DNA of 56,834 nucleotides from Bacteroidota bacterium (GTDB taxonomy: Bacteria > Bacteroidota > Bacteroidia > J057 > JAJTIE01), in NCBI GenBank assembly GCA_021300195.1, contig JAJTIE010000035.1:1-56834 (forward strand). Reading direction: 5' to 3'. Below the pieces are notes generated by a model. It saw nothing but the letters and a program-made list of their open reading frames with translations. It was not told where the DNA came from and did no database searches. A program made the translations under genes and the position numbers. Position 1 is the stretch's first letter, and the number at the start of each line of letters is the position of its first letter. Positions 1 through 56,834 of this stretch are shown here, piece by piece.

Positions 1-1463
1 AGGTAGCTGGCGGGCGGGTAGGTGTCGTGCAGGCCGTCGGCATTGGGGCTGAAGGCGGTGCCCCAGCGGTGTACGGCCGAGGCCTGGGGGTCGATGACTT
101 CTACCTGGGCGGTGGCGCTGCGCCCGCATCGGTCGCTTATCTGGAGGGTGAGGGTGCCGCCCTGGCCGCTCGGGGGCAGGTAGGCGGGTTCCTCGCTCAG
201 CAGGCTGCCGTCTTCGTCCGTCCAGCGATAGCTAAGGCCGAGGTCGGCGGGCAGCTGCAGGGGGCGGCCCTGCTGGATGCAGCGGTCGTACAGGGGCGGC
301 AGGGTTAAGCTCAGGGTGGTGGGGTCTGCCTGCCGGGTGATGACAACTGAGTCGCGGTAATAGTTGCCGCAGCTGTCGATGGCCGTCAGGCGGTAGGTGC
401 CGGGTTGGGTGAGGGCAATCTGCCGGGTGGTGGCGATCACCTGGCTAAATTCGGGGTTTCGGGCCCACTCCCAGGTGTAGGCAAAGTCGCCGCTGGGGCC
501 TACCCAGGTTTGGGTCTCGCCGGGGCAGAGGCGGGGCTCCTGCTGGCTGATGAGGCTAAAGGGCTGCACCTCGTCGTAGCGGGTAAGGACAACGGTGTCG
601 CGAGCGGCGCTACCGGCTGAGATGACTTCCAGTACATATTCGCCGGATTGACTGATGCCGAGTGTACGGCCAGTTTCACCATTCAGCAGCATGCTGTTTC
701 GCCACCAGCGGTAGCTGAGGCCTGTACCTGCGGGCCCGGTCAGCACAGGGTTATTGGCAGTAGGAGGGTAGGTTGGGAGGGTAGCATCCTGGTTAGTCCA
801 GCGGCACCAGGGGCGGTCGGGGCCAAGATTGGGCCTTAGATCTCCTAGTTTCACCACCCAGCAGTCGGCTTTGCCCCGGCTGTTCTCGCTCTTTTCGTCA
901 CTGGCATCAGAAAACGACCAGCCACCCAGAATGTATCCACCATCATCGGTCTGCTGAAGAGACCAGAGGTCATCCCATCCATCTCCACCCAGTGTTTTGT
1001 CCCATTTTTTGTTCCCGGTTGCGTCCAGTTTTACCACCCAGTAGTCCAATGAACCTCTGTTATCTTCGCTCTTCTCAGCTCCAACACCGGACGAAGACCG
1101 ACCGCCCAGTATGTAGCCGCCGTCGGCGGTCTGCTGAAGAGACCAGAGGTTATCATCGAGACCTCCGCCCAAGGTTTTGTCCCATTGTTTATTTCCGCTT
1201 GCATCCAGCTTTACTACCCAATAGTCCGATCCGCCCCGGCTGTTCTGGCTCTTCTCGAAGCCCGAATCGGACTCAGAGATTCCGCCCAAGATATAGCCTC
1301 CGTCGCTGGTCTGCTGGAGGGTGTTGAGCTCATCCCAACTGCTTCCCCCCAGTGTCTTGTCCCACTCGATGATGGGCTGGGCATGGGCGGTGCCCAGCAC
1401 GCTATTTAGCAGCAGCAAGACAAGCAGCAAGAAGGGGCGGGGGCTGTGTGGCGTAGTCTGCAT
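1..1463 (-). CDS. Secreted beta-propeller-like repeat protein with Ig-like domains, 3' end outside the window
   Basis: The reading frame is open from an ATG at 1463 to the window edge (about 487 codons), so the C-terminus is missing. The first 29 residues are a clear signal peptide (Arg, then a Leu-rich core, ending AHA-Q). Residues 34-213 are three tandem 60-residue repeats, each with WDKTLGG, LQQT.DGGYILGG and DYWVVKL, resembling the delta-60 type repeats of Bacteroidota surface proteins. After about residue 220 come Ig/PKD-like stretches rich in YRWW, GEYVLEV and GTYRLTAID patterns. Such proteins usually end in a T9SS sorting domain and carry structural or adhesive roles outside the cell; that end cannot be seen here. 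It has its own promoter. No enzyme motif was recognised. The coding call is firm; the function is open. Confidence 0.85.
   Translation of the reverse strand, partial: MQTTPHSPRPFLLLVLLLLNSVLGTAHAQPIIEWDKTLGGSSWDELNTLQQTSDGGYILGGISESDSGFEKSQNSRGGSDYWVVKLDASGNKQWDKTLGGGLDDNLWSLQQTADGGYILGGRSSSGVGAEKSEDNRGSLDYWVVKLDATGNKKWDKTLGGDGWDDLWSLQQTDDGGYILGGWSFSDASDEKSENSRGKADCWVVKLGDLRPNLGPDRPWCRWTNQDATLPTYPPTANNPVLTGPAGTGLSYRWWRNSMLLNGETGRTLGISQSGEYVLEVISAGSAARDTVVLTRYDEVQPFSLISQQEPRLCPGETQTWVGPSGDFAYTWEWARNPEFSQVIATTRQIALTQPGTYRLTAIDSCGNYYRDSVVITRQADPTTLSLTLPPLYDRCIQQGRPLQLPADLGLSYRWTDEDGSLLSEEPAYLPPSGQGGTLTLQISDRCGRSATAQVEVIDPQASAVHRWGTAFSPNADGLHDTYPPASY
825..1364 (-). repeat. Three tandem 180-bp (60-residue) coding repeats
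   Basis: Each unit begins with WDKTLGG and ends around YWVVKLDA.GNK. The units are exactly 60 codons apart. The third is degenerate at its end (DCWVVKLGD). They lie inside the secreted protein that starts at 1463. Confidence 0.8.
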
Positions 1464-1490
1464 AGGGGGATATAATCAGTACATCTCTAC

Positions 1491-1521
1491 CAAAAATAAA
1501 AGAACCGGACGGCAGATTCAA
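1491..1521 (-). promoter_or_regulatory. Bacteroidota-type promoter for the repeat protein gene
   Basis: On the minus strand TTG (1519-1521) is followed after 20 bases by TATTTTTG (1491-1498), matching the TTG-N19-21-TAnnTTTG consensus of the main Bacteroidota sigma factor. The expected transcript start is near 1484, about 20 bases before the ATG at 1463. This is a sequence match only. Confidence 0.6.
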
Positions 1522-1638
1522 CCAACGTGCCCAGATTCATTGTAAATTCATCTACGCTAGATACGGCATGACGGTATCCATAAGCCTGCGGAGGTGTTCT
1601 GCTGCACATGGCAGTCGCACAAACAAGCGTATCGGCAC

Positions 1639-1666
1639 AAAAAAAGGCCTTCGCTTTCGCGAAGGC
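1639..1666 (-). terminator. Rho-independent terminator after the thiolase gene
   Basis: An 8-bp perfect stem GCCTTCGC/GCGAAGGC (1647-1654 with 1659-1666) with a 4-base loop is followed on the minus strand by C and seven T (1639-1645). It lies about 110 bases past the thiolase stop and probably ends the leftward transcript. Confidence 0.85.
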
Positions 1667-1778
1667 TCTCCTACTCTGACTACTAACTACTCTACACTCA
1701 CATTGTTTCCAATGCTACAACTACCCAACTGTAAGTACGGGCATTTTGTTTCAAACGAAACGGGAAAAATAACAAAAT

Positions 1779-2975
1779 TTACACCCGTTCCACAATGAGG
1801 GTGGCACCCTGGCCTACGCCCACACAGAGGGTGGCCAGGCCGTATCGGGTTTGGCGTCGGCGCATTTCGTACAGCAGGGTGGTCAGGATGCGTGCGCCAC
1901 TACAGCCCAGGGGGTGGCCCAGGGCTATGGCACCGCCGTTCACATTCACAATGGCAGGATCCAGGTTCAGGTCTTGCAGCACGGCCAGGCTCTGTGCCGC
2001 AAAGGCTTCATTCAGCTCTACCAGGCCAATGTCCTTTAGCTTCAGGCCCGCACGCTTCAGTGCCTTGTGGGTAGCAGGCACGGGGCCTATGCCCATAATG
2101 GCTGGGTCTACCCCGGCGGAGGCCGTGCTTACTACGCGAGCCATGGGGGTCAGTCCATAGTCCTTCAGGGTTTGTTCGCTTACCAGCAGCAGGGCGGCGG
2201 CACCATCATTTATGCCCGAGCTGTTTCCTGCCGTCACGGTACCGCCTTCGCGAAAAGCGGGCTTTAGCTTGGCCAGCTGCGCCAGGCTGGTCTCTCGGGG
2301 GTGCTCATCCTGGCCCACTATCAGGGGGTCTCCCTTTCGCTGGGGTACGGGCACGGGTAGCAGTTCCTCCTTGAACAGGCCTGCCTCGTGCGCTGCCTGA
2401 TACTTCTGCTGGCTAGCCAGGGCAAAGCGGTCTTGTGCCTCGCGAGATAGTTTGTATTGCTCGGCCACATTTTCGGCAGTTTCGCCCATGCTGTACGGAT
2501 GGTGCAGGGCGCTGAGTGCGGGGTTGGTAAAGCGCCAGCCAATGGTGGTGTCGTACAGCTCGGCGTTCCGGCCAAAAGCCGTGGTGGCCTTGGCCAGTAC
2601 AAAGGGGGCGCGGCTCATGCTCTCCACCCCGCCTGCCACATAGGCCTGGCCGTCTCCTGCCCGTATGGCGCGGGTGGCATCTATGCAGGCCTGCAGGCCG
2701 CTGGCACACAGCCGGTTAACCGTTACACCCCCTACGCTAAGGGGGTAGCCTGCCAGCAGCAGGCTCATGCGGGCCACGTCTCGGTTATCTTCTCCGCTCT
2801 GGTTTGCCGCACCAGCTATCACCTCCTCTATGGCATCGGGTGGCAGGCCGGGGTTCCGCTTCAGGATGTTCCGCAGCACATGGGCCAGCAGGTCGTCTGG
2901 GCGTACGCTGCTGAGGCTACCCCCATAAGCGCCAATGGGGGTGCGCAGGGCATCCACAATGTAGGCTTCCTTCAT
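1779..2975 (-). CDS. Thiolase (acetyl-CoA C-acyltransferase, 3-oxoadipyl-CoA thiolase-like)
   Basis: This is a 398-residue thiolase of the usual family length. Family members cleave 3-oxoacyl-CoA with CoA or condense two acyl-CoA units in the cytoplasm. The nucleophilic Cys90 is in NRLCASGL, His354 in [12 protein letters not shown], and the second catalytic Cys384 in CVGVGQG. The segment [13 protein letters not shown] and the [10 protein letters not shown] motif resemble PcaF/PaaJ-type thiolases, but the true chain-length or ring substrate cannot be told, and no other phenylacetate or beta-ketoadipate gene is nearby. It lies 100 bases downstream of the MscS gene on the same strand and ends at a strong terminator. 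The family is certain, the substrate is not. Confidence 0.95.
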
Positions 2976-3075
2976 GGCTGCAAGATAGGGAAAAGCAAGG
3001 GGCCGTGCCGCTGCCTAAGGGTGGTGCTGTATAGACCCATTACTCGGCACCTCTATCTGTGAGTATCTGTGAGGG

Positions 3076-3861
3076 CTAAACAATCTCTATACTCCGCTCG
3101 TCGTAGGCTACCTTAATGCTCTCTATCAATTCGTGGAAAACGGCTCCATGGTCTTCTGTTTTGGCCCAGGCGCGCAGGGTCAACTCTATTGAGTTGGCAC
3201 CTAGGGCCGACACACCCACAAACGATGCAGGGTCTTGCAAAACCAGCGGATGGCACTGGATCCTTTCCGATGCTATCTCCTTTGCCAGTTTAAGATCAGA
3301 CTGGTAGGAAATGCGCAGCGAGATGTCTACCCTGCGCATTTTTTCTTGGGTATAGTTGATGATGGCACTGTTTACAATGCCACCATTGGGGATGATGATG
3401 GCCTTATTGTCAACAGTAAGCAGCAGGGTGTGGAGCATACGAATCTCTTGTACCTTGCCCACCTTGCCTTGTATCTCCACGGTATCATTCTTTTGGAAGG
3501 GCTTCAGGGTGAGTAGCATTACCCCCCCGGCTACGTTGGCCAGGCTATCCTTAACGGCCAAGCCGATGGCTAAGCCTACGGTACCCAGCACGGCCAGGAA
3601 GGAAGAGGTATTGATCCCCAGCATGCCCGCCACAGATATAATCAACACGAGCTTAAGCAGCCAGGAGAAGACATTGCGCAAGAAGGGGCGGACATTTTCG
3701 TCCAGGCTGTTCTTGCCCATTACACCTACCAGCCGTCGAGAAAGTACACGTATCACCTTCAGGCCCACTATCAGGAGCAACAGTGCAAATAGAATGCGGG
3801 GTCCCTCTTGGATGGCTACATCCAGGGCATGGTTCAGGTAGTAGTTCAGGTCTTTTTCCAT
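3076..3861 (-). CDS. Small-conductance mechanosensitive channel, MscS family
   Basis: The 261-residue protein matches the compact MscS type: a homo-oligomeric inner-membrane channel that opens under membrane tension to release solutes on hypo-osmotic shock. Three hydrophobic segments are visible (about residues 20-40, 60-85 and 90-125). The third is Gly/Ala-rich and runs into the typical pore-lining pattern GLAIGLAVKDSLANVAGG. A beta-domain follows (FQKNDTVEIQGKVGKVQEI, IIIPNG). It ends at ERSIEIV, without the short IPFPQ-like tail found in many relatives. A TACCTTTG element on the minus strand (3925-3932) could be its -7 box, but no good -33 partner is seen. Upstream, 184 bases separate it from the aminotransferase gene. 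Confidence 0.93.
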   Translation of the reverse strand: MEKDLNYYLNHALDVAIQEGPRILFALLLLIVGLKVIRVLSRRLVGVMGKNSLDENVRPFLRNVFSWLLKLVLIISVAGMLGINTSSFLAVLGTVGLAIGLAVKDSLANVAGGVMLLTLKPFQKNDTVEIQGKVGKVQEIRMLHTLLLTVDNKAIIIPNGGIVNSAIINYTQEKMRRVDISLRISYQSDLKLAKEIASERIQCHPLVLQDPASFVGVSALGANSIELTLRAWAKTEDHGAVFHELIESIKVAYDERSIEIV

Positions 3862-4045
3862 CTTCGTGCTATTAGAGTATACGGGATTGAGAGAGAATCA
3901 AAAAATCGGGTTTTTTGGGGCCAGCAAAGGTAGCAAATGCCACCGCATATCACCGGTACGAACCGTGCCTTTTAGCTCCGGGTATACCACCTCCCCACCT
4001 CTACGTACAGCCGATCAGCATCGTACTGGGTGGACGCTTGTATGC

Positions 4046-4876
4046 CTATACAAAGGTAGCCTCCAGTTCGCACAACGCCAGCAGGTGCCGGCACCAGTGC
4101 ACAAGGTTTGGGGCGTTTCTGTGCAGCTTTCTTTGATCCAGGCTGATGGCCTCGCCAAGGCCCATCACACTGTTCGATACCCAAACGGCATCGTACTTGA
4201 ACAGCTCGCTTGGCGAAATATCTGCCTGCTGCACCTGCCAGCCGGGTAGCGGGTTCTCCGTGAGCACCGACTGCTGGATGCCCGCTACCCCCCCCCTGGG
4301 GGTATATAGGGTTTCTCCCTTCAGGGCATACAGGTTGGCCACATTGGTCTCGGCTATCCAGCCGCGTGCGTCCAGCATCACAGCCTGGTGGGCTTTGTTC
4401 CGGGTAGCCTCATTGCTGGCCAGCACGTAGCTGATGGCACTCAGGGTTTTGTAGGCTGCCAGTGCATGGTTGGGCACGGGTGTGGTGGCCACAGTCAGCT
4501 TCATTGCCTCGTGCTGGCAGTAGCCATCGCGCTGCAGGGGCACTACCTGGATCAGAAAGTCGGAGCCACGCTCCTGCGAGCCATACGTGCCATTGCCCCG
4601 GCGCCACACCGACAGGCGAATGCGGGCAGTGGGGGGCATGTAGGGCTGCACCTTTAGCAGGGCAGCCTCCCAGGCATGCACGTCGGGCTCTATGTTCAGC
4701 AGCCCCAGCCCGCGCGCTATGCGCTGGCAATGGCGAGGCCAAAACTGCAGCACGCCCTTTCGCCACATCATGGTCTCAAACAACCCATCCCCAAAGGCTG
4801 CCGCACGCTGCCAGCTCATCGGTGCCTCTGCGTCTTGGGTGTATATCTGATCCTGATAAACTGTAATTTCGTGCAT
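4046..4876 (-). CDS. Class IV PLP aminotransferase (aminodeoxychorismate lyase / branched-chain or D-amino acid aminotransferase fold)
   Basis: The 276-residue protein has the fold-type IV signature: FGDGLFET near residue 29, the PLP lysine K143 in AYKTLSAISY, and E176 in IAETNVANLYAL. Members are PabC (4-amino-4-deoxychorismate to p-aminobenzoate), D-amino acid or branched-chain aminotransferases. Bacteroidota PabC-like proteins often look like this, but no pab or folate gene is adjacent, so the substrate is unassigned. Its ATG shares two bases with the ATG of the divergent nuoC, which fits the homologous starts of both families (the FGDG motif sits about 30 residues in). This leaves no intergenic DNA, so its promoter must lie inside nuoC. 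Confidence 0.9.
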   Translation of the reverse strand: MHEITVYQDQIYTQDAEAPMSWQRAAAFGDGLFETMMWRKGVLQFWPRHCQRIARGLGLLNIEPDVHAWEAALLKVQPYMPPTARIRLSVWRRGNGTYGSQERGSDFLIQVVPLQRDGYCQHEAMKLTVATTPVPNHALAAYKTLSAISYVLASNEATRNKAHQAVMLDARGWIAETNVANLYALKGETLYTPRGGVAGIQQSVLTENPLPGWQVQQADISPSELFKYDAVWVSNSVMGLGEAISLDQRKLHRNAPNLVHWCRHLLALCELEATFV

Positions 4877-5354
4877 GTCGTTAAGTTTATCGGAAATAAC
4901 GGAAAAAATCCGGGTCGTGCTGCCGTCTGCCGTCCGTACTGTGCAGGCAGAAGGGCTACAGCCATGGATAGAAGTATCTGATCATGAGATACATAAACTC
5001 ATGTCATTTCTTAGAAATGATCCAGATTTTTACCTGGACTTTCTTGCCAGCCTGTGCGGGGTGGATGACGGTGAGCAGCTATGGGTGGTCTATCATCTCT
5101 ACTCCATCCCGTATGGGTATTCGCTTGTGCTGAAGGTGGCCCTGGCAAGGGATAATCCGGTGGTGGACAGCATTTCGGACATTTATGCAGCGGCCAACTG
5201 GCACGAGCGCGAAACGTATGACCTATTCGGCATTACGTTTGCCAATCACCCCGACCTGCGCCGGATCTTGCTGCCCGAAGACTGGGCGGGGCACCCCATG
5301 CGAAAAGACTACCAGGAGGCCGACAGCTATCATGATATAGACGTTGCCTATTAG
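4875..5354 (+). CDS. nuoC: NADH-quinone oxidoreductase subunit C
   Basis: NuoC is a 30-kDa-type subunit of the peripheral arm of respiratory complex I, near the quinone-side iron-sulfur chain. The 159-residue frame carries the family signature: W109-HERETYDLFGITF, then HPDLRRILLPEDW and GHPMRKDY near residues 125-146. Unlike the usual nuoABCDEFGHIJKLMN operon, it stands alone here: upstream is a divergent aminotransferase with overlapping start codon, downstream a convergent phosphatase gene ending 5 bases away. A weak -7-like TAATTTCG lies at 4864-4871 inside the neighbour's coding region, without a well-spaced TTG. Another complex I gene, nuoH, lies about 48 kb away in the window, also alone. 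Confidence 0.95.
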   Translation: MSLSLSEITEKIRVVLPSAVRTVQAEGLQPWIEVSDHEIHKLMSFLRNDPDFYLDFLASLCGVDDGEQLWVVYHLYSIPYGYSLVLKVALARDNPVVDSISDIYAAANWHERETYDLFGITFANHPDLRRILLPEDWAGHPMRKDYQEADSYHDIDVAY

Positions 5355-5359
5355 CGGGC

Positions 5360-5860
5360 CTACTCGGCGGCATGCTTGCGCGGATAGTCTACCAGCAGTA
5401 CCCGGCCCGTGCCAGTCTCTGCATACTGCCAGTCCGCCACATCAAACTGTAGTACCACCATGCCACAGGTAGGCAGGTTATCCAGCTGTAGCGTGCCCGC
5501 CAGCAGGTTGGCCAGGCGGGTTAGGCCCGGGTTGTGCCCAAACAAGGCGATCGTATCGTGCTGTGCCGGCAGGCCCAGTACCAACTGCTGGAGCACACCG
5601 GTGGTGGCTTCGTAGATCGCAGCCTCTTGCCAGATAGCATCCAGCGGATAGCCCAGTTCGGAACAGATGAACCGCGCTGTGTGCAGGGCTCGTCGTGCCG
5701 GGCTACTTATTACCAGGTCAAACTTCACCCCGCGATCCCGCAACAGCTTACCCATGAAGGGGGCATTTCGGAGGCCGCGTGCATTGAGCGGGCGCTCAAA
5801 ATCCGCCAAACCCTGGTCCCAGTCTGACTTGGCATGGCGGATGATGTAAAGCGTTTTCAT
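5360..5860 (-). CDS. SixA-like phosphohistidine phosphatase (histidine phosphatase superfamily)
   Basis: The 166-residue protein has the SixA form of the histidine phosphatase active site: RHAKSDW (phospho-accepting H9), FERPLNARG, SSPARRALHTA, and the second histidine H109 in GHNPG. In E. coli SixA removes phosphate from histidines of phosphotransfer proteins. In Bacteroidota these proteins are widespread and their substrates mostly unknown. It is convergent with nuoC with only five bases between stops, so transcription probably meets. No clear promoter was seen upstream. A 237-base region separates it from the next gene, which runs away from it. Confidence 0.9.
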   Translation of the reverse strand: MKTLYIIRHAKSDWDQGLADFERPLNARGLRNAPFMGKLLRDRGVKFDLVISSPARRALHTARFICSELGYPLDAIWQEAAIYEATTGVLQQLVLGLPAQHDTIALFGHNPGLTRLANLLAGTLQLDNLPTCGMVVLQFDVADWQYAETGTGRVLLVDYPRKHAAE

Positions 5861-6006
5861 ACAAAAATATGGCCGAAGATATCGAAAAAACAGACATACC
5901 CAAACAGCTCACCAGCATATATAGCCTAGGTGATGCTAGTATTGGATAAGAGATAGTGTGCGCGCCAAACATGAAAATGCTACACAAAAAATATCCACTA
6001 TCCGTG

Positions 6007-6036
6007 TTGCGCAATAGGCATATATCTCTAATTTTG
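6007..6036 (+). promoter_or_regulatory. Bacteroidota-type promoter for the first OmpA/TPR gene
   Basis: TTG (6007-6009), a 19-base spacer, then TAATTTTG (6029-6036) is a full match to the Bacteroidota consensus. Transcription should start near 6043, giving a leader of about 55 bases before the ATG at 6098. Confidence 0.7.
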
Positions 6037-6097
6037 GGCACTGGAGGCAATACTGCCTTACATAAAGCACACTTCATATTATCCTAAATTCTCTATC

Positions 6098-8056
6098 ATG
6101 CTTTTACGCCTATCTAAGCTTGCTACGGCGGCACTCATGGCCCTGCTGGCCGTAACTGCCTGTACGCCCGAAGGGGTGATTAACAAAACCAACTATGAGG
6201 GTCGTAAGGTAACCAACACCTGCGATCAGTTCACCGCCGAGGTAACGGCCATTATTGATGCTAACGCGGGAGCATCGGTGCTTCGTGTGGCCGAGTATGA
6301 TAACAGCAGCTACAACACCATGTTTCTGGAGCCTGGCCAGTTTGAGCAGGTGGGAAACACCCTGTACTTCCGCCTTGTGAATGACCTGCAGTACGAGAAA
6401 TACCTGCACAAGCGCGTGGCCATACTGGTAAAGGTGAACTACAAGGCACAGGAACACCTGAGTGCCATAGAGAGTAGCCCGGAAGGCACACTGGGTACCC
6501 TTACCATCGATCGTGCTTACTATGATGCCAACAAAGAGCCCTTCTTTGTGTACAAGGTGGAAACCAATGGCAAAATAGATGGCAAGCAGCTGAGCCTCAG
6601 CTTCTCAGTAGTAAAACTGAACAAGAAAGGCGCCATCAAGAAGGTATACTGCAACTCGGTAGAGATGCCCCTTGGCCCAATAGACCCCGGATGCTGCACA
6701 GACCGCCCATGGGTGGGTGCCAACACGCAGAGTGTGGTAGATGTACCGAACCTGAACATCCGGAACGAACAGTACCGCTACCAGGGCTTCACCGGCACGC
6801 TGGATCTCATTTTCCCCATGAGCTCTACCGTCTTCAAAAAAGACAGCCTGAACAACGCCATCATCAACTATGCTGCCAAGTATGAAGACATGGGCTTCAA
6901 ACTGAAGGCAATTAACATAGACGGATACTGCTCTCAGGGTGGTACCGTAGAGCTGAACCAAGGCCTGAGCAACGCACGCGCTGAGGCCGTGTACAACGAT
7001 CTGGTACGCCACTATGAGCGCGCTGGGCGCCTAAATGAGCTAAAACTGACCTATGCAGGAAAAGGCGAGGACTGGAACCGCTTTGAGCAACTGGTAAAAA
7101 CCGTGAACTTTGAGCCCGCCGTACGTAGCCGCCTGCTCGCAATTGCCAACGGACCCGAAGGCATGGATGAGAAGGAAAGAATCCTGCGCGACGAAAAACT
7201 GCTGGAGGTGCGCCCCAGCAAGTCCAAGCTGGTAACGGATGTGCTGGAGTACTGCCGCCACACCTTTGTAACCTTCCAGTTTGAGTACGTGAAGGACCGT
7301 ATGTTCGTAGAGTACTATCCCAGCCAGATACCGGTTATCAGCCCCGCGCTGTTCGATGTAGCCCGCCAGGAGTTCGTAATCACTGAGTACAAACGTAATG
7401 TAGATGCGAACAAGGGCCTGGGCGTACTGAACACCCTGATAGATGTAAACAACAACCGTACGGCCAACCTGTTTGCCATGCGTAGCACCTACCACTTTGC
7501 ACTAACCAATGTGAAGAGTGCCATTAACGACATAGAAAGTGCTATGAACCTGAACCGGGACAACAGCAACTATGCACTGGCAGCCCTGAGCTACAAAACC
7601 AAGTATGCGGACATCTACACCGTAAGCGAGCGCATGCGCCTGCTGAATGACTACACCACCTACATTGCCAAATATCCGGACAATGCAGCCCTGACCCTGA
7701 ACCGGGCCGTAATGATGGACAAAGTGGGGTATCTGAGCGGTGCACTGGCCGAGTATGAGAAGCTGGGCAACAATAGCGCAGCACTGATGAATAACCGTGG
7801 CGTGGCCCGCCTGAAGGCGAGCCGTGTAACCGAGGCTGAGGCCGACTTCACAGCCGCCCTGGCAAAGGATGCAAACCTGGCCGAAGCACACTTCAACCTG
7901 GCGATTGTATATGCATGGAAAGGGCACACAGATAAGTCGATCACCCACCTGAACCATGCCGTGGAAGCAAACCCGGAAATGAAGAAGCTGGCACGTAACA
8001 ACGATGCGTTCAAAACGCTACGTGCCAACCCCGCATTCAAGCGGTTTATGAACTAG
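6098..8056 (+). CDS. OmpA-like/TPR envelope lipoprotein, paralog of the gene at 12790
   Basis: The 652-residue protein has a lipoprotein signal (hydrophobic core, lipobox AVTAC with C22), so it is predicted to be membrane-anchored. Residues about 220-310 form an OmpA-C-like peptidoglycan-binding region (IFPMSSTVFKKDS, INIDGYCSQGG, NQGLSNARAEAVYNDL). A GKGEDWNRFEQLV motif follows, then a region shared with the paralog. The last 200 residues are TPR-like helices (ALTLNRAVMM, ALMNNRGVARLKA, AEAHFNLAIVYAWKG). A CC pair sits near residue 200 (DPGCCTD), also seen in the paralog (APCCITT). The gene has a strong promoter and a strong terminator, so it is probably monocistronic and well expressed. It likely links outer membrane and peptidoglycan; no specific function is known to me. 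Confidence 0.88.
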   Translation: MLLRLSKLATAALMALLAVTACTPEGVINKTNYEGRKVTNTCDQFTAEVTAIIDANAGASVLRVAEYDNSSYNTMFLEPGQFEQVGNTLYFRLVNDLQYEKYLHKRVAILVKVNYKAQEHLSAIESSPEGTLGTLTIDRAYYDANKEPFFVYKVETNGKIDGKQLSLSFSVVKLNKKGAIKKVYCNSVEMPLGPIDPGCCTDRPWVGANTQSVVDVPNLNIRNEQYRYQGFTGTLDLIFPMSSTVFKKDSLNNAIINYAAKYEDMGFKLKAINIDGYCSQGGTVELNQGLSNARAEAVYNDLVRHYERAGRLNELKLTYAGKGEDWNRFEQLVKTVNFEPAVRSRLLAIANGPEGMDEKERILRDEKLLEVRPSKSKLVTDVLEYCRHTFVTFQFEYVKDRMFVEYYPSQIPVISPALFDVARQEFVITEYKRNVDANKGLGVLNTLIDVNNNRTANLFAMRSTYHFALTNVKSAINDIESAMNLNRDNSNYALAALSYKTKYADIYTVSERMRLLNDYTTYIAKYPDNAALTLNRAVMMDKVGYLSGALAEYEKLGNNSAALMNNRGVARLKASRVTEAEADFTAALAKDANLAEAHFNLAIVYAWKGHTDKSITHLNHAVEANPEMKKLARNNDAFKTLRANPAFKRFMN

Positions 8057-8080
8057 TGTCACCCACTTACCTAACTGAAA

Positions 8081-8108
8081 TGCCCGGCACTTGCCGGGCA
8101 TTTTTTTT
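8081..8108 (+). terminator. Rho-independent terminator after the first OmpA/TPR gene
   Basis: Perfect 8-bp stem TGCCCGGC/GCCGGGCA (8081-8088, 8093-8100), loop ACTT, then eight T (8101-8108). It lies 25 bases past the stop at 8056. Confidence 0.92.
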
Positions 8109-8117
8109 GATTTTTTC

Positions 8118-8148
8118 TTGTGCATGTGGGCTCCAACCACTATAATTG
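8118..8148 (+). promoter_or_regulatory. Promoter of tRNA-Asn
   Basis: TTG (8118-8120), 20 bases, then TATAATTG (8141-8148), one mismatch from TAnnTTTG. The expected start near 8154 lies a few bases before the mature tRNA 5' end at 8159. Confidence 0.55.
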
Positions 8149-8158
8149 CACTCTCTTT

Positions 8159-8232
8159 TCCCCCATAGCTCAGTTGGTTAGAGCGAATGACTGTTAATCA
8201 TTAGGTCCCTGGTTCGAGCCCAGGTGGGGGAG
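8159..8232 (+). tRNA. tRNA-Asn (anticodon GTT)
   Basis: A full cloverleaf can be drawn. The acceptor stem is TCCCCCA/TGGGGGA (8159-8165 with 8225-8231), with discriminator G8232. The D-arm contains AGCTCAGTTGGTTAGAGC. The anticodon stem is AATGA/TCATT with loop CTGTTAA and anticodon GTT at 8193-8195. The T-arm contains GGTTCGAGCCC. A terminal CCA is not encoded. A promoter precedes it and a terminator follows, so it is an independent unit. Confidence 0.97.
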
Positions 8233-8260
8233 CCCCATTCAGTAGAAAAAGCAACGTTCA

Positions 8261-8283
8261 AAGCCCGGTCATCCGGGCTTTTT
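8261..8283 (+). terminator. Rho-independent terminator after tRNA-Asn
   Basis: Perfect 8-bp stem AAGCCCGG/CCGGGCTT (8261-8268, 8273-8280), loop TCAT, then a run of T to 8283. Confidence 0.88.
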
Positions 8284-8312
8284 GCTTGGGGGAAGACTTG
8301 GGGGGGGGGAGA

Positions 8313-8345
8313 AAAGATCCCGGTTGGCCAAACCGACCAACCGGG
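8313..8345 (-). terminator. Possible terminator hairpin for the leftward hldA transcript
   Basis: A 9-bp perfect stem CCCGGTTGG/CCAACCGGG (8319-8327, 8337-8345) is followed on the minus strand by ATCTTTTC, a modest U-rich tail, and then a run of ten C. The surrounding 8284-8504 holds no gene; it contains a G10 run (8300-8309) and a C9 run (8466-8474). Confidence 0.45.
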
Positions 8346-8504
8346 GAAGTGCTTTCACACAGATCCGTAGTGCTGCCTGTCCGGGCAAGGGGCTACATGG
8401 GCAGAGCCGGCGGTACAGCCGAGTAAGCACGGCTAGATTGAATGGGCAAAAGAAGCCAGCCGCCGCCCCCCCCCGATCGCTACCGGCATCAGCCCGGTGC
8501 GAAA

Positions 8505-9485
8505 CTAGGCCAGGATAGCCTGGGCTTCCTGGCGCAAACGCAGTGGGTCGATAGGCGCTACACCGGGGATCTCGCACACCAGGCCACCAGCCAGGTTTGC
8601 CAGTGCGGCAGCCTGCTCTGCTGGCAACCCGGCGGCTAGGGCTGCTGCCATTACGGAAATGACGGTATCGCCAGCACCACTCACGTCGCGTATTTTGCGC
8701 ACATGGGCAGGGAAATGCACATGATGCCCGGCAGCGTCTACCAATAGCACCCCCTGCTCACTCAGGGTAACAAAGGTGTAACGGTGCGGCATGCGCTGCT
8801 GTAGCAGGGCGCAGGCCGATACGATGGCGGGAATATCCTCGCGCGAAAGCGTAAGGGCCAGGGCCTCATTCAGCTCCTTCAGGTTGGGCTTGAAGATGGT
8901 GCTGCCCCCATAGGCCAGAAAATTGGTGTACTTGGGGTCTACCAGCACCGGTATATCGTGTAGCACAGCCTGCTGCACCACATGCCGGATAAGCCCTGGC
9001 GTAAGCAGGCCCTTATTGTAGTCTTCCAGAATAATGGCTGCGGGGAGTAGCGCCATCTGGCTGTCCAGCAGCCCGCGCATCTGCGCCTCCTCCTCGGCAG
9101 TCAGTGGCTGCTTGTTCTCACGGTCTACGCGCAGCATCTGCTGGTTATCGCCCAGCACGCGGGTTTTGCTGGTGGTGGGGCGGTGGGGCAGGGATAGTAG
9201 CCCCCCTGTCTGCAGGCCATAGGTATTCATCAGTTCCAAGAACTGACTGCGCTCTACCGGCTCGGTGCCAATAATGCCACACAGGATGGGGTCCGCACCC
9301 AGGCTTAGCAGATTATAGGCCACATTGGCCGCACCACCCAGGCGGTACTCTTCCTTCTGCACGTCCACCACAGGCACTGGGGCCTCGGGCGAAATGCGCT
9401 CTACCCTACCCCACAGGTATTTATCCAGCATCAGGTCTCCCAGCACCAGGATGCGCTTTGCCCGTATATCGTCAAAAAACTGCAC
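8505..9485 (-). CDS. hldA: D-glycero-beta-D-manno-heptose-7-phosphate kinase (PfkB/ribokinase family)
   Basis: The 326-residue protein matches the kinase domain of HldE/RfaE, which phosphorylates heptose 7-phosphate at O-1 on the way to ADP-heptose for lipopolysaccharide core. Visible motifs are GDLMLDKYLWG near residue 16, ISPEAPVPVV, LGGAANVAYNL (residues 49-60), and the ribokinase ATP/anion-hole motif SGAGDT (269-274) with catalytic D273. The cytidylyltransferase half of bifunctional HldE is absent, so this is the stand-alone kinase form. It lies 23 bases downstream of the aminotransferase gene and is probably cotranscribed. A weaker alternative is another PfkB sugar kinase, but the N-terminal pattern is specific. 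Confidence 0.9.
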   Translation of the reverse strand: MQFFDDIRAKRILVLGDLMLDKYLWGRVERISPEAPVPVVDVQKEEYRLGGAANVAYNLLSLGADPILCGIIGTEPVERSQFLELMNTYGLQTGGLLSLPHRPTTSKTRVLGDNQQMLRVDRENKQPLTAEEEAQMRGLLDSQMALLPAAIILEDYNKGLLTPGLIRHVVQQAVLHDIPVLVDPKYTNFLAYGGSTIFKPNLKELNEALALTLSREDIPAIVSACALLQQRMPHRYTFVTLSEQGVLLVDAAGHHVHFPAHVRKIRDVSGAGDTVISVMAAALAAGLPAEQAAALANLAGGLVCEIPGVAPIDPLRLRQEAQAILA

Positions 9486-9508
9486 GATAGGTTGTGTGGG
9501 TTGTGTAC

Positions 9509-10720
9509 TTAGCTCAGTGCATACAGGGCCCGCCGGATGCGGGCTATGCCCTCCTCGATGGTAGCCAGATCGGTGGCATAGCTTAGGCGGATATGGCGAT
9601 CGGTACCAAAATCAATGCCACTCACGCAGCCCACCCGGCCATCATTCAGCAGGTACAGGGCGAGCTGATCCGTGTCGCCGATGTGCTGGCCACCGGGGGT
9701 TTTCTTGTGCAGGAAGGCAGATACATCCATGTAGAAGTAAAAGGCCCCCTCTGGTACAGGCACAATCAGCTCTGGGATCTGGGCCAGCAGTTGCAGGCCA
9801 TGGTCTCGCCGCTGGCGGTAGGCATCGCGCATACGGTAGGTTTCGTCCAGTGGCTGGGTAACCGCAGCCAATGCTGCCATCTGGGCCACGCCGCTCACGG
9901 CGCTGGTTATCTGGCCCTGTAGCTTGCTCATTGCCTGGATCATCCAGTCGGGCCCGGCCAGGAAACCAACGCGATAGCCCGTCATGGCAAAGGCTTTGCT
10001 CACCCCATTTATGGTGCAGGTGCGATCAAACAGGCCCTCTACCCGGGCTATGCTAAAGGGTGTTTTTCCGTAGGAAATAAGCGAATAGATCTCGTCGCTG
10101 ATAATACACACCTGCGGATGCCGGAGCAGTACCTCGGCCAATGCACGGGTTTCAGCCTCCGTGTATACCATACCGCTGGGATTGCTAGGGCTGTTGAACA
10201 GAAAGAGGCGGGTACGGGGGGTAATGGCTGCCTCTAGCTGCTGGGGCGTTATCTTGTACTGCTGCTCGGTGCCAGCCTGGATAAAAACCGGCACGGCCTC
10301 AGCCATTTCGGCCATAGGCCGGTAGCTTACCCAATAGGGAGCGGGGATAATAACCTCATCTCCAGGATTTAGCAGGGCAGTGAAGGCGTGGTACAGGCAC
10401 TGCTTGGCCCCGTTGCTTATTATCACCTGGCCAGCCTGATAGGGCAGGCCATGCTGCTGCTGAAAATACTGGGCTACACCCGCCCGCACCTCCGGATATC
10501 CATTCAGCGGGGGGTAGTGGCTATAGTTGTCTCGCACGGCCTGTATGGCCGCTTCCTTTATGTGCTCGGGGGTGTTGAAGTCCGGCTCACCCAGGGTAAG
10601 GCTCACCACATCCACCCCCTGCTCTTTCAGCTGGCGGGCCTTGGCAGCCATGGCCAGGGTGGCACTCTCGCTCACGGCGGCCAGTTTTGCGTTCCCGCGT
10701 ACCATTGTTTTCTCCATCAT
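9509..10720 (-). CDS. PLP-dependent class I aminotransferase (aspartate aminotransferase-like, AspB type)
   Basis: The 403-residue protein is a full-length fold-type I aminotransferase that would exchange an amino group between aspartate (or a related amino acid) and 2-oxoglutarate. Motifs are LGEPDFNTP near residue 43, YPPLNGYPEVR, the PYWVSY substrate region, NSPSNPSG (176-183), SDEIYSLISYG, and PLP lysine K242 in NGVSKAFAMTGYRVGF. C-terminal IRLSYA contains the carboxylate-binding arginine. It begins at tandem Met codons at 10720/10717. Its stop is 23 bases before hldA, suggesting an operon of unrelated functions. Substrate preference cannot be read from sequence alone. Confidence 0.92.
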   Translation of the reverse strand: MMEKTMVRGNAKLAAVSESATLAMAAKARQLKEQGVDVVSLTLGEPDFNTPEHIKEAAIQAVRDNYSHYPPLNGYPEVRAGVAQYFQQQHGLPYQAGQVIISNGAKQCLYHAFTALLNPGDEVIIPAPYWVSYRPMAEMAEAVPVFIQAGTEQQYKITPQQLEAAITPRTRLFLFNSPSNPSGMVYTEAETRALAEVLLRHPQVCIISDEIYSLISYGKTPFSIARVEGLFDRTCTINGVSKAFAMTGYRVGFLAGPDWMIQAMSKLQGQITSAVSGVAQMAALAAVTQPLDETYRMRDAYRQRRDHGLQLLAQIPELIVPVPEGAFYFYMDVSAFLHKKTPGGQHIGDTDQLALYLLNDGRVGCVSGIDFGTDRHIRLSYATDLATIEEGIARIRRALYALS

Positions 10721-10799
10721 CTAACCGTTTTCTCTGTATACTTTATGCTATCTACCCTGCGTAGTTTCTACTGCCCGGCAGGCAAGGCAAAGCCCCCGG

Positions 10800-11486
10800 T
10801 TATCTCTCCAGTTGCTGGCCTATCTCCATCAGGGTAAGGTTCTTGTTTTTGGCAGCAAAGGTTTCTTTTGCTGCGGCATGATCTATTTTGATGTAGCCAA
10901 AGGTATCGTAGTGCATGCCGATGATGTCCTGGCACTGGATAAATTCGGCTGCCTGGAGGGCATCCACAGCATCCATGGTAAAGTTGCCCCCTATGGGTAG
11001 CAGGGCCATATCCAGCCGGGTACGGCGGGGGATCAGCTGCATGTTCTGGCTCAGGGCTGTATCGCCCGCAAAGTACAGGTTCTTTCCCTCGGCCAGCTCC
11101 AGCACATAGCCCATGGGGTTTCCCCCGGGTGTGCCATCGGCAAAAGTACTGCTATGTACCGCCTCCACACAGCGCACGGTGCCGAAGGGGAACTGCCATG
11201 CACCGCCCGTATTCATCGGGTGCGTAGCGGCAATCCCTTTATGCTGGCACCAGCTGTGCACCTCGTAGGCACACACTACGGTGGCACCTGTACGCTGGGC
11301 GATAGGGAGCAGGTCTGCCACATGGTCTTCGTGCGCGTGGCTGATCAGAATATAATCGGCAGGCACCGTGCCCGCATCCGCTTTCCCTTTTGCCAGCGCA
11401 TTGTGGGTAATGAAGGGGTCGAACAGCAAATGTGTCCCTTGGGTTTCTATCCCAAAACAGGAATGGCCATAGTACGTTATCCTCAT
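10800..11486 (-). CDS. UPF0173 family metal-dependent hydrolase (metallo-beta-lactamase fold)
   Basis: The 228-residue protein starts at the ATG at 11486 (MRITYYGHSCF), the standard start of the family; the longer open frame upstream lacks homology-like sequence. The metal site is seen as SHAHEDH (residues 49-55), an H in VEAVHSS, D in YFAGDTAL and a late H in GMHYDTF. Members are small single-domain hydrolases of the YycJ/UlaG-like fold whose physiological substrate is generally unknown. It sits on the minus strand between ftsE (168 bases upstream) and the aminotransferase gene (79 bases downstream), so it may belong to the same leftward transcript. Confidence 0.9.
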   Translation of the reverse strand: MRITYYGHSCFGIETQGTHLLFDPFITHNALAKGKADAGTVPADYILISHAHEDHVADLLPIAQRTGATVVCAYEVHSWCQHKGIAATHPMNTGGAWQFPFGTVRCVEAVHSSTFADGTPGGNPMGYVLELAEGKNLYFAGDTALSQNMQLIPRRTRLDMALLPIGGNFTMDAVDALQAAEFIQCQDIIGMHYDTFGYIKIDHAAAKETFAAKNKNLTLMEIGQQLER

Positions 11487-11654
11487 AGCATGGGGCGTGT
11501 TGCACTGGCAAGATACAGGCACCCGAGCTAGCAAACAAGGGGATGGAAGCAGCCATTGTCCTTTTCGAGCATTTAACTGGGCGTACGCAGACGCCGTGGG
11601 TAAGAAATAGGCAGGCAACAGCTATAGCCCCCCGGGTGGCCCAAGCTGGTTACC

Positions 11655-12407
11655 TCACTCTACCGAAACCTTCTCTACTACCTGCCCGTCTACACAGGCC
11701 AGCACACGGGCGGGATATTCTCGGATCAGGCCATGCTCGTGGGTAGCCATCAGGATGGCAGTGCCCATTGTGTTGATCTTTTTCAGGATCTGCATGATGT
11801 GGGCGGTTACCTCGGGGTCCAGGTTTCCGGTAGGCTCGTCGGCAATAAGCAGCAGGGGGTCGTTCACCAGGGCGCGGGCTAGCACCACGCGCTGCTGCTC
11901 GCCGCCACTCAGCTGGTGGGGCATGTGCTTCATTTTGGCACTCAGGCCCACGAGCATGAGTACATCGTGTATACGATTGCGGATGAGCGAGCTATCTCGC
12001 CAACCGGTGGCCCGCATGGCAAACTCTATGTTGTCTGACACACTCCGGTCTGGCAGCAGCTGGAAGTCCTGAAACACAATGCCTAACTTGCGGCGCAACA
12101 AGGGTATATCCTTGCTTCGCAGTTTATTGGAAACCATGCCTGCCACCTCTACGGTACCTGCGGTAGGCAGCATATCGGCATAGATCAGCCTGAGCAGGCT
12201 GCTCTTGCCCGAGCCCGTGCGGCCAATCAGGTAGACAAATTCGCCCTTTTTTAGCTCAAAGTTTACCCCCGACAGCACCTGCCGCTGGTCGTAGGCGGCA
12301 GATACTTCGGTAAACCGGATAATGGCATCCTGGTCTGAAGTAGCAGCAGGGGTAGTACCCTGTGGCATAGGGGCATTCGTGCTCGGATCGGTAGAGGAGA
12401 TGCTCAT
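11655..12407 (-). CDS. ftsE: Cell division ABC transporter ATP-binding protein FtsE
   Basis: FtsE is the cytoplasmic ATPase that, with membrane partner FtsX, controls peptidoglycan hydrolysis at the septum. The 250-residue protein has Walker A GRTGSGKS (62-69), a Q-loop in [12 protein letters not shown], signature LSGGEQQR (166-173), Walker [15 protein letters not shown] (185-198) and H-loop ATHEH. The PDRSVSDN segment is typical of FtsE. The first 27 residues are a Ser/Thr/Pro-rich extension not usual in the family, so an internal start cannot be excluded. ftsX is not adjacent, as in many Bacteroidota. A conserved-looking small gene lies 19 bases upstream and is probably cotranscribed. Confidence 0.92.
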
Positions 12408-12426
12408 GATAGGGCTGTGGAGTGTG

Positions 12427-12648
12427 CTAGAATTCTATTTTTGTAATCTTGCCAAAGGGCAGTGTCTCAGCCATTTCTTCAATCTTGTGAAAAACATCCT
12501 GCTGGGGATCCGCATTGGCTCTGGATGTCCTCTGCGAACGATTGGGGCGGAAATAGCCGATCAGGGTAAAATCGGCATCTCTCACCTGGATATAGTCCGG
12601 GATTTTGGCCTTACCCTGCACTTTCAGGACGTAGTAGATTTTTTTCAT
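12427..12648 (-). CDS. Small protein upstream of ftsE, function unknown
   Basis: A 73-residue frame from ATG 12648 (MKKIYYVLKVQGKAK) to the stop at 12427. It has no signal peptide or membrane segment. It is basic in the middle (FRPNRSQRTSR) and ends in a regular beta-alpha-beta-like pattern (VFHKIEEMAETLPFGKITKIEF). I chose this start over an upstream one because the preceding residues look like untranslated leader. It is 19 bases from ftsE on the same strand, so it likely shares its transcript. I do not recognise the family; the coding pattern and tight spacing support it as real. Confidence 0.7.
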   Translation of the reverse strand: MKKIYYVLKVQGKAKIPDYIQVRDADFTLIGYFRPNRSQRTSRANADPQQDVFHKIEEMAETLPFGKITKIEF

Positions 12649-12722
12649 CGGGCATAAAACACTCGTTATCTGTCTATTATTCCATTCATCCGTGTAAGGC
12701 ACAAATTAACGGAACAGATGGC

Positions 12723-12751
12723 TTGCTGTTACTAAATACTTTCTAAATTTG
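12723..12751 (+). promoter_or_regulatory. Bacteroidota-type promoter for the second OmpA/TPR gene
   Basis: TTG (12723-12725), an 18-base spacer, then TAAATTTG (12744-12751), an exact TAnnTTTG. Expected transcript start near 12758, about 30 bases before the ATG at 12790. The divergent ftsE-side gene starts at 12648. Confidence 0.65.
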
Positions 12752-12789
12752 CCCAAAATCGTCTATTTCTGGATATTCCAATTAAAACC

Positions 12790-14553
12790 ATGAAAATCGG
12801 TACACACAACCTAAAAACGCTGCACATACCTGCACTAGCTGTGCTGACGGGTGCTTTTATGTGGCAGTGCACGTCCTTCAAAGGTGCACAAGTGAACGTG
12901 AAACCCAACCCGCTGGAGGTGCATGCAGACTCGGTAAACTTCACCGTTCGCGCATCCATCCCACCCAAGTCCGGCTTCAAAAAAGGCGGCGTGTATGACG
13001 GTAAACTCGCCATTGACAACAATGGAACCAAGTACCAATTTAGCCAGGTAATCATCTCGTCAGACCAGTTTCCGGACATCAAGAAGGCGGGTGCCAGCAC
13101 CAGCGTAACGGCCGGCAAGCCCTACCAACCTGGCATGAATGGCGGTATGCTGCAGGCCATGGGTAACTACAGCCGCAAGGGCAAGAACGTGGAACTGCCC
13201 ACGATAGACCTGGCCCCCTGCTGCATTACCACCAGCCTGCTGCTGTGCGATGAGCCCAAGCACGTAATGGCCCCCTTCAACTTCGAAAAACAAAAGCCAC
13301 TTACCCTGGAGGCAAAGTTCCAGTTCCCTCAGAACGTATTTGACATCCAGCCCACCGAGTATGAGAAGGCTGAGATTCTGGCCATCGGAGACTTCCTCTC
13401 CAAGCGCTATGCCGCCAGCAAAGTAACCATCTCCGGCTTTGCCTCTCCCGAGGGTGCCTACCGGCGCAACGAGTTTCTGTCCATCGCCCGTAGCAAGGAG
13501 GTAAAGAAGTGGCTGGCAGCCCAGCTAAACAAAGCTGGCTACAACATTCAACTGGATAGCAGCTTCTTCGCCGTTGCCACCACCACAGAGGACTGGGAAG
13601 GCTTCAAGGCGAACCTGAGCCGCAAGAGCTTCCCGGAAGATGTGAAGCGCCAGATCATTGACATCATCTCTTCCGGCCAAGACCCCGCCACTGTAGAGAA
13701 CCGTGTGATGGCCCTGGTGGGCGGTGCCGATGAAGTAGAAGACATCCTGGCACCCCTGCGCCGCGCTACCATCCGTCTGGAAGGCCAGACCAGCAATCAT
13801 ACCGATGCGCAAATCGATCAAATGCTGAAAGACTTCCTGGCGGGCAGAAAAGACAAGGAAGCCACTGCAGCCTTCTTTACTGCCGATGAGATGCTGTATG
13901 CCATCAACCGCCTGACAGATGCTGCGGACCAGCATAAGGCGCTGAAAGATGGCTTCATCGAGATCTATAACGAAGACTGGAGAGGCTACAACGACCTGGG
14001 TGTGCACGAGCTGAAAACGGGCAACACCGAGCGGGGTATGGCCTACCTGAACTCGGCCCTGAAAATGAACAACAAAGCCACTGCTGTAATGATCAACCAG
14101 GGAGCTGCCTACCTGGCAGACAAGCAGTATAGCAAGGCCCTGTATGTACTACAGGAAGGCAAAAAGGCCGGTAGCCAAGCCGAACTGGCCTTCAACCTGG
14201 GCTACGCCCTGCACAAACTGGCCCGCTACCCCGAAGCAGCCGAGCAGTTTGTAACCGCCGGAAACCTGGCCTGTGCCGAGTACAATGCCGGCCTGGCCAA
14301 GCTGCTGATGAACGACCTGGCAGGCAGCAGAAACAGCCTGGAAGCAGCCATCCGCAGCGACAAAAATGATGCTGAGGCCTACTACGTACTGGCCCTGCTG
14401 GGTGCCCGCACTGCCGACACGAATGTGATGATCCTGAACCTGAAGCGTGCGGTACAGATCGACCCCAGCCTGGGTGAGAAAGCCCGCAAAGACCTCGAGT
14501 TCCGCAAATTCTTCGACGACGAGCAGTTCCGGAGTGCCACCACGCAGTCCTAA
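12790..14553 (+). CDS. OmpA-like/TPR envelope protein, paralog of the gene at 6098
   Basis: The 587-residue protein begins with a hydrophobic export signal that reaches a Cys at residue 27, but the lipobox (FMWQC) is poor, so lipid attachment is uncertain. An OmpA-C-like domain spans about residues 180-260 (FDIQPTEYEKAEILAIGDFL, ISGFASPEGAYRRNEFLSIARSKEVKKWL). A TTEDWEGFKANL segment follows, equivalent to GEDWNRFEQLV of the paralog. The last 200 residues are TPR-like (YNDLGVHELKTGN, AVMINQGAAYLAD, AELAFNLGYALHKL, AYYVLALLGAR). Like the paralog it has its own strong promoter and terminator. It probably links outer membrane to peptidoglycan and assembles with partners through the TPRs. The shared DW motif suggests one family with a specific role not known to me. 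Confidence 0.88.
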   Translation: MKIGTHNLKTLHIPALAVLTGAFMWQCTSFKGAQVNVKPNPLEVHADSVNFTVRASIPPKSGFKKGGVYDGKLAIDNNGTKYQFSQVIISSDQFPDIKKAGASTSVTAGKPYQPGMNGGMLQAMGNYSRKGKNVELPTIDLAPCCITTSLLLCDEPKHVMAPFNFEKQKPLTLEAKFQFPQNVFDIQPTEYEKAEILAIGDFLSKRYAASKVTISGFASPEGAYRRNEFLSIARSKEVKKWLAAQLNKAGYNIQLDSSFFAVATTTEDWEGFKANLSRKSFPEDVKRQIIDIISSGQDPATVENRVMALVGGADEVEDILAPLRRATIRLEGQTSNHTDAQIDQMLKDFLAGRKDKEATAAFFTADEMLYAINRLTDAADQHKALKDGFIEIYNEDWRGYNDLGVHELKTGNTERGMAYLNSALKMNNKATAVMINQGAAYLADKQYSKALYVLQEGKKAGSQAELAFNLGYALHKLARYPEAAEQFVTAGNLACAEYNAGLAKLLMNDLAGSRNSLEAAIRSDKNDAEAYYVLALLGARTADTNVMILNLKRAVQIDPSLGEKARKDLEFRKFFDDEQFRSATTQS

Positions 14554-14580
14554 AAACGTATCGCAACCAAGACGGTTTAG

Positions 14581-14614
14581 CGGGGATGCCACAGTGCATC
14601 CCCGTTTTGTTTTT
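14581..14614 (+). terminator. Rho-independent terminator after the second OmpA/TPR gene
   Basis: Perfect 9-bp stem CGGGGATGC/GCATCCCCG (14581-14589, 14596-14604), 6-base loop, then TTTTGTTTTT. It lies 27 bases past the stop. Confidence 0.9.
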
Positions 14615-14650
14615 AAATACTTCTCTCACGCCCGGCTTGTATATTGCAGG

Positions 14651-15601
14651 ATGCATATCCGTAGGCCCATACAGCCCGATAGATTGCCAGGAGCCTGGGT
14701 GCAGGGCATACTGCGGGTGCCGGCGGCAATCCTGCTGAGCATAGCCTGCGCCTATGGTCAGCCCATCTTCACCACCACAAACCCAAACATTACGACCAGC
14801 GACTCGCTGAATTTTCACCTCCGCAGCACCAATGGCTACAAAATCCTGATACGAGAGCCGAGGGTAATGAATAGAAAGGGATACCGGGTAAGAAATGGCT
14901 TTACCGACTACTATCTGTATGTGGTGCGTAGCACAAACATTCTGGTAGAGCAGCACCCGATAGAGAACCATGGACTGAAAGCCTACCTGGTGGTGTACTC
15001 GGATAAAAAGAAGATGTACTACGACCCAGACTCCATTGGTGGCCGCTGCCTGTATTTATTGGGGATGATCGACACCCTGGGGCTAGGCAGCAAACTGAGT
15101 AGCAAACCGCAAACCCCACCGCAAACCAACAAAAAGACGGGTTGTAGGCTGCTATCCAGGCTACGGGGGAAGAAGCAGGCAACCCCGGAAGGCCAGACAA
15201 ATACCGATTCTACGGCCCAAGCCCGGCCCAGCTGGGAAGCACAGCAAAGAGCGGCGATGATGCTGGCATTCAAACAGGCCAAGGATCGGAACCGGCTGCT
15301 AGCATTCTTCCGCAGCAAATTCTACTACAGCCAATCGCCGCTGTACAACCTGGAGAGCTGCCCCTATGGCCTACCCTACATGGCACTGGAGGATAAGAAA
15401 CGCAACCGAACGGAGACCGTGCGCACCGCCACCGGCGGGCTGCGCCAGCAGAAGGTGAAGAAGGAAAAGCCAACCGAACTACCCAGCGTGGACGATGAGG
15501 AGGAAGAGGAAGAGAAAAAGGACGTGGAAGCAGGAGCGCGAAAACCCAAAAATAAAAAGCAGCAGGCAACTGAAGAACCACCCCAAAACCCAGCCGAATG
15601 A
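14651..15601 (+). CDS. Secreted protein of unknown function with charged C-terminal tail
   Basis: The start at ATG 14651 is chosen because it follows the preceding terminator and gives a signal peptide (hydrophobic core LRVPAAILLSIACAYG-Q); an upstream in-frame extension overlaps the previous gene and terminator. The product is 316 residues. The middle has Tyr-rich beta-like sequence (FTDYYLYVVRSTN, AYLVVYSDKKKMYYD) and NLESCPYGLPYMALED. The last 60 residues are low-complexity and highly charged, with an acidic run (residues about 280-290) followed by Lys-rich sequence. I recognise no family. Its stop TGA overlaps the ATG of queG (ATGA), so the two are translationally coupled, which says little about function because queG is a tRNA enzyme. 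Confidence 0.75.
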   Translation: MHIRRPIQPDRLPGAWVQGILRVPAAILLSIACAYGQPIFTTTNPNITTSDSLNFHLRSTNGYKILIREPRVMNRKGYRVRNGFTDYYLYVVRSTNILVEQHPIENHGLKAYLVVYSDKKKMYYDPDSIGGRCLYLLGMIDTLGLGSKLSSKPQTPPQTNKKTGCRLLSRLRGKKQATPEGQTNTDSTAQARPSWEAQQRAAMMLAFKQAKDRNRLLAFFRSKFYYSQSPLYNLESCPYGLPYMALEDKKRNRTETVRTATGGLRQQKVKKEKPTELPSVDDEEEEEEKKDVEAGARKPKNKKQQATEEPPQNPAE

Positions 15602-16536
15602 CGGGCGAAAGCTTGATACGTAAGCTGCGCCAGCAGGCGCTGCGCCTGGGTTTTGATGCGCTGGGCGTAAGCCCTGCGGCGGAGCTGAGCCAGGATGCAC
15701 GCTACCTGGAACGCTGGCTGGCAGCCGGCAGGCAGGGAGAGATGCACTACCTGGACAAACACTTTGACCTACGGATAGACCCGCGCAAACTACACCCGGG
15801 CACACAAACGGTTGTATCGGTGCTGAAGAACTACTACCCGCCTGAGCTGCCCGAGCAGGCCGATGGATTTCGGGTAGCGGCCTACGCGTACGGCCAAGAC
15901 TACCACCAGGTGCTGAAGGAGCGGCTATATGCCCTGGCTGCAGACCTATCGGACTGGGTGGGGCGCTCGCTATCGGTACGGGTGTGTACCGACTCGGCCC
16001 CCATCCTGGAGCGACGGTGGGCTGAGCGGGCTGGGCTGGGCTGGATAGGCAAGAACACACTGCTGCTTACCCGACAGGGCGGCAGCTGGTATTTTCTGGG
16101 CGAGCTGCTGGTAGACCTGGCCCTGCCTGCCGAGCACCCCCCCCAGGCCGACCACTGTGGCACCTGCACCCGCTGCCTGGATGCCTGCCCCACGGGTGCC
16201 CTTAGCCCCTACGAGATGGATGCCCGCAAGTGTATCTCCTACCACACCATCGAGCTAAAGGCGCAGGTACCTGTGGAGTTTCATCGCATGCTGTCGGGTT
16301 GGGCGTTCGGCTGCGACATCTGCCAGGAGGTGTGCCCCTGGACGCGCTTTGCCCAGCCCCACACCGAGCCTGCATTCAGGCTGACCGAGCTGGTAGCCCA
16401 CTATGCCGAAAAAGACTGGCAGGCACTGAGTAGCAGCCAGTACCGAAAGCGCACCCGCACGAGCCCACTCTCGCGCATACGGCGAGAAAAACTGCTGGAG
16501 AATATTGCGCTGGCAAAGGCTAGTCGTTCGATATAA
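15598..16536 (+). CDS. queG: Epoxyqueuosine reductase QueG
   Basis: QueG reduces epoxyqueuosine to queuosine in the wobble position of tRNAs with GUN anticodons, using cobalamin and two [4Fe-4S] clusters. The 312-residue protein has the N-terminal DUF1730-type region, VCTDSAPILER with the catalytic aspartate D132, GWIGKNTLLL, and ferredoxin cysteines C187, C190, C193, C197 (CGTCTRCLDACPTG) plus C239, C242, C246 (CDICQEVCPW) and C212. Length and motif order are typical. The start overlaps the upstream stop (ATGA). Its 3' end overlaps the convergent OmpA/PD40 gene by 17 bases. The tRNA-Asn(GTT) in this window is a plausible substrate of the pathway. Confidence 0.96.
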   Translation: MTGESLIRKLRQQALRLGFDALGVSPAAELSQDARYLERWLAAGRQGEMHYLDKHFDLRIDPRKLHPGTQTVVSVLKNYYPPELPEQADGFRVAAYAYGQDYHQVLKERLYALAADLSDWVGRSLSVRVCTDSAPILERRWAERAGLGWIGKNTLLLTRQGGSWYFLGELLVDLALPAEHPPQADHCGTCTRCLDACPTGALSPYEMDARKCISYHTIELKAQVPVEFHRMLSGWAFGCDICQEVCPWTRFAQPHTEPAFRLTELVAHYAEKDWQALSSSQYRKRTRTSPLSRIRREKLLENIALAKASRSI

Positions 16537-18508
16537 CCTCAAACTCTGTACGGCGGTTCTGCTGGCGGCCCGCTTCCGTGTCGTTCTCCGCCACCGGCTG
16601 TGCTTCGCCATAGCCCCTATACGCCAGCCGCTCGGTTGCCACGCCATTCGCTACCAGCCAGGCTACCACGGCTTTCGCCCGCTCCTCACTCAGCTTCAGG
16701 TTATAGTCCTCTGGCCCTTGGTCGTCCGTATGCCCGTTAATGCGCACGCGTAGCCGGGCATTCTCACCCAGGGTGCGCAGCAGGCGCTCCAGTTCGGCCA
16801 CCGACTCAGGCGTCAGGGTGGCCTGATTGACCTCGAAGAAAATATTCCTCAGCACAATGCGCTTACCCGACCGGATTTTTTCCAGGTACAGGTCCTGCAC
16901 CACCTCCTGGTAGCCCGAGGCTTGGGCTACGGGGAAATTTTCGGAACTGAAGAGGTAGCCATCGGCTACGGCACTGATGCCATAGTTTCGCCCCCCAGGC
17001 AGGGTAATCAGGTATTTTCCGGTCTCCTCGTTGCTGTTGATGATGCTCAGGGTGTCATTCGCCGTGTTGTCCACAATCATCAGCGTTGCAGCCAGGGGCT
17101 GCCGGGTTTCAGCATCCCGCACAGTTCCCTTCAGCAGGGTCAGGTTAAACTCTGGCACGGCTGCATCCTCCTCTGGGCGCTGGTTGGCCAGTAGGGTATC
17201 TGCTGGCGCTGGCCAGGTAATCTGGTAGAGGTCGTCCTGCCCGTAGCCACCCGGACGCACGCTGCTCATATAGGCTTGGCGGCCACTGGCATCGAGCACA
17301 AAGAAAACGTCGTCTCCGGGCGTATTGATGGGGAATCCCAGGTTTTCTGGGGCCGAGAAGGTCCGGTCGGGCCGCCAGGTAGTCTTGAACACGTCGTAGC
17401 CGCCCATACTGCTATGCCCTTCGCTGCTGAAGTACAGGTTGCGGCCATTGGGGTGCAAGAAGGGGCCGTCTTCGTTGAATACCGTGTTCACGGCCGGGCC
17501 CAGGTTTACCGGGTCGGTCCAGCTTCCGTCGGGCCGCTGCTGGCTCCAGTACAGGTCTCGCCCACCAAGGCCCCCGGGGCGGTTGCTCGCAAAAATAGCA
17601 TAGCGTCCGTCTGCACTCAGGCACATAGAGCTCTCGCCATACTTGCTGTTGATAGGCCGGGAGATGGAAACAGGCGGCTGCCAGTCTGCCCCCTGCTGCC
17701 GGGCGCTGTACAGGCCTCCATTGTTGCTGTCCCGGTACAGCATCACGGTCTGCCCGTCTGGTGCCAGGCTTACCGTGGCATCGTGATACACGGTGTTGAT
17801 GGGTGGACCCAGCGGCCTGGCCGGTATCCAGCCCGTGGCAGTATCCCGGTCGCTGAAGTAGATATCCTCGTAGGGCTTATTGTCAAAAGCAAGCCCGCCC
17901 AGGTTGCCAGGGCGGCGCGAGGTAAACAGCAGGCGGGCACCATCGGCAGTGATGACGGGGCCAAACTCCGGGTACGGAGTATTGATATTCGGCCCCAGGT
18001 TGCGTATCTCCACCACTACCGTATCCTTCATCAGTTTTACTCCTTGCTCGCACTGGCGCAGCTGGTTACGGATCCGCGTATAGGCTTCATCCGAAGTTTT
18101 GTAGCGGCCCAGCTCCCGCTGATAAAAAATGCTGGCATCTTCAAAGCGGCTGCTTTGGTGCAGGGCCTGCGCCATGTAGTAGTCTAGTCCGGGGTCGAAA
18201 CCGGATGCCCGCGTGGCCACTAGCTCAAAATAAGGCAGGGCATCTGTGGGGCGGCCCTGCTCAAACAGTGTCACACCTAGCCAGTAACATGTATGCATAT
18301 TATCGGCATTTACGCCATTGGCCTGCTGCAGGTAGGGCAGGGCCTGTTCGTACTCTTGAAATAGCAGATGTTCATCGGCCTGTTTCAGCAGTTGGCGTTC
18401 TGCTTTTTTATCGAACGTCTGGGCGTGTATGCCCGAGCCAGCTATGCCCACAAGCAGCAAGAGCACTATTAGCTGCATGTTAGCCAGGGTGGTGTATGAT
18501 CTGACCAT
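16520..18508 (-). CDS. TPR / PD40 propeller / carboxypeptidase-regulatory-like / OmpA protein (PorE-like)
   Basis: The 662-residue protein follows the domain order described for the T9SS component PorE: signal peptide (ending GIHA-Q), TPR-like helices (residues about 20-140), a PD40/WD40-like propeller with repeated NTPYPEFGPVITADGARLLF, YATFASNRPGGLGGRDLYW-type and PDRTFSAPENLG blades, a carboxypeptidase-regulatory-like domain (LKGTVRDAETRQPLAATLMI) and a C-terminal OmpA domain (INGHTDDQGPEDYNLKLSEERA, peptidoglycan-binding D and R). ATG 18508 was preferred because it supplies a basic n-region; 18478 is possible. It lies 45 bases downstream of a paralog. I infer a periplasmic link between envelope machinery and peptidoglycan, possibly T9SS. 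No lipobox is visible. Confidence 0.88.
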   Translation of the reverse strand: MVRSYTTLANMQLIVLLLLVGIAGSGIHAQTFDKKAERQLLKQADEHLLFQEYEQALPYLQQANGVNADNMHTCYWLGVTLFEQGRPTDALPYFELVATRASGFDPGLDYYMAQALHQSSRFEDASIFYQRELGRYKTSDEAYTRIRNQLRQCEQGVKLMKDTVVVEIRNLGPNINTPYPEFGPVITADGARLLFTSRRPGNLGGLAFDNKPYEDIYFSDRDTATGWIPARPLGPPINTVYHDATVSLAPDGQTVMLYRDSNNGGLYSARQQGADWQPPVSISRPINSKYGESSMCLSADGRYAIFASNRPGGLGGRDLYWSQQRPDGSWTDPVNLGPAVNTVFNEDGPFLHPNGRNLYFSSEGHSSMGGYDVFKTTWRPDRTFSAPENLGFPINTPGDDVFFVLDASGRQAYMSSVRPGGYGQDDLYQITWPAPADTLLANQRPEEDAAVPEFNLTLLKGTVRDAETRQPLAATLMIVDNTANDTLSIINSNEETGKYLITLPGGRNYGISAVADGYLFSSENFPVAQASGYQEVVQDLYLEKIRSGKRIVLRNIFFEVNQATLTPESVAELERLLRTLGENARLRVRINGHTDDQGPEDYNLKLSEERAKAVVAWLVANGVATERLAYRGYGEAQPVAENDTEAGRQQNRRTEFEVISND

Positions 18509-18553
18509 AAATAATGGGAGTAAAACCAAATAAGGGTGGTCTGAAAAATCTGC

Positions 18554-20578
18554 CTATTTGGACAGGACAAACACTTCTACGCGATTATTACGTGCCCGGC
18601 CCTCGGTTGTGCTATTGTCTGCCCGCGGCTCGGTGCCGCCCTTTCCTTTGTATTCGAATCGGCTTTCATCTATTCCCTTGTTCACCACCAGATAGAGCAC
18701 CACCCGCATGGCCCGCCGTTCGCTCAGCCGTCTCAGGGCGGCCGGGGCGCCCTGGTTATCGGTATGGGCAGTAATCTTGACCCGCATATTCGGGTTTGCC
18801 ATCATCATGTAGAAGAGCTTGTCCATGTCACTGGTTGCACTTGGGCCAAACTCATCTGTTCCGGGCTTGAAGTCCAGCTCCCACAGCATCAGGGTTTCTC
18901 CGGGCTGGATGCGCGCAATCTCGGGATATTGCTTTGCCTTATCCAGCGTACGCTCCACGAAAAAGGCAGGGTAGGCTTTTAGCTCCTTGCGTACCTCCTC
19001 TGCCAGCGCAGGCTCCAGGGTGCCCCCTGCTACGGGTGTGCGCAGGGCCGTAGCGGGTTCGTCCGCAGGTTTCTGGCCAGTTGTAGGGGGCATGGGGGCG
19101 GTACCGTCTGGTTCCCCTGTGCCTGGGGCCAGCTTACGGGCCGCTTCTTCCTCGTCCAGGCCTGGCACCAGGCTATCTGTAGGCGGTGTGTAGGTGGCTC
19201 TGGTGGCCGTGCCCTGGGCAAGTGGTGCCGGATCTGCCTCCTCCAGCACCACCTGGTATAGATCCAGTGCGCCGTTTGATCCTCGCCGGTCCGAGGCCAG
19301 GTAGGCTGCATTTCCCTTTCCATAGGGTGCATAGCCCAGGTCGTCCGCCGGGCTGTTTACGGGGTAGCCCAGGTTGTTGGCGGTGCTATAGCTGTCATCA
19401 TCCAGGTGTACGGACTGGAATACATCATAGCCCCCCATGGCATCGTGCCCCTGGCTGGAGAAGTAGAGCCGGCGGGTAGCAACGTGGTAGTAGGGGCTGC
19501 GCTCGTCATAGGGAGTATTGATGCCGGGGCCGGTGTGCACCGGGCGCATCCACACACCCTTCTCGCCCAGCTGGCTTACCCAGATGTCGTAGCCGCCCAG
19601 GCCACCCTTGCGCTTGCTGGCGAAGAAGAAGAGGCCCGCCTCTTCATCCATAAATGGATCTCGGTCTCCTGCACCTGCATCAAAGGGCGCAGGCAGCTTC
19701 ACGGGCATGCTTACTTCCTGGGCCAGGGTGCGTGCATATACGGGCCGGGCCGGCCCGGTGGATACGTAGAGGGTGCCGGGCGCTGGCTTCTGGTCCGGGA
19801 AGTAGTACAGGCCGGTGCCGCGCATGGCCTGCTGGTCGGCAGTGCGCTTGAAGGCGTTGGCATCCATGGCCACTGCTGTGCGGGGTACGGTTATTTCGCC
19901 GTCCTGTATCCGGGTAAAAAAGAAATCGGAGCGTACCGCATCCTGGTCTGTGGCATCGGCGCGATAGCTGGTGAAATACAGCAGGTTACCTTCGGGATTA
20001 CAGCGGGGGCCCAGTTCATCGTAGCGCGTATTCACGGCCGAAGGCAAATGTGTAAGGCGCACACCGGCGCGGGGTGCGGCTGCTAGCAGCTGGGCCTGCT
20101 GGCAGCGTGCCAGGGCCTGCTCGTAGTAGGCACGGTCTGGGTTCCGGGGGGCCAGGCGCTCCAGTACCAGCTGGTAGTAGGCTTGTGCCTGGGCATACAG
20201 CTCCTGGTGGTGTAGCACCTGGGCATAGGTGCCATACAGTTCTTGCATCTGGCCGGCAGACAACTGGTCGGTAAGGGAAGGCCGGGCCAGCAGGTATTGA
20301 TACTGCTCATAGGCGAGGTCCTTCAGGCCCGAGTGGAAGTAGGAAAGGGCCAGATACAGGCGCATCTCCGGCTCTTTGGCCTCGTAGCCCAGTAGCTGCT
20401 GATAGGTTTCGGCGGCCTGTATCCACTCGCCAGCCAGGCGGTGTACGGTGGCCTGTGCCTCCATTTTTTTCAGCAGCGCCGGGTCCATCGGCTGTGCTAC
20501 TGCCAGGCCAGGAGGGGCCAGGAGCAGAAAGACAAAAACAGTGGTAGGAAGACCGATGAAACCCATCTTTATTTTCAT
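18554..20578 (-). CDS. TPR / PD40 propeller / OmpA protein, paralog of the downstream gene
   Basis: The 674-residue protein has a signal peptide (MKIKMGF..., cleavage near AVA-Q), TPR-like helices to about residue 165 (GEWIQAAETYQQLLGYEA, DLAYEQYQYLLARP), a PD40-type propeller (FTSYRADATDQDAV, FFASKRKGGLGGYDIW, LYFSSQGHDAMGGYDVF), a Pro/Glu-rich linker (about 460-540) in place of the regulatory-like domain of its partner, and an OmpA domain (ITAHTDNQGAPAALRRLSERRAM, NNRVEVFVL). ATG 20578 was chosen over an upstream GTG. The two genes form a tandem pair and probably act together at the cell wall. The linker difference suggests divergence in role. A possible promoter lies just upstream. Confidence 0.86.
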   Translation of the reverse strand: MKIKMGFIGLPTTVFVFLLLAPPGLAVAQPMDPALLKKMEAQATVHRLAGEWIQAAETYQQLLGYEAKEPEMRLYLALSYFHSGLKDLAYEQYQYLLARPSLTDQLSAGQMQELYGTYAQVLHHQELYAQAQAYYQLVLERLAPRNPDRAYYEQALARCQQAQLLAAAPRAGVRLTHLPSAVNTRYDELGPRCNPEGNLLYFTSYRADATDQDAVRSDFFFTRIQDGEITVPRTAVAMDANAFKRTADQQAMRGTGLYYFPDQKPAPGTLYVSTGPARPVYARTLAQEVSMPVKLPAPFDAGAGDRDPFMDEEAGLFFFASKRKGGLGGYDIWVSQLGEKGVWMRPVHTGPGINTPYDERSPYYHVATRRLYFSSQGHDAMGGYDVFQSVHLDDDSYSTANNLGYPVNSPADDLGYAPYGKGNAAYLASDRRGSNGALDLYQVVLEEADPAPLAQGTATRATYTPPTDSLVPGLDEEEAARKLAPGTGEPDGTAPMPPTTGQKPADEPATALRTPVAGGTLEPALAEEVRKELKAYPAFFVERTLDKAKQYPEIARIQPGETLMLWELDFKPGTDEFGPSATSDMDKLFYMMMANPNMRVKITAHTDNQGAPAALRRLSERRAMRVVLYLVVNKGIDESRFEYKGKGGTEPRADNSTTEGRARNNRVEVFVLSK

Positions 20579-20599
20579 GACATAGTAGTTTAGGAACAC

Positions 20600-20632
20600 G
20601 AAAGATACAACAGGCCGCTGCTGAATAGCAAA
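20600..20632 (-). promoter_or_regulatory. Possible promoter of the PorE-like pair
   Basis: On the minus strand TTTG (20629-20632), 21 bases, then TATCTTTC (20600-20607), one mismatch from TAnnTTTG. The start of transcription would lie about 15 bases before the ATG at 20578. Confidence 0.4.
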
Positions 20633-20681
20633 CCCTGTATGCCCACGGCCCAGCCCCCTACACAGCCCACCCGGCGGGCCG

Positions 20682-22487
20682 CTAGGCTGTGGGGGCCTCG
20701 GCCTGCTCCAGGCGGATGTGCAGGTCCTTTAGCTGGCGGGCATCCACGGGTGCCGGTGCCTCCAGCATCAGGTCTCGCCCGGCGCTGTTTTTCGGGAAAG
20801 CCATTACATCGCGTATGCTGCTGCTGCGGGTCATGAGCATCAAGATTCGGTCTAGCCCAAAGGCGCAGCCAGCATGGGGGGGAGCCCCGTAGCGAAAAGC
20901 ACGCAGCAGGAAGCCGAACTGCTGTCGTATCTCGGCCTCGCTAAGGCCCAGTAGGCCAAAAACTTCATCCTGGATGTCCTCGCGATGGATACGCACGCTG
21001 CCGCTCATCACCTCATTGCCGTTCATCACCATATCGTAGCAGAGGGCACGTATGTCTTCGGGGCGGCGTGTTCCGGCCTTGTACTCGGCCCAGTCTGCCT
21101 CGTGCGGCATTACAAAAGGGTGATGAATGGCCACCAGCTGGCCGCTCTGCTCATCCCGCTCGAATAGGGGGAAGTCTATAACATAGAAGATGTTCCAGCT
21201 ATCGGGGTCATACAGCTGCTCGGTGTCGGCTATGTGCTTGCGTAGTGCCCCCAGGCTACGGCGCACCACCGGGGCACTGTCTGCCCCAATAAGCACCAGG
21301 TCTCCGGGCTGGGCCTGCATGTGGCGGGCTATGGCTGCCAGCTGCTCGGGGCCGAAAAACTTGTCGGCACTACTTTTGCAGCTGCCGTCGGCCTCCACCC
21401 GCAGGCTTACCAGGCCCTTCAGGCCCAGGTGGCTTTGCTTCACATAGTCTATCAGGGCATCCGTCTGCTTGCGGCTGTAGTGCCCCAGGCCCGGGGCGCA
21501 TATACCCGCTATCAGCCCGCCGCCCTGTAGCACGCTGTTGAACACACCAAAGTCTGTGCCTGCCACCTGCGCATTCAGCGTAATGAGCTCCATACCAAAG
21601 CGCAGATCCGGTTTATCGCTGCCGTACTTCTCCATACACTCGGCATAGGAAATACGGGGCAGTGCGGGTATATCTACCCCAATTGTATCCTGAAATACCT
21701 GCTGCACCAGGGCTTCGAAGGTGCTGAGGATATCCTCCTGACCCACAAAGCTCATTTCGCAGTCCAGCTGGGTAAACTCGGGCTGCCGGTCACCCCGGAA
21801 GTCTTCGTCGCGGTAGCACTTGGTTATCTGGTAGTAGCGGTCCATGCCGGCCACCATCAGCAGCTGTTTCAGTATCTGGGGGCTCTGGGGCAGGGCGTAG
21901 AAGGTGCCGGGGTGCATGCGGCTGGGCACCAGGAAGTCTCGCGCGCCCTCGGGCGTAGCCCGGATGAAGTTGGGTGTCTCTATCTCCAGGAAGCCGCGCG
22001 CGTCCAGAAAACGGCGCATGGCAGCCGCTACCCGGGCGCGTAGGCGCAGGTTGTGTGCCAGGGCTGGGCGGCGTATGTCCAGGTAGCGATACTGCAGGCG
22101 CAGTTCCTCGCTGCCGTCGGTGTCGTCTTGTATCAGGAAAGGGGGCAGCTCGGCCCGGTTCAACAGGCTGAGCTGTGTGGGGCGGATCTCTATATCGCCC
22201 GTGGGATTCTTGGGGTTCTTGTTTTCGCGCTCGTGCACGCTGCCCTCTACCCGCAGCACATACTCGCGTCCCAGCGTTTTGGCCAGCCGGTACAGCTCGG
22301 GCTGGTGCTCCTGGGCTATCGCTATCTGGGTGATGCCCTGCAGGTCGCGCAGGTCTATGAAGATAAACTGCCCAAAGTCTCGGGTAGTCTGCACCCAGCC
22401 ACATAGGGCTACGGGCTGGCCGGCATCGGCCATGCGGAGCTGGCCGCAGCTGTGGGTGCGCAGGGTGGTAGCATTCATAGGCTGCAT
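20682..22487 (-). CDS. aspS: Aspartyl-tRNA synthetase
   Basis: A class II aminoacyl-tRNA synthetase that charges tRNA-Asp. At 601 residues it is the long bacterial type with the inserted GAD domain. The N-terminal OB-fold anticodon-binding region is seen as VALCGWVQTTRDFGQFIFIDLRD-like sequence. Motif 2 is YYQITKCYRDEDFRGDRQPEFTQLD-like, with the FTQLD element for ATP binding. The insert is near SLGALRKHIAD, and motif 3 is GLDRILML, near residue 555. It ends with the usual PAPVDARQLKDLHIRL pattern. A second Met (residue 4) is an equally possible start. It is divergent from the flavoprotein gene at 22606; no promoter was clearly seen. Confidence 0.97.
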   Translation of the reverse strand: MQPMNATTLRTHSCGQLRMADAGQPVALCGWVQTTRDFGQFIFIDLRDLQGITQIAIAQEHQPELYRLAKTLGREYVLRVEGSVHERENKNPKNPTGDIEIRPTQLSLLNRAELPPFLIQDDTDGSEELRLQYRYLDIRRPALAHNLRLRARVAAAMRRFLDARGFLEIETPNFIRATPEGARDFLVPSRMHPGTFYALPQSPQILKQLLMVAGMDRYYQITKCYRDEDFRGDRQPEFTQLDCEMSFVGQEDILSTFEALVQQVFQDTIGVDIPALPRISYAECMEKYGSDKPDLRFGMELITLNAQVAGTDFGVFNSVLQGGGLIAGICAPGLGHYSRKQTDALIDYVKQSHLGLKGLVSLRVEADGSCKSSADKFFGPEQLAAIARHMQAQPGDLVLIGADSAPVVRRSLGALRKHIADTEQLYDPDSWNIFYVIDFPLFERDEQSGQLVAIHHPFVMPHEADWAEYKAGTRRPEDIRALCYDMVMNGNEVMSGSVRIHREDIQDEVFGLLGLSEAEIRQQFGFLLRAFRYGAPPHAGCAFGLDRILMLMTRSSSIRDVMAFPKNSAGRDLMLEAPAPVDARQLKDLHIRLEQAEAPTA

Positions 22488-22605
22488 ACTTTAGGGTATC
22501 GAAAAGGAATGAATAAAAGCGTAATAGCGGCAAAAATAGGCACTGTCCGGGTATTTTTCCCTATGTTTCGCGCCTTTCTCTTTCGGGTTGGCCAATACCT
22601 CTGCC

Positions 22606-23826
22606 ATGCGCGTCTGTATCATCGGGGCCGGTGCCGCCGGCCTGTTTGCCGCCCTGCGGCTAAAGGCCCTGCAGCCTGGCTGGGAGGTGCGGGTGCTGGA
22701 GCAAAAAGAGCCGCTGGCCAAGGTGCGTATATCCGGTGGGGGCCGCTGCAACGTAACGCACGACCCTGCCCGCTTTCGGCAGGGGTTGCGGCAGCTGTAC
22801 CCCCGGGGAGCACAATTTATGCAGCAGGCGCTCAAGGCCTTTGGTGCGCAGGATACGCTGGACTGGTTTGCCCACCGGGGGGTGGCCCTGAAGCGAGAGG
22901 ACGACGGGCGCATGTTTCCCACCACCGACCGTAGCCAGACGATTGTGGACTGCCTGCTGCAGGAGGCACACAGCCTGGGTGTGCAGCTGCACACAGGGGT
23001 AAAGGTGCGGGCCCTGCACCCTGGGCCGCCGGGCCACTGGCAGCTGGAAACCAGTGTGGGCACCCGTATAGAGGCCTACCGGGTGCTGGTAGCCACCGGC
23101 GGCAGCCCAGGGATAAAAGGGCTAGACTGGCTGCAAGCGCTGGGGCTGGAGGTAGTGCCGCCGGTGCCCTCGCTCTTTACCTTCAACCTGCAGCCGCACC
23201 CCATGCGTGCGCTACAGGGCGTATCGGCCCCGGCGGTAGTAAGCCTGCCCGAACAGGGCAAGCTGAGCCAGGAGGGGCCCCTGCTGATTACCCACTGGGG
23301 GCTGAGTGGGCCTGCGGTGCTGAAGCTGAGTGCCTTTGCAGCCCGCGCACTGAAAGAGGCCGACTACCGCTACCGCATACGCCTGTGCTGGCTGCCAGGC
23401 TGGGACGATACCCGGCTGCGCAGCTGGATAGAACTGCAACGGACCGATGCGCCCAAAAAGCGAATACGCAATACCCCGCCTGCACAGCTACCCCGGCGCC
23501 TGTGGGCCTGGCTGTGCCAGGCGGCGGGGCTGGCCGACGAAACGGCCTGGGCAAGCCTGCCCGCCGGAGAACGAAACCGGCTAACCGAGCTGCTGCTACG
23601 CCACAGCCTGACCGCAGCGGGCAAGACCACCTTTAAGGACGAGTTTGTAACAGCAGGCGGCATAGCCCTAGGCGAGGTAGGCCCACAGATGGAGGCGAAA
23701 CGCCACCCAGGCTTGTTTTTAGCAGGCGAGGTGCTGGATATAGACGGCATTACGGGGGGCTTCAACTTTCAGGCCGCCTGGACTACTGGCTGGCTGGCTG
23801 GCACCGGCCTGGCCTCCGGAACTTGA
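22606..23826 (+). CDS. HI0933-family FAD-dependent oxidoreductase (BaiN/YhiN type)
   Basis: The 406-residue protein starts at ATG 22606, directly before the FAD-binding dinucleotide motif VCIIGAGAAGLFAA. The second hallmark KVRISGGGRCNVTH follows at about residue 40, and the C-terminal FAD-contact motif DIDGITGGFNFQAAWTTGWLAG is near the end. Members are flavoproteins of largely unknown physiological substrate; one relative (BaiN) acts on bile acids, but that is not transferable by sequence alone. GLDWLQALGLEVVPPVPSL and THWGLSGPAVLKLSAF are also typical of the family. It is divergent from aspS, with a TATGTTTC (-7-like, one mismatch) at 22563-22570 but no partner box. Confidence 0.93.
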   Translation: MRVCIIGAGAAGLFAALRLKALQPGWEVRVLEQKEPLAKVRISGGGRCNVTHDPARFRQGLRQLYPRGAQFMQQALKAFGAQDTLDWFAHRGVALKREDDGRMFPTTDRSQTIVDCLLQEAHSLGVQLHTGVKVRALHPGPPGHWQLETSVGTRIEAYRVLVATGGSPGIKGLDWLQALGLEVVPPVPSLFTFNLQPHPMRALQGVSAPAVVSLPEQGKLSQEGPLLITHWGLSGPAVLKLSAFAARALKEADYRYRIRLCWLPGWDDTRLRSWIELQRTDAPKKRIRNTPPAQLPRRLWAWLCQAAGLADETAWASLPAGERNRLTELLLRHSLTAAGKTTFKDEFVTAGGIALGEVGPQMEAKRHPGLFLAGEVLDIDGITGGFNFQAAWTTGWLAGTGLASGT

Positions 23827-24084
23827 CCGTGCACCAGACACGAACAGGCATCGGCTCGCACCCTGTGGACTACCGTTCAGACCCCATTTTGTGCAATTCA
23901 CACAAAAAACACGGCCCTTCGTGCGGTTTGCTAGCACCACATTGCTTTTTATGCTATTTTTGAAATTAAACGCGAAAAAACGCGCAAGCGAAGTTGCCCC
24001 GGACACATACCGCCGGATGCGTACCCGTTTGCGGATTAGTGTTATTATTAAGTAAAGCCGGAAACCGGGTGAAATCAAAACCAA

Positions 24085-25398
24085 ATGCTTAAAATGAAAT
24101 TTTCAGGAATTGTAGTGGGCATGTGCATCATGCTCTGCTCATCGCTCCTCTTTGCTCAAAACGTGGGGATTAACACCACCAACCCCCAGGAGACCCTGCA
24201 CGTGAATGGCAGTGTGCGGGTGGACGGCAAGTTCATCCTGTACAATGGTACCGAGCTGGCACCCGGTGCTACCATCGCCATACCCGACAACACCTCCATG
24301 GTGCAGATAGGCAGCAACGCCGGCGCGCAGGCCAATGCCCTTACCGGTCCCGCCACCCCGCGACAGGGCATGATTCTGTACATCCTGAACCGTGACAACG
24401 ACGCGGGCACCTTTGCCACCTACCCTGTGCCCGGCAACGGCCAGGTGTCGCAGTTTGTGTACCACGACGGCGCCTGGTACCCTGTAGGCGGCGGCAGCAC
24501 TACCCCGCCCGGCGCCATACTGGGCGGTACCATTGCCGGCAACGGAAACGTGGTAAACGGCCCTATTACTGCAAACCGTACCGGCACCGGCCAGTATACC
24601 ATTACTTTCAATACCCCACTTGCCTCTACACCCAACGTAGTGGTAAGTGGCTATATGAACAGTGGTGCTGGCGGAGGCTGTAGCTCCCCCCCCTGTACCG
24701 ATGCACCGACTATTACGCTAGACCCCATCACTACCATGTACTGCATACCCCATAGCGCGTTCTCGAGTGGAGACACCTATCGGAACAGATGCTCAGCTTT
24801 CAATCCTGTAACACTGAACACTGAATTCAAATTTATAGACGGTGTTTCTACAACTGGTGGCGTTGTAAATATCAACCATGCCTCATCCGGGTGCAACGGT
24901 CAGTTTTCACCAAATTTTGGCCATAGCATCACCGGAGGTACTGTTAGCATCAACCCTAGTGCAACTTTTCAGCTCAGCACAACCCACGGTGCTACATCTG
25001 GCAGTAGCAACTTTCGCATGTATATTTGGGTAGACTGGAATCAGGACGGAGATTTTGATGATACTGGAGAATTGGTACACGACAGCGGAGTTGATGTCCC
25101 CAACCTAACCAATGTTTCTATCACCGCGCCATGTAGTGCAAACTGCGGACTGACTCGTATGCGTATAAGGGGCATTCGCCCTGGAGTAACAGCACTAACA
25201 GATGCCTGTAGCGATGCCGGGCAATCAGGCTTCACGGGTGAAACACATGACTACAACGTAAATATACTGGACCCCACTACTACCGCCCCCGGCTTCTGCC
25301 TAGTTTCGGGCATGTCCAACACCGGATTCAACTGCAGATGCTACGATCAGGGTGGGCTTCCACTTGACCTGGGTGTAACCTTCCTGGCCTCCGAATAG
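24085..25398 (+). CDS. Secreted protein with embedded GEVED domain
   Basis: The 437-residue protein begins with a signal peptide (ending LLFA-Q) and then NVGINTTNPQETLHVNGSVRV, a start typical of Bacteroidota extracellular proteins. A Gly/Pro-rich middle leads to a beta-rich stretch (TITFNTPLASTPNVVVSGY). Residues about 218-396 form a GEVED domain, starting at YCIPHSAF and containing WVDWNQDGDFDDTGELV (about 315-331) and GETHDYNV (about 386-393). The last 35 residues (GFCLVSG to TFLASE) look like the continuation of the beta-rich stretch before the insert. No T9SS sorting domain is seen at the end. The GEVED-coding part is visibly richer in A and T than its flanks. A TATTTTTG at 23955-23962 may be the -7 box; a TTTG lies 24 bases upstream, longer than usual. 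Confidence 0.85.
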   Translation: MLKMKFSGIVVGMCIMLCSSLLFAQNVGINTTNPQETLHVNGSVRVDGKFILYNGTELAPGATIAIPDNTSMVQIGSNAGAQANALTGPATPRQGMILYILNRDNDAGTFATYPVPGNGQVSQFVYHDGAWYPVGGGSTTPPGAILGGTIAGNGNVVNGPITANRTGTGQYTITFNTPLASTPNVVVSGYMNSGAGGGCSSPPCTDAPTITLDPITTMYCIPHSAFSSGDTYRNRCSAFNPVTLNTEFKFIDGVSTTGGVVNINHASSGCNGQFSPNFGHSITGGTVSINPSATFQLSTTHGATSGSSNFRMYIWVDWNQDGDFDDTGELVHDSGVDVPNLTNVSITAPCSANCGLTRMRIRGIRPGVTALTDACSDAGQSGFTGETHDYNVNILDPTTTAPGFCLVSGMSNTGFNCRCYDQGGLPLDLGVTFLASE

Positions 25399-25440
25399 GC
25401 TAGAAGCCCCCCATAGTTCGCTCGTCAGCAAGAAAACAAA

Positions 25441-25470
25441 AGGCCCAGGCTATCCCAGCTGGGCCTTTTT
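25441..25470 (+). terminator. Rho-independent terminator after the GEVED protein gene
   Basis: Stem AGGCCCAG/CTGGGCCT (25441-25448, 25459-25466) with a 10-base loop followed by a run of T to 25470. A run of A before the stem could make it work in both directions. Confidence 0.85.
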
Positions 25471-25574
25471 CTGTTTTAGCCCAGGGGGCGGATGCGGCGT
25501 CATATTTTGGGCACAACAGAATATCGGATGCCGGGTATGTAGTGCACGGAGGCTTTATAGCTTTATATTTGGGC

Positions 25575-26228
25575 ATGCTAGATAAACATGGAATTGCAAA
25601 GCGCATAGCCCAAGAGGTACAGGACGGCATGTACGTAAACCTGGGTATTGGCATCCCCACCCTAGTGGCTAACTATATTCCGGCCGAGCTGCGGGTGGTG
25701 CTACAGAGCGAGAATGGCCTACTGGGCATAGGCCCCTTCCCCACTGAAGCAGAGGTGGATGCAGACCTGATTAATGCCGGCAAGCAGACGGTAACCTATC
25801 TGCCCGGTGCCGCTTTTTTTGACAGTGCCGAGAGCTTTGCCATGATACGGGGCGGGCACATAGACCTAACCATCCTAGGTGCCATGGAGGTGAGTGCCCA
25901 GGGCGACATTGCCAACTGGAAGATACCCGGGAAGATGGTGAAGGGCATGGGTGGCGCCATGGACCTGGTGGCGGCAGCCCGCTACATCATCGTAGCCATG
26001 ACACATACCGGCCCTGGCGGCAGCCCCAAGTTGCTGCCCAGCTGTAGCCTACCCCTCACCGGGCTGAAGTGCGTAAAGCGGATTGTAACCGACCTGGCCG
26101 TAGTAGACGTAACCGACCAGGGCTTCCGGCTGGTAGAACGTGCCCCGGGCGTGAGCGTAGAGGAGATTGTGGCCAAAACCGGGGCTCCGATCCTGATACC
26201 CGGCCAGGTGCCTGAAATGGCCCTGTAG
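25575..26228 (+). CDS. scoB: 3-oxoacid CoA-transferase subunit B
   Basis: The 217-residue protein is the beta subunit of a succinyl-CoA:3-oxoacid CoA-transferase, which activates acetoacetate by moving CoA from succinyl-CoA. It starts at ATG 25575 and shows [20 protein letters not shown], the catalytic Glu46 in LQSENGLLG, the glycine-rich [14 protein letters not shown], and [16 protein letters not shown]. The alpha subunit, normally directly upstream, is absent here; the preceding gene is an unrelated secreted protein behind a terminator. TATATTTG lies at 25564-25571, only three bases before the ATG, so the transcript may be nearly leaderless. The subunit identity is firm; CoA partner specificity is inferred from the family. 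Confidence 0.94.
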
Positions 26229-26319
26229 CCGCCAATCCGAGCATGCTCGAAGTTATTTTAGTTTCCAAAGAAACTATCTATTTGATTATGCCGTTCTACG
26301 CTCATTCCAAATCGATTGT

Positions 26320-28515
26320 ATGAAAAGAAACCTGCTCCTCCTGTTGCTGCTCCTTGTCGGCCTGTGTGTGCACACAGCTAGCGCCCAGTTCCCATCCGGC
26401 GGACCCGACCCTGTGCAGTGGCGGGTGGAAACAACACCCACCAGTGGCTGGAAGGTGGGCGATGTAGTAACGGTACACTTCTATGCCAGCCTGCAGGCTC
26501 CCTGGCACATATACAGCGTGAAGCGATACAAGCCAGGTGAGTTTGGGCCCATGCCTGCTGAATACGAACCCTTTGAAGACAGCAAGGGCGTAAGTGCGAT
26601 GGGCAGCCTGCAGGAAAGCGGACAGCCAACCAAGGAGTACGACGAGGTGTTTGAGGTAGATACCTGGTACTTCACCGGGCAGGCACACTACTACCAGCAG
26701 TTCCGCATTACGGCCGAGCAGGTGCACATAAAGGGCCGCATCAAAACCCAGGTGTGCAAAGAGGGCATCTGCGTACCCAAAAACAGGGAGATCGACATCA
26801 AGCAAACTGCGGGCGCCGGTACAGGCGCTGCCCCCAGCCCGGTGAGCCCGACAGAGAAAAATACCGATGGCGAGTCGGCAGATGCAGCCCAAACCCAAGC
26901 CAGCGAGGCCGACTCGGCACAGAAGGCCAGCGAGCCCACAGCCACCCCCGATCGCAGCGGGCTGATTGTGGTGGATGAGCAGGCCGATCCGAACGCAGCT
27001 GCTGATGGCGGCTCGCTCTGGGCCATCTTCTTTGCCAGTCTGGCAGCTGGGCTGGTGGCCCTCATCACCCCCTGTGTATTTCCGCTGGTGCCCATGACAG
27101 TCAGCTACTTTACCAAGCATGCCAAAAGCAGAAGGCAGGGCCTGCGAGACGCGGGGGTATATGTGTTGTCCATCATCATAATGTTCATGATCCCCGGCAT
27201 CCTGCTGGTAAACCTGTATGGTGGCACCATTTTTTACGATATCTCCACCAGTGGCACGGTAAACCTCATTTTCTTCGTCGTAATCCTGCTGTTTGCACTC
27301 AGCTTCCTGGGCTGGTTCGACATCAAGCTACCCAGCAGCTGGAGCACCTGGGCCGACAAGCGCAGTATGAAAAACAGCGGGGCCATTGGCATCTTCTTCA
27401 TGGCCATGACGCTTGTTATCGCCAGTTTCAGCTGCACAGGCCCGCTACTGGGTGGCGTACTCGCTACCCTGAGCAGTGGTGCCGGTGGCACCCAGGAGGC
27501 CGTGGTGGGCCTTGGCGGCTTTGCGCTAGGCTTTGCCGTACCCTTTGGTATACTGGCCATATTCCCCGGGCTGCTAAGCGGCCTACCCAGCAGTGGGGGC
27601 TGGCTAAACACCGTGAAGGTGCTACTGGGCTATATCGAGCTGATGCTCTGCATGAAGTTCTTCAGCCAGGCCGACCAGGTGTGGCACTGGGGCATCCTGG
27701 ATCGCGAGGTCTTTATAGCCATCTGGATTGTGCTCTCTGGTGCCCTGGGTGCCTACCTAATGGGGTGGTATCGCCTGCCGCACGACCATGAGCCGCTGGA
27801 GAAAGTACCCGTACCCAGGCTGCTGATTGCCCTGGCTGCCTTCGGCTTTGGCCTCACCATGGTGCCAGGCCTGTGGGGCGCACCCATAGCGAACCTGAGT
27901 GGCATTCTGCCCCCAACAAACCGCGAAGTGGGCGTAAAAATATCCGAATATTATGCCGATGAATACCGCAACCATGGTGGTAGTACCGGCGGCCAATCAG
28001 GCGCCAACCAGCAGGTGTGCGACCTGCCACGAATAGGCGGCGACAAGCATGCACACAATGCACCGGCCGGCTTCTGCATGTTCTACGACTTTGAGGAAGG
28101 CATGGCCTATGCCAGCAAGGTAGGGAAGCCGGTGTTTCTGGACTTTACCGGCTTTACCTGTGCCAACTGCCGCCTGATGGAGAGCAAAGTATGGCAAGAC
28201 CCGCAGGTAAAGCGCGCCCTGCAAGAAGACTATGTGATGATCTCGCTATACGTGGATGATACGGAAAAACTAAGCCAGCCCCGCAAGGCCAAGGACGGAA
28301 CAAGCGTGCGTACCATAGGTGATAAATGGACGCAGTTCCAGATCGAAAACTATGGACTACTGGCGCAGCCCTACTACGCCCTGATAGCACCCGAACTGAA
28401 AGCGGGAAAAATAGTGAACTTTACGCACCCCGTGGGCTACGAAAACGATAAGAACACGTACCTGGCCTGGCTGCAGAAGGGTAAGGCCCTGTACGAGAAG
28501 ATGGAGAAAAAATAG
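26320..28515 (+). CDS. dsbD: Thiol:disulfide interchange protein DsbD
   Basis: DsbD carries electrons from cytoplasmic thioredoxin across the inner membrane to periplasmic proteins. The 731-residue protein has a signal peptide (ending ASA-Q), an N-terminal periplasmic domain (about 25-165, with the Cys pair in VCKEGICVP), a Ser/Thr/Ala-rich linker, about eight membrane segments (about 230-520) with redox Cys in LITPCVFPLVPM and ASFSCTGPLLGG, and a C-terminal thioredoxin-like domain with CANC (Cys614, Cys617) in FTCANCRLMESK. The order is complete. Relatives in Bacteroidota serve cytochrome c maturation or protein folding. The start at 26320 follows a 91-base gap after scoB. It may supply reducing power for the Cys-containing surface proteins here; that is inference. 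Confidence 0.95.
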   Translation: MKRNLLLLLLLLVGLCVHTASAQFPSGGPDPVQWRVETTPTSGWKVGDVVTVHFYASLQAPWHIYSVKRYKPGEFGPMPAEYEPFEDSKGVSAMGSLQESGQPTKEYDEVFEVDTWYFTGQAHYYQQFRITAEQVHIKGRIKTQVCKEGICVPKNREIDIKQTAGAGTGAAPSPVSPTEKNTDGESADAAQTQASEADSAQKASEPTATPDRSGLIVVDEQADPNAAADGGSLWAIFFASLAAGLVALITPCVFPLVPMTVSYFTKHAKSRRQGLRDAGVYVLSIIIMFMIPGILLVNLYGGTIFYDISTSGTVNLIFFVVILLFALSFLGWFDIKLPSSWSTWADKRSMKNSGAIGIFFMAMTLVIASFSCTGPLLGGVLATLSSGAGGTQEAVVGLGGFALGFAVPFGILAIFPGLLSGLPSSGGWLNTVKVLLGYIELMLCMKFFSQADQVWHWGILDREVFIAIWIVLSGALGAYLMGWYRLPHDHEPLEKVPVPRLLIALAAFGFGLTMVPGLWGAPIANLSGILPPTNREVGVKISEYYADEYRNHGGSTGGQSGANQQVCDLPRIGGDKHAHNAPAGFCMFYDFEEGMAYASKVGKPVFLDFTGFTCANCRLMESKVWQDPQVKRALQEDYVMISLYVDDTEKLSQPRKAKDGTSVRTIGDKWTQFQIENYGLLAQPYYALIAPELKAGKIVNFTHPVGYENDKNTYLAWLQKGKALYEKMEKK

Positions 28516-28557
28516 CTGAAATCCACTAAAAAAAACGCACTTTCGCACCTTGGTGCT

Positions 28558-28588
28558 GCACATAGCCGTTAAACTAACGGCTATGTGC
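28558..28588. repeat. Perfect 14-bp inverted repeat between dsbD and serA
   Basis: GCACATAGCCGTTA (28558-28571) and its exact complement (28575-28588) are separated by three bases, a very stable hairpin. A smaller GCACC/GGTGC hairpin lies directly before it (about 28546-28557). There is no T-run after it on the plus strand; on the minus strand an A/T-rich run lies beyond. It is 42 bases past the dsbD stop and 45 before serA, so it may end dsbD mRNA or protect or regulate serA mRNA. Confidence 0.8.
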
Positions 28589-28633
28589 GTTATAGTCATA
28601 CCGATATAACTGAGCCCCCCTACCCCGGCGGAT

Positions 28634-29878
28634 ATGGACAAAAAGCCCGATACCACGCTTTCCTTTCCGAAAGAAAAGATCAACATCCTGTTTCTGGAAG
28701 ACATTCATCCCCAGGCCATGGCCCTGCTTGCACGGCATGGGTACACGCAGGTAGCGCATATCCCAAAAGCTATAGACCCCAACGAGCTGCTGCAACGGCT
28801 GCCCGAGGTGCATGTGCTGGGCATACGCAGCCGTACAAAACTGACGGCTGACGTGCTACAGGTGGCCAACAAGCTCTTGACCGTAGGGGCCTTTTGCATC
28901 GGTACAGACCAAATGGACCTGGCTGCCCTGCAAGAAAAAGGAGTTGCTGCCTTCAACAGCCCCTATAGTAGCACCCGCTCCGTAGCCGAGCTTACGCTGG
29001 GCAGCTGCATCCACCTGATGCGGCGCATCTAAGAGAAAAGCCTGGCCGCCCATGAGGGCCAGTGGCTGAAAACCCATGTCGGCGCCCACGAGCTGCGCGG
29101 CAAGACCCTAGGCATCATTGGCTATGGCCGCATTGGCAGCCAGGTGGGCCTATTGGCCGAAGCGCTGGGGATGAAGGTAGTGTTTTACGACATCCTGCCT
29201 ACCCTGATAATGGGCAATGCACAACCGGCCGAAAACCTGGAGGAGGTGCTAAAAACCGCCGACATCATAAGCCTGCATGTGCCCGAAACCACCACTACGC
29301 GCCACATGATAAATGAGCATACCCTGGGCCTGATGAAGCCCGGGGCAAGGCTCATCAACTATAGCCGGGGTAAGGTGGTGGACAATGCCGCATTGGCCAA
29401 TGCACTGATCAAGGGCCACCTGAGTGGTGCCGCAGTGGATGTATTTGAGCAGGAACCGGCTAGCAAGAGTGCGCGCTTTGAAAACCCCCTCCAGGGGCTG
29501 CGGCAGGTCATCCTGTCGCCCCACATAGGGGGCAGCACAGAGGAGGCACAGGAAAGCATTGGGCTGGATGTAGCGCAGAAATTGATAAACTTCCTGGATC
29601 AGGGCAACACAATAGGCAGTGTAAGCCTGCCCGAAATTCAACTACCTGCCATGGAAGGAACCCACCGCATCCTGCACGTCCACCGAAACAGAAGCGGCGT
29701 ACTCAGCGAGATCAACCAGCGCCTGAGCGATCATGGATTCAACATAGTGGGCCAGTTCCTAAAGACGAACGAGCACATAGGCTACGTAGTACTCGACATT
29801 GAACAGGGAAACACCCCACTGGCAGTAGACATCCTGAAGGACGTAAAAGAAACCATACGCATCCGCAGCCTCTATTGA
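28634..29878 (+). pseudogene. serA: D-3-phosphoglycerate dehydrogenase serA, interrupted by an in-frame TAA
   Basis: SerA oxidises 3-phosphoglycerate with NAD+ in the first step of serine synthesis. The frame from ATG 28634 to the stop at 29876-29878 would encode 414 residues (E. coli SerA has 410), but codon 133 (29030-29032) is TAA. Both sides match the family: GIRSRTKLTADVL and FNSPYSSTRSVAELTLG before it, then EKSLAAHEGQW, the NAD motif GIIGYGRIGSQ, INYSRGKVVDNAAL, SPHIGGSTEEAQESIGL and a C-terminal ACT domain (ILHVHRNRSGVLSEIN). Frame is kept throughout, so only one base need differ. No ATG follows the stop before the NAD motif. It may be a base-call error, a recent null mutation or suppressed readthrough. 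serC follows directly, which argues for a working pathway. Confidence 0.85.
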
Positions 29879-30053
29879 GGTGGCATCCCCCTGCCCATCT
29901 TGCCCGTCCCCTCCCTGTGCTCGGGTGTTTCTTCAGCCCCGGCAGCCGGAGAAGGAAAACAAGGAAACCCTATATTTATCCTGGCGAGCAGGGTATTATG
30001 CCGGAAGCGTTCGCCCTTTCTAAGCCAAAATCATCCTCTCGCTCTCCCAGAAC

Positions 30054-31115
30054 ATGAAATACACCTTTGCCCCTGGCCCCTCTCAGCTTCAGCTGGAGAC
30101 AGAATGGTACCTGCAAGAGGCCGTAGCCTCGGGCCTGCTGAGCGAGAGCCACCGCAGTCCGGCCTTCAGCCAGTTGTATGAGGAAGTGCTGCAGGGCTTC
30201 CGCAGCAAGCTGGAGCTGCCAGACTCCTATAGCCTGTACTTCCTGAGCAGTGCCACAGAGTGCTGGGAGGTTTTGACTGCCGGGCTTATTAGCGAAAACG
30301 CCCTGCATGTGTATTCCGGCGCCTTTGGCCAGCGCTGGTATGAGTATGCGCGGGCTATACGCCCGGGGGTAGAGGCACTCAGCTTCGACCCCGACGCAGA
30401 CTTTGACAGCCTGAAGCCGCGACTCCTGCGCCCGGTGGAGCTGGTGTGCTTCACCCAGAACGAAACCGCCAATGGCACGCAGATCCGGCCCGAGTGGCTA
30501 GCAGAAGTACGGGCCGTACTGCAGGATCAGCTGATCGCGGTAGACGTTACCAGTAGCCTGGCAGGCCAGGCCCTGCCCTGGCGCGAGGCCGATGCCTGGT
30601 TTGCCAGCGTGCAGAAGTGCTTGGGCATGCCAGCAGGCCTGGGTGTACTGGTGTGCAGCCCACAGGCCCAGCAGCGGATAGAGCGCCTGGGGCACAGGGC
30701 CGCCTACAACGGCCTGCAGCGGCTGCACAGCCACTGGAAAGATCGGCAGACGAGCTATACCCCCAACGTACTAGCCATTTACCTGCTAAGCCGCATCCTG
30801 CAAGACATCCCACCCATCCGGCAGACGGATGCACACCTACAGGAACGGGCCCATACCTACTACAGCCTGCTGGAGCAGCACAGCTGGCTGTCGCCATTTG
30901 TGGCACGGGCCGAAAATCGTAGCCAAACGGTCATCGCCGTAGCCTGCCCGCCCGAGCGCCTGCTGGCAGGGGTACTGCAGCCCGCGCAGGCAGCTGGCCT
31001 CACCCTGGGCAGAGGGTACAAGCCGCTGGACAAAACAACCTTCCGGATTGCCAACTTCCCGGCACTACCTGCTGATGCTGTCATGGAACTCTGTGGCTTA
31101 CTACAGGGGCTGTAG
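30054..31115 (+). CDS. serC: Phosphoserine aminotransferase-like protein (class V aminotransferase)
   Basis: SerC converts 3-phosphohydroxypyruvate and glutamate to phosphoserine. The 353-residue protein starts with YTFAPGPSQLQLE, has SESHRSPAFSQLYEE, the SSATECWEVL substrate-loop region, AVDVTSSLAGQALPW with a Ser/Asp PLP environment, and the PLP lysine in ASVQKCLGMPAGLG (about residue 190). It ends with TTFRIANFPA. The pattern is that of the divergent SerC group seen in Bacteroidota. It lies 175 bases after the serA gene, with serine synthesis as the obvious shared role. Other class V transaminases are possible from sequence alone, but the context favours SerC. Confidence 0.85.
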   Translation: MKYTFAPGPSQLQLETEWYLQEAVASGLLSESHRSPAFSQLYEEVLQGFRSKLELPDSYSLYFLSSATECWEVLTAGLISENALHVYSGAFGQRWYEYARAIRPGVEALSFDPDADFDSLKPRLLRPVELVCFTQNETANGTQIRPEWLAEVRAVLQDQLIAVDVTSSLAGQALPWREADAWFASVQKCLGMPAGLGVLVCSPQAQQRIERLGHRAAYNGLQRLHSHWKDRQTSYTPNVLAIYLLSRILQDIPPIRQTDAHLQERAHTYYSLLEQHSWLSPFVARAENRSQTVIAVACPPERLLAGVLQPAQAAGLTLGRGYKPLDKTTFRIANFPALPADAVMELCGLLQGL

Positions 31116-31178
31116 GGCTGCAGCACAGGCAGATTTCTGCCTACCTTTGCGCCAGACGAGAAAAAATTGAATCGCAAG

Positions 31179-32075
31179 ATGGGTAAAGGATTATTCGACG
31201 GGTTGGGTGTGGCCATGGTGACCCCTATGCTGGCAGACGGCCAGCTGGACACAGAAGGACTAAGGCGCCTGACCGAACACCTGATAGACGGAGGGGTGGA
31301 CTATCTGGTTCCGCTAGGCACCACAGGCGAAAGCAGCACCCTCACCAAGGCCGAAAAGCACTACGTGCTGGATATCGTAGTAGAGGTAAACGCGGGCCGG
31401 AAGCCCATGCTGCTAGGCTGCGGGGGAAACGACACCGCTGCCGTAGTACAAGAGATACAAAGCCTGGATGCCCGCTACCAGCCCGATGGGTTCCTGAGTG
31501 TAAGCCCAGCCTATAACAAGCCCAGCCAGGCAGGCATACTGGCGCACTACCAGGCCATAGCCGCAGCCACCGAAAGGCCCATTGTGCTGTACAATGTGCC
31601 CCCCCGTACGGCCAGCAACCTGGAGCCTGGCACCGTGCTGGCATTGGCCGAAACCTGCCCAACTATTATCGCCATCAAGGAGGCCAGTGGCAGCCTGCCC
31701 CAGGCTATGGAGCTGGTGGCGCATAAGCCTGCCCACTTTTCGGTGCTTAGCGGAGACGACCTGCTGGCCCTGCCCGGCATCTGCCTGGGCCTAACGGGTC
31801 TCATCTCGGTGCTGGGCAATGCCCTGCCAGAGCTCACCGGACGCATGGTCCACCTGGCTGCCAGGCAGGAGGTGCAGGCCGCCCGAGCCCTGCACTACCA
31901 GTTGCTACCACTCATCCACGCCATCTTCCAGGAGGGGAACCCCGCGGGCATCAAGGCCCTGCTGGCCGAGCTGGGCATTTGCCAGCCCTATACGCGCCTG
32001 CCCCTGGTGCCTGCCAGCCACGACCTGCAGGCCCGGCTAGGGCAACTGCTAAAGGCCCTGAAGCAGGCAAGCTAA
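31179..32075 (+). CDS. dapA: 4-hydroxy-tetrahydrodipicolinate synthase
   Basis: DapA condenses pyruvate and aspartate semialdehyde at the start of the lysine/diaminopimelate branch, which feeds peptidoglycan. The 298-residue protein starts at ATG 31179 (an upstream TTG start is unlikely), with VAMVTPM, the GTTGES motif (47-52), catalytic Tyr138 in LYNVPPRT and Schiff-base Lys167 in IIAIKEASG. Length and motif spacing are standard. A TACCTTTG at 31142-31149 could be its -7 box, though no well-spaced TTG is present. It is 63 bases downstream of serC and 42 bases upstream of the Fic gene, so these may share a transcript. Confidence 0.96.
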   Translation: MGKGLFDGLGVAMVTPMLADGQLDTEGLRRLTEHLIDGGVDYLVPLGTTGESSTLTKAEKHYVLDIVVEVNAGRKPMLLGCGGNDTAAVVQEIQSLDARYQPDGFLSVSPAYNKPSQAGILAHYQAIAAATERPIVLYNVPPRTASNLEPGTVLALAETCPTIIAIKEASGSLPQAMELVAHKPAHFSVLSGDDLLALPGICLGLTGLISVLGNALPELTGRMVHLAARQEVQAARALHYQLLPLIHAIFQEGNPAGIKALLAELGICQPYTRLPLVPASHDLQARLGQLLKALKQAS

Positions 32076-32117
32076 GCGGCAAACCCACCCCGCTTTCGGG
32101 TGTGTATCCCACGGAAT

Positions 32118-33512
32118 ATGTATCTGCAAGATAGACTAAAGCAGCTACTGGCTGAACTGGACGAACGAAAAGCTGCTACACCCGGCCTGACGGACCCACA
32201 GCGCCAGAAGCTGCACTATAAGCTACGGCTGGAGATGAACTACCACTCCAACCGAATGGAGGGAAATACCCTGACGCTGGAAGAGACACGCTCTGTAATG
32301 ATGGATGTACTGGACGTGCACCATCGCTCGCTGAAAGAGGTGCTGGAAGTGCGGGGCCACGATAAGGTCATGCAGAGCGTGCTCGGGGCGGGACAGGGCA
32401 AAGTTCGGATTACCGAGCGGCTACTGAAAGAACTGCATCGCGGGATAATGCACGAACCGGATGCGCCTGAAAAAGCGAACCAGATAGGCCGGGGGAAAAC
32501 ACAGGATAACTATCTGTACACCTACCGAGGCGAGCGCCTGGACTTTACACCTGCCAGCGAAACACCCCAGGCGGTAAACACCCTCATAAATTGGCTAGAC
32601 AACCAGCTGTACCAACCCCTGGCGAAGGCCAAGGCCCCACTTCTGCACCCGGTGGTCATTGCCGCCGAATTTCATGTCCGCTTTGTAAGCATCCATCCCT
32701 TTTACGACGGAAACGGCCGCATGGCCAGGCTGCTCAGCGCGCTTATCCTGATCTATGCAGGCCATCCGCTCCCCCTTATCCGGGCGGAGCAGCGCGATAC
32801 GTATACCAAAACCCTGGCTGATGCACAGCTGTATGGCCAAGACCCACTTCCCTTTTACCTATTCCTTACCGAGTGTGTGCTGGCCACCCAGCAACTGGTA
32901 GCCAAGGCGGCAGCCGATGAAAGCCTGGACGAACCCGGCGACCTGGACAAGAAGCTGGCCCTGCTAGACAGGCAGCTGCAGGACCGTGAGAAACTGACCC
33001 TACCTAAAGCGGAGGCCGACTATAAGGGGCTGATCCTGCCTGCATTCCTGGCACTTGCCGAGCGATGCGAAGCCGTTGTTCAAAAATTCCACCTGCTTTT
33101 TGGGAAAACAGGGTATCGGCTCATTACCTTCCCCCAAGAAAGGACACTGGAAAGCTTCGCGCAAGTAGGCGAGCTGGTGTATGCCCTGGTGCCAGCCAAC
33201 AGAGGTGAGATCGATAAATTTCAAATTGGATTTGATCTGAGAGGCTTTACCCGCCCCAACAATAAGTCGGAAGGGCCATATGATCTATTCATTGGAGTAG
33301 GGATTTCATTCAAGCAACTTACCTACGACGTAGGATGCTACATCTGGGAAAACCACGGGCGTAGTATTCCGAATACGATTACCTCCTTCGGGTACCACGA
33401 AGCTGTAGATCGGGCAACAATGGATAGAATCACCGCCGCACTGGGCGACTACCTGTACGAAGCAGTGCGCCACCTGGCTGGGCTAGATACCCCTGATACC
33501 CCACTCCCCTAA
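32118..33512 (+). CDS. Fic-domain protein (probable AMP transferase) with C-terminal extension
   Basis: Fic proteins transfer AMP or other nucleotide groups to target proteins. The 464-residue protein starts at ATG 32118 and has the catalytic Fic motif HPFYDGNGRMAR (H193 to R204), which fits HPFx(D/E)GNGRxxR and so is predicted active. The N-terminal SNRMEG (S44 to G49) matches the autoinhibitory (S/T)xxxE(G/N) helix, so this is the self-inhibited class II type. The first 30 residues are a coiled-coil-like helix. From about residue 265 a helical region leads to a 150-residue C-terminal part (FDLRGFTRPN, FIGVGISFKQLTYDVGCYIW) I cannot assign. No antitoxin-like gene is beside it; it follows dapA by 42 bases, and the GH3 gene is convergent. 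Confidence 0.9.
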   Translation: MYLQDRLKQLLAELDERKAATPGLTDPQRQKLHYKLRLEMNYHSNRMEGNTLTLEETRSVMMDVLDVHHRSLKEVLEVRGHDKVMQSVLGAGQGKVRITERLLKELHRGIMHEPDAPEKANQIGRGKTQDNYLYTYRGERLDFTPASETPQAVNTLINWLDNQLYQPLAKAKAPLLHPVVIAAEFHVRFVSIHPFYDGNGRMARLLSALILIYAGHPLPLIRAEQRDTYTKTLADAQLYGQDPLPFYLFLTECVLATQQLVAKAAADESLDEPGDLDKKLALLDRQLQDREKLTLPKAEADYKGLILPAFLALAERCEAVVQKFHLLFGKTGYRLITFPQERTLESFAQVGELVYALVPANRGEIDKFQIGFDLRGFTRPNNKSEGPYDLFIGVGISFKQLTYDVGCYIWENHGRSIPNTITSFGYHEAVDRATMDRITAALGDYLYEAVRHLAGLDTPDTPLP

Positions 33513-33522
33513 CCCCGGCCAC

Positions 33523-36483
33523 CTAGGGTGTGCGCGCATTGCGGATGCTCTCGTACAGCAGGTCGGCCACCTTTCCCCGCACGTTCTCATACAGGAAGGT
33601 GTTGTTTTCGCTATCCGGATAGGTTCGGTTGGCCAGCAAGATGTAGATCAGGTCTGCCTCGGGGTCTACCCATACGCAGGTGCCCGTAAAACCCAGGTGG
33701 CCGTAGGCACTGGCCGTGGCGTAGTCGCTGGCAGGGCTAATGTAGCCAGGTCTCTTATCGGGCTTATCCCAGCCAAGCCCCCGGCGGCTACTGGGCAGCT
33801 GCGTACTCTGGCTGGTGAAGTAGCGGATAGTGCCGGGCTCCAAATAACGTTCGCCGCCATACTCGCCGCCGTTTCGGAGCATAAGCAGCAGTTTGGCCAG
33901 GTCGTAGGGGTTGCTAAAGAGGCCCGCGTGGCCACTGTAGCCACCTAGCAGGCTGGCGCACTCGTCATTCACATAGCCCTGCACCCGCTCGAAGCGATAC
34001 TTCCGGTCTTCTACTGTAGGGGGGCAGTCTGCGGCACGCCCCTTCCAGGCTGGGTTAAACAGGGTATTGTTCATGCCCAGCGGCTGGTAAAAAGTATGCG
34101 TAGCATAGTCCTCCAGGCTCTGGTTGGTAATACGCTCCATAACCCGCTTCAGGATAATCATATTCAGGTCGCTGTATTTGTAGCCCTGGGCCTTGTTCAC
34201 GGGTTGGCGGATGATCTGGTGCCAGATGGAGTCTGGATAATCTTTGTTCAGCCACAGCTGCGTACCTATCTGCACAGGGTAGCTGGCCAAGGGGAGGGTG
34301 TCGTATACGGCGGGGTCGCGCACGCCATCCTTTACGGTCTGTAGGTAAAAGGGAATCCAGGCCACCAGGCCGCTATTGTGCTGTAGCAGCTCGCGGATGG
34401 AAATATCGCCCACGGCTCCGGTTACCTCTGGCAGGTAGGCGTGCACCGGTGCGTCCAGCGTCAGCTTTTTCTCTTCCCACAGCTTCATGGCACACACGGT
34501 AGTAGCCACCACCTTGGTTACCGAGGCCAGGTCGAACAGGCTGGCATAACTGTCTACCGGTACCTCGCGCTGGTAGGTGTGGTAGCCAAAAGCGCGGTTG
34601 TATACAATGTTATTGTTCCGCAGGGCCATAATGGCGCAGCCTGGCATCGCCCGTTTGCGAATCAGGTCTTGCACCAGGGGTTCAATCTTGTCCAGGGTAG
34701 CGGGGTCCATACCCGCCTCATCGGGCCGGGCGGTTCGGAACCGCTCGCCCTCATTTACATAGCTGAAACCCATGGAGAACTTATCGGGCAGCACCACCGG
34801 CATCAGGCCCGTGGGCTGCCGGCTACCCATCACAATCTCGGCCGCGGCTACCTGGGCCGCCGGGGCTTCCTCATAGGCCGCTATCACAGCACGATGATCT
34901 TGCAGGTACTGCAGCGCATAGGGATTATTGAAGTGTACCAGAATGCTCTGTGCATCCCAGGCCGATACAGAGTCGCAATAGGTAAGGATGGTGGGCGTAA
35001 TGCCATAGTGGCGGAAGGCATAGCGGCTCATCTCGAAGAGGCCGGTTACGATAACGTCATAGTCTTTTAGTACCCGCAGCACGCTATCCAGGGTAGCGCG
35101 GCGGCTGTAGCGGTCTAGCAGGAAGAAGTCAAAGGGCGCATAGGTTTTCAGCGTTTCATAGAAGGGCGTGCCTCGGTTGTAGCCAATCTGTACATAGGCC
35201 ATGCGTCGGTTCAGCTTGCCTATGGGCACGGGCAGCAGGTCATTCTTCACCAGGCTTACCGCCTGGGCATACAGTTCATCGCGCAGGGCTATGGCTGCCG
35301 GGTCGGCAATGGCGGCACGTGCCGCCTCGTAGCTGGCATAGCGGTTTTTCGGCAGGCCCATCCATGCCTTGGCCAGCAGGATCCGGTACACATGGGCATC
35401 CAGTTCGGCCTGGGTATAGGTGCTGTCTTCCAGGATAGCCCTGCGGATGTAGGCAATAGCCTTGGGCACATCGCGTGGATACAGCAGCACATCGTTTCCG
35501 GCTTTCAGGGCCATCAGCTCGGCCTCGCCTGCCTGGTAGTAGCGGGCTACCCCGCCCATATTCATGGCATCGGTAAAGACGAGGCCCCGGAACCCCAGCG
35601 AATCGCGCAGCATGCGGCCTACCACCCTGGGGCTTAGGGTAGTGGGCAGGTTTGGGGTGTTATCCAGGGCGGGTACATACAAGTGGGCTACCATAACCGA
35701 CTGTACCCCGTGGTGGATGAGCTGGCTAAAAGGATAGACCTCTATGCTATCCAGGCGCTGGCGACTGTGCCGGATGAAGGGCAGCGTGTAGTGGCTATCG
35801 CTGTCGGTATCGCCGTGGCCGGGGAAGTGCTTGGCCGATGCCATAACACCATGATCCTGCATACCCTGCATCAGCATCAGGGCCTTGCGGGCCACCAGGT
35901 GTCGATCCTGCCCAAAAGAGCGGTCGTTGATCACCGGGTTGCGTGCGCTGTAGTTCACGTCCACCACGGGGGCAAAGCTGACATGCACCCCCAGCGCCCT
36001 GCACTGGCCAGCCATTATGCGGCCATACTGGTAGAGCAGCGAGTCATTCTCTATGGCACCCAGTGTCATGTTTCGGGGAAAGCTGAGGGTGCTGTCCAGC
36101 CGCATACCCAGGCCCCACTCAGCATCCATACCCACCATAAGTGGCAGCCTGCTGCTACGCTGCAGGCGGTTTAGCGCCGCCACCTGGCGCATAGGCCCCC
36201 CCTGCATAAACATAACGCCACCAATGCGCTGCTCGCGCACCAGCTTCTCCACCTGTGGTATGTTGTACTGCACCGCATCGGTAAAGGCTGCCACCATAAA
36301 CAGCTGGCCAATCTTCTCCTCCAGGCTCAGGCTATCCAGCTGCTGCCGCGCCCAAGCGGCATCGGCGCCGGGGAATAGCTCCTCCACCGTCTCGGGCGGG
36401 CGAGTGGCCCGCGCAGGGGGATTGTACTGCGCGTGCGCCTGGCCCAGGAGCAGGGCAGCAAGAAATAAAAATCGCACATCCAT
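33523..36483 (-). CDS. Fusion of GH3 beta-N-acetylhexosaminidase (NagZ-like) and serine beta-lactamase-fold hydrolase
   Basis: The 986-residue protein starts at ATG 36483 with a signal peptide (ending AHA-Q); an upstream start would lose it. The N-terminal half is glycoside hydrolase family 3, with the NagZ signature KHFPGHGDTDSDSH (about 218-231) and the nucleophile Asp305 in VFTDAMNM. A middle domain follows (about 400-570). The C-terminal half is a penicillin-binding/beta-lactamase-like serine hydrolase with SVTK (SxxK) near residue 650, YSDLN (YxN) and GHLGFTGT near the end. Bacteroidota carry this architecture. It probably recycles cell-wall or glycan fragments outside the cytoplasm; the second active site may be an esterase or peptidase. 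It is convergent with the Fic gene (10 bases between stops). Confidence 0.93.
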   Translation of the reverse strand: MDVRFLFLAALLLGQAHAQYNPPARATRPPETVEELFPGADAAWARQQLDSLSLEEKIGQLFMVAAFTDAVQYNIPQVEKLVREQRIGGVMFMQGGPMRQVAALNRLQRSSRLPLMVGMDAEWGLGMRLDSTLSFPRNMTLGAIENDSLLYQYGRIMAGQCRALGVHVSFAPVVDVNYSARNPVINDRSFGQDRHLVARKALMLMQGMQDHGVMASAKHFPGHGDTDSDSHYTLPFIRHSRQRLDSIEVYPFSQLIHHGVQSVMVAHLYVPALDNTPNLPTTLSPRVVGRMLRDSLGFRGLVFTDAMNMGGVARYYQAGEAELMALKAGNDVLLYPRDVPKAIAYIRRAILEDSTYTQAELDAHVYRILLAKAWMGLPKNRYASYEAARAAIADPAAIALRDELYAQAVSLVKNDLLPVPIGKLNRRMAYVQIGYNRGTPFYETLKTYAPFDFFLLDRYSRRATLDSVLRVLKDYDVIVTGLFEMSRYAFRHYGITPTILTYCDSVSAWDAQSILVHFNNPYALQYLQDHRAVIAAYEEAPAAQVAAAEIVMGSRQPTGLMPVVLPDKFSMGFSYVNEGERFRTARPDEAGMDPATLDKIEPLVQDLIRKRAMPGCAIMALRNNNIVYNRAFGYHTYQREVPVDSYASLFDLASVTKVVATTVCAMKLWEEKKLTLDAPVHAYLPEVTGAVGDISIRELLQHNSGLVAWIPFYLQTVKDGVRDPAVYDTLPLASYPVQIGTQLWLNKDYPDSIWHQIIRQPVNKAQGYKYSDLNMIILKRVMERITNQSLEDYATHTFYQPLGMNNTLFNPAWKGRAADCPPTVEDRKYRFERVQGYVNDECASLLGGYSGHAGLFSNPYDLAKLLLMLRNGGEYGGERYLEPGTIRYFTSQSTQLPSSRRGLGWDKPDKRPGYISPASDYATASAYGHLGFTGTCVWVDPEADLIYILLANRTYPDSENNTFLYENVRGKVADLLYESIRNARTP

Positions 36484-36649
36484 GATTCCGACCAAAAATA
36501 CGGCAATCTGCCTCCGGGCGAGCCCCGCACACCCCGGCATCTATCCACAGGTGCTGCCCGCCTACCAGATGTAGAGATACGCAGGCTGTGGACGAAGCGT
36601 TGGCCAGGGGCTAGCCGGTGCGCAAGGAAAAGCCGTAATTTTACTCATT

Positions 36650-36994
36650 ATGATGTTGGTTGTACTTACAGCAGCGCTGAGTTTTCTGGCGAACTACTAT
36701 TTCCGCGACAGTATGCCCTGGTGGATATTCGCGCCGGTGTGTGCTGCCTGCGGCTTTTTGTTTGCGCGGAATACCGTCCATGCCTTTCTGGCGGGCTTTC
36801 TGGGTCTCTTCCTGCTGTGGGGGCTGGTGGCACTGGGTATCGACCATTTCAATGGCTATCGGCTAGGAGATAAAATTGCCCAGCTACTTTCGCTGCCGAA
36901 CAACCTGACACTGGTAGCTGCTACAGGCCTGGTGGGCGGCCTGGTTGGGGGCTTTAGCACCTGGGCTGGCCGCCGGATTCGGGCCATCCTCTAG
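36650..36994 (+). CDS. Small multi-pass membrane protein, unknown function
   Basis: A 114-residue frame, nearly all hydrophobic, with about three to four membrane segments (residues 1-18, 25-42, 45-65 and 88-105) separated by short polar turns (NYYFRDSMPWW, DHFNGYRLGDK) and ending in a basic tail (GRRIRAIL). It begins at tandem ATGs (36650, 36653). It is divergent from the GH3/serine hydrolase gene, with 166 bases between starts, and its end faces the end of porQ. I do not recognise the family. Membrane topology and codon structure support a real gene. Confidence 0.75.
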   Translation: MMLVVLTAALSFLANYYFRDSMPWWIFAPVCAACGFLFARNTVHAFLAGFLGLFLLWGLVALGIDHFNGYRLGDKIAQLLSLPNNLTLVAATGLVGGLVGGFSTWAGRRIRAIL

Positions 36995-37079
36995 GCAGGG
37001 TGCGTACGCCCACCTGCGCGCCCCAGGGCATTGTTCGGCGAGCCGCCAGGTTGCGGCCAGCCCCCCCACCCCCACTGCG

Positions 37080-38183
37080 CTAGTTATAGTTGTAGTCGTA
37101 CGCAGCAGGGTCGTACTGCCAGCCTCGCTGGAAGGTATTGAGCAGGGTGCTGATCTGGAAGTGATGTACCCCCCCAACCGCATGGTAGCTGGCAAAGCCA
37201 TAGTCCAGGTAGAAACGGTTGATGCGCAGGCCCAGTCCTAGCGAAAATCCGTTCAGGTTCAGGCCATTATTCTCGGGGCTTTGCAGCTCGCGGCGGCGCT
37301 GATGGTTGTACCCAGTACGGAGGTGCAGGTTCTTGTTGAGCAAAAATTCCAGCCCGAAGGTGAGGTGGCGAAACACCTCGTCTGCCGTGCTCGTCTTATC
37401 CTTCACCGGGTTTCCCTCCAGGTCCAGTTCCTCGCCCTCAGCATCCTGGTTTACCAGCTGGGGCCGGTGCAGGTCGTGGCCCGTAAGGGTAAAGCGCATG
37501 GGCGTGTGGGGTATACGCTTGGTGATGCCCAACTGAAGGTCAAAGGGCAGTGGCTCGGTAGTGCTGCCAGCCACATAGGGGTTCAGCTGTCGGCCTATGT
37601 TCTGTGCCACAGCACCTATTTGCACATCCCACTTCTTATAGTCGTAGTAGGCCCCTATATCCATTGCCAAGCCCCAGGAGCTATAGGTATATAGATGAGA
37701 ATTGATGACTTTCAGATTTGCGCCTACACTTAGGTTCTCGGCCACTTGCCTGCCCCAGCCTGCATTCAGGGCTACATCGCCCGCGCTAAAGCTACCTGTC
37801 CGATTGCCAAAGGCATCGGCCTCGGTAAAGCTGCCGTACCCTAAGTACCGAATGCCCAGCTGCACGGTGCCCAGCTGGGGATAGTGGCGGCTATAGCCCA
37901 CCGTACCATAGTTGGTATTGCCCAGAAAGTCGATCCAGCTGGCGTATGCCTTTTGGTGCATGTCCGGGTTTAGCAGGGCTGGGTTCATCAGCGCCAGGGC
38001 GTTGTCTGTGTTCTGCACGGATATATAGGCGCCCCCCAGCGCCGTCTGGCGGGCACTGGTGTGCAGCCGAAGAAAATCGAATACGGCACGGCCTCCCACC
38101 TGTGCCTGCACAGCCGCTACCAGCATTAGGCTGCCAAGCCACAAACTTGCGAGCAGCTGCTTATACATCCTGGTTCTATTCAT
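37080..38183 (-). CDS. porQ: Type IX secretion system protein PorQ
   Basis: The 367-residue protein has a signal peptide (MNRTRMYKQ..., ending VQA-Q) and the PorV/PorQ family start FDFLRLHTSARQTALGG, then ALALMNPALLNPDMH and repeated beta-strand patterns (GTVGYSRHYPQLGTVQLGIRY-like, NGFSLGLGLRINRFYLDYGF) of an outer-membrane barrel. The end is Tyr/Asn-rich. In Porphyromonas PorQ is an outer-membrane T9SS component linked to the attachment complex that handles cargo after export. The start at ATG 38183 was chosen for its basic n-region. It is alone here, divergent from the oxoamine synthase gene (115 bases). Its presence fits the T9SS cargo found elsewhere in the window. PorV/FadL-like alternatives are less likely. 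Confidence 0.85.
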   Translation of the reverse strand: MNRTRMYKQLLASLWLGSLMLVAAVQAQVGGRAVFDFLRLHTSARQTALGGAYISVQNTDNALALMNPALLNPDMHQKAYASWIDFLGNTNYGTVGYSRHYPQLGTVQLGIRYLGYGSFTEADAFGNRTGSFSAGDVALNAGWGRQVAENLSVGANLKVINSHLYTYSSWGLAMDIGAYYDYKKWDVQIGAVAQNIGRQLNPYVAGSTTEPLPFDLQLGITKRIPHTPMRFTLTGHDLHRPQLVNQDAEGEELDLEGNPVKDKTSTADEVFRHLTFGLEFLLNKNLHLRTGYNHQRRRELQSPENNGLNLNGFSLGLGLRINRFYLDYGFASYHAVGGVHHFQISTLLNTFQRGWQYDPAAYDYNYN

Positions 38184-38298
38184 GCACACAAATTAAACGG
38201 ATTCGGTGGCCCATTATTGGCTGGGTGGCAGAAAATGTGGTACACCAGTGTGCCAGGGAATATCTGTATATTTGCTCTTTCCCAATTATCAAGAAAAA

Positions 38299-39543
38299 AT
38301 GGATGTATTCGACAAAATAGACCGCCGCATGCAGAGCGACTTGGGCAAGTATGCGGAAATAGGCCACGGTTATCTAAGCTTCCCAAAGCTAGTGGGAGAC
38401 ATTGGGCCCCATATGGAGTTTCGGGGAAAGCAACTGCTAAACTGGAGCCTAAATGACTATCTGGGGCTAGCCAACCACCCCGAGGTACGGGCAGCAGATA
38501 CAGAAGGCGCGCGCCGCTGGGGCCTGGCCTCGCCTATGGGTGCACGAATGCTGACCGGTAATACAGACTACCATGAGCAACTGGAGCAAGAGCTGGCTGC
38601 ATTTGTAGAGAAAGAAGACGGCTTTCTGCTAAACTATGGCTACCAGGGCTGTATGTCCATCATACCTGCTATTACCGACCGGAAGGACGTGATTGTGTAC
38701 GATCAGCTGTGCCACGCCTGTATTATAGACGGTATGATGCTGAGCCTGGCAAAGCGCTTTGTGTTTGCACACAACGACATGGAGCAGCTGGAAGACCGGC
38801 TGAAAAAAGCAGAAGCCATTGTAAAAGAAACCGGAGGCGGCATCCTGGTGATCACCGAAGGCGTATTCGGCATGAAGGGCGATACGGGCCGTTTGGACCT
38901 GATTGCCGCACTGAAGAGCAAGTACAGCTTCCGCCTGATGGTAGACGATGCACACGGCTTCGGTGTAATGGGTGCCCACGGACGCGGCACAGGCGAATAC
39001 TATGGGGTACAAGACAAGATCGATATCCTGTTCGACACCTTTGCCAAGAGTATGGCCCTGATTGGTGCCTTTGTGGCCGGTGAGAAAAAACTGATCAACT
39101 ACCTGCGCTACAACCTGCGCAGCCAGATCTATGCCAAGAGCCTGCCCATGCCGCTGGTGTGGGGAGCCCTGAAACGCCTGGAGCTGCTGCGTAGCAAACC
39201 TGAGCTGCGCGAAAAGCTGTGGACCATTACACACGCCATACAGAATGGCCTGCGCCAGCGGGGCTTTGACATAGGTGAGCTAAACACGCCGGTAACGCCC
39301 GTGTATATGAATGGTAGCGACGTAGAGGCCATGAACATTGTGGCAGACCTACGGGGTAACCACCGCATTTTTACCTCTGCCGTTGTATACCCGGTGGTGG
39401 AACGTGGGGTCATCATTCTGCGCATCATCCCCACCGCCAGCCATAGCCTGGAGGATGTAGAACGCACCCTGGCTGCCTTTGAGGACATACGTACAAAACT
39501 GAATGCCGGTGCCTATGTGGATAAAGTGCCGCAGTTGAGTTGA
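38299..39543 (+). CDS. Alpha-oxoamine synthase-type PLP enzyme (serine palmitoyltransferase / AONS-KBL family)
   Basis: The 414-residue protein starts at ATG 38299 (MDVFDKIDRRM); an upstream frame extension is not family-like. It has LNDYLGLANHPEV, YGYQGCMS, DQLCHACIIDG with the cofactor-stacking His139, DDAHGFGV (216-223) and the PLP Lys250 in FDTFAKSMALIGAFVAG. Family members condense an amino acid with an acyl-CoA or acyl-ACP with loss of CO2. Bacteroidota enzymes of this form include serine palmitoyltransferase (sphingolipids) and a cysteate-using relative for sulfonolipids; I cannot choose between them or a 2-amino-3-ketobutyrate ligase. A TATATTTG at 38267-38274 may be the -7 box. A terminator follows, so it is monocistronic. 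Confidence 0.88.
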   Translation: MDVFDKIDRRMQSDLGKYAEIGHGYLSFPKLVGDIGPHMEFRGKQLLNWSLNDYLGLANHPEVRAADTEGARRWGLASPMGARMLTGNTDYHEQLEQELAAFVEKEDGFLLNYGYQGCMSIIPAITDRKDVIVYDQLCHACIIDGMMLSLAKRFVFAHNDMEQLEDRLKKAEAIVKETGGGILVITEGVFGMKGDTGRLDLIAALKSKYSFRLMVDDAHGFGVMGAHGRGTGEYYGVQDKIDILFDTFAKSMALIGAFVAGEKKLINYLRYNLRSQIYAKSLPMPLVWGALKRLELLRSKPELREKLWTITHAIQNGLRQRGFDIGELNTPVTPVYMNGSDVEAMNIVADLRGNHRIFTSAVVYPVVERGVIILRIIPTASHSLEDVERTLAAFEDIRTKLNAGAYVDKVPQLS

Positions 39544-39556
39544 GAAAAAAACAGGA

Positions 39557-39591
39557 AAAAAGCCCTCAAAAATGATTTTGAAAGGCTTTTT
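39557..39591 (+). terminator. Rho-independent terminator after the oxoamine synthase gene
   Basis: Imperfect stem AAAAAGCC/GGCTTTTT (39557-39564, 39584-39591) with an inner CAAAA/TTTTG pairing and a T-rich right arm. It lies 13 bases past the stop. Confidence 0.75.
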
Positions 39592-39630
39592 GCATTTATT
39601 TGCATCCCGTAAACTGAAAAACCTTTAATT

Positions 39631-39810
39631 ATGAGTAACCCCTATTCCGAGATTAAACAGATGGTAGAAGAGCTGGAAGGAGATTTCCAGAAATTCTTTG
39701 AGAAAGGCAACAAGGCAGCCGGCACCCGTGTACGCAAGGGCCTGATGGACCTTCGCAATCGCGCACAAGAAATCCGCAAAGAAGTGCAGGACTCTAAAAA
39801 CAATGCCTAA
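39631..39810 (+). CDS. Histone H1-like (Hc1-type) small DNA-binding protein
   Basis: A 59-residue frame from ATG 39631 to TAA 39810. It begins MSNPYSEIKQMVEELEGDF and continues QKFFEKGNKAAGTRVRKGLMDLRN, then RAQEIRKEVQDSKNNA. This is the pattern of the short Bacteroidota histone-H1-like proteins, helical with an amphipathic, basic second half. They are thought to bind DNA and shape the nucleoid; little is proven. It is preceded by a terminator 40 bases upstream and followed by a strong terminator, so it is an independent, probably abundantly transcribed unit. The start has no strong Shine-Dalgarno, as is usual here. Confidence 0.88.
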   Translation: MSNPYSEIKQMVEELEGDFQKFFEKGNKAAGTRVRKGLMDLRNRAQEIRKEVQDSKNNA

Positions 39811-39830
39811 CTACACTCGGCAAAAAAGAC

Positions 39831-39858
39831 AAAGGCTACCAAATGGTAGCCTTTTTTT
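39831..39858 (+). terminator. Rho-independent terminator after the histone-like gene
   Basis: Perfect 10-bp stem AAAGGCTACC/GGTAGCCTTT (39831-39840, 39845-39854), loop AAAT, then T to 39858. Confidence 0.92.
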
Positions 39859-40133
39859 ATGAACCAGCTCGCGAAAGGCAGCGCGGTTAGCATAAAACGC
39901 TCCAGGCTAAAGCAGGTTTGCCTAAAAAATGGGCAGGAACGGATTATGCAACCTGTGCAGAACTTATTCCAGGCCGAGTCATGCCGCCACGCTTAGGCAG
40001 GGATATTTTTAAGATTCAGGAAAAGACACTGCCCCTCCCCCACCCGCAAGGGATCTATCTGAACCGCTCGTGCAAACGGCCTATGCAAGGCTGCTGGTTA
40101 GGCGGGCAATCTCTAAAAGCAACAAGCAGGATC
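39859..40133. other. Intergenic stretch with no recognised feature
   Basis: The full gap between the histone-like gene and the giant surface gene (39811-40198) contains the two terminators listed beside this entry. The 275 bases between them hold no convincing gene or RNA. A 95-codon open frame on the plus strand (39918-40205) runs into the terminator of the next gene and has no family-like sequence. Confidence 0.5.
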
Positions 40134-40159
40134 AAAAAAAGAGGGCCTCATGGCCCTCT
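40134..40159 (-). terminator. Rho-independent terminator after the giant surface protein gene
   Basis: On the minus strand, stem AGAGGGCC/GGCCCTCT (40140-40147, 40152-40159) with a 4-base loop, followed by a run of T (40134-40140). It is 39 bases past the stop at 40199. Confidence 0.9.
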
Positions 40160-40198
40160 AAAAGTTACTCTACAGCAAGCTGGCACCAAAGGGGTTGG

Positions 40199-43100
40199 CT
40201 ACTGATCCAGCACAATTACACGCTCCGTGTACACCCTACGGGCCGTAACTACTTGAACGTGGTAACTACCGGCAGCCAGTCTGCCCACGGGTAGGCTGTG
40301 CAGGCTCTGGCCTGCACTGGCCGCCACGGTTTTGGTGAACAGTACCTTTCCTAATACATCCCTTACCACGATCTCTACCGGCTCATCTGCTTCCAGCTGT
40401 AGCACCAGGCTGATCTGTTGGCCATTCAGTGCGGGGTTGGGGAATACGCGCACACGTTCGTCTGCTGGGGCACCGCCACTGCGGATCAGCAGCACCGTAT
40501 TGCTATGGGTTACCCGGCCATCCAGGTCTTGCTGCTGCACGCTGTAGTAGTAGTGCGGAGTGGTCATAGAGGCCACCTCCATATCCAGATGTTGGTAGGC
40601 CACGGGCTGGCTGGTGGTACCTACGGCAGAGCGCCAAGCCACATCGGTCCAGGTGATGCCATCCAGGCTGCGCCGCAGGGTATAGCCATAGGCATTGGTC
40701 TCGCTATCTCCCGTCCAGTATAGTTGGGCATCTCTTCCATCCCACTTGCCTGCCAGCACCAGGTTTTCCACGGGCAGTACAGTCTGAAAGTCGGGCATGA
40801 AGGTGAAATCGCTAAAGGCATCATTTCCGATTGAGCCAAGGTTATTACTCACATCATGAGACACACCCAGGCTTTGCGGAGATAGTCGCCAGTTATTTGG
40901 CTGGGTATAGGCCGTACTGTAGGCACCGGCTACCTTAACCATATCCAGTTCTTCACTCAGATCTGCAGGCACAAAAGGCAGGTCTACATTATGGTAATTA
41001 AAGGTACCAACATAGCCCCCAGCAAAGTTAACGGTTCCGCGCTCCAGGGTCCAGAATCGGTTGATAGCAGTGGCCAGTGTGGGATGCCTGTGCTCGCGCA
41101 CACGGCCCAGCAGGGTTCCAGAGCCGGTAACGCTCGCAAAACTGATCTCACACGGGCTGTATTCATCGCCACCTAGCGGGAAGCTGTGGGCTACATCCGT
41201 GCCCGTAGCATACTCCCACACACAGTAACCATTTTCCGTGGCCACTAGGTAGCCTGTTTGCTGGCCTGCACCCGTAACCGTAGCTGCACTTGCCAGGGTA
41301 ATGTTCTGGTTACCCAACACCACTTTGGCACCCGTAAAGCGGATGTCCGTATTTACGCGGGTGTTCGCTCCGCCCAGTGCCTTATTGCTCAGCACAGAGG
41401 CCGACGGGCTGCTTACTTGTAGCCTGCCATACTTGCCTGCCCACATAGTTTGGGCATTTCCATTGTAGTGCACCAGGCTGTTGTCATCATTATTCAGCTT
41501 TGCCGCGTTCATTACCGCAAACTCGCCGGTAATGACCAAGGTACCCAGGTTATAGATATCCGTGTTGCTGATGAGCTGGGCCGCATCGGGCGGAAGGGTA
41601 GTGCTCACTACACTATTGGGATCTGCAGAGCCATGGGGCATGCGCAGGATAACACCACTGGCCACCGTAAGCCGTGCACCAGTCCGAACCAGCACCTGAT
41701 CCACGCCATTAGGAATGGTGAAATTGTAGTTCACATTGTGACGTATGTGCACATAGCGGCTCAGCGCGGTGGGATACTGCACCTGCAGGCAGCTGTTGTT
41801 CACAAAGCTGGCCGAAACCCAGGTGGAAGTAGCAACATCCCACACCTCCCAGATGCTTACATCGGTCCAGCTTCCATCGGCAATAGTGCGGTAGTCCAGC
41901 GGGGGTATATTGCAGCTACCCACGCTTATTGGGCCTACTGTAGTCTGCCCACTGCTGGTCTGGCTGTACATATCGGCAGAGGTACCGCTGCCCAGGGCAG
42001 GCTTCAGGTTTTCAACTCGCGCCCAGCCCGTACCGCTGTTGAACACACCATTGGCCGAAGAGGCGCGGTCAAATCCGGCATTTTCATCTGCTGCAACCCA
42101 GTAGGTCGTAATCGCCAGGTTGCTACCCCCTGGAACGCTTTCACTCAGGTGCCAGGTGCGGTTAACCGAAGTGGCTGCGGTCAGCTCGTCCTGGGCGAAA
42201 ATCAGGTCATTTGCAAAATTGGGCTCTACACGCAGGCTGTAGTTGTCTACAGTGCCATCATTGTCTACCAGCAGCGGGTTATAACTGGCGGTACTGCTGC
42301 CTACGGGGTAGAAGAATGGCGTACTTCCAACCGCATCTTTGACCACCGAACCAAACTGATTGGTGACAAAGTAACCGGCTGAAGGGCCGAAGCCAGACAG
42401 AGTGGCGGTGCTCCGTAGCGCTATGTTTCTATTGCCCAATACAATGAAGGCATTGCTGAATTGCACGCCAGTCCGCACCTCGGTATTGGCACCCCCTACC
42501 GCTTTGCTACCGCTGCCAGTTACCTCTAGCCTGCCATATGAGCCGTTCCACATGGTCTGATTTCCGGCCAGTGTATAGGCTACGGTACTGTTATCACTGT
42601 TCTGTAGCAGGCCAGATCCCGTTGTGGTAAAGGTGCCGGCTATCTCCAGGCGGCCCTCATTTACCAGGTCATAGGTACCCTTATCTACCACTCCCAGGTT
42701 GCTACCCACCGGTATGCGTAGCAGCCCTGCGGCCGATATGGTGGTTTGGTCAATGCCAAAGGGATTGTTGGTTGTGTTAAAGGCACCAGCCGTATTGTAC
42801 AGCAGATTGTACACAACGGTGTGCTGTACCAATACGGAGTCGCTCTGCGCAGTGGGATAGGGTATTGTACCACAGGCAAATACGAGGTTCTCAGCTGGCA
42901 CCCACACCCCTGTTGTCGGATTTTTTACTTCCCAGGTAGTAAGGGCATTCCAGTTTCCATTATCCCTGGAACGATAGTCCAGGCTAGTTATATCTTCCTC
43001 ATTTACCCGTATAGGCTGTATGCTGCTCTGGCAGGCTGCATTTGTGGCACGCACGCCATACACACCCGTGCCCACCGTGTAGCTGCTGGCAGTGCCCAGT

Positions 43101-45418
43101 GTGGTGGTAACGGCAAGCGTGGTAGGATTCAGGGTAAACCACTCATAACCAGCGCCGGCAGATACCGTTGCCGTGATGGTGGCAGAGCCGCCTGGGCATA
43201 CCAGCTGGTCGCTTCCGGGCGTAACGACGGGCAGCGGCAGGATGCTGACAACAACCTGGTCGGTGGAGGTAGCGCAGGCGCCCGGCAGAGATGGGTCGGT
43301 GACCGTGAGGGTATAGGTAGTGGTGGTGGTGACCGTGGCGATGGGCTGGGCTACATTGGTAGCGCTGAGGCCCGTAGCAGGCACCCAGCTGTAGGTATAG
43401 CCTGCCATAGCCGGAGATCCCAGTGTGGTGGGTGTGGGGGTAGGGCTTTCGCAAAAAGTTCGATCTGCACCTGCAGCAGCCACAGGGCCGCTCAGCACCA
43501 CCACGGTAAAGGTGTTCTCTACTTGCTCTGCGCATCCACCCGGGTGCGTGAAGTTGATACGCCCCAGATACTGTGTAGTGGTAGCCGGAGTTACCGTAAT
43601 AGTAGGGGTTGTGGCGCCGGTAGACCACCAATAACTGACAGAGGTAGCACCGGCAGCTGGTGCCACAGTGATGTCTAGCGTAACGGGTGTGCCTGCACAC
43701 AAACTCTGCTGCGGCGAGGATTCATTGGCCAAAGCAATGGCATAGTTCCACGAAGCAGCTCCGTCATAGGGCCCACCCTGGTAGAACAACGGCTCCACAC
43801 AGGGGTTGAGCACGTCCGCCGTAGCCCCATCATAGGGCCCACCCTGGTAGAACAGCGGCTCCACACAGGGGTTGAATACGTCCACCGTAGCCCCATCATA
43901 AGGCCCACCCTGGTAGAACAGCGGCTCCACGCAGGGGTTGAGCACGTCCGAAGTGACTCCATCATAAGGCCCACCCTGGAAAACAGGCTCCAAGCCTGCC
44001 AAAAAGCATGAATCGAGTGTCTCGGTACAATTCCCGTTTATCAAGGTCAGGCTAACCAGGTTTTCGCCATCATTAACAAAAATTATGTTCGCCGGATTTT
44101 CATCCGTTGAGGTTCCACCACTGGCAAAATCCCAATACCAGGCAAGCGCATTAGTTGAGTTTGAGGAAAAGTTGTATGGAGTATCGGCTATCACCTGCTC
44201 GCAGCCATTCTCTACACCCCCCGTAGCCGGAGAGGTAACACTGATAGAACCGGTGGGCTTCAGGTCAATGTCATAAGGAATGGAGAGGGTAGCCACCAGG
44301 TTTGGCATGAAAGCCGTGTTTCGCACGGTAAGGCGAATGGTATAGGTACCTTCGGCCGTGTAGGTGAACGAAGGTTCGAAATCTGAAGAGGTGGAAGCAG
44401 CAGGATCACCAAACTCCCATTCATACTCAATATCGGAGCCTTGGGTAGAGAAGTTTGAAAATTGAACTGGCTCATTTACGCAGCCCCCGGCAATGGTAAA
44501 GTTTACAATGGGCAACAAGGGATTGAGCGGATTGCAATCCTGATCTGTAGTGGGGGCAGTTACAGCAAAAAGATTGACAGTACCGACAGCAGCAGCAGGA
44601 ACCACCACCTGCACATAGTAATCTCCAGTTTGCATGCAGTTCAGGGTAAACTCGGTAAGTGCGTCCGAGTTGCACGGGCCAGCACTGAGGGCCGTGCAGG
44701 TGCCATACAGCACGCGGTAGCGGATATTTGAGGGAAGGGCATTGGTATTTTCCTCCAGGCGGAAGCGCAAATCCACCTTCTCTGTTGCGGCTACAGCCAC
44801 CTTAAACCAGGCAGACTTATAGTTGGTAGGGCCGAAAAGACAGCCCATATTACTGCCATCCTCGCCAAAACCCTCGCCTATGGTGTGGCAGTCAATATTG
44901 ACCGATCCGGATGCTGAGGTAAGCAGGCCGGGCACATGGGTAAGCTGAATATTAACCGCCTCAGACTCCGGGTCCGTAGAAGTACACAAGTCGCCACGCT
45001 GAGGGATGAGCCATACACGGGGCCGTACCTGCTCGATGGTATAGCCACAGCCCGTAAGCAGCACATAGTACCGGCCAGGGCTTAGGCAGCCCTCGCTCCA
45101 GGGCTGGCTGTTCGCAAAAAGAGTGCTCGTCGTAACCCGGTCGCTGGCATCCAGGCTGGCACAGTCAGGGGCCTTGTACACCTGGATGTTATCGGCATCT
45201 GCATAAACCTGGTTGCCGGGGTTGATTTCGTAATTGATACGAAGCCTACCCGAAAACGTACTCTCGAATGTGTACCACAGGGTGCGGTTGCCACAGCCAT
45301 TTGGGTCGGTAGCACTTCGGGTGGCACAGGAGAAAGAAGCCCAATTACCCACCGTCACGCCAGATGGCAGCACGCCCATGTTGGCTGCATTTAGGTTCGG
45401 GTTGGCATCCCCCCCCAC
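40199..45418 (-). CDS. Giant surface protein, fragment 4: PKD domains, repeats, T9SS sorting domain
   Basis: A 1,739-codon frame whose start is a GTG inside the G8 run; the true N-terminal side is fragment 3. Early modules (NRTLWYTFESTFSGRLRINY, PGRYYVLLTGCGYTIEQV) match those upstream. A PKD domain follows (FSNFSTQGSDIEYEWEFGD, YTAEGTYTIRLTVRN), a second PKD-like part, four copies of a GGPYDG repeat, Ig-like domains (YWWSTGATTPTITVTPA, AGADRTFCESPTPTP), and two similar modules starting LDYRSRDNGNWNALTTWEV and LDYRTIADGSWTDVSIWEV. The end (VFPNPALNGQQISL, VRDVLGKVL, LAAGSYHVQVVTARR) is a type A sorting domain, which directs the protein through the T9SS to the surface. Confidence 0.88.
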   Translation of the reverse strand: MGGDANPNLNAANMGVLPSGVTVGNWASFSCATRSATDPNGCGNRTLWYTFESTFSGRLRINYEINPGNQVYADADNIQVYKAPDCASLDASDRVTTSTLFANSQPWSEGCLSPGRYYVLLTGCGYTIEQVRPRVWLIPQRGDLCTSTDPESEAVNIQLTHVPGLLTSASGSVNIDCHTIGEGFGEDGSNMGCLFGPTNYKSAWFKVAVAATEKVDLRFRLEENTNALPSNIRYRVLYGTCTALSAGPCNSDALTEFTLNCMQTGDYYVQVVVPAAAVGTVNLFAVTAPTTDQDCNPLNPLLPIVNFTIAGGCVNEPVQFSNFSTQGSDIEYEWEFGDPAASTSSDFEPSFTYTAEGTYTIRLTVRNTAFMPNLVATLSIPYDIDLKPTGSISVTSPATGGVENGCEQVIADTPYNFSSNSTNALAWYWDFASGGTSTDENPANIIFVNDGENLVSLTLINGNCTETLDSCFLAGLEPVFQGGPYDGVTSDVLNPCVEPLFYQGGPYDGATVDVFNPCVEPLFYQGGPYDGATADVLNPCVEPLFYQGGPYDGAASWNYAIALANESSPQQSLCAGTPVTLDITVAPAAGATSVSYWWSTGATTPTITVTPATTTQYLGRINFTHPGGCAEQVENTFTVVVLSGPVAAAGADRTFCESPTPTPTTLGSPAMAGYTYSWVPATGLSATNVAQPIATVTTTTTYTLTVTDPSLPGACATSTDQVVVSILPLPVVTPGSDQLVCPGGSATITATVSAGAGYEWFTLNPTTLAVTTTLGTASSYTVGTGVYGVRATNAACQSSIQPIRVNEEDITSLDYRSRDNGNWNALTTWEVKNPTTGVWVPAENLVFACGTIPYPTAQSDSVLVQHTVVYNLLYNTAGAFNTTNNPFGIDQTTISAAGLLRIPVGSNLGVVDKGTYDLVNEGRLEIAGTFTTTGSGLLQNSDNSTVAYTLAGNQTMWNGSYGRLEVTGSGSKAVGGANTEVRTGVQFSNAFIVLGNRNIALRSTATLSGFGPSAGYFVTNQFGSVVKDAVGSTPFFYPVGSSTASYNPLLVDNDGTVDNYSLRVEPNFANDLIFAQDELTAATSVNRTWHLSESVPGGSNLAITTYWVAADENAGFDRASSANGVFNSGTGWARVENLKPALGSGTSADMYSQTSSGQTTVGPISVGSCNIPPLDYRTIADGSWTDVSIWEVWDVATSTWVSASFVNNSCLQVQYPTALSRYVHIRHNVNYNFTIPNGVDQVLVRTGARLTVASGVILRMPHGSADPNSVVSTTLPPDAAQLISNTDIYNLGTLVITGEFAVMNAAKLNNDDNSLVHYNGNAQTMWAGKYGRLQVSSPSASVLSNKALGGANTRVNTDIRFTGAKVVLGNQNITLASAATVTGAGQQTGYLVATENGYCVWEYATGTDVAHSFPLGGDEYSPCEISFASVTGSGTLLGRVREHRHPTLATAINRFWTLERGTVNFAGGYVGTFNYHNVDLPFVPADLSEELDMVKVAGAYSTAYTQPNNWRLSPQSLGVSHDVSNNLGSIGNDAFSDFTFMPDFQTVLPVENLVLAGKWDGRDAQLYWTGDSETNAYGYTLRRSLDGITWTDVAWRSAVGTTSQPVAYQHLDMEVASMTTPHYYYSVQQQDLDGRVTHSNTVLLIRSGGAPADERVRVFPNPALNGQQISLVLQLEADEPVEIVVRDVLGKVLFTKTVAASAGQSLHSLPVGRLAAGSYHVQVVTARRVYTERVIVLDQ
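43761..43984 (-). repeat. 66-bp tandem repeat, about 3.4 copies, in the giant surface gene
   Basis: Units start near 43761, 43827 and 43893, with a partial copy from 43959. Each encodes a 22-residue unit with QGGPYDGAT and NPCVEPLFY. Copies differ by few bases (for example DVLNPC or DVFNPC), so the array is recent. Length change by whole codons would keep the frame. Confidence 0.92.
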
Positions 45419-45980
45419 AGAAGTCGTGCACTAAAGGTAGATTATCAAATCCCTCGTGCTGCACGCTTACGTCCACCTGTCCATTTACGTAGTTAAATAC
45501 GTTGTTGTCTACAATAACATAGTACCGAACCCTGCCTGTTTCGGTGCAGGGGTTGCGCTCAAAGGTAACGGAGTTTCGGTCCTCTGGGCACCAATTTGGT
45601 GCCGTCCGGCTGTTATCGATAAAGCGGAGGCCCTGTGCCACGGTGCTATCTATACCCCCACTGGCGCGCAGAGTAGCAAAATCGATGGTACCATCGGCAT
45701 CCGAGCGATATACACTAAAAGGAGCCTGCAGGGTCTTACCACTGGTTCGGTTTCGAACACGCACAGTAACTCGTCCAGGGCCGTCTACCACAAAGGTGTA
45801 CCACAGGGTGCGGCGGGTAAAGGGTTGTGTCTGGGCATCGTCCTGGTAGACAACGAAGTTGGCAGGCATGGGGTAGGGCACGCTAGTAGGCGTGGTATTC
45901 GGGTATCCGCCTATGGCGCATTTCTCGATGTCGGCCCCCCCCCTCGGCAGGAGAATCCCGTAGCTCACCTGGCTGAGCAC
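45345..45980 (-). CDS. Giant surface protein, fragment 3: beta module
   Basis: A 211-codon frame whose only start is a GTG at 45980. The genuine part begins after the G9 run with ADIEKCAIGGYPNTTPTS and runs through RRTLWYTFVVDGPGRVTV, GLRFIDNSRTAPNWCPED and VRYYVIVDNNVFNYVNGQVD to VHDFCGG. After the G8 run (45409-45416) it goes out of frame. The module matches those before and after it in fragments 2 and 4 (LWYTF..., YYV...), which shows all three belong to one protein. Confidence 0.7.
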   Translation of the reverse strand: MLSQVSYGILLPRGGADIEKCAIGGYPNTTPTSVPYPMPANFVVYQDDAQTQPFTRRTLWYTFVVDGPGRVTVRVRNRTSGKTLQAPFSVYRSDADGTIDFATLRASGGIDSTVAQGLRFIDNSRTAPNWCPEDRNSVTFERNPCTETGRVRYYVIVDNNVFNYVNGQVDVSVQHEGFDNLPLVHDFCGGGCQPEPKCSQHGRAAIWRDGG

Positions 45981-46698
45981 CCGTAGTGCAGTAGAAGATA
46001 TCGCTACTGGCCCGCCTACCCGGCACCGTGGGGTGCGCCTCTTCTACGGGATTGGCAGCAGTAGGGTCGTCTACTCGGCCGTAGTACTCCAGCCCATTAC
46101 GGGGCAATACACCAAAATCGTAGGCCGTAGAAGCATGGTCAAACCGGCTGGTAGCCACCTGATCTACATACACAATGGGCTGGACACTCTGGCCAATATG
46201 GCTATCATTCGCAAAAACAACAAAGGTGTAATCCCCTGGCTGGGCACGACAGAGTTCAATTCCATCATGGGTAGAATAGGTTGAGTGAAACCAGGTGTTT
46301 GACAGCTGAACGCAGGGCTGGATAGGTGCGGCATTCAGGATAGCGGGGTTGGTACGGGCATTTCCGGCATATACCTGCACGCGATAGGTGTGGAAGACAT
46401 TCCGGATATTGACGTAAGACTCCCTGTCGAGCGAGAAGGTGTAATAGGCCGTACGATTATAGCCTGAACATCCTGTTATGGGATGACCGCTAAATGGGAG
46501 GTCATTCGTACAGTTGAAGAATTCTGGCTGGCACAGGGTGTAGGCCCTGCCCGTAGCAGGTACGGGCTGTACCCCAGGGTCATTCCAAGACAATGGGGTT
46601 CCATTATTGGCTACACAGGCTGTGGCAGGCCGGTTGAATCCAGGGCTGTTGGTCAGCCCCGTGCCGATGCCGATAGTCAGATTAACGGCTTCGCCCAA
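45883..46698 (-). CDS. Giant surface protein, fragment 2: Cys-containing beta modules
   Basis: This frame is really open from about 47139 down to 45883, but it contains no ATG; its first usable initiation codon is the TTG at 46698, so it is unlikely to be translated on its own. It encodes modules like TDFWTCIDNPLTIAGRTPC, YNRTAYYTFSLDRESYVNI and GDYTFVVFANDSHIGQSV, each with paired Cys. It stops just after the G9 run (45935-45943); before that run the sequence is in frame (DIFYCTTGAQPGELRDSPAEG). With eight G the frame would pass into fragment 3. Confidence 0.7.
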   Translation of the reverse strand: MGEAVNLTIGIGTGLTNSPGFNRPATACVANNGTPLSWNDPGVQPVPATGRAYTLCQPEFFNCTNDLPFSGHPITGCSGYNRTAYYTFSLDRESYVNIRNVFHTYRVQVYAGNARTNPAILNAAPIQPCVQLSNTWFHSTYSTHDGIELCRAQPGDYTFVVFANDSHIGQSVQPIVYVDQVATSRFDHASTAYDFGVLPRNGLEYYGRVDDPTAANPVEEAHPTVPGRRASSDIFYCTTGAQPGELRDSPAEGGGRHREMRHRRIPEYHAY

Positions 46699-47069
46699 AT
46701 TTCCGCCCGCGCCACTTGAGTATGTAGGGCTGACAAAGGAGCCACCGCTACCGTACTGAACAACCGTATACCAGCCCGCTGTGGCGGGGAATGGCGCATA
46801 TACGTTGGTGCTCAGTTGTCCTCCACGGCAGCCCCATTCGCCAATTATGTTATCCGCATAAGGCGTCAGTGTGTTTGCACCGTTGCGGATGTCTCCGGCA
46901 AAAAGCCGGAAGTTATAATGACTACTTATTGTAAGAAAAGTGGAACCCGTAAGATAGAATACCCGGTAGATCTGCTTGGTAGCCCCGTCGCAGGGGGTGC
47001 GTCCGGCTATGGTGAGCGGGTTATCTATACAGGTCCAGAAATCCGTTTGTGCGTTTACAATTCCGGTTG

Positions 47070-49163
47070 TTATCGTTCCCAGGTTGTTTGGCGCAGCGGG
47101 ATTACCGAAAGTGGTGACGGGAGCCGTAAGCGTGAAGGGGTGGGTTGATCTCCTATCCCTACATCATTTGCATCGCCAAATGACACCAAGGTGTATGTGC
47201 CAGGCGTAACACATACCCGGATGGGAGTAAGCAGAGCCTGGCAACCCGCCTGATCCACCAGGCCTGTAATGCGCCCCCCCGACTGAGGGAGTGCGGAGGC
47301 ATCGCCCCGGTATAGCCGATAGGTAAAGCGCTGCCAGTTGCCACTACCAACGGTCAGAATACCGTTCTGATCAATCACTACACGGCGGTAAATGGCCTTT
47401 ACATTTGGGCCACACAAATCGCCGGCGGGCAGCACATTGTTGTTGCAACCAAAGCGATCGAAAGCGCCGGATATGGTTACATTCTCGGGCAGGGGGTCTC
47501 CGCCGTTCACGTTATCAATGGCAGCGGCCGTAGCCAGGTTGAAGGCACTGGTGGCCTGCACCTGCTGGCCAAGTATCGAGAGCTGGACAGCCCGCCCGAG
47601 GTGGTTGTAGCAGCTAAAGATATCGGACGAATCGCCCAGTACCTGCACCATGTAGAAGCCCGCTGTTAGGCAGGTAAAGGAGTTTGATCCGGAAAAGGTA
47701 CCACCCGCTACAGCCGTTACATCTAGCGGGCTGCAGCTGGCCATATAGCCGGTAGCGCTGTAATACAGGCGCACGCGTGGCGACCAGTCGGCAGGCCACC
47801 CTGGAACATCGTACAGGACCTGCGCATTCAGTCGTCCATCCCCCCATACGCCCGTATAGGGGTGGTTTCCGGCATAACGACTATCGGTAGCTATGTGTAT
47901 AACCAGCTCCCATACATTCCCGCTCATCTCCATGGCGCCATAGTAGGCGGCACCAGAGGTAGAACGCTTCTCGTTCGCATTTCGGGCAAAGAGGCCGCAG
48001 CCTACCGGTCCCTCGCCCAGGCTATTGCCTGCCGGATCGTACAAACGATGTTCGTTTAGTGAGGGAGTGGTACCGCGATAGTGGCAGTTTGCGTTTGCAT
48101 TCGAGGCATCGGCCAGCTCGGTTCCGTTTTCGGGCGTGGTGATGCGCAGCAACTGCGAAAGGGTGAATACATCCCGGCCCCAGGCAAATCCGCCCTCGGA
48201 AAAGGCCCCTACCCCCTTGCACACCTTTTCATACTCCAGCTCGGTCATGGGGCGCAGCGCCGCCCAGTCCAGATAAGAGAGCAGGTCGGCCTCGTCCATA
48301 TAGTTATTTGCCCGGTTCGGTTCGGTGGATACATAGCCCTGGGTGCCAATGGTAATGGTATTTCGGTAGGCCGTAAAAGCACTCGCAAAACGCAAGGCTG
48401 CCACATTACCCAGTGTATTCAGAAAATCTACGTACTGGCCGGCACTTACCTCATACTTCATGCAGTAGAAGGCATCAAAGCCCTTGGGATAATTGGCAAG
48501 AAGGGCCACTTGCCCACCGCTGATGGGCAGGTTCCGGGCAGCCTCTCCGTCAATCCAGGTCCTGTTAATGGATAGATTCAAACCGTCCCTCGCCCTATCC
48601 GCGCCCACAATCGTGCTCATATAGAAGCCCTTATAGGTAAGGGGTCCCGCCACATCTCCGGCCCAGTAGGCGGCCTGGGGCACCTGTACCATCTCGATGG
48701 CATATACGCGTATTTCGTAGTCTACAGTTTGCTCAAAGGTGGCGCCATCGGTGGCGCCTACTATAGCCAGGGTTACGGTCTCTCCGGTTATGTGGCCAAT
48801 CCCATCGGTGCTGCGGCGCACCATGGCACCGGTATTATGGTTGCCCGCATTGCCCAGCCGGTCGGTGGTGGTAATGTTTTGGGCAAACGCCAGGCCGGCA
48901 CTGAGGCTGTGGTCGGCCAGGGTGGTGCTCAGCAGGGCGTGGCTAAAGGTGAGGTCGGCAGCATCGCAGCGGCGGAACTTGACGAATACCCAGGCGGCAT
49001 CGTGGTTGCCGGGCGCGCCAGACACCATCCAGCTGTTTTGCCAGCTCAGCTGAAACTGCACCCGATTAGCACCCACACGCGTGATATTGGACACCACAAT
49101 AGAGTTGGCCAGTGCTTGATAGCCAGATGCAAGAGCAAGGAAGACAATAAAACATCGCTTCAT
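47070..49163 (-). CDS. Giant surface protein, fragment 1: signal peptide, beta domain, SUMF1-like domain
   Basis: A 697-residue frame from ATG 49163 (an upstream non-ATG start is unneeded) to a stop at 47070. The signal peptide is followed by a beta domain (RVQFQLSWQNSWMV, DAAWVFVKFRRC) typical of Bacteroidota surface proteins. A formylglycine-generating-enzyme-like domain then begins with MVQVPQAAYWAGD and contains FDAFYCMKYEVSAGQYVDFL, LRPMTELEYEKVCKG and GAMEMSGNVWELV. Domains of this fold occur in GldJ/GldK and in sulfatase-activating enzymes; catalytic activity here is not predicted, and a structural or binding role is more likely. The last ~24 residues (after GDQPTP) are out of frame: the next base-shifted frame continues FTLTAPVTTFGNP. 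The true protein goes on. Confidence 0.85.
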   Translation of the reverse strand: MKRCFIVFLALASGYQALANSIVVSNITRVGANRVQFQLSWQNSWMVSGAPGNHDAAWVFVKFRRCDAADLTFSHALLSTTLADHSLSAGLAFAQNITTTDRLGNAGNHNTGAMVRRSTDGIGHITGETVTLAIVGATDGATFEQTVDYEIRVYAIEMVQVPQAAYWAGDVAGPLTYKGFYMSTIVGADRARDGLNLSINRTWIDGEAARNLPISGGQVALLANYPKGFDAFYCMKYEVSAGQYVDFLNTLGNVAALRFASAFTAYRNTITIGTQGYVSTEPNRANNYMDEADLLSYLDWAALRPMTELEYEKVCKGVGAFSEGGFAWGRDVFTLSQLLRITTPENGTELADASNANANCHYRGTTPSLNEHRLYDPAGNSLGEGPVGCGLFARNANEKRSTSGAAYYGAMEMSGNVWELVIHIATDSRYAGNHPYTGVWGDGRLNAQVLYDVPGWPADWSPRVRLYYSATGYMASCSPLDVTAVAGGTFSGSNSFTCLTAGFYMVQVLGDSSDIFSCYNHLGRAVQLSILGQQVQATSAFNLATAAAIDNVNGGDPLPENVTISGAFDRFGCNNNVLPAGDLCGPNVKAIYRRVVIDQNGILTVGSGNWQRFTYRLYRGDASALPQSGGRITGLVDQAGCQALLTPIRVCVTPGTYTLVSFGDANDVGIGDQPTPSRLRLPSPLSVIPLRQTTWER

Positions 49164-49510
49164 GATGATAGCATTACATAGAGAGATAAAATTAAAGAGG
49201 AGCAAACTCTCCGCATCTCCTCAAAACAGAACATTTTATATTGCGAAACAAATGAGATTGCTCATTTTTCGAAGACAAGACGAAACGAGAAGTGGGCTAT
49301 AGATAACCGTCCAGCTGCGGCTGCTCCGCGGAAGGAGTCGTTCTGGGCCGGGTATCGTGCGGACGGGCATACCCCTCCTCATGGCGGGTGGCCACAGCCG
49401 CACTCGCGAGCGTGCGGACGAGCAAGACCTGAGCACAACGGATAAATATCTGCTACCTACAGGTTCTGGAGGGGGGGCGGGTGAGAGTAGATAGGCGCAG
49501 GTTTGGCCCA
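49164..49510. other. Intergenic region upstream of the giant surface gene
   Basis: This 347-base stretch contains the leader of the leftward giant gene and the 3' flank of lipA. I found no good TTG/TAnnTTTG pair. A small hairpin AATGAG/CTCATT lies at 49251-49266 and a G7 run near 49471-49477. A 9-base direct repeat GTGCGGACG occurs twice near 49360 and 49410. No gene was recognised. Confidence 0.5.
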
Positions 49511-50395
49511 CTACCCCTCCAGGTGGCGTTCGCTGTGGTAGCTGCTGCGTACCAGCGGGCCGCTCTCCACATACTTCAGGCCCTTGCGTAGGCCCACCGT
49601 ACGGTAGTGGTCAAACATCTCTGGGGTTATAAACTCCTCCACCGGCAGGTGCATCTTGGTGGGCTGCAGGTACTGGCCCAGCGTCATCACGTCGCAGCCA
49701 TGTGCCACCAGGTCATCCATTATCTCATACACCTCTTCGGGTGTTTCGCCCAGGCCCACCATAATTCCGCTCTTGGTGCGCAGCCCGGCCTGTTTGGTAC
49801 GGCGTATCTGCTCCAGGCTACGCTCATAGCGGGCCTGCGGGCGCACCCTGCGGTACAGGCGCTTCACGGTTTCCATGTTATGGCTCACCACATTGGGGCG
49901 TTCGGCCAGCACCAGCTCCAGGGCATCCCATTTGGCCTTGAAGTCGGGGATGAGTGTTTCCATCGTCAGTCCCGGGTTCAGCCGGTAGCTCTCGCGCACG
50001 GTGGCGGCCCAGATGCTGGCCCCCCCGTCTTTCAGCTCATCGCGGTTCACACTGGTAATCACTGCGTGCTTTACGCCCATCTGCCGGATGGCCTCGGCCA
50101 CACGTATCGGCTCTTCTTCGTCAAACTCGGTGGGCCTGCCAGTAGCCACGGCGCAGAAGGAGCACCCCCGCGTGCATACATTGCCCAGGATCATGAAGGT
50201 AGCAGTACCCTCGCCCCAGCACTCGCCCATATTAGGGCAGCGCGCACTCTCGCACACCGTGTGCAGCTGCTGCTTGTCTACTATGCTCCGCACACTACGA
50301 TACTGGTCTCCGTAGGGCAGCTTTACACGCAACCAGTCTGGCCGTTTCAGGCTTTCCGTATTCTTTATGCTGGGTACTACCGGTAGCTCTATCAT
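49511..50395 (-). CDS. lipA: Lipoyl synthase
   Basis: LipA is a radical SAM enzyme that inserts two sulfurs into octanoyl groups bound to lipoyl domains of 2-oxoacid dehydrogenases. The 294-residue protein starts at ATG 50395 and carries the auxiliary cluster cysteines C48, C53, C59 ([12 protein letters not shown]) and the radical SAM cysteines C74, C78, C81 (CTRGCSFC). Other signatures are [32 protein letters not shown], the conserved LRPTKxH-like [12 protein letters not shown], and the C-terminal RSSYHSE whose serine ligates the auxiliary cluster. Length is typical. lipB is not adjacent. Its start is 23 bases after the in-frame TTG of a slightly longer frame that I reject. Confidence 0.97.
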
Positions 50396-50524
50396 CTTGT
50401 GCAGGCTTATGTACAAAGTTCGTAAGATCTGTCTTCACCTACAAACAGCAGTATGGATAAGTAGGTTTCGGCTGAGGCATACACCAAACACCTGCCCGCG
50501 AGTACTCGGTAAGCCCGCTGCTCG

Positions 50525-50566
50525 AAAAAGCATCGTGGAGATCCGGTTGGATCCTGAATCTCCACG
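50525..50566 (-). terminator. Probable terminator after clpC
   Basis: On the minus strand a 9-bp perfect stem (CGTGGAGAT with ATCTCCACG, 50558-50566 and 50534-50542) with a 15-base loop is followed four bases later by five T (50525-50529). It is 57 bases past the clpC stop at 50623. Confidence 0.7.
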
Positions 50567-50622
50567 CTGCTATACGCTTAACCTCATCTGTCAACCCTGC
50601 GGCAGAGAACTCCAAGTTGACT

Positions 50623-53169
50623 TTACTTGGATTCCTCTTTCTTCTCTCCCGACTTTTCGCCGGAGCCACCCTTCTTCTTTTTGGCGGTACCCGACTTGGC
50701 GTGGGTTATCTTTATCTCATCCTCGCTGCCCAGGTCTACGGTAATGGTGTCGCTTTCGGCTACATTCACATTCAGCAGCTCATCGGCAATGGGATCTTCT
50801 ACATACTTCTGGATTGCGCGGTTCAGGGGACGCGCACCATACTGCTGGTCGAAGCCCTTTTCGGCGAGGAAGTCCTTCATCCGGTCGGTTACTTCTACGG
50901 TGTAGCCCATTTCCTCTATGCGGCGGGTTACCTTGCTGAGCGAGAGGTCTACAATCTTCATGATGTGCTCCTTCTCCAGGCTCTTGAAGATGATGACATC
51001 ATCCACCCGGTTCAGAAACTCGGGGCGGAACACCTTGCGCAGGGCTCCCTCCAGGGTGCTCTTCATGTGGTCGTAGGTCTGGGCCAGCTTGGCCGTGGTG
51101 CTGAAGCCTACGCCCGCGCCAAAGTCCTTCAGCTCCTTGGCCCCCACGTTGGAGGTCATGATGATGATGGTGTTTTTGAAGTCGATGCGGCGACCCAGTC
51201 CATCGGTCAGTATGCCGTCGTCCAGCACCTGGAGCAGGATATTGAAGATATCGGGGTGGGCCTTCTCGATCTCGTCTAGCAGAATTACGCTGTAGGGCTT
51301 GCGGCGCACCTTTTCGGTCAGCTGGCCGCCCTCTTCGTAGCCTACATATCCGGGAGGCGCTCCGATCAGGCGGCTTACGGAGAACTTCTCCATATACTCG
51401 CTCATATCTACCCGTATAAGGGAGTCTTCGCCCTCGAACAGGTAGTTTGTGAGTGCCTTTGCCAGCTCCGTCTTGCCCACGCCCGTAGAGCCCAGGAAGA
51501 TGAACGAGCCGATGGGTTTATTGGGGTCTTTTAGGCCGATTCGGCTTCGTTTGATGGCTTTTACCAGCTTCTCTACTGCCTCATCCTGGCCAATGATGCG
51601 CCCACGAAGCTCGTCGCCCATGGTCTGCAGCTTTTGGATATCGCCCTCGGCTACCTTCTTCACGGGTATACCGGTCATCATGGCCACCACTTCTGCCACA
51701 TTGTCCTCGGTAACAGTATAGCGCTTGGTCTTGGTCTCTTCTTCCCAGGCCAGTTTGGCAGAATCCAGGTCTTCGAGCAGGCGCTTTTCCTGATCTCTGA
51801 GCTGCGCGGCCTCTTCGTATCGCTGGCTCTTAACCACACGATTTTTCTGCTCCTTGATGTCCTCTATCTTGGCCTCCAGGTCCAGCACCGCCTTGGGTAC
51901 ATGGATGTTGCTGAGGTGCACCCGGCTACCGGCTTCGTCCAGCACATCTATGGCCTTGTCCGGGAAGTTCCGGTCGGTGATGTAACGTTCGCTGAGGGTA
52001 ACGCAGGCCTCTATGGCCTCGTTGGTGTAGTTCACATTGTGGTGATCCTCGTACTTATCCTTGATGTTGTGCAGGATCTGTACGGTCTCGCTGGGCGAGG
52101 TGGGATCCACCATGATCTTCTGGAACCGGCGTTCCAGGGCACCATCTTTTTCGATGTACTGGCGATATTCATCCAGGGTAGTGGCACCTATGCACTGTAT
52201 CTCGCCGCGCGCCAGGGCGGGCTTGAACATATTGCTGGCATCCAGGCTGCCACTGGCACCGCCTGCGCCCACGATGGTGTGCAGCTCATCGATAAAGAGA
52301 ATGACTTCCGGGCTCTTTTCCAGCTCGGATAGCACGGCCTTCATGCGCTCTTCAAACTGGCCCCGATACTTGGTGCCAGCCACCAGGCTGGCAATGTCCA
52401 GGCTCACCACCCGCTTGTTAAACAGCACGCGGCTCACCTTGCGCTGCACGATGCGCAGGGCCAGGCCCTCGGCTATGGCGGTCTTTCCTACGCCGGGGTC
52501 GCCTATCAGCACGGGGTTATTTTTCTTGCGTCGGCTGAGCACCTGGGCTACCCGCTCTATCTCTGCCTCGCGGCCGATGATGGGGTCTAGCTTACCCTCC
52601 TCTGCCGAGCGGGTAAGGTCGCGGCCAAAGTTATCTAGCACAGGGGTTTTGCTCTTCGAGGCCTTCTTGCTGCGCTCGCCAGCCTCGCTGCTGCCGGATG
52701 GCTCGCCAGGCTCGGAGGGGAGTGCCATGCGTAGCTCGTCTCCGCCGGTCTCCAGCTCATGCTTCACCATCTCGTAGGTTATGCCAAAACGAGACAGGAT
52801 CTGGGCCGCTATGTTGTCTTCGTCTCGCAGCAGGCTGAGCAGCAGGTGCTCGGTGCCTATCACGTCGCTCTTGAAGAACTTGGCCTCCAGATACGTGATT
52901 TTCAGCACCTTCTCTGCCTGCTTGGTCAGCGGGATATTGCCAATATGTACGTTGGCATTGGTTATCTTCACAGAGTCTTCTATGGTCTTGCGCAGCCGGC
53001 TCACGTCTACGCCCAGGCCTACCAGCAGCTTGATGGCGTAGCCCTCCCCCTCGCGGATGAGGCCCAGCAGCAGATGCTCAGTGCCTATATAGTCATGACC
53101 CAGCCGTAGGGCTTCCTCGCGGCTGTAGCTGATCACGTCTCGTACTCGGTTTGAAAAATTAGCTTCCAT
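50623..53169 (-). CDS. clpC: ATP-dependent Clp protease ATP-binding subunit ClpC
   Basis: ClpC is a double-AAA+ unfoldase that feeds substrates to ClpP. The 848-residue protein has two N-terminal repeats ([22 protein letters not shown] and [20 protein letters not shown]), a first AAA+ domain with Walker A GDPGVGKT and Walker B LFIDELH, a middle UVR-like coiled coil (about 430-480: [21 protein letters not shown]) marking ClpC rather than ClpA, and a second AAA+ domain with [14 protein letters not shown] and [17 protein letters not shown]. The C-terminus is a Ser/Gly/Lys-rich tail. An acidic/Ser-rich linker lies near 150-170. It is 45 bases downstream of nuoH, with a CAACAA/TTGTTG hairpin between them (53191-53205); a shared transcript is possible. 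Confidence 0.97.
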
Positions 53170-53214
53170 GTCTTGCTTTATACGTTAGGGCAACAACCCT
53201 TGTTGTGGCAAATG

Positions 53215-54306
53215 TTATTCCAAAATACCCACTGCCCGCAAAATGGCAGTATACACGCCGGTGCTCAGTAGCGTCGCAATGATCATCAGGTTCAGTACGC
53301 TGATGGGTAGCAGGCGCTTCCATCCCAGGTTCATCAGCTGATTGTACTTGAAACGAGGTAGCGTCCAGCGTACCCAGATAAACACAAACACCCAGAAAAA
53401 GGTTTTGGCAGCAAACCAGCCAATGCCCCACAGGGTCTGCCACAGGGGCTCCCAGCCTGCCACGCCCAGGGCACCCTCAAAGGGGCCGAGGTAGCCGCCA
53501 AAGAAAAGCGCGCTGATGATGGCACTCATCACCACCACATTCAGGTACTCACCCACAAAGAAGGCACCAAACTTCATCCCGCTGTACTCGGTATGAAAGC
53601 CACCTACCAGCTCCTGCTCGGCCTCTACCAGGTCAAAGGGTGTCCGGTTGGTTTCGGCAAAAGCTGTTGTGATAAAAATGAGGGCACCAATGGGGTTCAG
53701 AAAGAAGAACCAGGCCGTGCGCTGGGCCTCTACCAGGCTGCTAACGCGCAGGTACTCGCTACCGCCGTAGAAGGCATTGCCCAGCAGGACCACACCCACT
53801 ACGCTCAGGCCCATGCTCAGCTCGTAGCTAATCATCTGGGCACTGCTGCGCAGGCCGCCAATAAGGGCATACTTGCTGTTACTAGACCAGCCGGCCAGGG
53901 TGATGCCATACACCGCAATGGAGCTGACCCCCAGGATAAACAAGATGCCAATGTTGGCATCAAAAATAATAAGCCCCTTGGCAAAGGGCAGCATGGCCAG
54001 GCCCATAACCGCCAGAAACACGGTAAGGGCCGGGGCCAGAAAGTGCAGAAAACGATTGCTATCTGCCGGCACAATATCCTCTTTCAGGATCAGCTTTACG
54101 GCATCTGCCGCCGGCTGCAGCAGGCCGAAGGGGCCTACGCGGTTGGGCCCGGGGCGCTGCTGGATGAAACCGGCAATTTTACGCTCGGCAAACACGCTGT
54201 AGGCTGCTGCTGTTAGCATCACAAAAACCACCAGGCCTACAAAAATGGCTTTCTCGGCCAAGGCACCCGCAAAGGACTCGGGCAGGACGTTAATCAGGTC
54301 GATCAT
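53215..54306 (-). CDS. nuoH: NADH-quinone oxidoreductase subunit H
   Basis: NuoH is the membrane subunit of complex I at the junction with the peripheral arm, helping to form the quinone site. The 363-residue protein starts at ATG 54306 and has about eight membrane segments, with the family motifs ERKIAGFIQQRPGPNRVGP, LLQPAADAVKLILKED, AETNRTPFDLVEAEQELVGG and FHTEYSGMKF, and RWTLPRFKYNQLM near the end. All key charged residues appear present. Like nuoC, it is not in a nuo operon: clpC follows and a WbqC-like gene precedes. A TACTTTTG on the minus strand (54333-54340) could be its -7 box. Confidence 0.96.
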   Translation of the reverse strand: MIDLINVLPESFAGALAEKAIFVGLVVFVMLTAAAYSVFAERKIAGFIQQRPGPNRVGPFGLLQPAADAVKLILKEDIVPADSNRFLHFLAPALTVFLAVMGLAMLPFAKGLIIFDANIGILFILGVSSIAVYGITLAGWSSNSKYALIGGLRSSAQMISYELSMGLSVVGVVLLGNAFYGGSEYLRVSSLVEAQRTAWFFFLNPIGALIFITTAFAETNRTPFDLVEAEQELVGGFHTEYSGMKFGAFFVGEYLNVVVMSAIISALFFGGYLGPFEGALGVAGWEPLWQTLWGIGWFAAKTFFWVFVFIWVRWTLPRFKYNQLMNLGWKRLLPISVLNLMIIATLLSTGVYTAILRAVGILE

Positions 54307-54332
54307 GACGGAATAGGCATTTTCTCTTTGTG

Positions 54333-54340
54333 CAAAAGTA
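54333..54340 (-). promoter_or_regulatory. Possible -7 box for nuoH
   Basis: TACTTTTG on the minus strand exactly fits TAnnTTTG and would place the transcript start about 20 bases before the ATG at 54306. No TTG at the usual 19-21 base spacing is present, so this is tentative. Confidence 0.35.
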
Positions 54341-54426
54341 CAGAATAAACCAACGCAATGGAAAACCAAACGGTGGCAGGCAGGCTGCCCGGGCGCAGGG
54401 CTGTACAGGCATGGCCGGCCGGGGGG

Positions 54427-54996
54427 CTAGCCGGCCCGGGCCTGCAGCAGCAGCCGGAGGGCCTCGGGGCCCGTGTTCATCAGCAGGTCTAGCCCGCTCA
54501 GGCCGGGCACATGGGCATCAAAGGGCTGAAAGTACAGGGGCAGCACATAGCAGCCTATGGCAGCCGGTGGGGCGGCCACGGCCTGCACCCCCAGCCCCAG
54601 GGCAGTGGCCATCTGCTGGATAAGGCCTTCGTTCAGTGCCCATAGCGTATCGGCCTGGGCCAGGGTGGCCAGCAGGGGGGGGCCATAGTGCTCCCAGTAG
54701 GCGCACCGCCCATAGGCCGACTGTAGGGCGCGGCTATGCACCTGCCGCCACCGCTGGGCATCCTCCGGCTGGGCCAGGGCCAGGGGCTGGTGGCGGCTGT
54801 GGTGCCGCACAGGTATTACCAGGGTTTGCACCCCGTTGCAGGTCTTTATCTGTGTGCGGCTCAGGGGGGTCTGCTTTTCGTACTGCACCTGTGTGCTGAG
54901 CCACAGCACCCGCTCGGAGGACCCAGCCTGCTGCACGGCCTGGGCCCACCAGTGCACACTGGGCAGGTAGTGGGGGGGCAGGGGCATCGGTGTCAT
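54427..54996 (-). CDS. WbqC-like family protein
   Basis: The 189-residue protein has the WbqC start pattern (PPHYLPSVHWWAQAV) followed by a charged strand region (VLWLSTQVQYEKQTPLSRTQI) and GVQTLVIPVRHHSRHQPLAL, as in this family, found in O-antigen and glycan gene sets as well as elsewhere in Bacteroidota. Biochemical function is not established. It is likely cytosolic, as no signal is seen. ATG 54996 was chosen because the conserved N-terminus begins soon after; 54987 or 55014 are possible. A TATTTTTG sits at 55001-55008 (minus), so the transcript may start at or near the ATG. It is divergent from the GWxTD gene. Confidence 0.8.
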   Translation of the reverse strand: MTPMPLPPHYLPSVHWWAQAVQQAGSSERVLWLSTQVQYEKQTPLSRTQIKTCNGVQTLVIPVRHHSRHQPLALAQPEDAQRWRQVHSRALQSAYGRCAYWEHYGPPLLATLAQADTLWALNEGLIQQMATALGLGVQAVAAPPAAIGCYVLPLYFQPFDAHVPGLSGLDLLMNTGPEALRLLLQARAG

Positions 54997-55060
54997 CTGG
55001 CAAAAATAACCCATGCAGCACGAAGAAGACAGCTGCCCGGCAGATGCGGTATATTTGCAC

Positions 55061-56542
55061 ATGCGTATGCCCCTCTATCCCACCACTGCGCACGGGCCAT
55101 GCCGTGCCGGGTGGGCGGCCCTGCTGGGCTGCCTACTGTGCATTGGCCAGTGCCTGGCGCAGCTGCCACACATCGATGTAGCCCGCTTCTATACCCTGGA
55201 GGGAGACCCCTATGTGGAGCTATACGTCGGCATCGAAACAACCCAGCTGGTGCGCAGGCCCGTGCAGGGGGGCTACCAGGGCCTGGCAGCAGTGCAGGTG
55301 CAGCTGTACAGCCTGCCCGACAGCACCCGGCTATTCGAAACCCGCGAGCACCTGAAGACCGAGACCCTGGCCGATAGCACCCAGCTGCCCAGCCTCATTC
55401 AGTTTCAGCTACGGCGGGCACTGCCGCCCGGAAACTATGGCCTAACCGTAAGCTGCCAGGATGCCCAGGCAAACGGCACAAAGGCACGGGTGTATGAGGC
55501 CCGCCGCTTCTTCTACCTCACCCCCCAGGCAGATAGCCTGACGGTGAGCGACCTGATGCTGCTACAGGGCTACCAGCCCTCGGACACCCAGCTCACCTCC
55601 TTCTCCAAGAATGGCTGGGAGCTATACCCCCTGGCTACAGATGGGGTGCTGATGGGCCAGGACTCGCTCTACTTCTACTGGGAATACTACCGGCTGGACC
55701 GGAAGATACAGGAACCCTACTACCTGGCCTACTACCTGCGCCCGGCGGGCAGCAGCGAGGCACCCGGGCAGGCACGCACCCTTACGCGCCCCAGCCTGCC
55801 CCGGGCCTACACCAGCTATGTGGGCGGCCTGCCCCTGGCCGGCCTGGCCGACGGCCTGTACGAGCTGCACCTGGAGCTGAACACCAACACCGGGCGGCTG
55901 CTGGCCCGCCAAACCCGTGCCCTGGCGATATACAAGGAGGCCGAAACCGAAACACAGGCAGACCTATCGGCCTACGACCGGCTGTATGGGTATAAGGACG
56001 AAGAGCTGCGCGAGCTAATCCCCCAGCTACAGCCCATCTCCTCGCGGCTGGAGGTAGACTTTGCCCGCGCGCTGCGCACCGAGGAGGAGCGCAAAAACTA
56101 TTTTGTAAGCTTCTGGCAAAAGCGAGCTCGGGCAGGAGAAGCAGGCGAAAAAGAGCCTGCGGCCCTGGCGCTAGACTACCGGAAGCGGCTAGCCTATGCC
56201 AACCAGCGCTTTGGCCTGCCGGGCCGGGCCGGCTGGCAGACCGACCGTGGCCGCATACTGCTGCAGTACGGTGCGCCAAACACCCTGGAGCAGGTAGACA
56301 GCGACGAGCGAAGCCACCCCTACCAGCTGTGGAACTACAATACCCTGGATGGGCAGAGTGCCGTCTCCTTTGTGTTTGCCGACCTGGGCCTGACGGGAAA
56401 CTACCAGCTGATACACAGCAGCCACCGCCGAGAGGTGCAAAACACCGCCTGGCGGCAGATGATCCAGCAGAACGGCAACGGGGCCGCAGGGGGCAGCCCG
56501 GATACGAGCCCGAATCAGCCAATTCTGGAACCGGGCAGGTAG
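55061..56542 (+). CDS. GWxTD domain-containing secreted protein
   Basis: The 493-residue protein has a signal peptide after a basic start (hydrophobic core AALLGCLLCIGQCLA-Q) and a long N-terminal beta region of unknown role (about 30-300). The C-terminal GWxTD domain carries YRKRLAYANQRFGL, the name motif GWQTDRGRILLQYG (about 400-415) and YQLWNY. The family is common in Bacteroidota and relatives, periplasmic or outer membrane, with unknown function. The end is low complexity (NGNGAAGG, SPDTSPNQ). ATG 55061 was chosen; 55067 is also possible. A TATATTTG at 55050-55057 lies three bases before the start, so the leader may be very short. Confidence 0.85.
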   Translation: MRMPLYPTTAHGPCRAGWAALLGCLLCIGQCLAQLPHIDVARFYTLEGDPYVELYVGIETTQLVRRPVQGGYQGLAAVQVQLYSLPDSTRLFETREHLKTETLADSTQLPSLIQFQLRRALPPGNYGLTVSCQDAQANGTKARVYEARRFFYLTPQADSLTVSDLMLLQGYQPSDTQLTSFSKNGWELYPLATDGVLMGQDSLYFYWEYYRLDRKIQEPYYLAYYLRPAGSSEAPGQARTLTRPSLPRAYTSYVGGLPLAGLADGLYELHLELNTNTGRLLARQTRALAIYKEAETETQADLSAYDRLYGYKDEELRELIPQLQPISSRLEVDFARALRTEEERKNYFVSFWQKRARAGEAGEKEPAALALDYRKRLAYANQRFGLPGRAGWQTDRGRILLQYGAPNTLEQVDSDERSHPYQLWNYNTLDGQSAVSFVFADLGLTGNYQLIHSSHRREVQNTAWRQMIQQNGNGAAGGSPDTSPNQPILEPGR

Positions 56543-56606
56543 CCCGACACCGCGCTGCACTGCACCACGGCCCTACCCTGGCTGGAGGCCCGTACGAGCA
56601 AGGAAA

Positions 56607-56636
56607 TTGACAAGCGCCCCTATTCCCTTAACTTGG
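56607..56636 (+). promoter_or_regulatory. Promoter of the Sel1-repeat gene
   Basis: TTG (56607-56609), 19 bases, then TAACTTGG (56629-56636), one mismatch from TAnnTTTG. The transcript start would be about 45 bases before the ATG at 56690. Confidence 0.5.
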
Positions 56637-56689
56637 TAGCAAGGGATGCATGAAACAAGTCTAAAACCGTAACACCCGAAGATAAGCCG

Positions 56690-56834
56690 ATGAAGACGAT
56701 ACGGACTGCCTGCCTGCTAGGCCTCCTACTGCTGCCCCTGTATAGCACCGCCCAAGACACGCTGCAAGTGCTGCAGCAAAGGGCTGAGCAAGGAGATGCA
56801 GATGCACAACACACTTTGGGACGGATGTACGCCA
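56690..56834 (+). CDS. Sel1-repeat-like secreted protein, 3' end outside the window
   Basis: The frame starts at ATG 56690 (MKTIRTACLLGLLLLPLYSTA-Q signal peptide) and runs to the window edge (48 codons). The last residues AEQGDADAQHTLGRMYA match the start of a Sel1 (TPR-like) repeat. Sel1 proteins serve as protein-protein scaffolds; the rest of the protein is not visible. A good promoter lies upstream. Confidence 0.8.
   Translation, partial: MKTIRTACLLGLLLLPLYSTAQDTLQVLQQRAEQGDADAQHTLGRMYA

Follow-up and report, generated by a model that had tools for sequence, protein, structure and literature searches.

A probably inactivated and partly deleted second copy of a two-gene cassette encoding a giant T9SS surface protein in a Bacteroidota genome

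A giant gene for a surface protein exported by the type IX secretion system (T9SS) lies broken on the minus strand at positions 49163-40199 of the window, the 56,834-nucleotide stretch of DNA analysed here, where it forms four open fragments, each continuing the previous one, separated by three frame changes. We conclude that this locus is probably a second copy, recently inactivated and partly deleted, of a conserved two-gene cassette. The window is contig C35 of a source genome of 2.67 Mb in 71 contigs, and the source genome contains exactly two giant copies: the one in the window and an intact sister on contig C29. In the comparison set, the source genome stands alone for its genus, and one further genome represents its family.

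Reading frames of the broken gene and its homologs

The first fragment, read on the minus strand, begins with the ATG at 49163 and ends at the stop at 47070; in the second, the homology starts at 47130 and the stop is at 45883; the third stops at 45345 and the fourth at 40199. A strong intrinsic terminator (minus strand, 40159-40140) lies directly 3' of the last stop, and none follows the stops of the other fragments. None of fragments 2-4 has its own signal peptide, and no match to the Bacteroidota -33/-7 promoter is present within the window.

The first piece of the giant gene (47144-47777) matches residues 419-631 of the sister protein, and is followed by frame change 1 at 47131-47143, a short C/A-rich stretch that contains no long run; reading continued across it ends at the stop codon at 47070-47072. 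Piece 2 (45945-47130, 395 codons, sister residues about 635-1026) leads to frame change 2, a run of nine G on the coding strand at 45935-45943 that has no counterpart in the sister or in other homologs. Piece 3 (45417-45935, 173 codons) leads to frame change 3, a run of eight G on the coding strand at 45409-45416, which is likewise not conserved. Piece 4 (40199-45406) comprises 1,735 codons and the stop, and contains a PKD domain, GGPYDG repeats, and a T9SS type A sorting domain. No other runs in the gene are as long as the G9 and G8 runs, which the original prediction had already singled out as break sites and which both lie out of frame.

The sister gene (C29:1878-10787) consists of 2,969 codons in one uninterrupted frame. 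A joined query, made of the four translations with an X at each break, aligns end to end with this frame, and the fragments are 70-77% identical to the sister when each is aligned alone. The three frame changes, and the predicted continuity of the four minus-strand fragments across them, are confirmed because the joined query and the single fragments match one and the same uninterrupted frame. Related genomes give the same picture: in a scan of named genomes, the region is in a single frame at 46 of 47 loci, with full genes of up to about 3,000 codons, and five relatives from the same order have a complete gene (2,322 to 2,827 codons from stop to stop) that is uninterrupted at all three places. 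Note that a first scan of named genomes, using the window piece alone as the query, gave no match.

The sole broken homolog among the 47 loci is L121 (KatS3mg026), where the small differences are mostly at positions other than those in the window. This locus (4969-12558) lies in four frames, and single G deletions distinguish its adjoining tandem repeats. We considered and rejected L121 as a recurrence at the same break sites, since its breaks are mostly elsewhere, its assembly is apparently a long-read one, and single-base differences exist even between its own repeats. From its name only, this assembly seems to belong to the set of PacBio HiFi genomes in PMC9671151.

Fusion with the gene upstream

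The four fragments had been predicted to form one gene of about 2,990 codons. This stands for fragments 2-4 and the last third of fragment 1, which together make up one giant T9SS gene, and fails for residues 1-459 of fragment 1, which correspond to a separate upstream gene; an in-frame fusion point at about 47778-47786 had been overlooked. The part of fragment 1 at 47787-49163 is the remnant of what we call gene 1, encoding an FGE/SUMF1-like secreted protein whose N terminus (at 49163) looks like a signal peptide when judged by eye, and is 75% identical to the product of the separate gene at C29:276-1823. On C29, this 515-codon gene is located directly upstream of the giant gene (gene 2).

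Compared with the C29 cassette, the fusion point (minus strand, 47778-47786) marks a loss of about 1.46 kb (roughly C29 1674-3131) that comprises the end of gene 1, the spacer, and the beginning of gene 2 with 418 of its codons. Residue 459 of the window protein corresponds to residue 466 of gene 1, residue 463 corresponds to residue 419 of the giant gene, and the reading frame continues across the junction, so that gene 1 and the giant gene are fused in frame. Since residues 1-459 belong to a separate upstream gene on C29 and about 1.46 kb is missing in between, two genes have been fused in the window. To judge from the sequences, then, residues 1-459 represent a different, upstream gene of about 500 codons and no native part of the giant gene.

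The gene order at about 20 related loci agrees with that on C29: one to three FGE/SUMF1-like genes are followed at a short distance by the giant gene, always in separate frames. The loci that contain this cassette are L014 276-10787 (the C29 locus), L020, L076-L081, L083, L107, L108, L110, L111, L116, L118, L119, L123, L125, and L129. Among C29 and these roughly 20 related loci, the fused arrangement is peculiar to the window. The deletion has removed the last ~50 residues of gene 1, a tail that contains an invariant RGG..GGRGxR in all relatives examined, together with the signal peptide and start of the giant gene. As this example shows, a deletion that fuses two genes can go unnoticed within a sequence that looks like one long gene.

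Origin of the lesions

The sister and 46 of the 47 loci, all intact, read straight through the places where the window copy has its lesions, and essential parts of the cassette are either lost (the tail of gene 1 and the start of gene 2) or, in the case of the sorting domain, beyond the reach of translation that stops at 47070. The window copy would thus have lost its function. In the scheme that we propose, the first gene of the parent cassette would have encoded a secreted FGE/SUMF1-like protein, and the second a giant surface protein of the PKD/GGPYDG type, exported by the T9SS. The deletion of ~1.46 kb would have taken away the 3' end of the first gene and the 5' end of the second and fused what was left, and the frame change at 47131-47143 would then have stopped translation at 47070; the order of these two events is inferred, and the reverse may hold. 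A point against this scheme is that reading continues across the fusion, which may have allowed the fused gene to function for a time. The two longest G runs may have slipped later, since selection would no longer have acted on the frame downstream. The remaining product would be at most a secreted stub of ~697 residues without a sorting domain, and the full proteins would come from the intact copy on C29.

Rates of change suggest that these events are recent. In NG86 comparisons with the sister, all pieces give dN of 0.18-0.22 with dS at or above 1 (saturated), a pattern that points to purifying selection having acted on all pieces until recently. At alignment columns that are fully conserved in the outgroups, 15 changes are unique to the window copy and 8 to the sister, a difference that is not significant, and no premature stop (nonsense mutation) is found in the window copy. 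Given the low dN and the non-significant excess of changes, the inactivation should therefore be recent. Note that the lack of a premature stop and of a clear acceleration of protein change in the window copy, the difference being not significant, is also a point against inactivation.

The last point bears on the first alternative, an intact fused gene in which only the fusion is real and the three frame changes arose during sequencing or assembly and do not exist in the cell. We consider this unlikely, although it accounts for the absence of visible added decay and for the fact that frame changes 2 and 3 fall in the gene's longest G runs; furthermore, the only broken homolog, L121, comes from an apparently PacBio HiFi assembly with single-base differences between its own repeat copies. 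However, frame change 1 lies outside any long run, and it would be odd for three errors to fall within 1.7 kb while the 57 kb around them is clean. Evidence on the type of reads comes from the contig ends: among the 64 ends examined, seven pairs overlap by exactly 141 bases. A constant overlap of 141 bases characterises contigs taken from a de Bruijn graph with k=141, normally the highest k used by MEGAHIT. The exact overlaps therefore indicate a short-read de Bruijn assembly, in which long-read homopolymer errors are unlikely, and misreading, one of three causes originally proposed, becomes less likely accordingly; low coverage is still a possible source of error. In general, exact overlaps of contig ends can help to separate real frame breaks from long-read errors without the reads themselves.

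A survey of other frame breaks in the source genome also argues against misreading. The survey uses sampled stretches and a simple home-made coding/frame model, and covers a 681 kb sample, where about 30 G or C runs of at least eight bases are located in coding stretches. The frame is broken only at the two in the giant gene; about 20 others are in frame. The model also called frame changes at many ordinary gene junctions, which we rejected as false, and each junction beside a G/C run of at least eight bases proved ordinary when checked by eye, apart from those reported here. The one other convincing frame break in the sample is at an A9 run at C1:6907, within an amine-oxidase/reductase-like gene (locus L022, G000:C1, 4980-7198). 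As a separate observation, contig C66 (L049, G000:C66) opens with fourteen C at positions 1-14, which may be an artefact of assembling the end of the contig. Three breaks and one deletion within one gene point to a cause in the gene rather than to random error; the lesions are probably present in the cell. Among the three causes first proposed, inactivation is thus the best fit, with an intact sister, a deletion, and three frame changes in its favour.

A second alternative retains the lesions and assigns a role to the broken copy: it would be kept as a silent donor, whose sequence is copied into the intact gene on C29 and so varies the surface protein. The two giant copies indeed share two blocks that are far more similar than their surroundings. 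Block 1 (minus strand, 41732-42031) is 96% identical to the C29 copy and includes exact runs of 107 and 90 bases, and block 2 (minus strand, 41282-41581) is 93-97% identical and includes exact runs of 100, 75, and 64 bases; the counterpart of both in C29 is 8936-9709, and the DNA identity of the two copies outside the blocks is 55-82%. These blocks are the product of gene conversion or recombination between the window copy and C29. If the silent donor reading were true, an environmental bacterium would be varying a giant T9SS surface protein by recombination, and the presence of exactly two giant copies would suit it. However, one or two exchange events are enough to produce the blocks, and ordinary gene conversion between duplicates leaves the same pattern; we regard this reading as very improbable.

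A third alternative is a phase-variable surface gene that is switched on and off by slippage in the G runs, the sampled population being in the off state. The gene encodes a surface protein, and its G8 and G9 runs are both out of frame. Nevertheless, frame change 1 is located upstream of both runs and outside any run, and translation from 49163 stops at 47070, ahead of the runs, whatever their length. Slippage in the G runs therefore cannot restore the protein, and a change in run length cannot switch between a full-length and a truncated product. Nor are the runs kept in related genes: they are missing in the sister, where the same glycine loop is coded by mixed codons, and 40 homologs lack them at the corresponding positions. 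G runs of the same length occur in frame within the window in two housekeeping genes, those for a class IV aminotransferase and QueG, and the frequency of G and C runs of at least eight bases in 532 sampled genes (32 seen, ~31 expected) is what codon content predicts. We give phase variation very little credence, and we likewise found nothing in favour of the more general suggestion that the gene is maintained out of frame for some purpose, since the runs are not conserved and equal runs elsewhere are in frame.

Finally, programmed ribosomal or transcriptional frameshifting that joins the four pieces into one protein has a negligible probability, since, despite the apparent constraint on all pieces, it would need three events in two directions, and we found no conserved frame change or slippery motif, the sister and 46 of the 47 homologs being read straight through in one frame.

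Parent cassette and known systems

The giant gene ends with a T9SS C-terminal sorting domain (Por_Secre_tail; minus strand, 40211-40447). In the window piece, the domain scores 42.1 against the curated NCBIfam model TIGR04183 (cut-off 23), and the sister scores 39.3, also above the cut-off. With PF18962, the score is near the cut-off of 27 bits: just over it in the genome search (31.4) and just under it on the isolated fragment (26). Tandem 66-base repeats with QGGPYDG units are located at 43757-43979 (minus strand), and the motif is also repeated in the sister and in relatives. By eye, a signal peptide is present at the start of the sister. Taken together, these sequence features identify the parent of gene 2 as a type A cargo of the T9SS that carries a PKD domain and QGGPYDG repeats. 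The window copy shares with such cargo (TIGR04183/PF18962) the signal-peptide-like start, the PKD domain, and the C-terminal sorting domain; however, the frame changes separate signal peptide and sorting domain, which are not on one frame, and the latter is unreachable from the start codon. By analogy, the role of the parent cassette is likely to be surface binding or adhesion.

The RGG..R tail of gene 1 in the relatives resembles, we presume, those of the FGE-fold proteins of the T9SS ring and of diversity-generating (DGR) systems. Gene 1 scores just below the Pfam cut-off for PF03781, and the first fragment in the window has no match among solved structures. Gene 1 is FGE-like, and as such comparable to the FGE/SUMF1-fold proteins (PF03781), which include the repurposed FGE fold of a T9SS ring protein (PMC12421860) and DGR variable proteins (PMC6328139). 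The reading of gene 1 as a DGR variable protein is not borne out: unlike such systems, the source genome contains no template repeat for the tail, in that no second copy of the C29 gene 1 tail is found in it, and several genomes with the cassette contain no reverse transcriptase. The only match to a reverse transcriptase in the source genome is at C1:18894, and none is found in G001, G004, or G019, all of which have the cassette. In a brief literature search, we found no published description of the FGE-like plus giant GGPYDG T9SS cassette, which occurs in many uncultured Bacteroidota. Cultured relatives with the giant gene include Limnovirga soli and Paracnuella aquatica.

Poly-G phase-variable surface genes are known, for example, in Campylobacter. 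The window copy shares with them the G runs of 8-9 bases inside a surface gene, but its runs are not conserved and the upstream break outside any run makes switching futile. A closer parallel for the inactivated copy that we favour is the frameshifted pseudogene of a duplicated gene, described as 'singletons' (PMC3711429). The shared features are breaks unique to one copy, full-length relatives, and lesions in mononucleotide runs; the window copy differs in having also a deletion that fuses it with its upstream neighbour, and in having as yet no nonsense mutation. As a probable inactivated duplicate, the window locus is ordinary in kind and involves no new mechanism. A third, truncated copy of gene 1, a further point in favour of this reading, is located on contig C24 (L174) at 9356-9898, where the homology stops after ~180 residues, 123 bases from the contig end.
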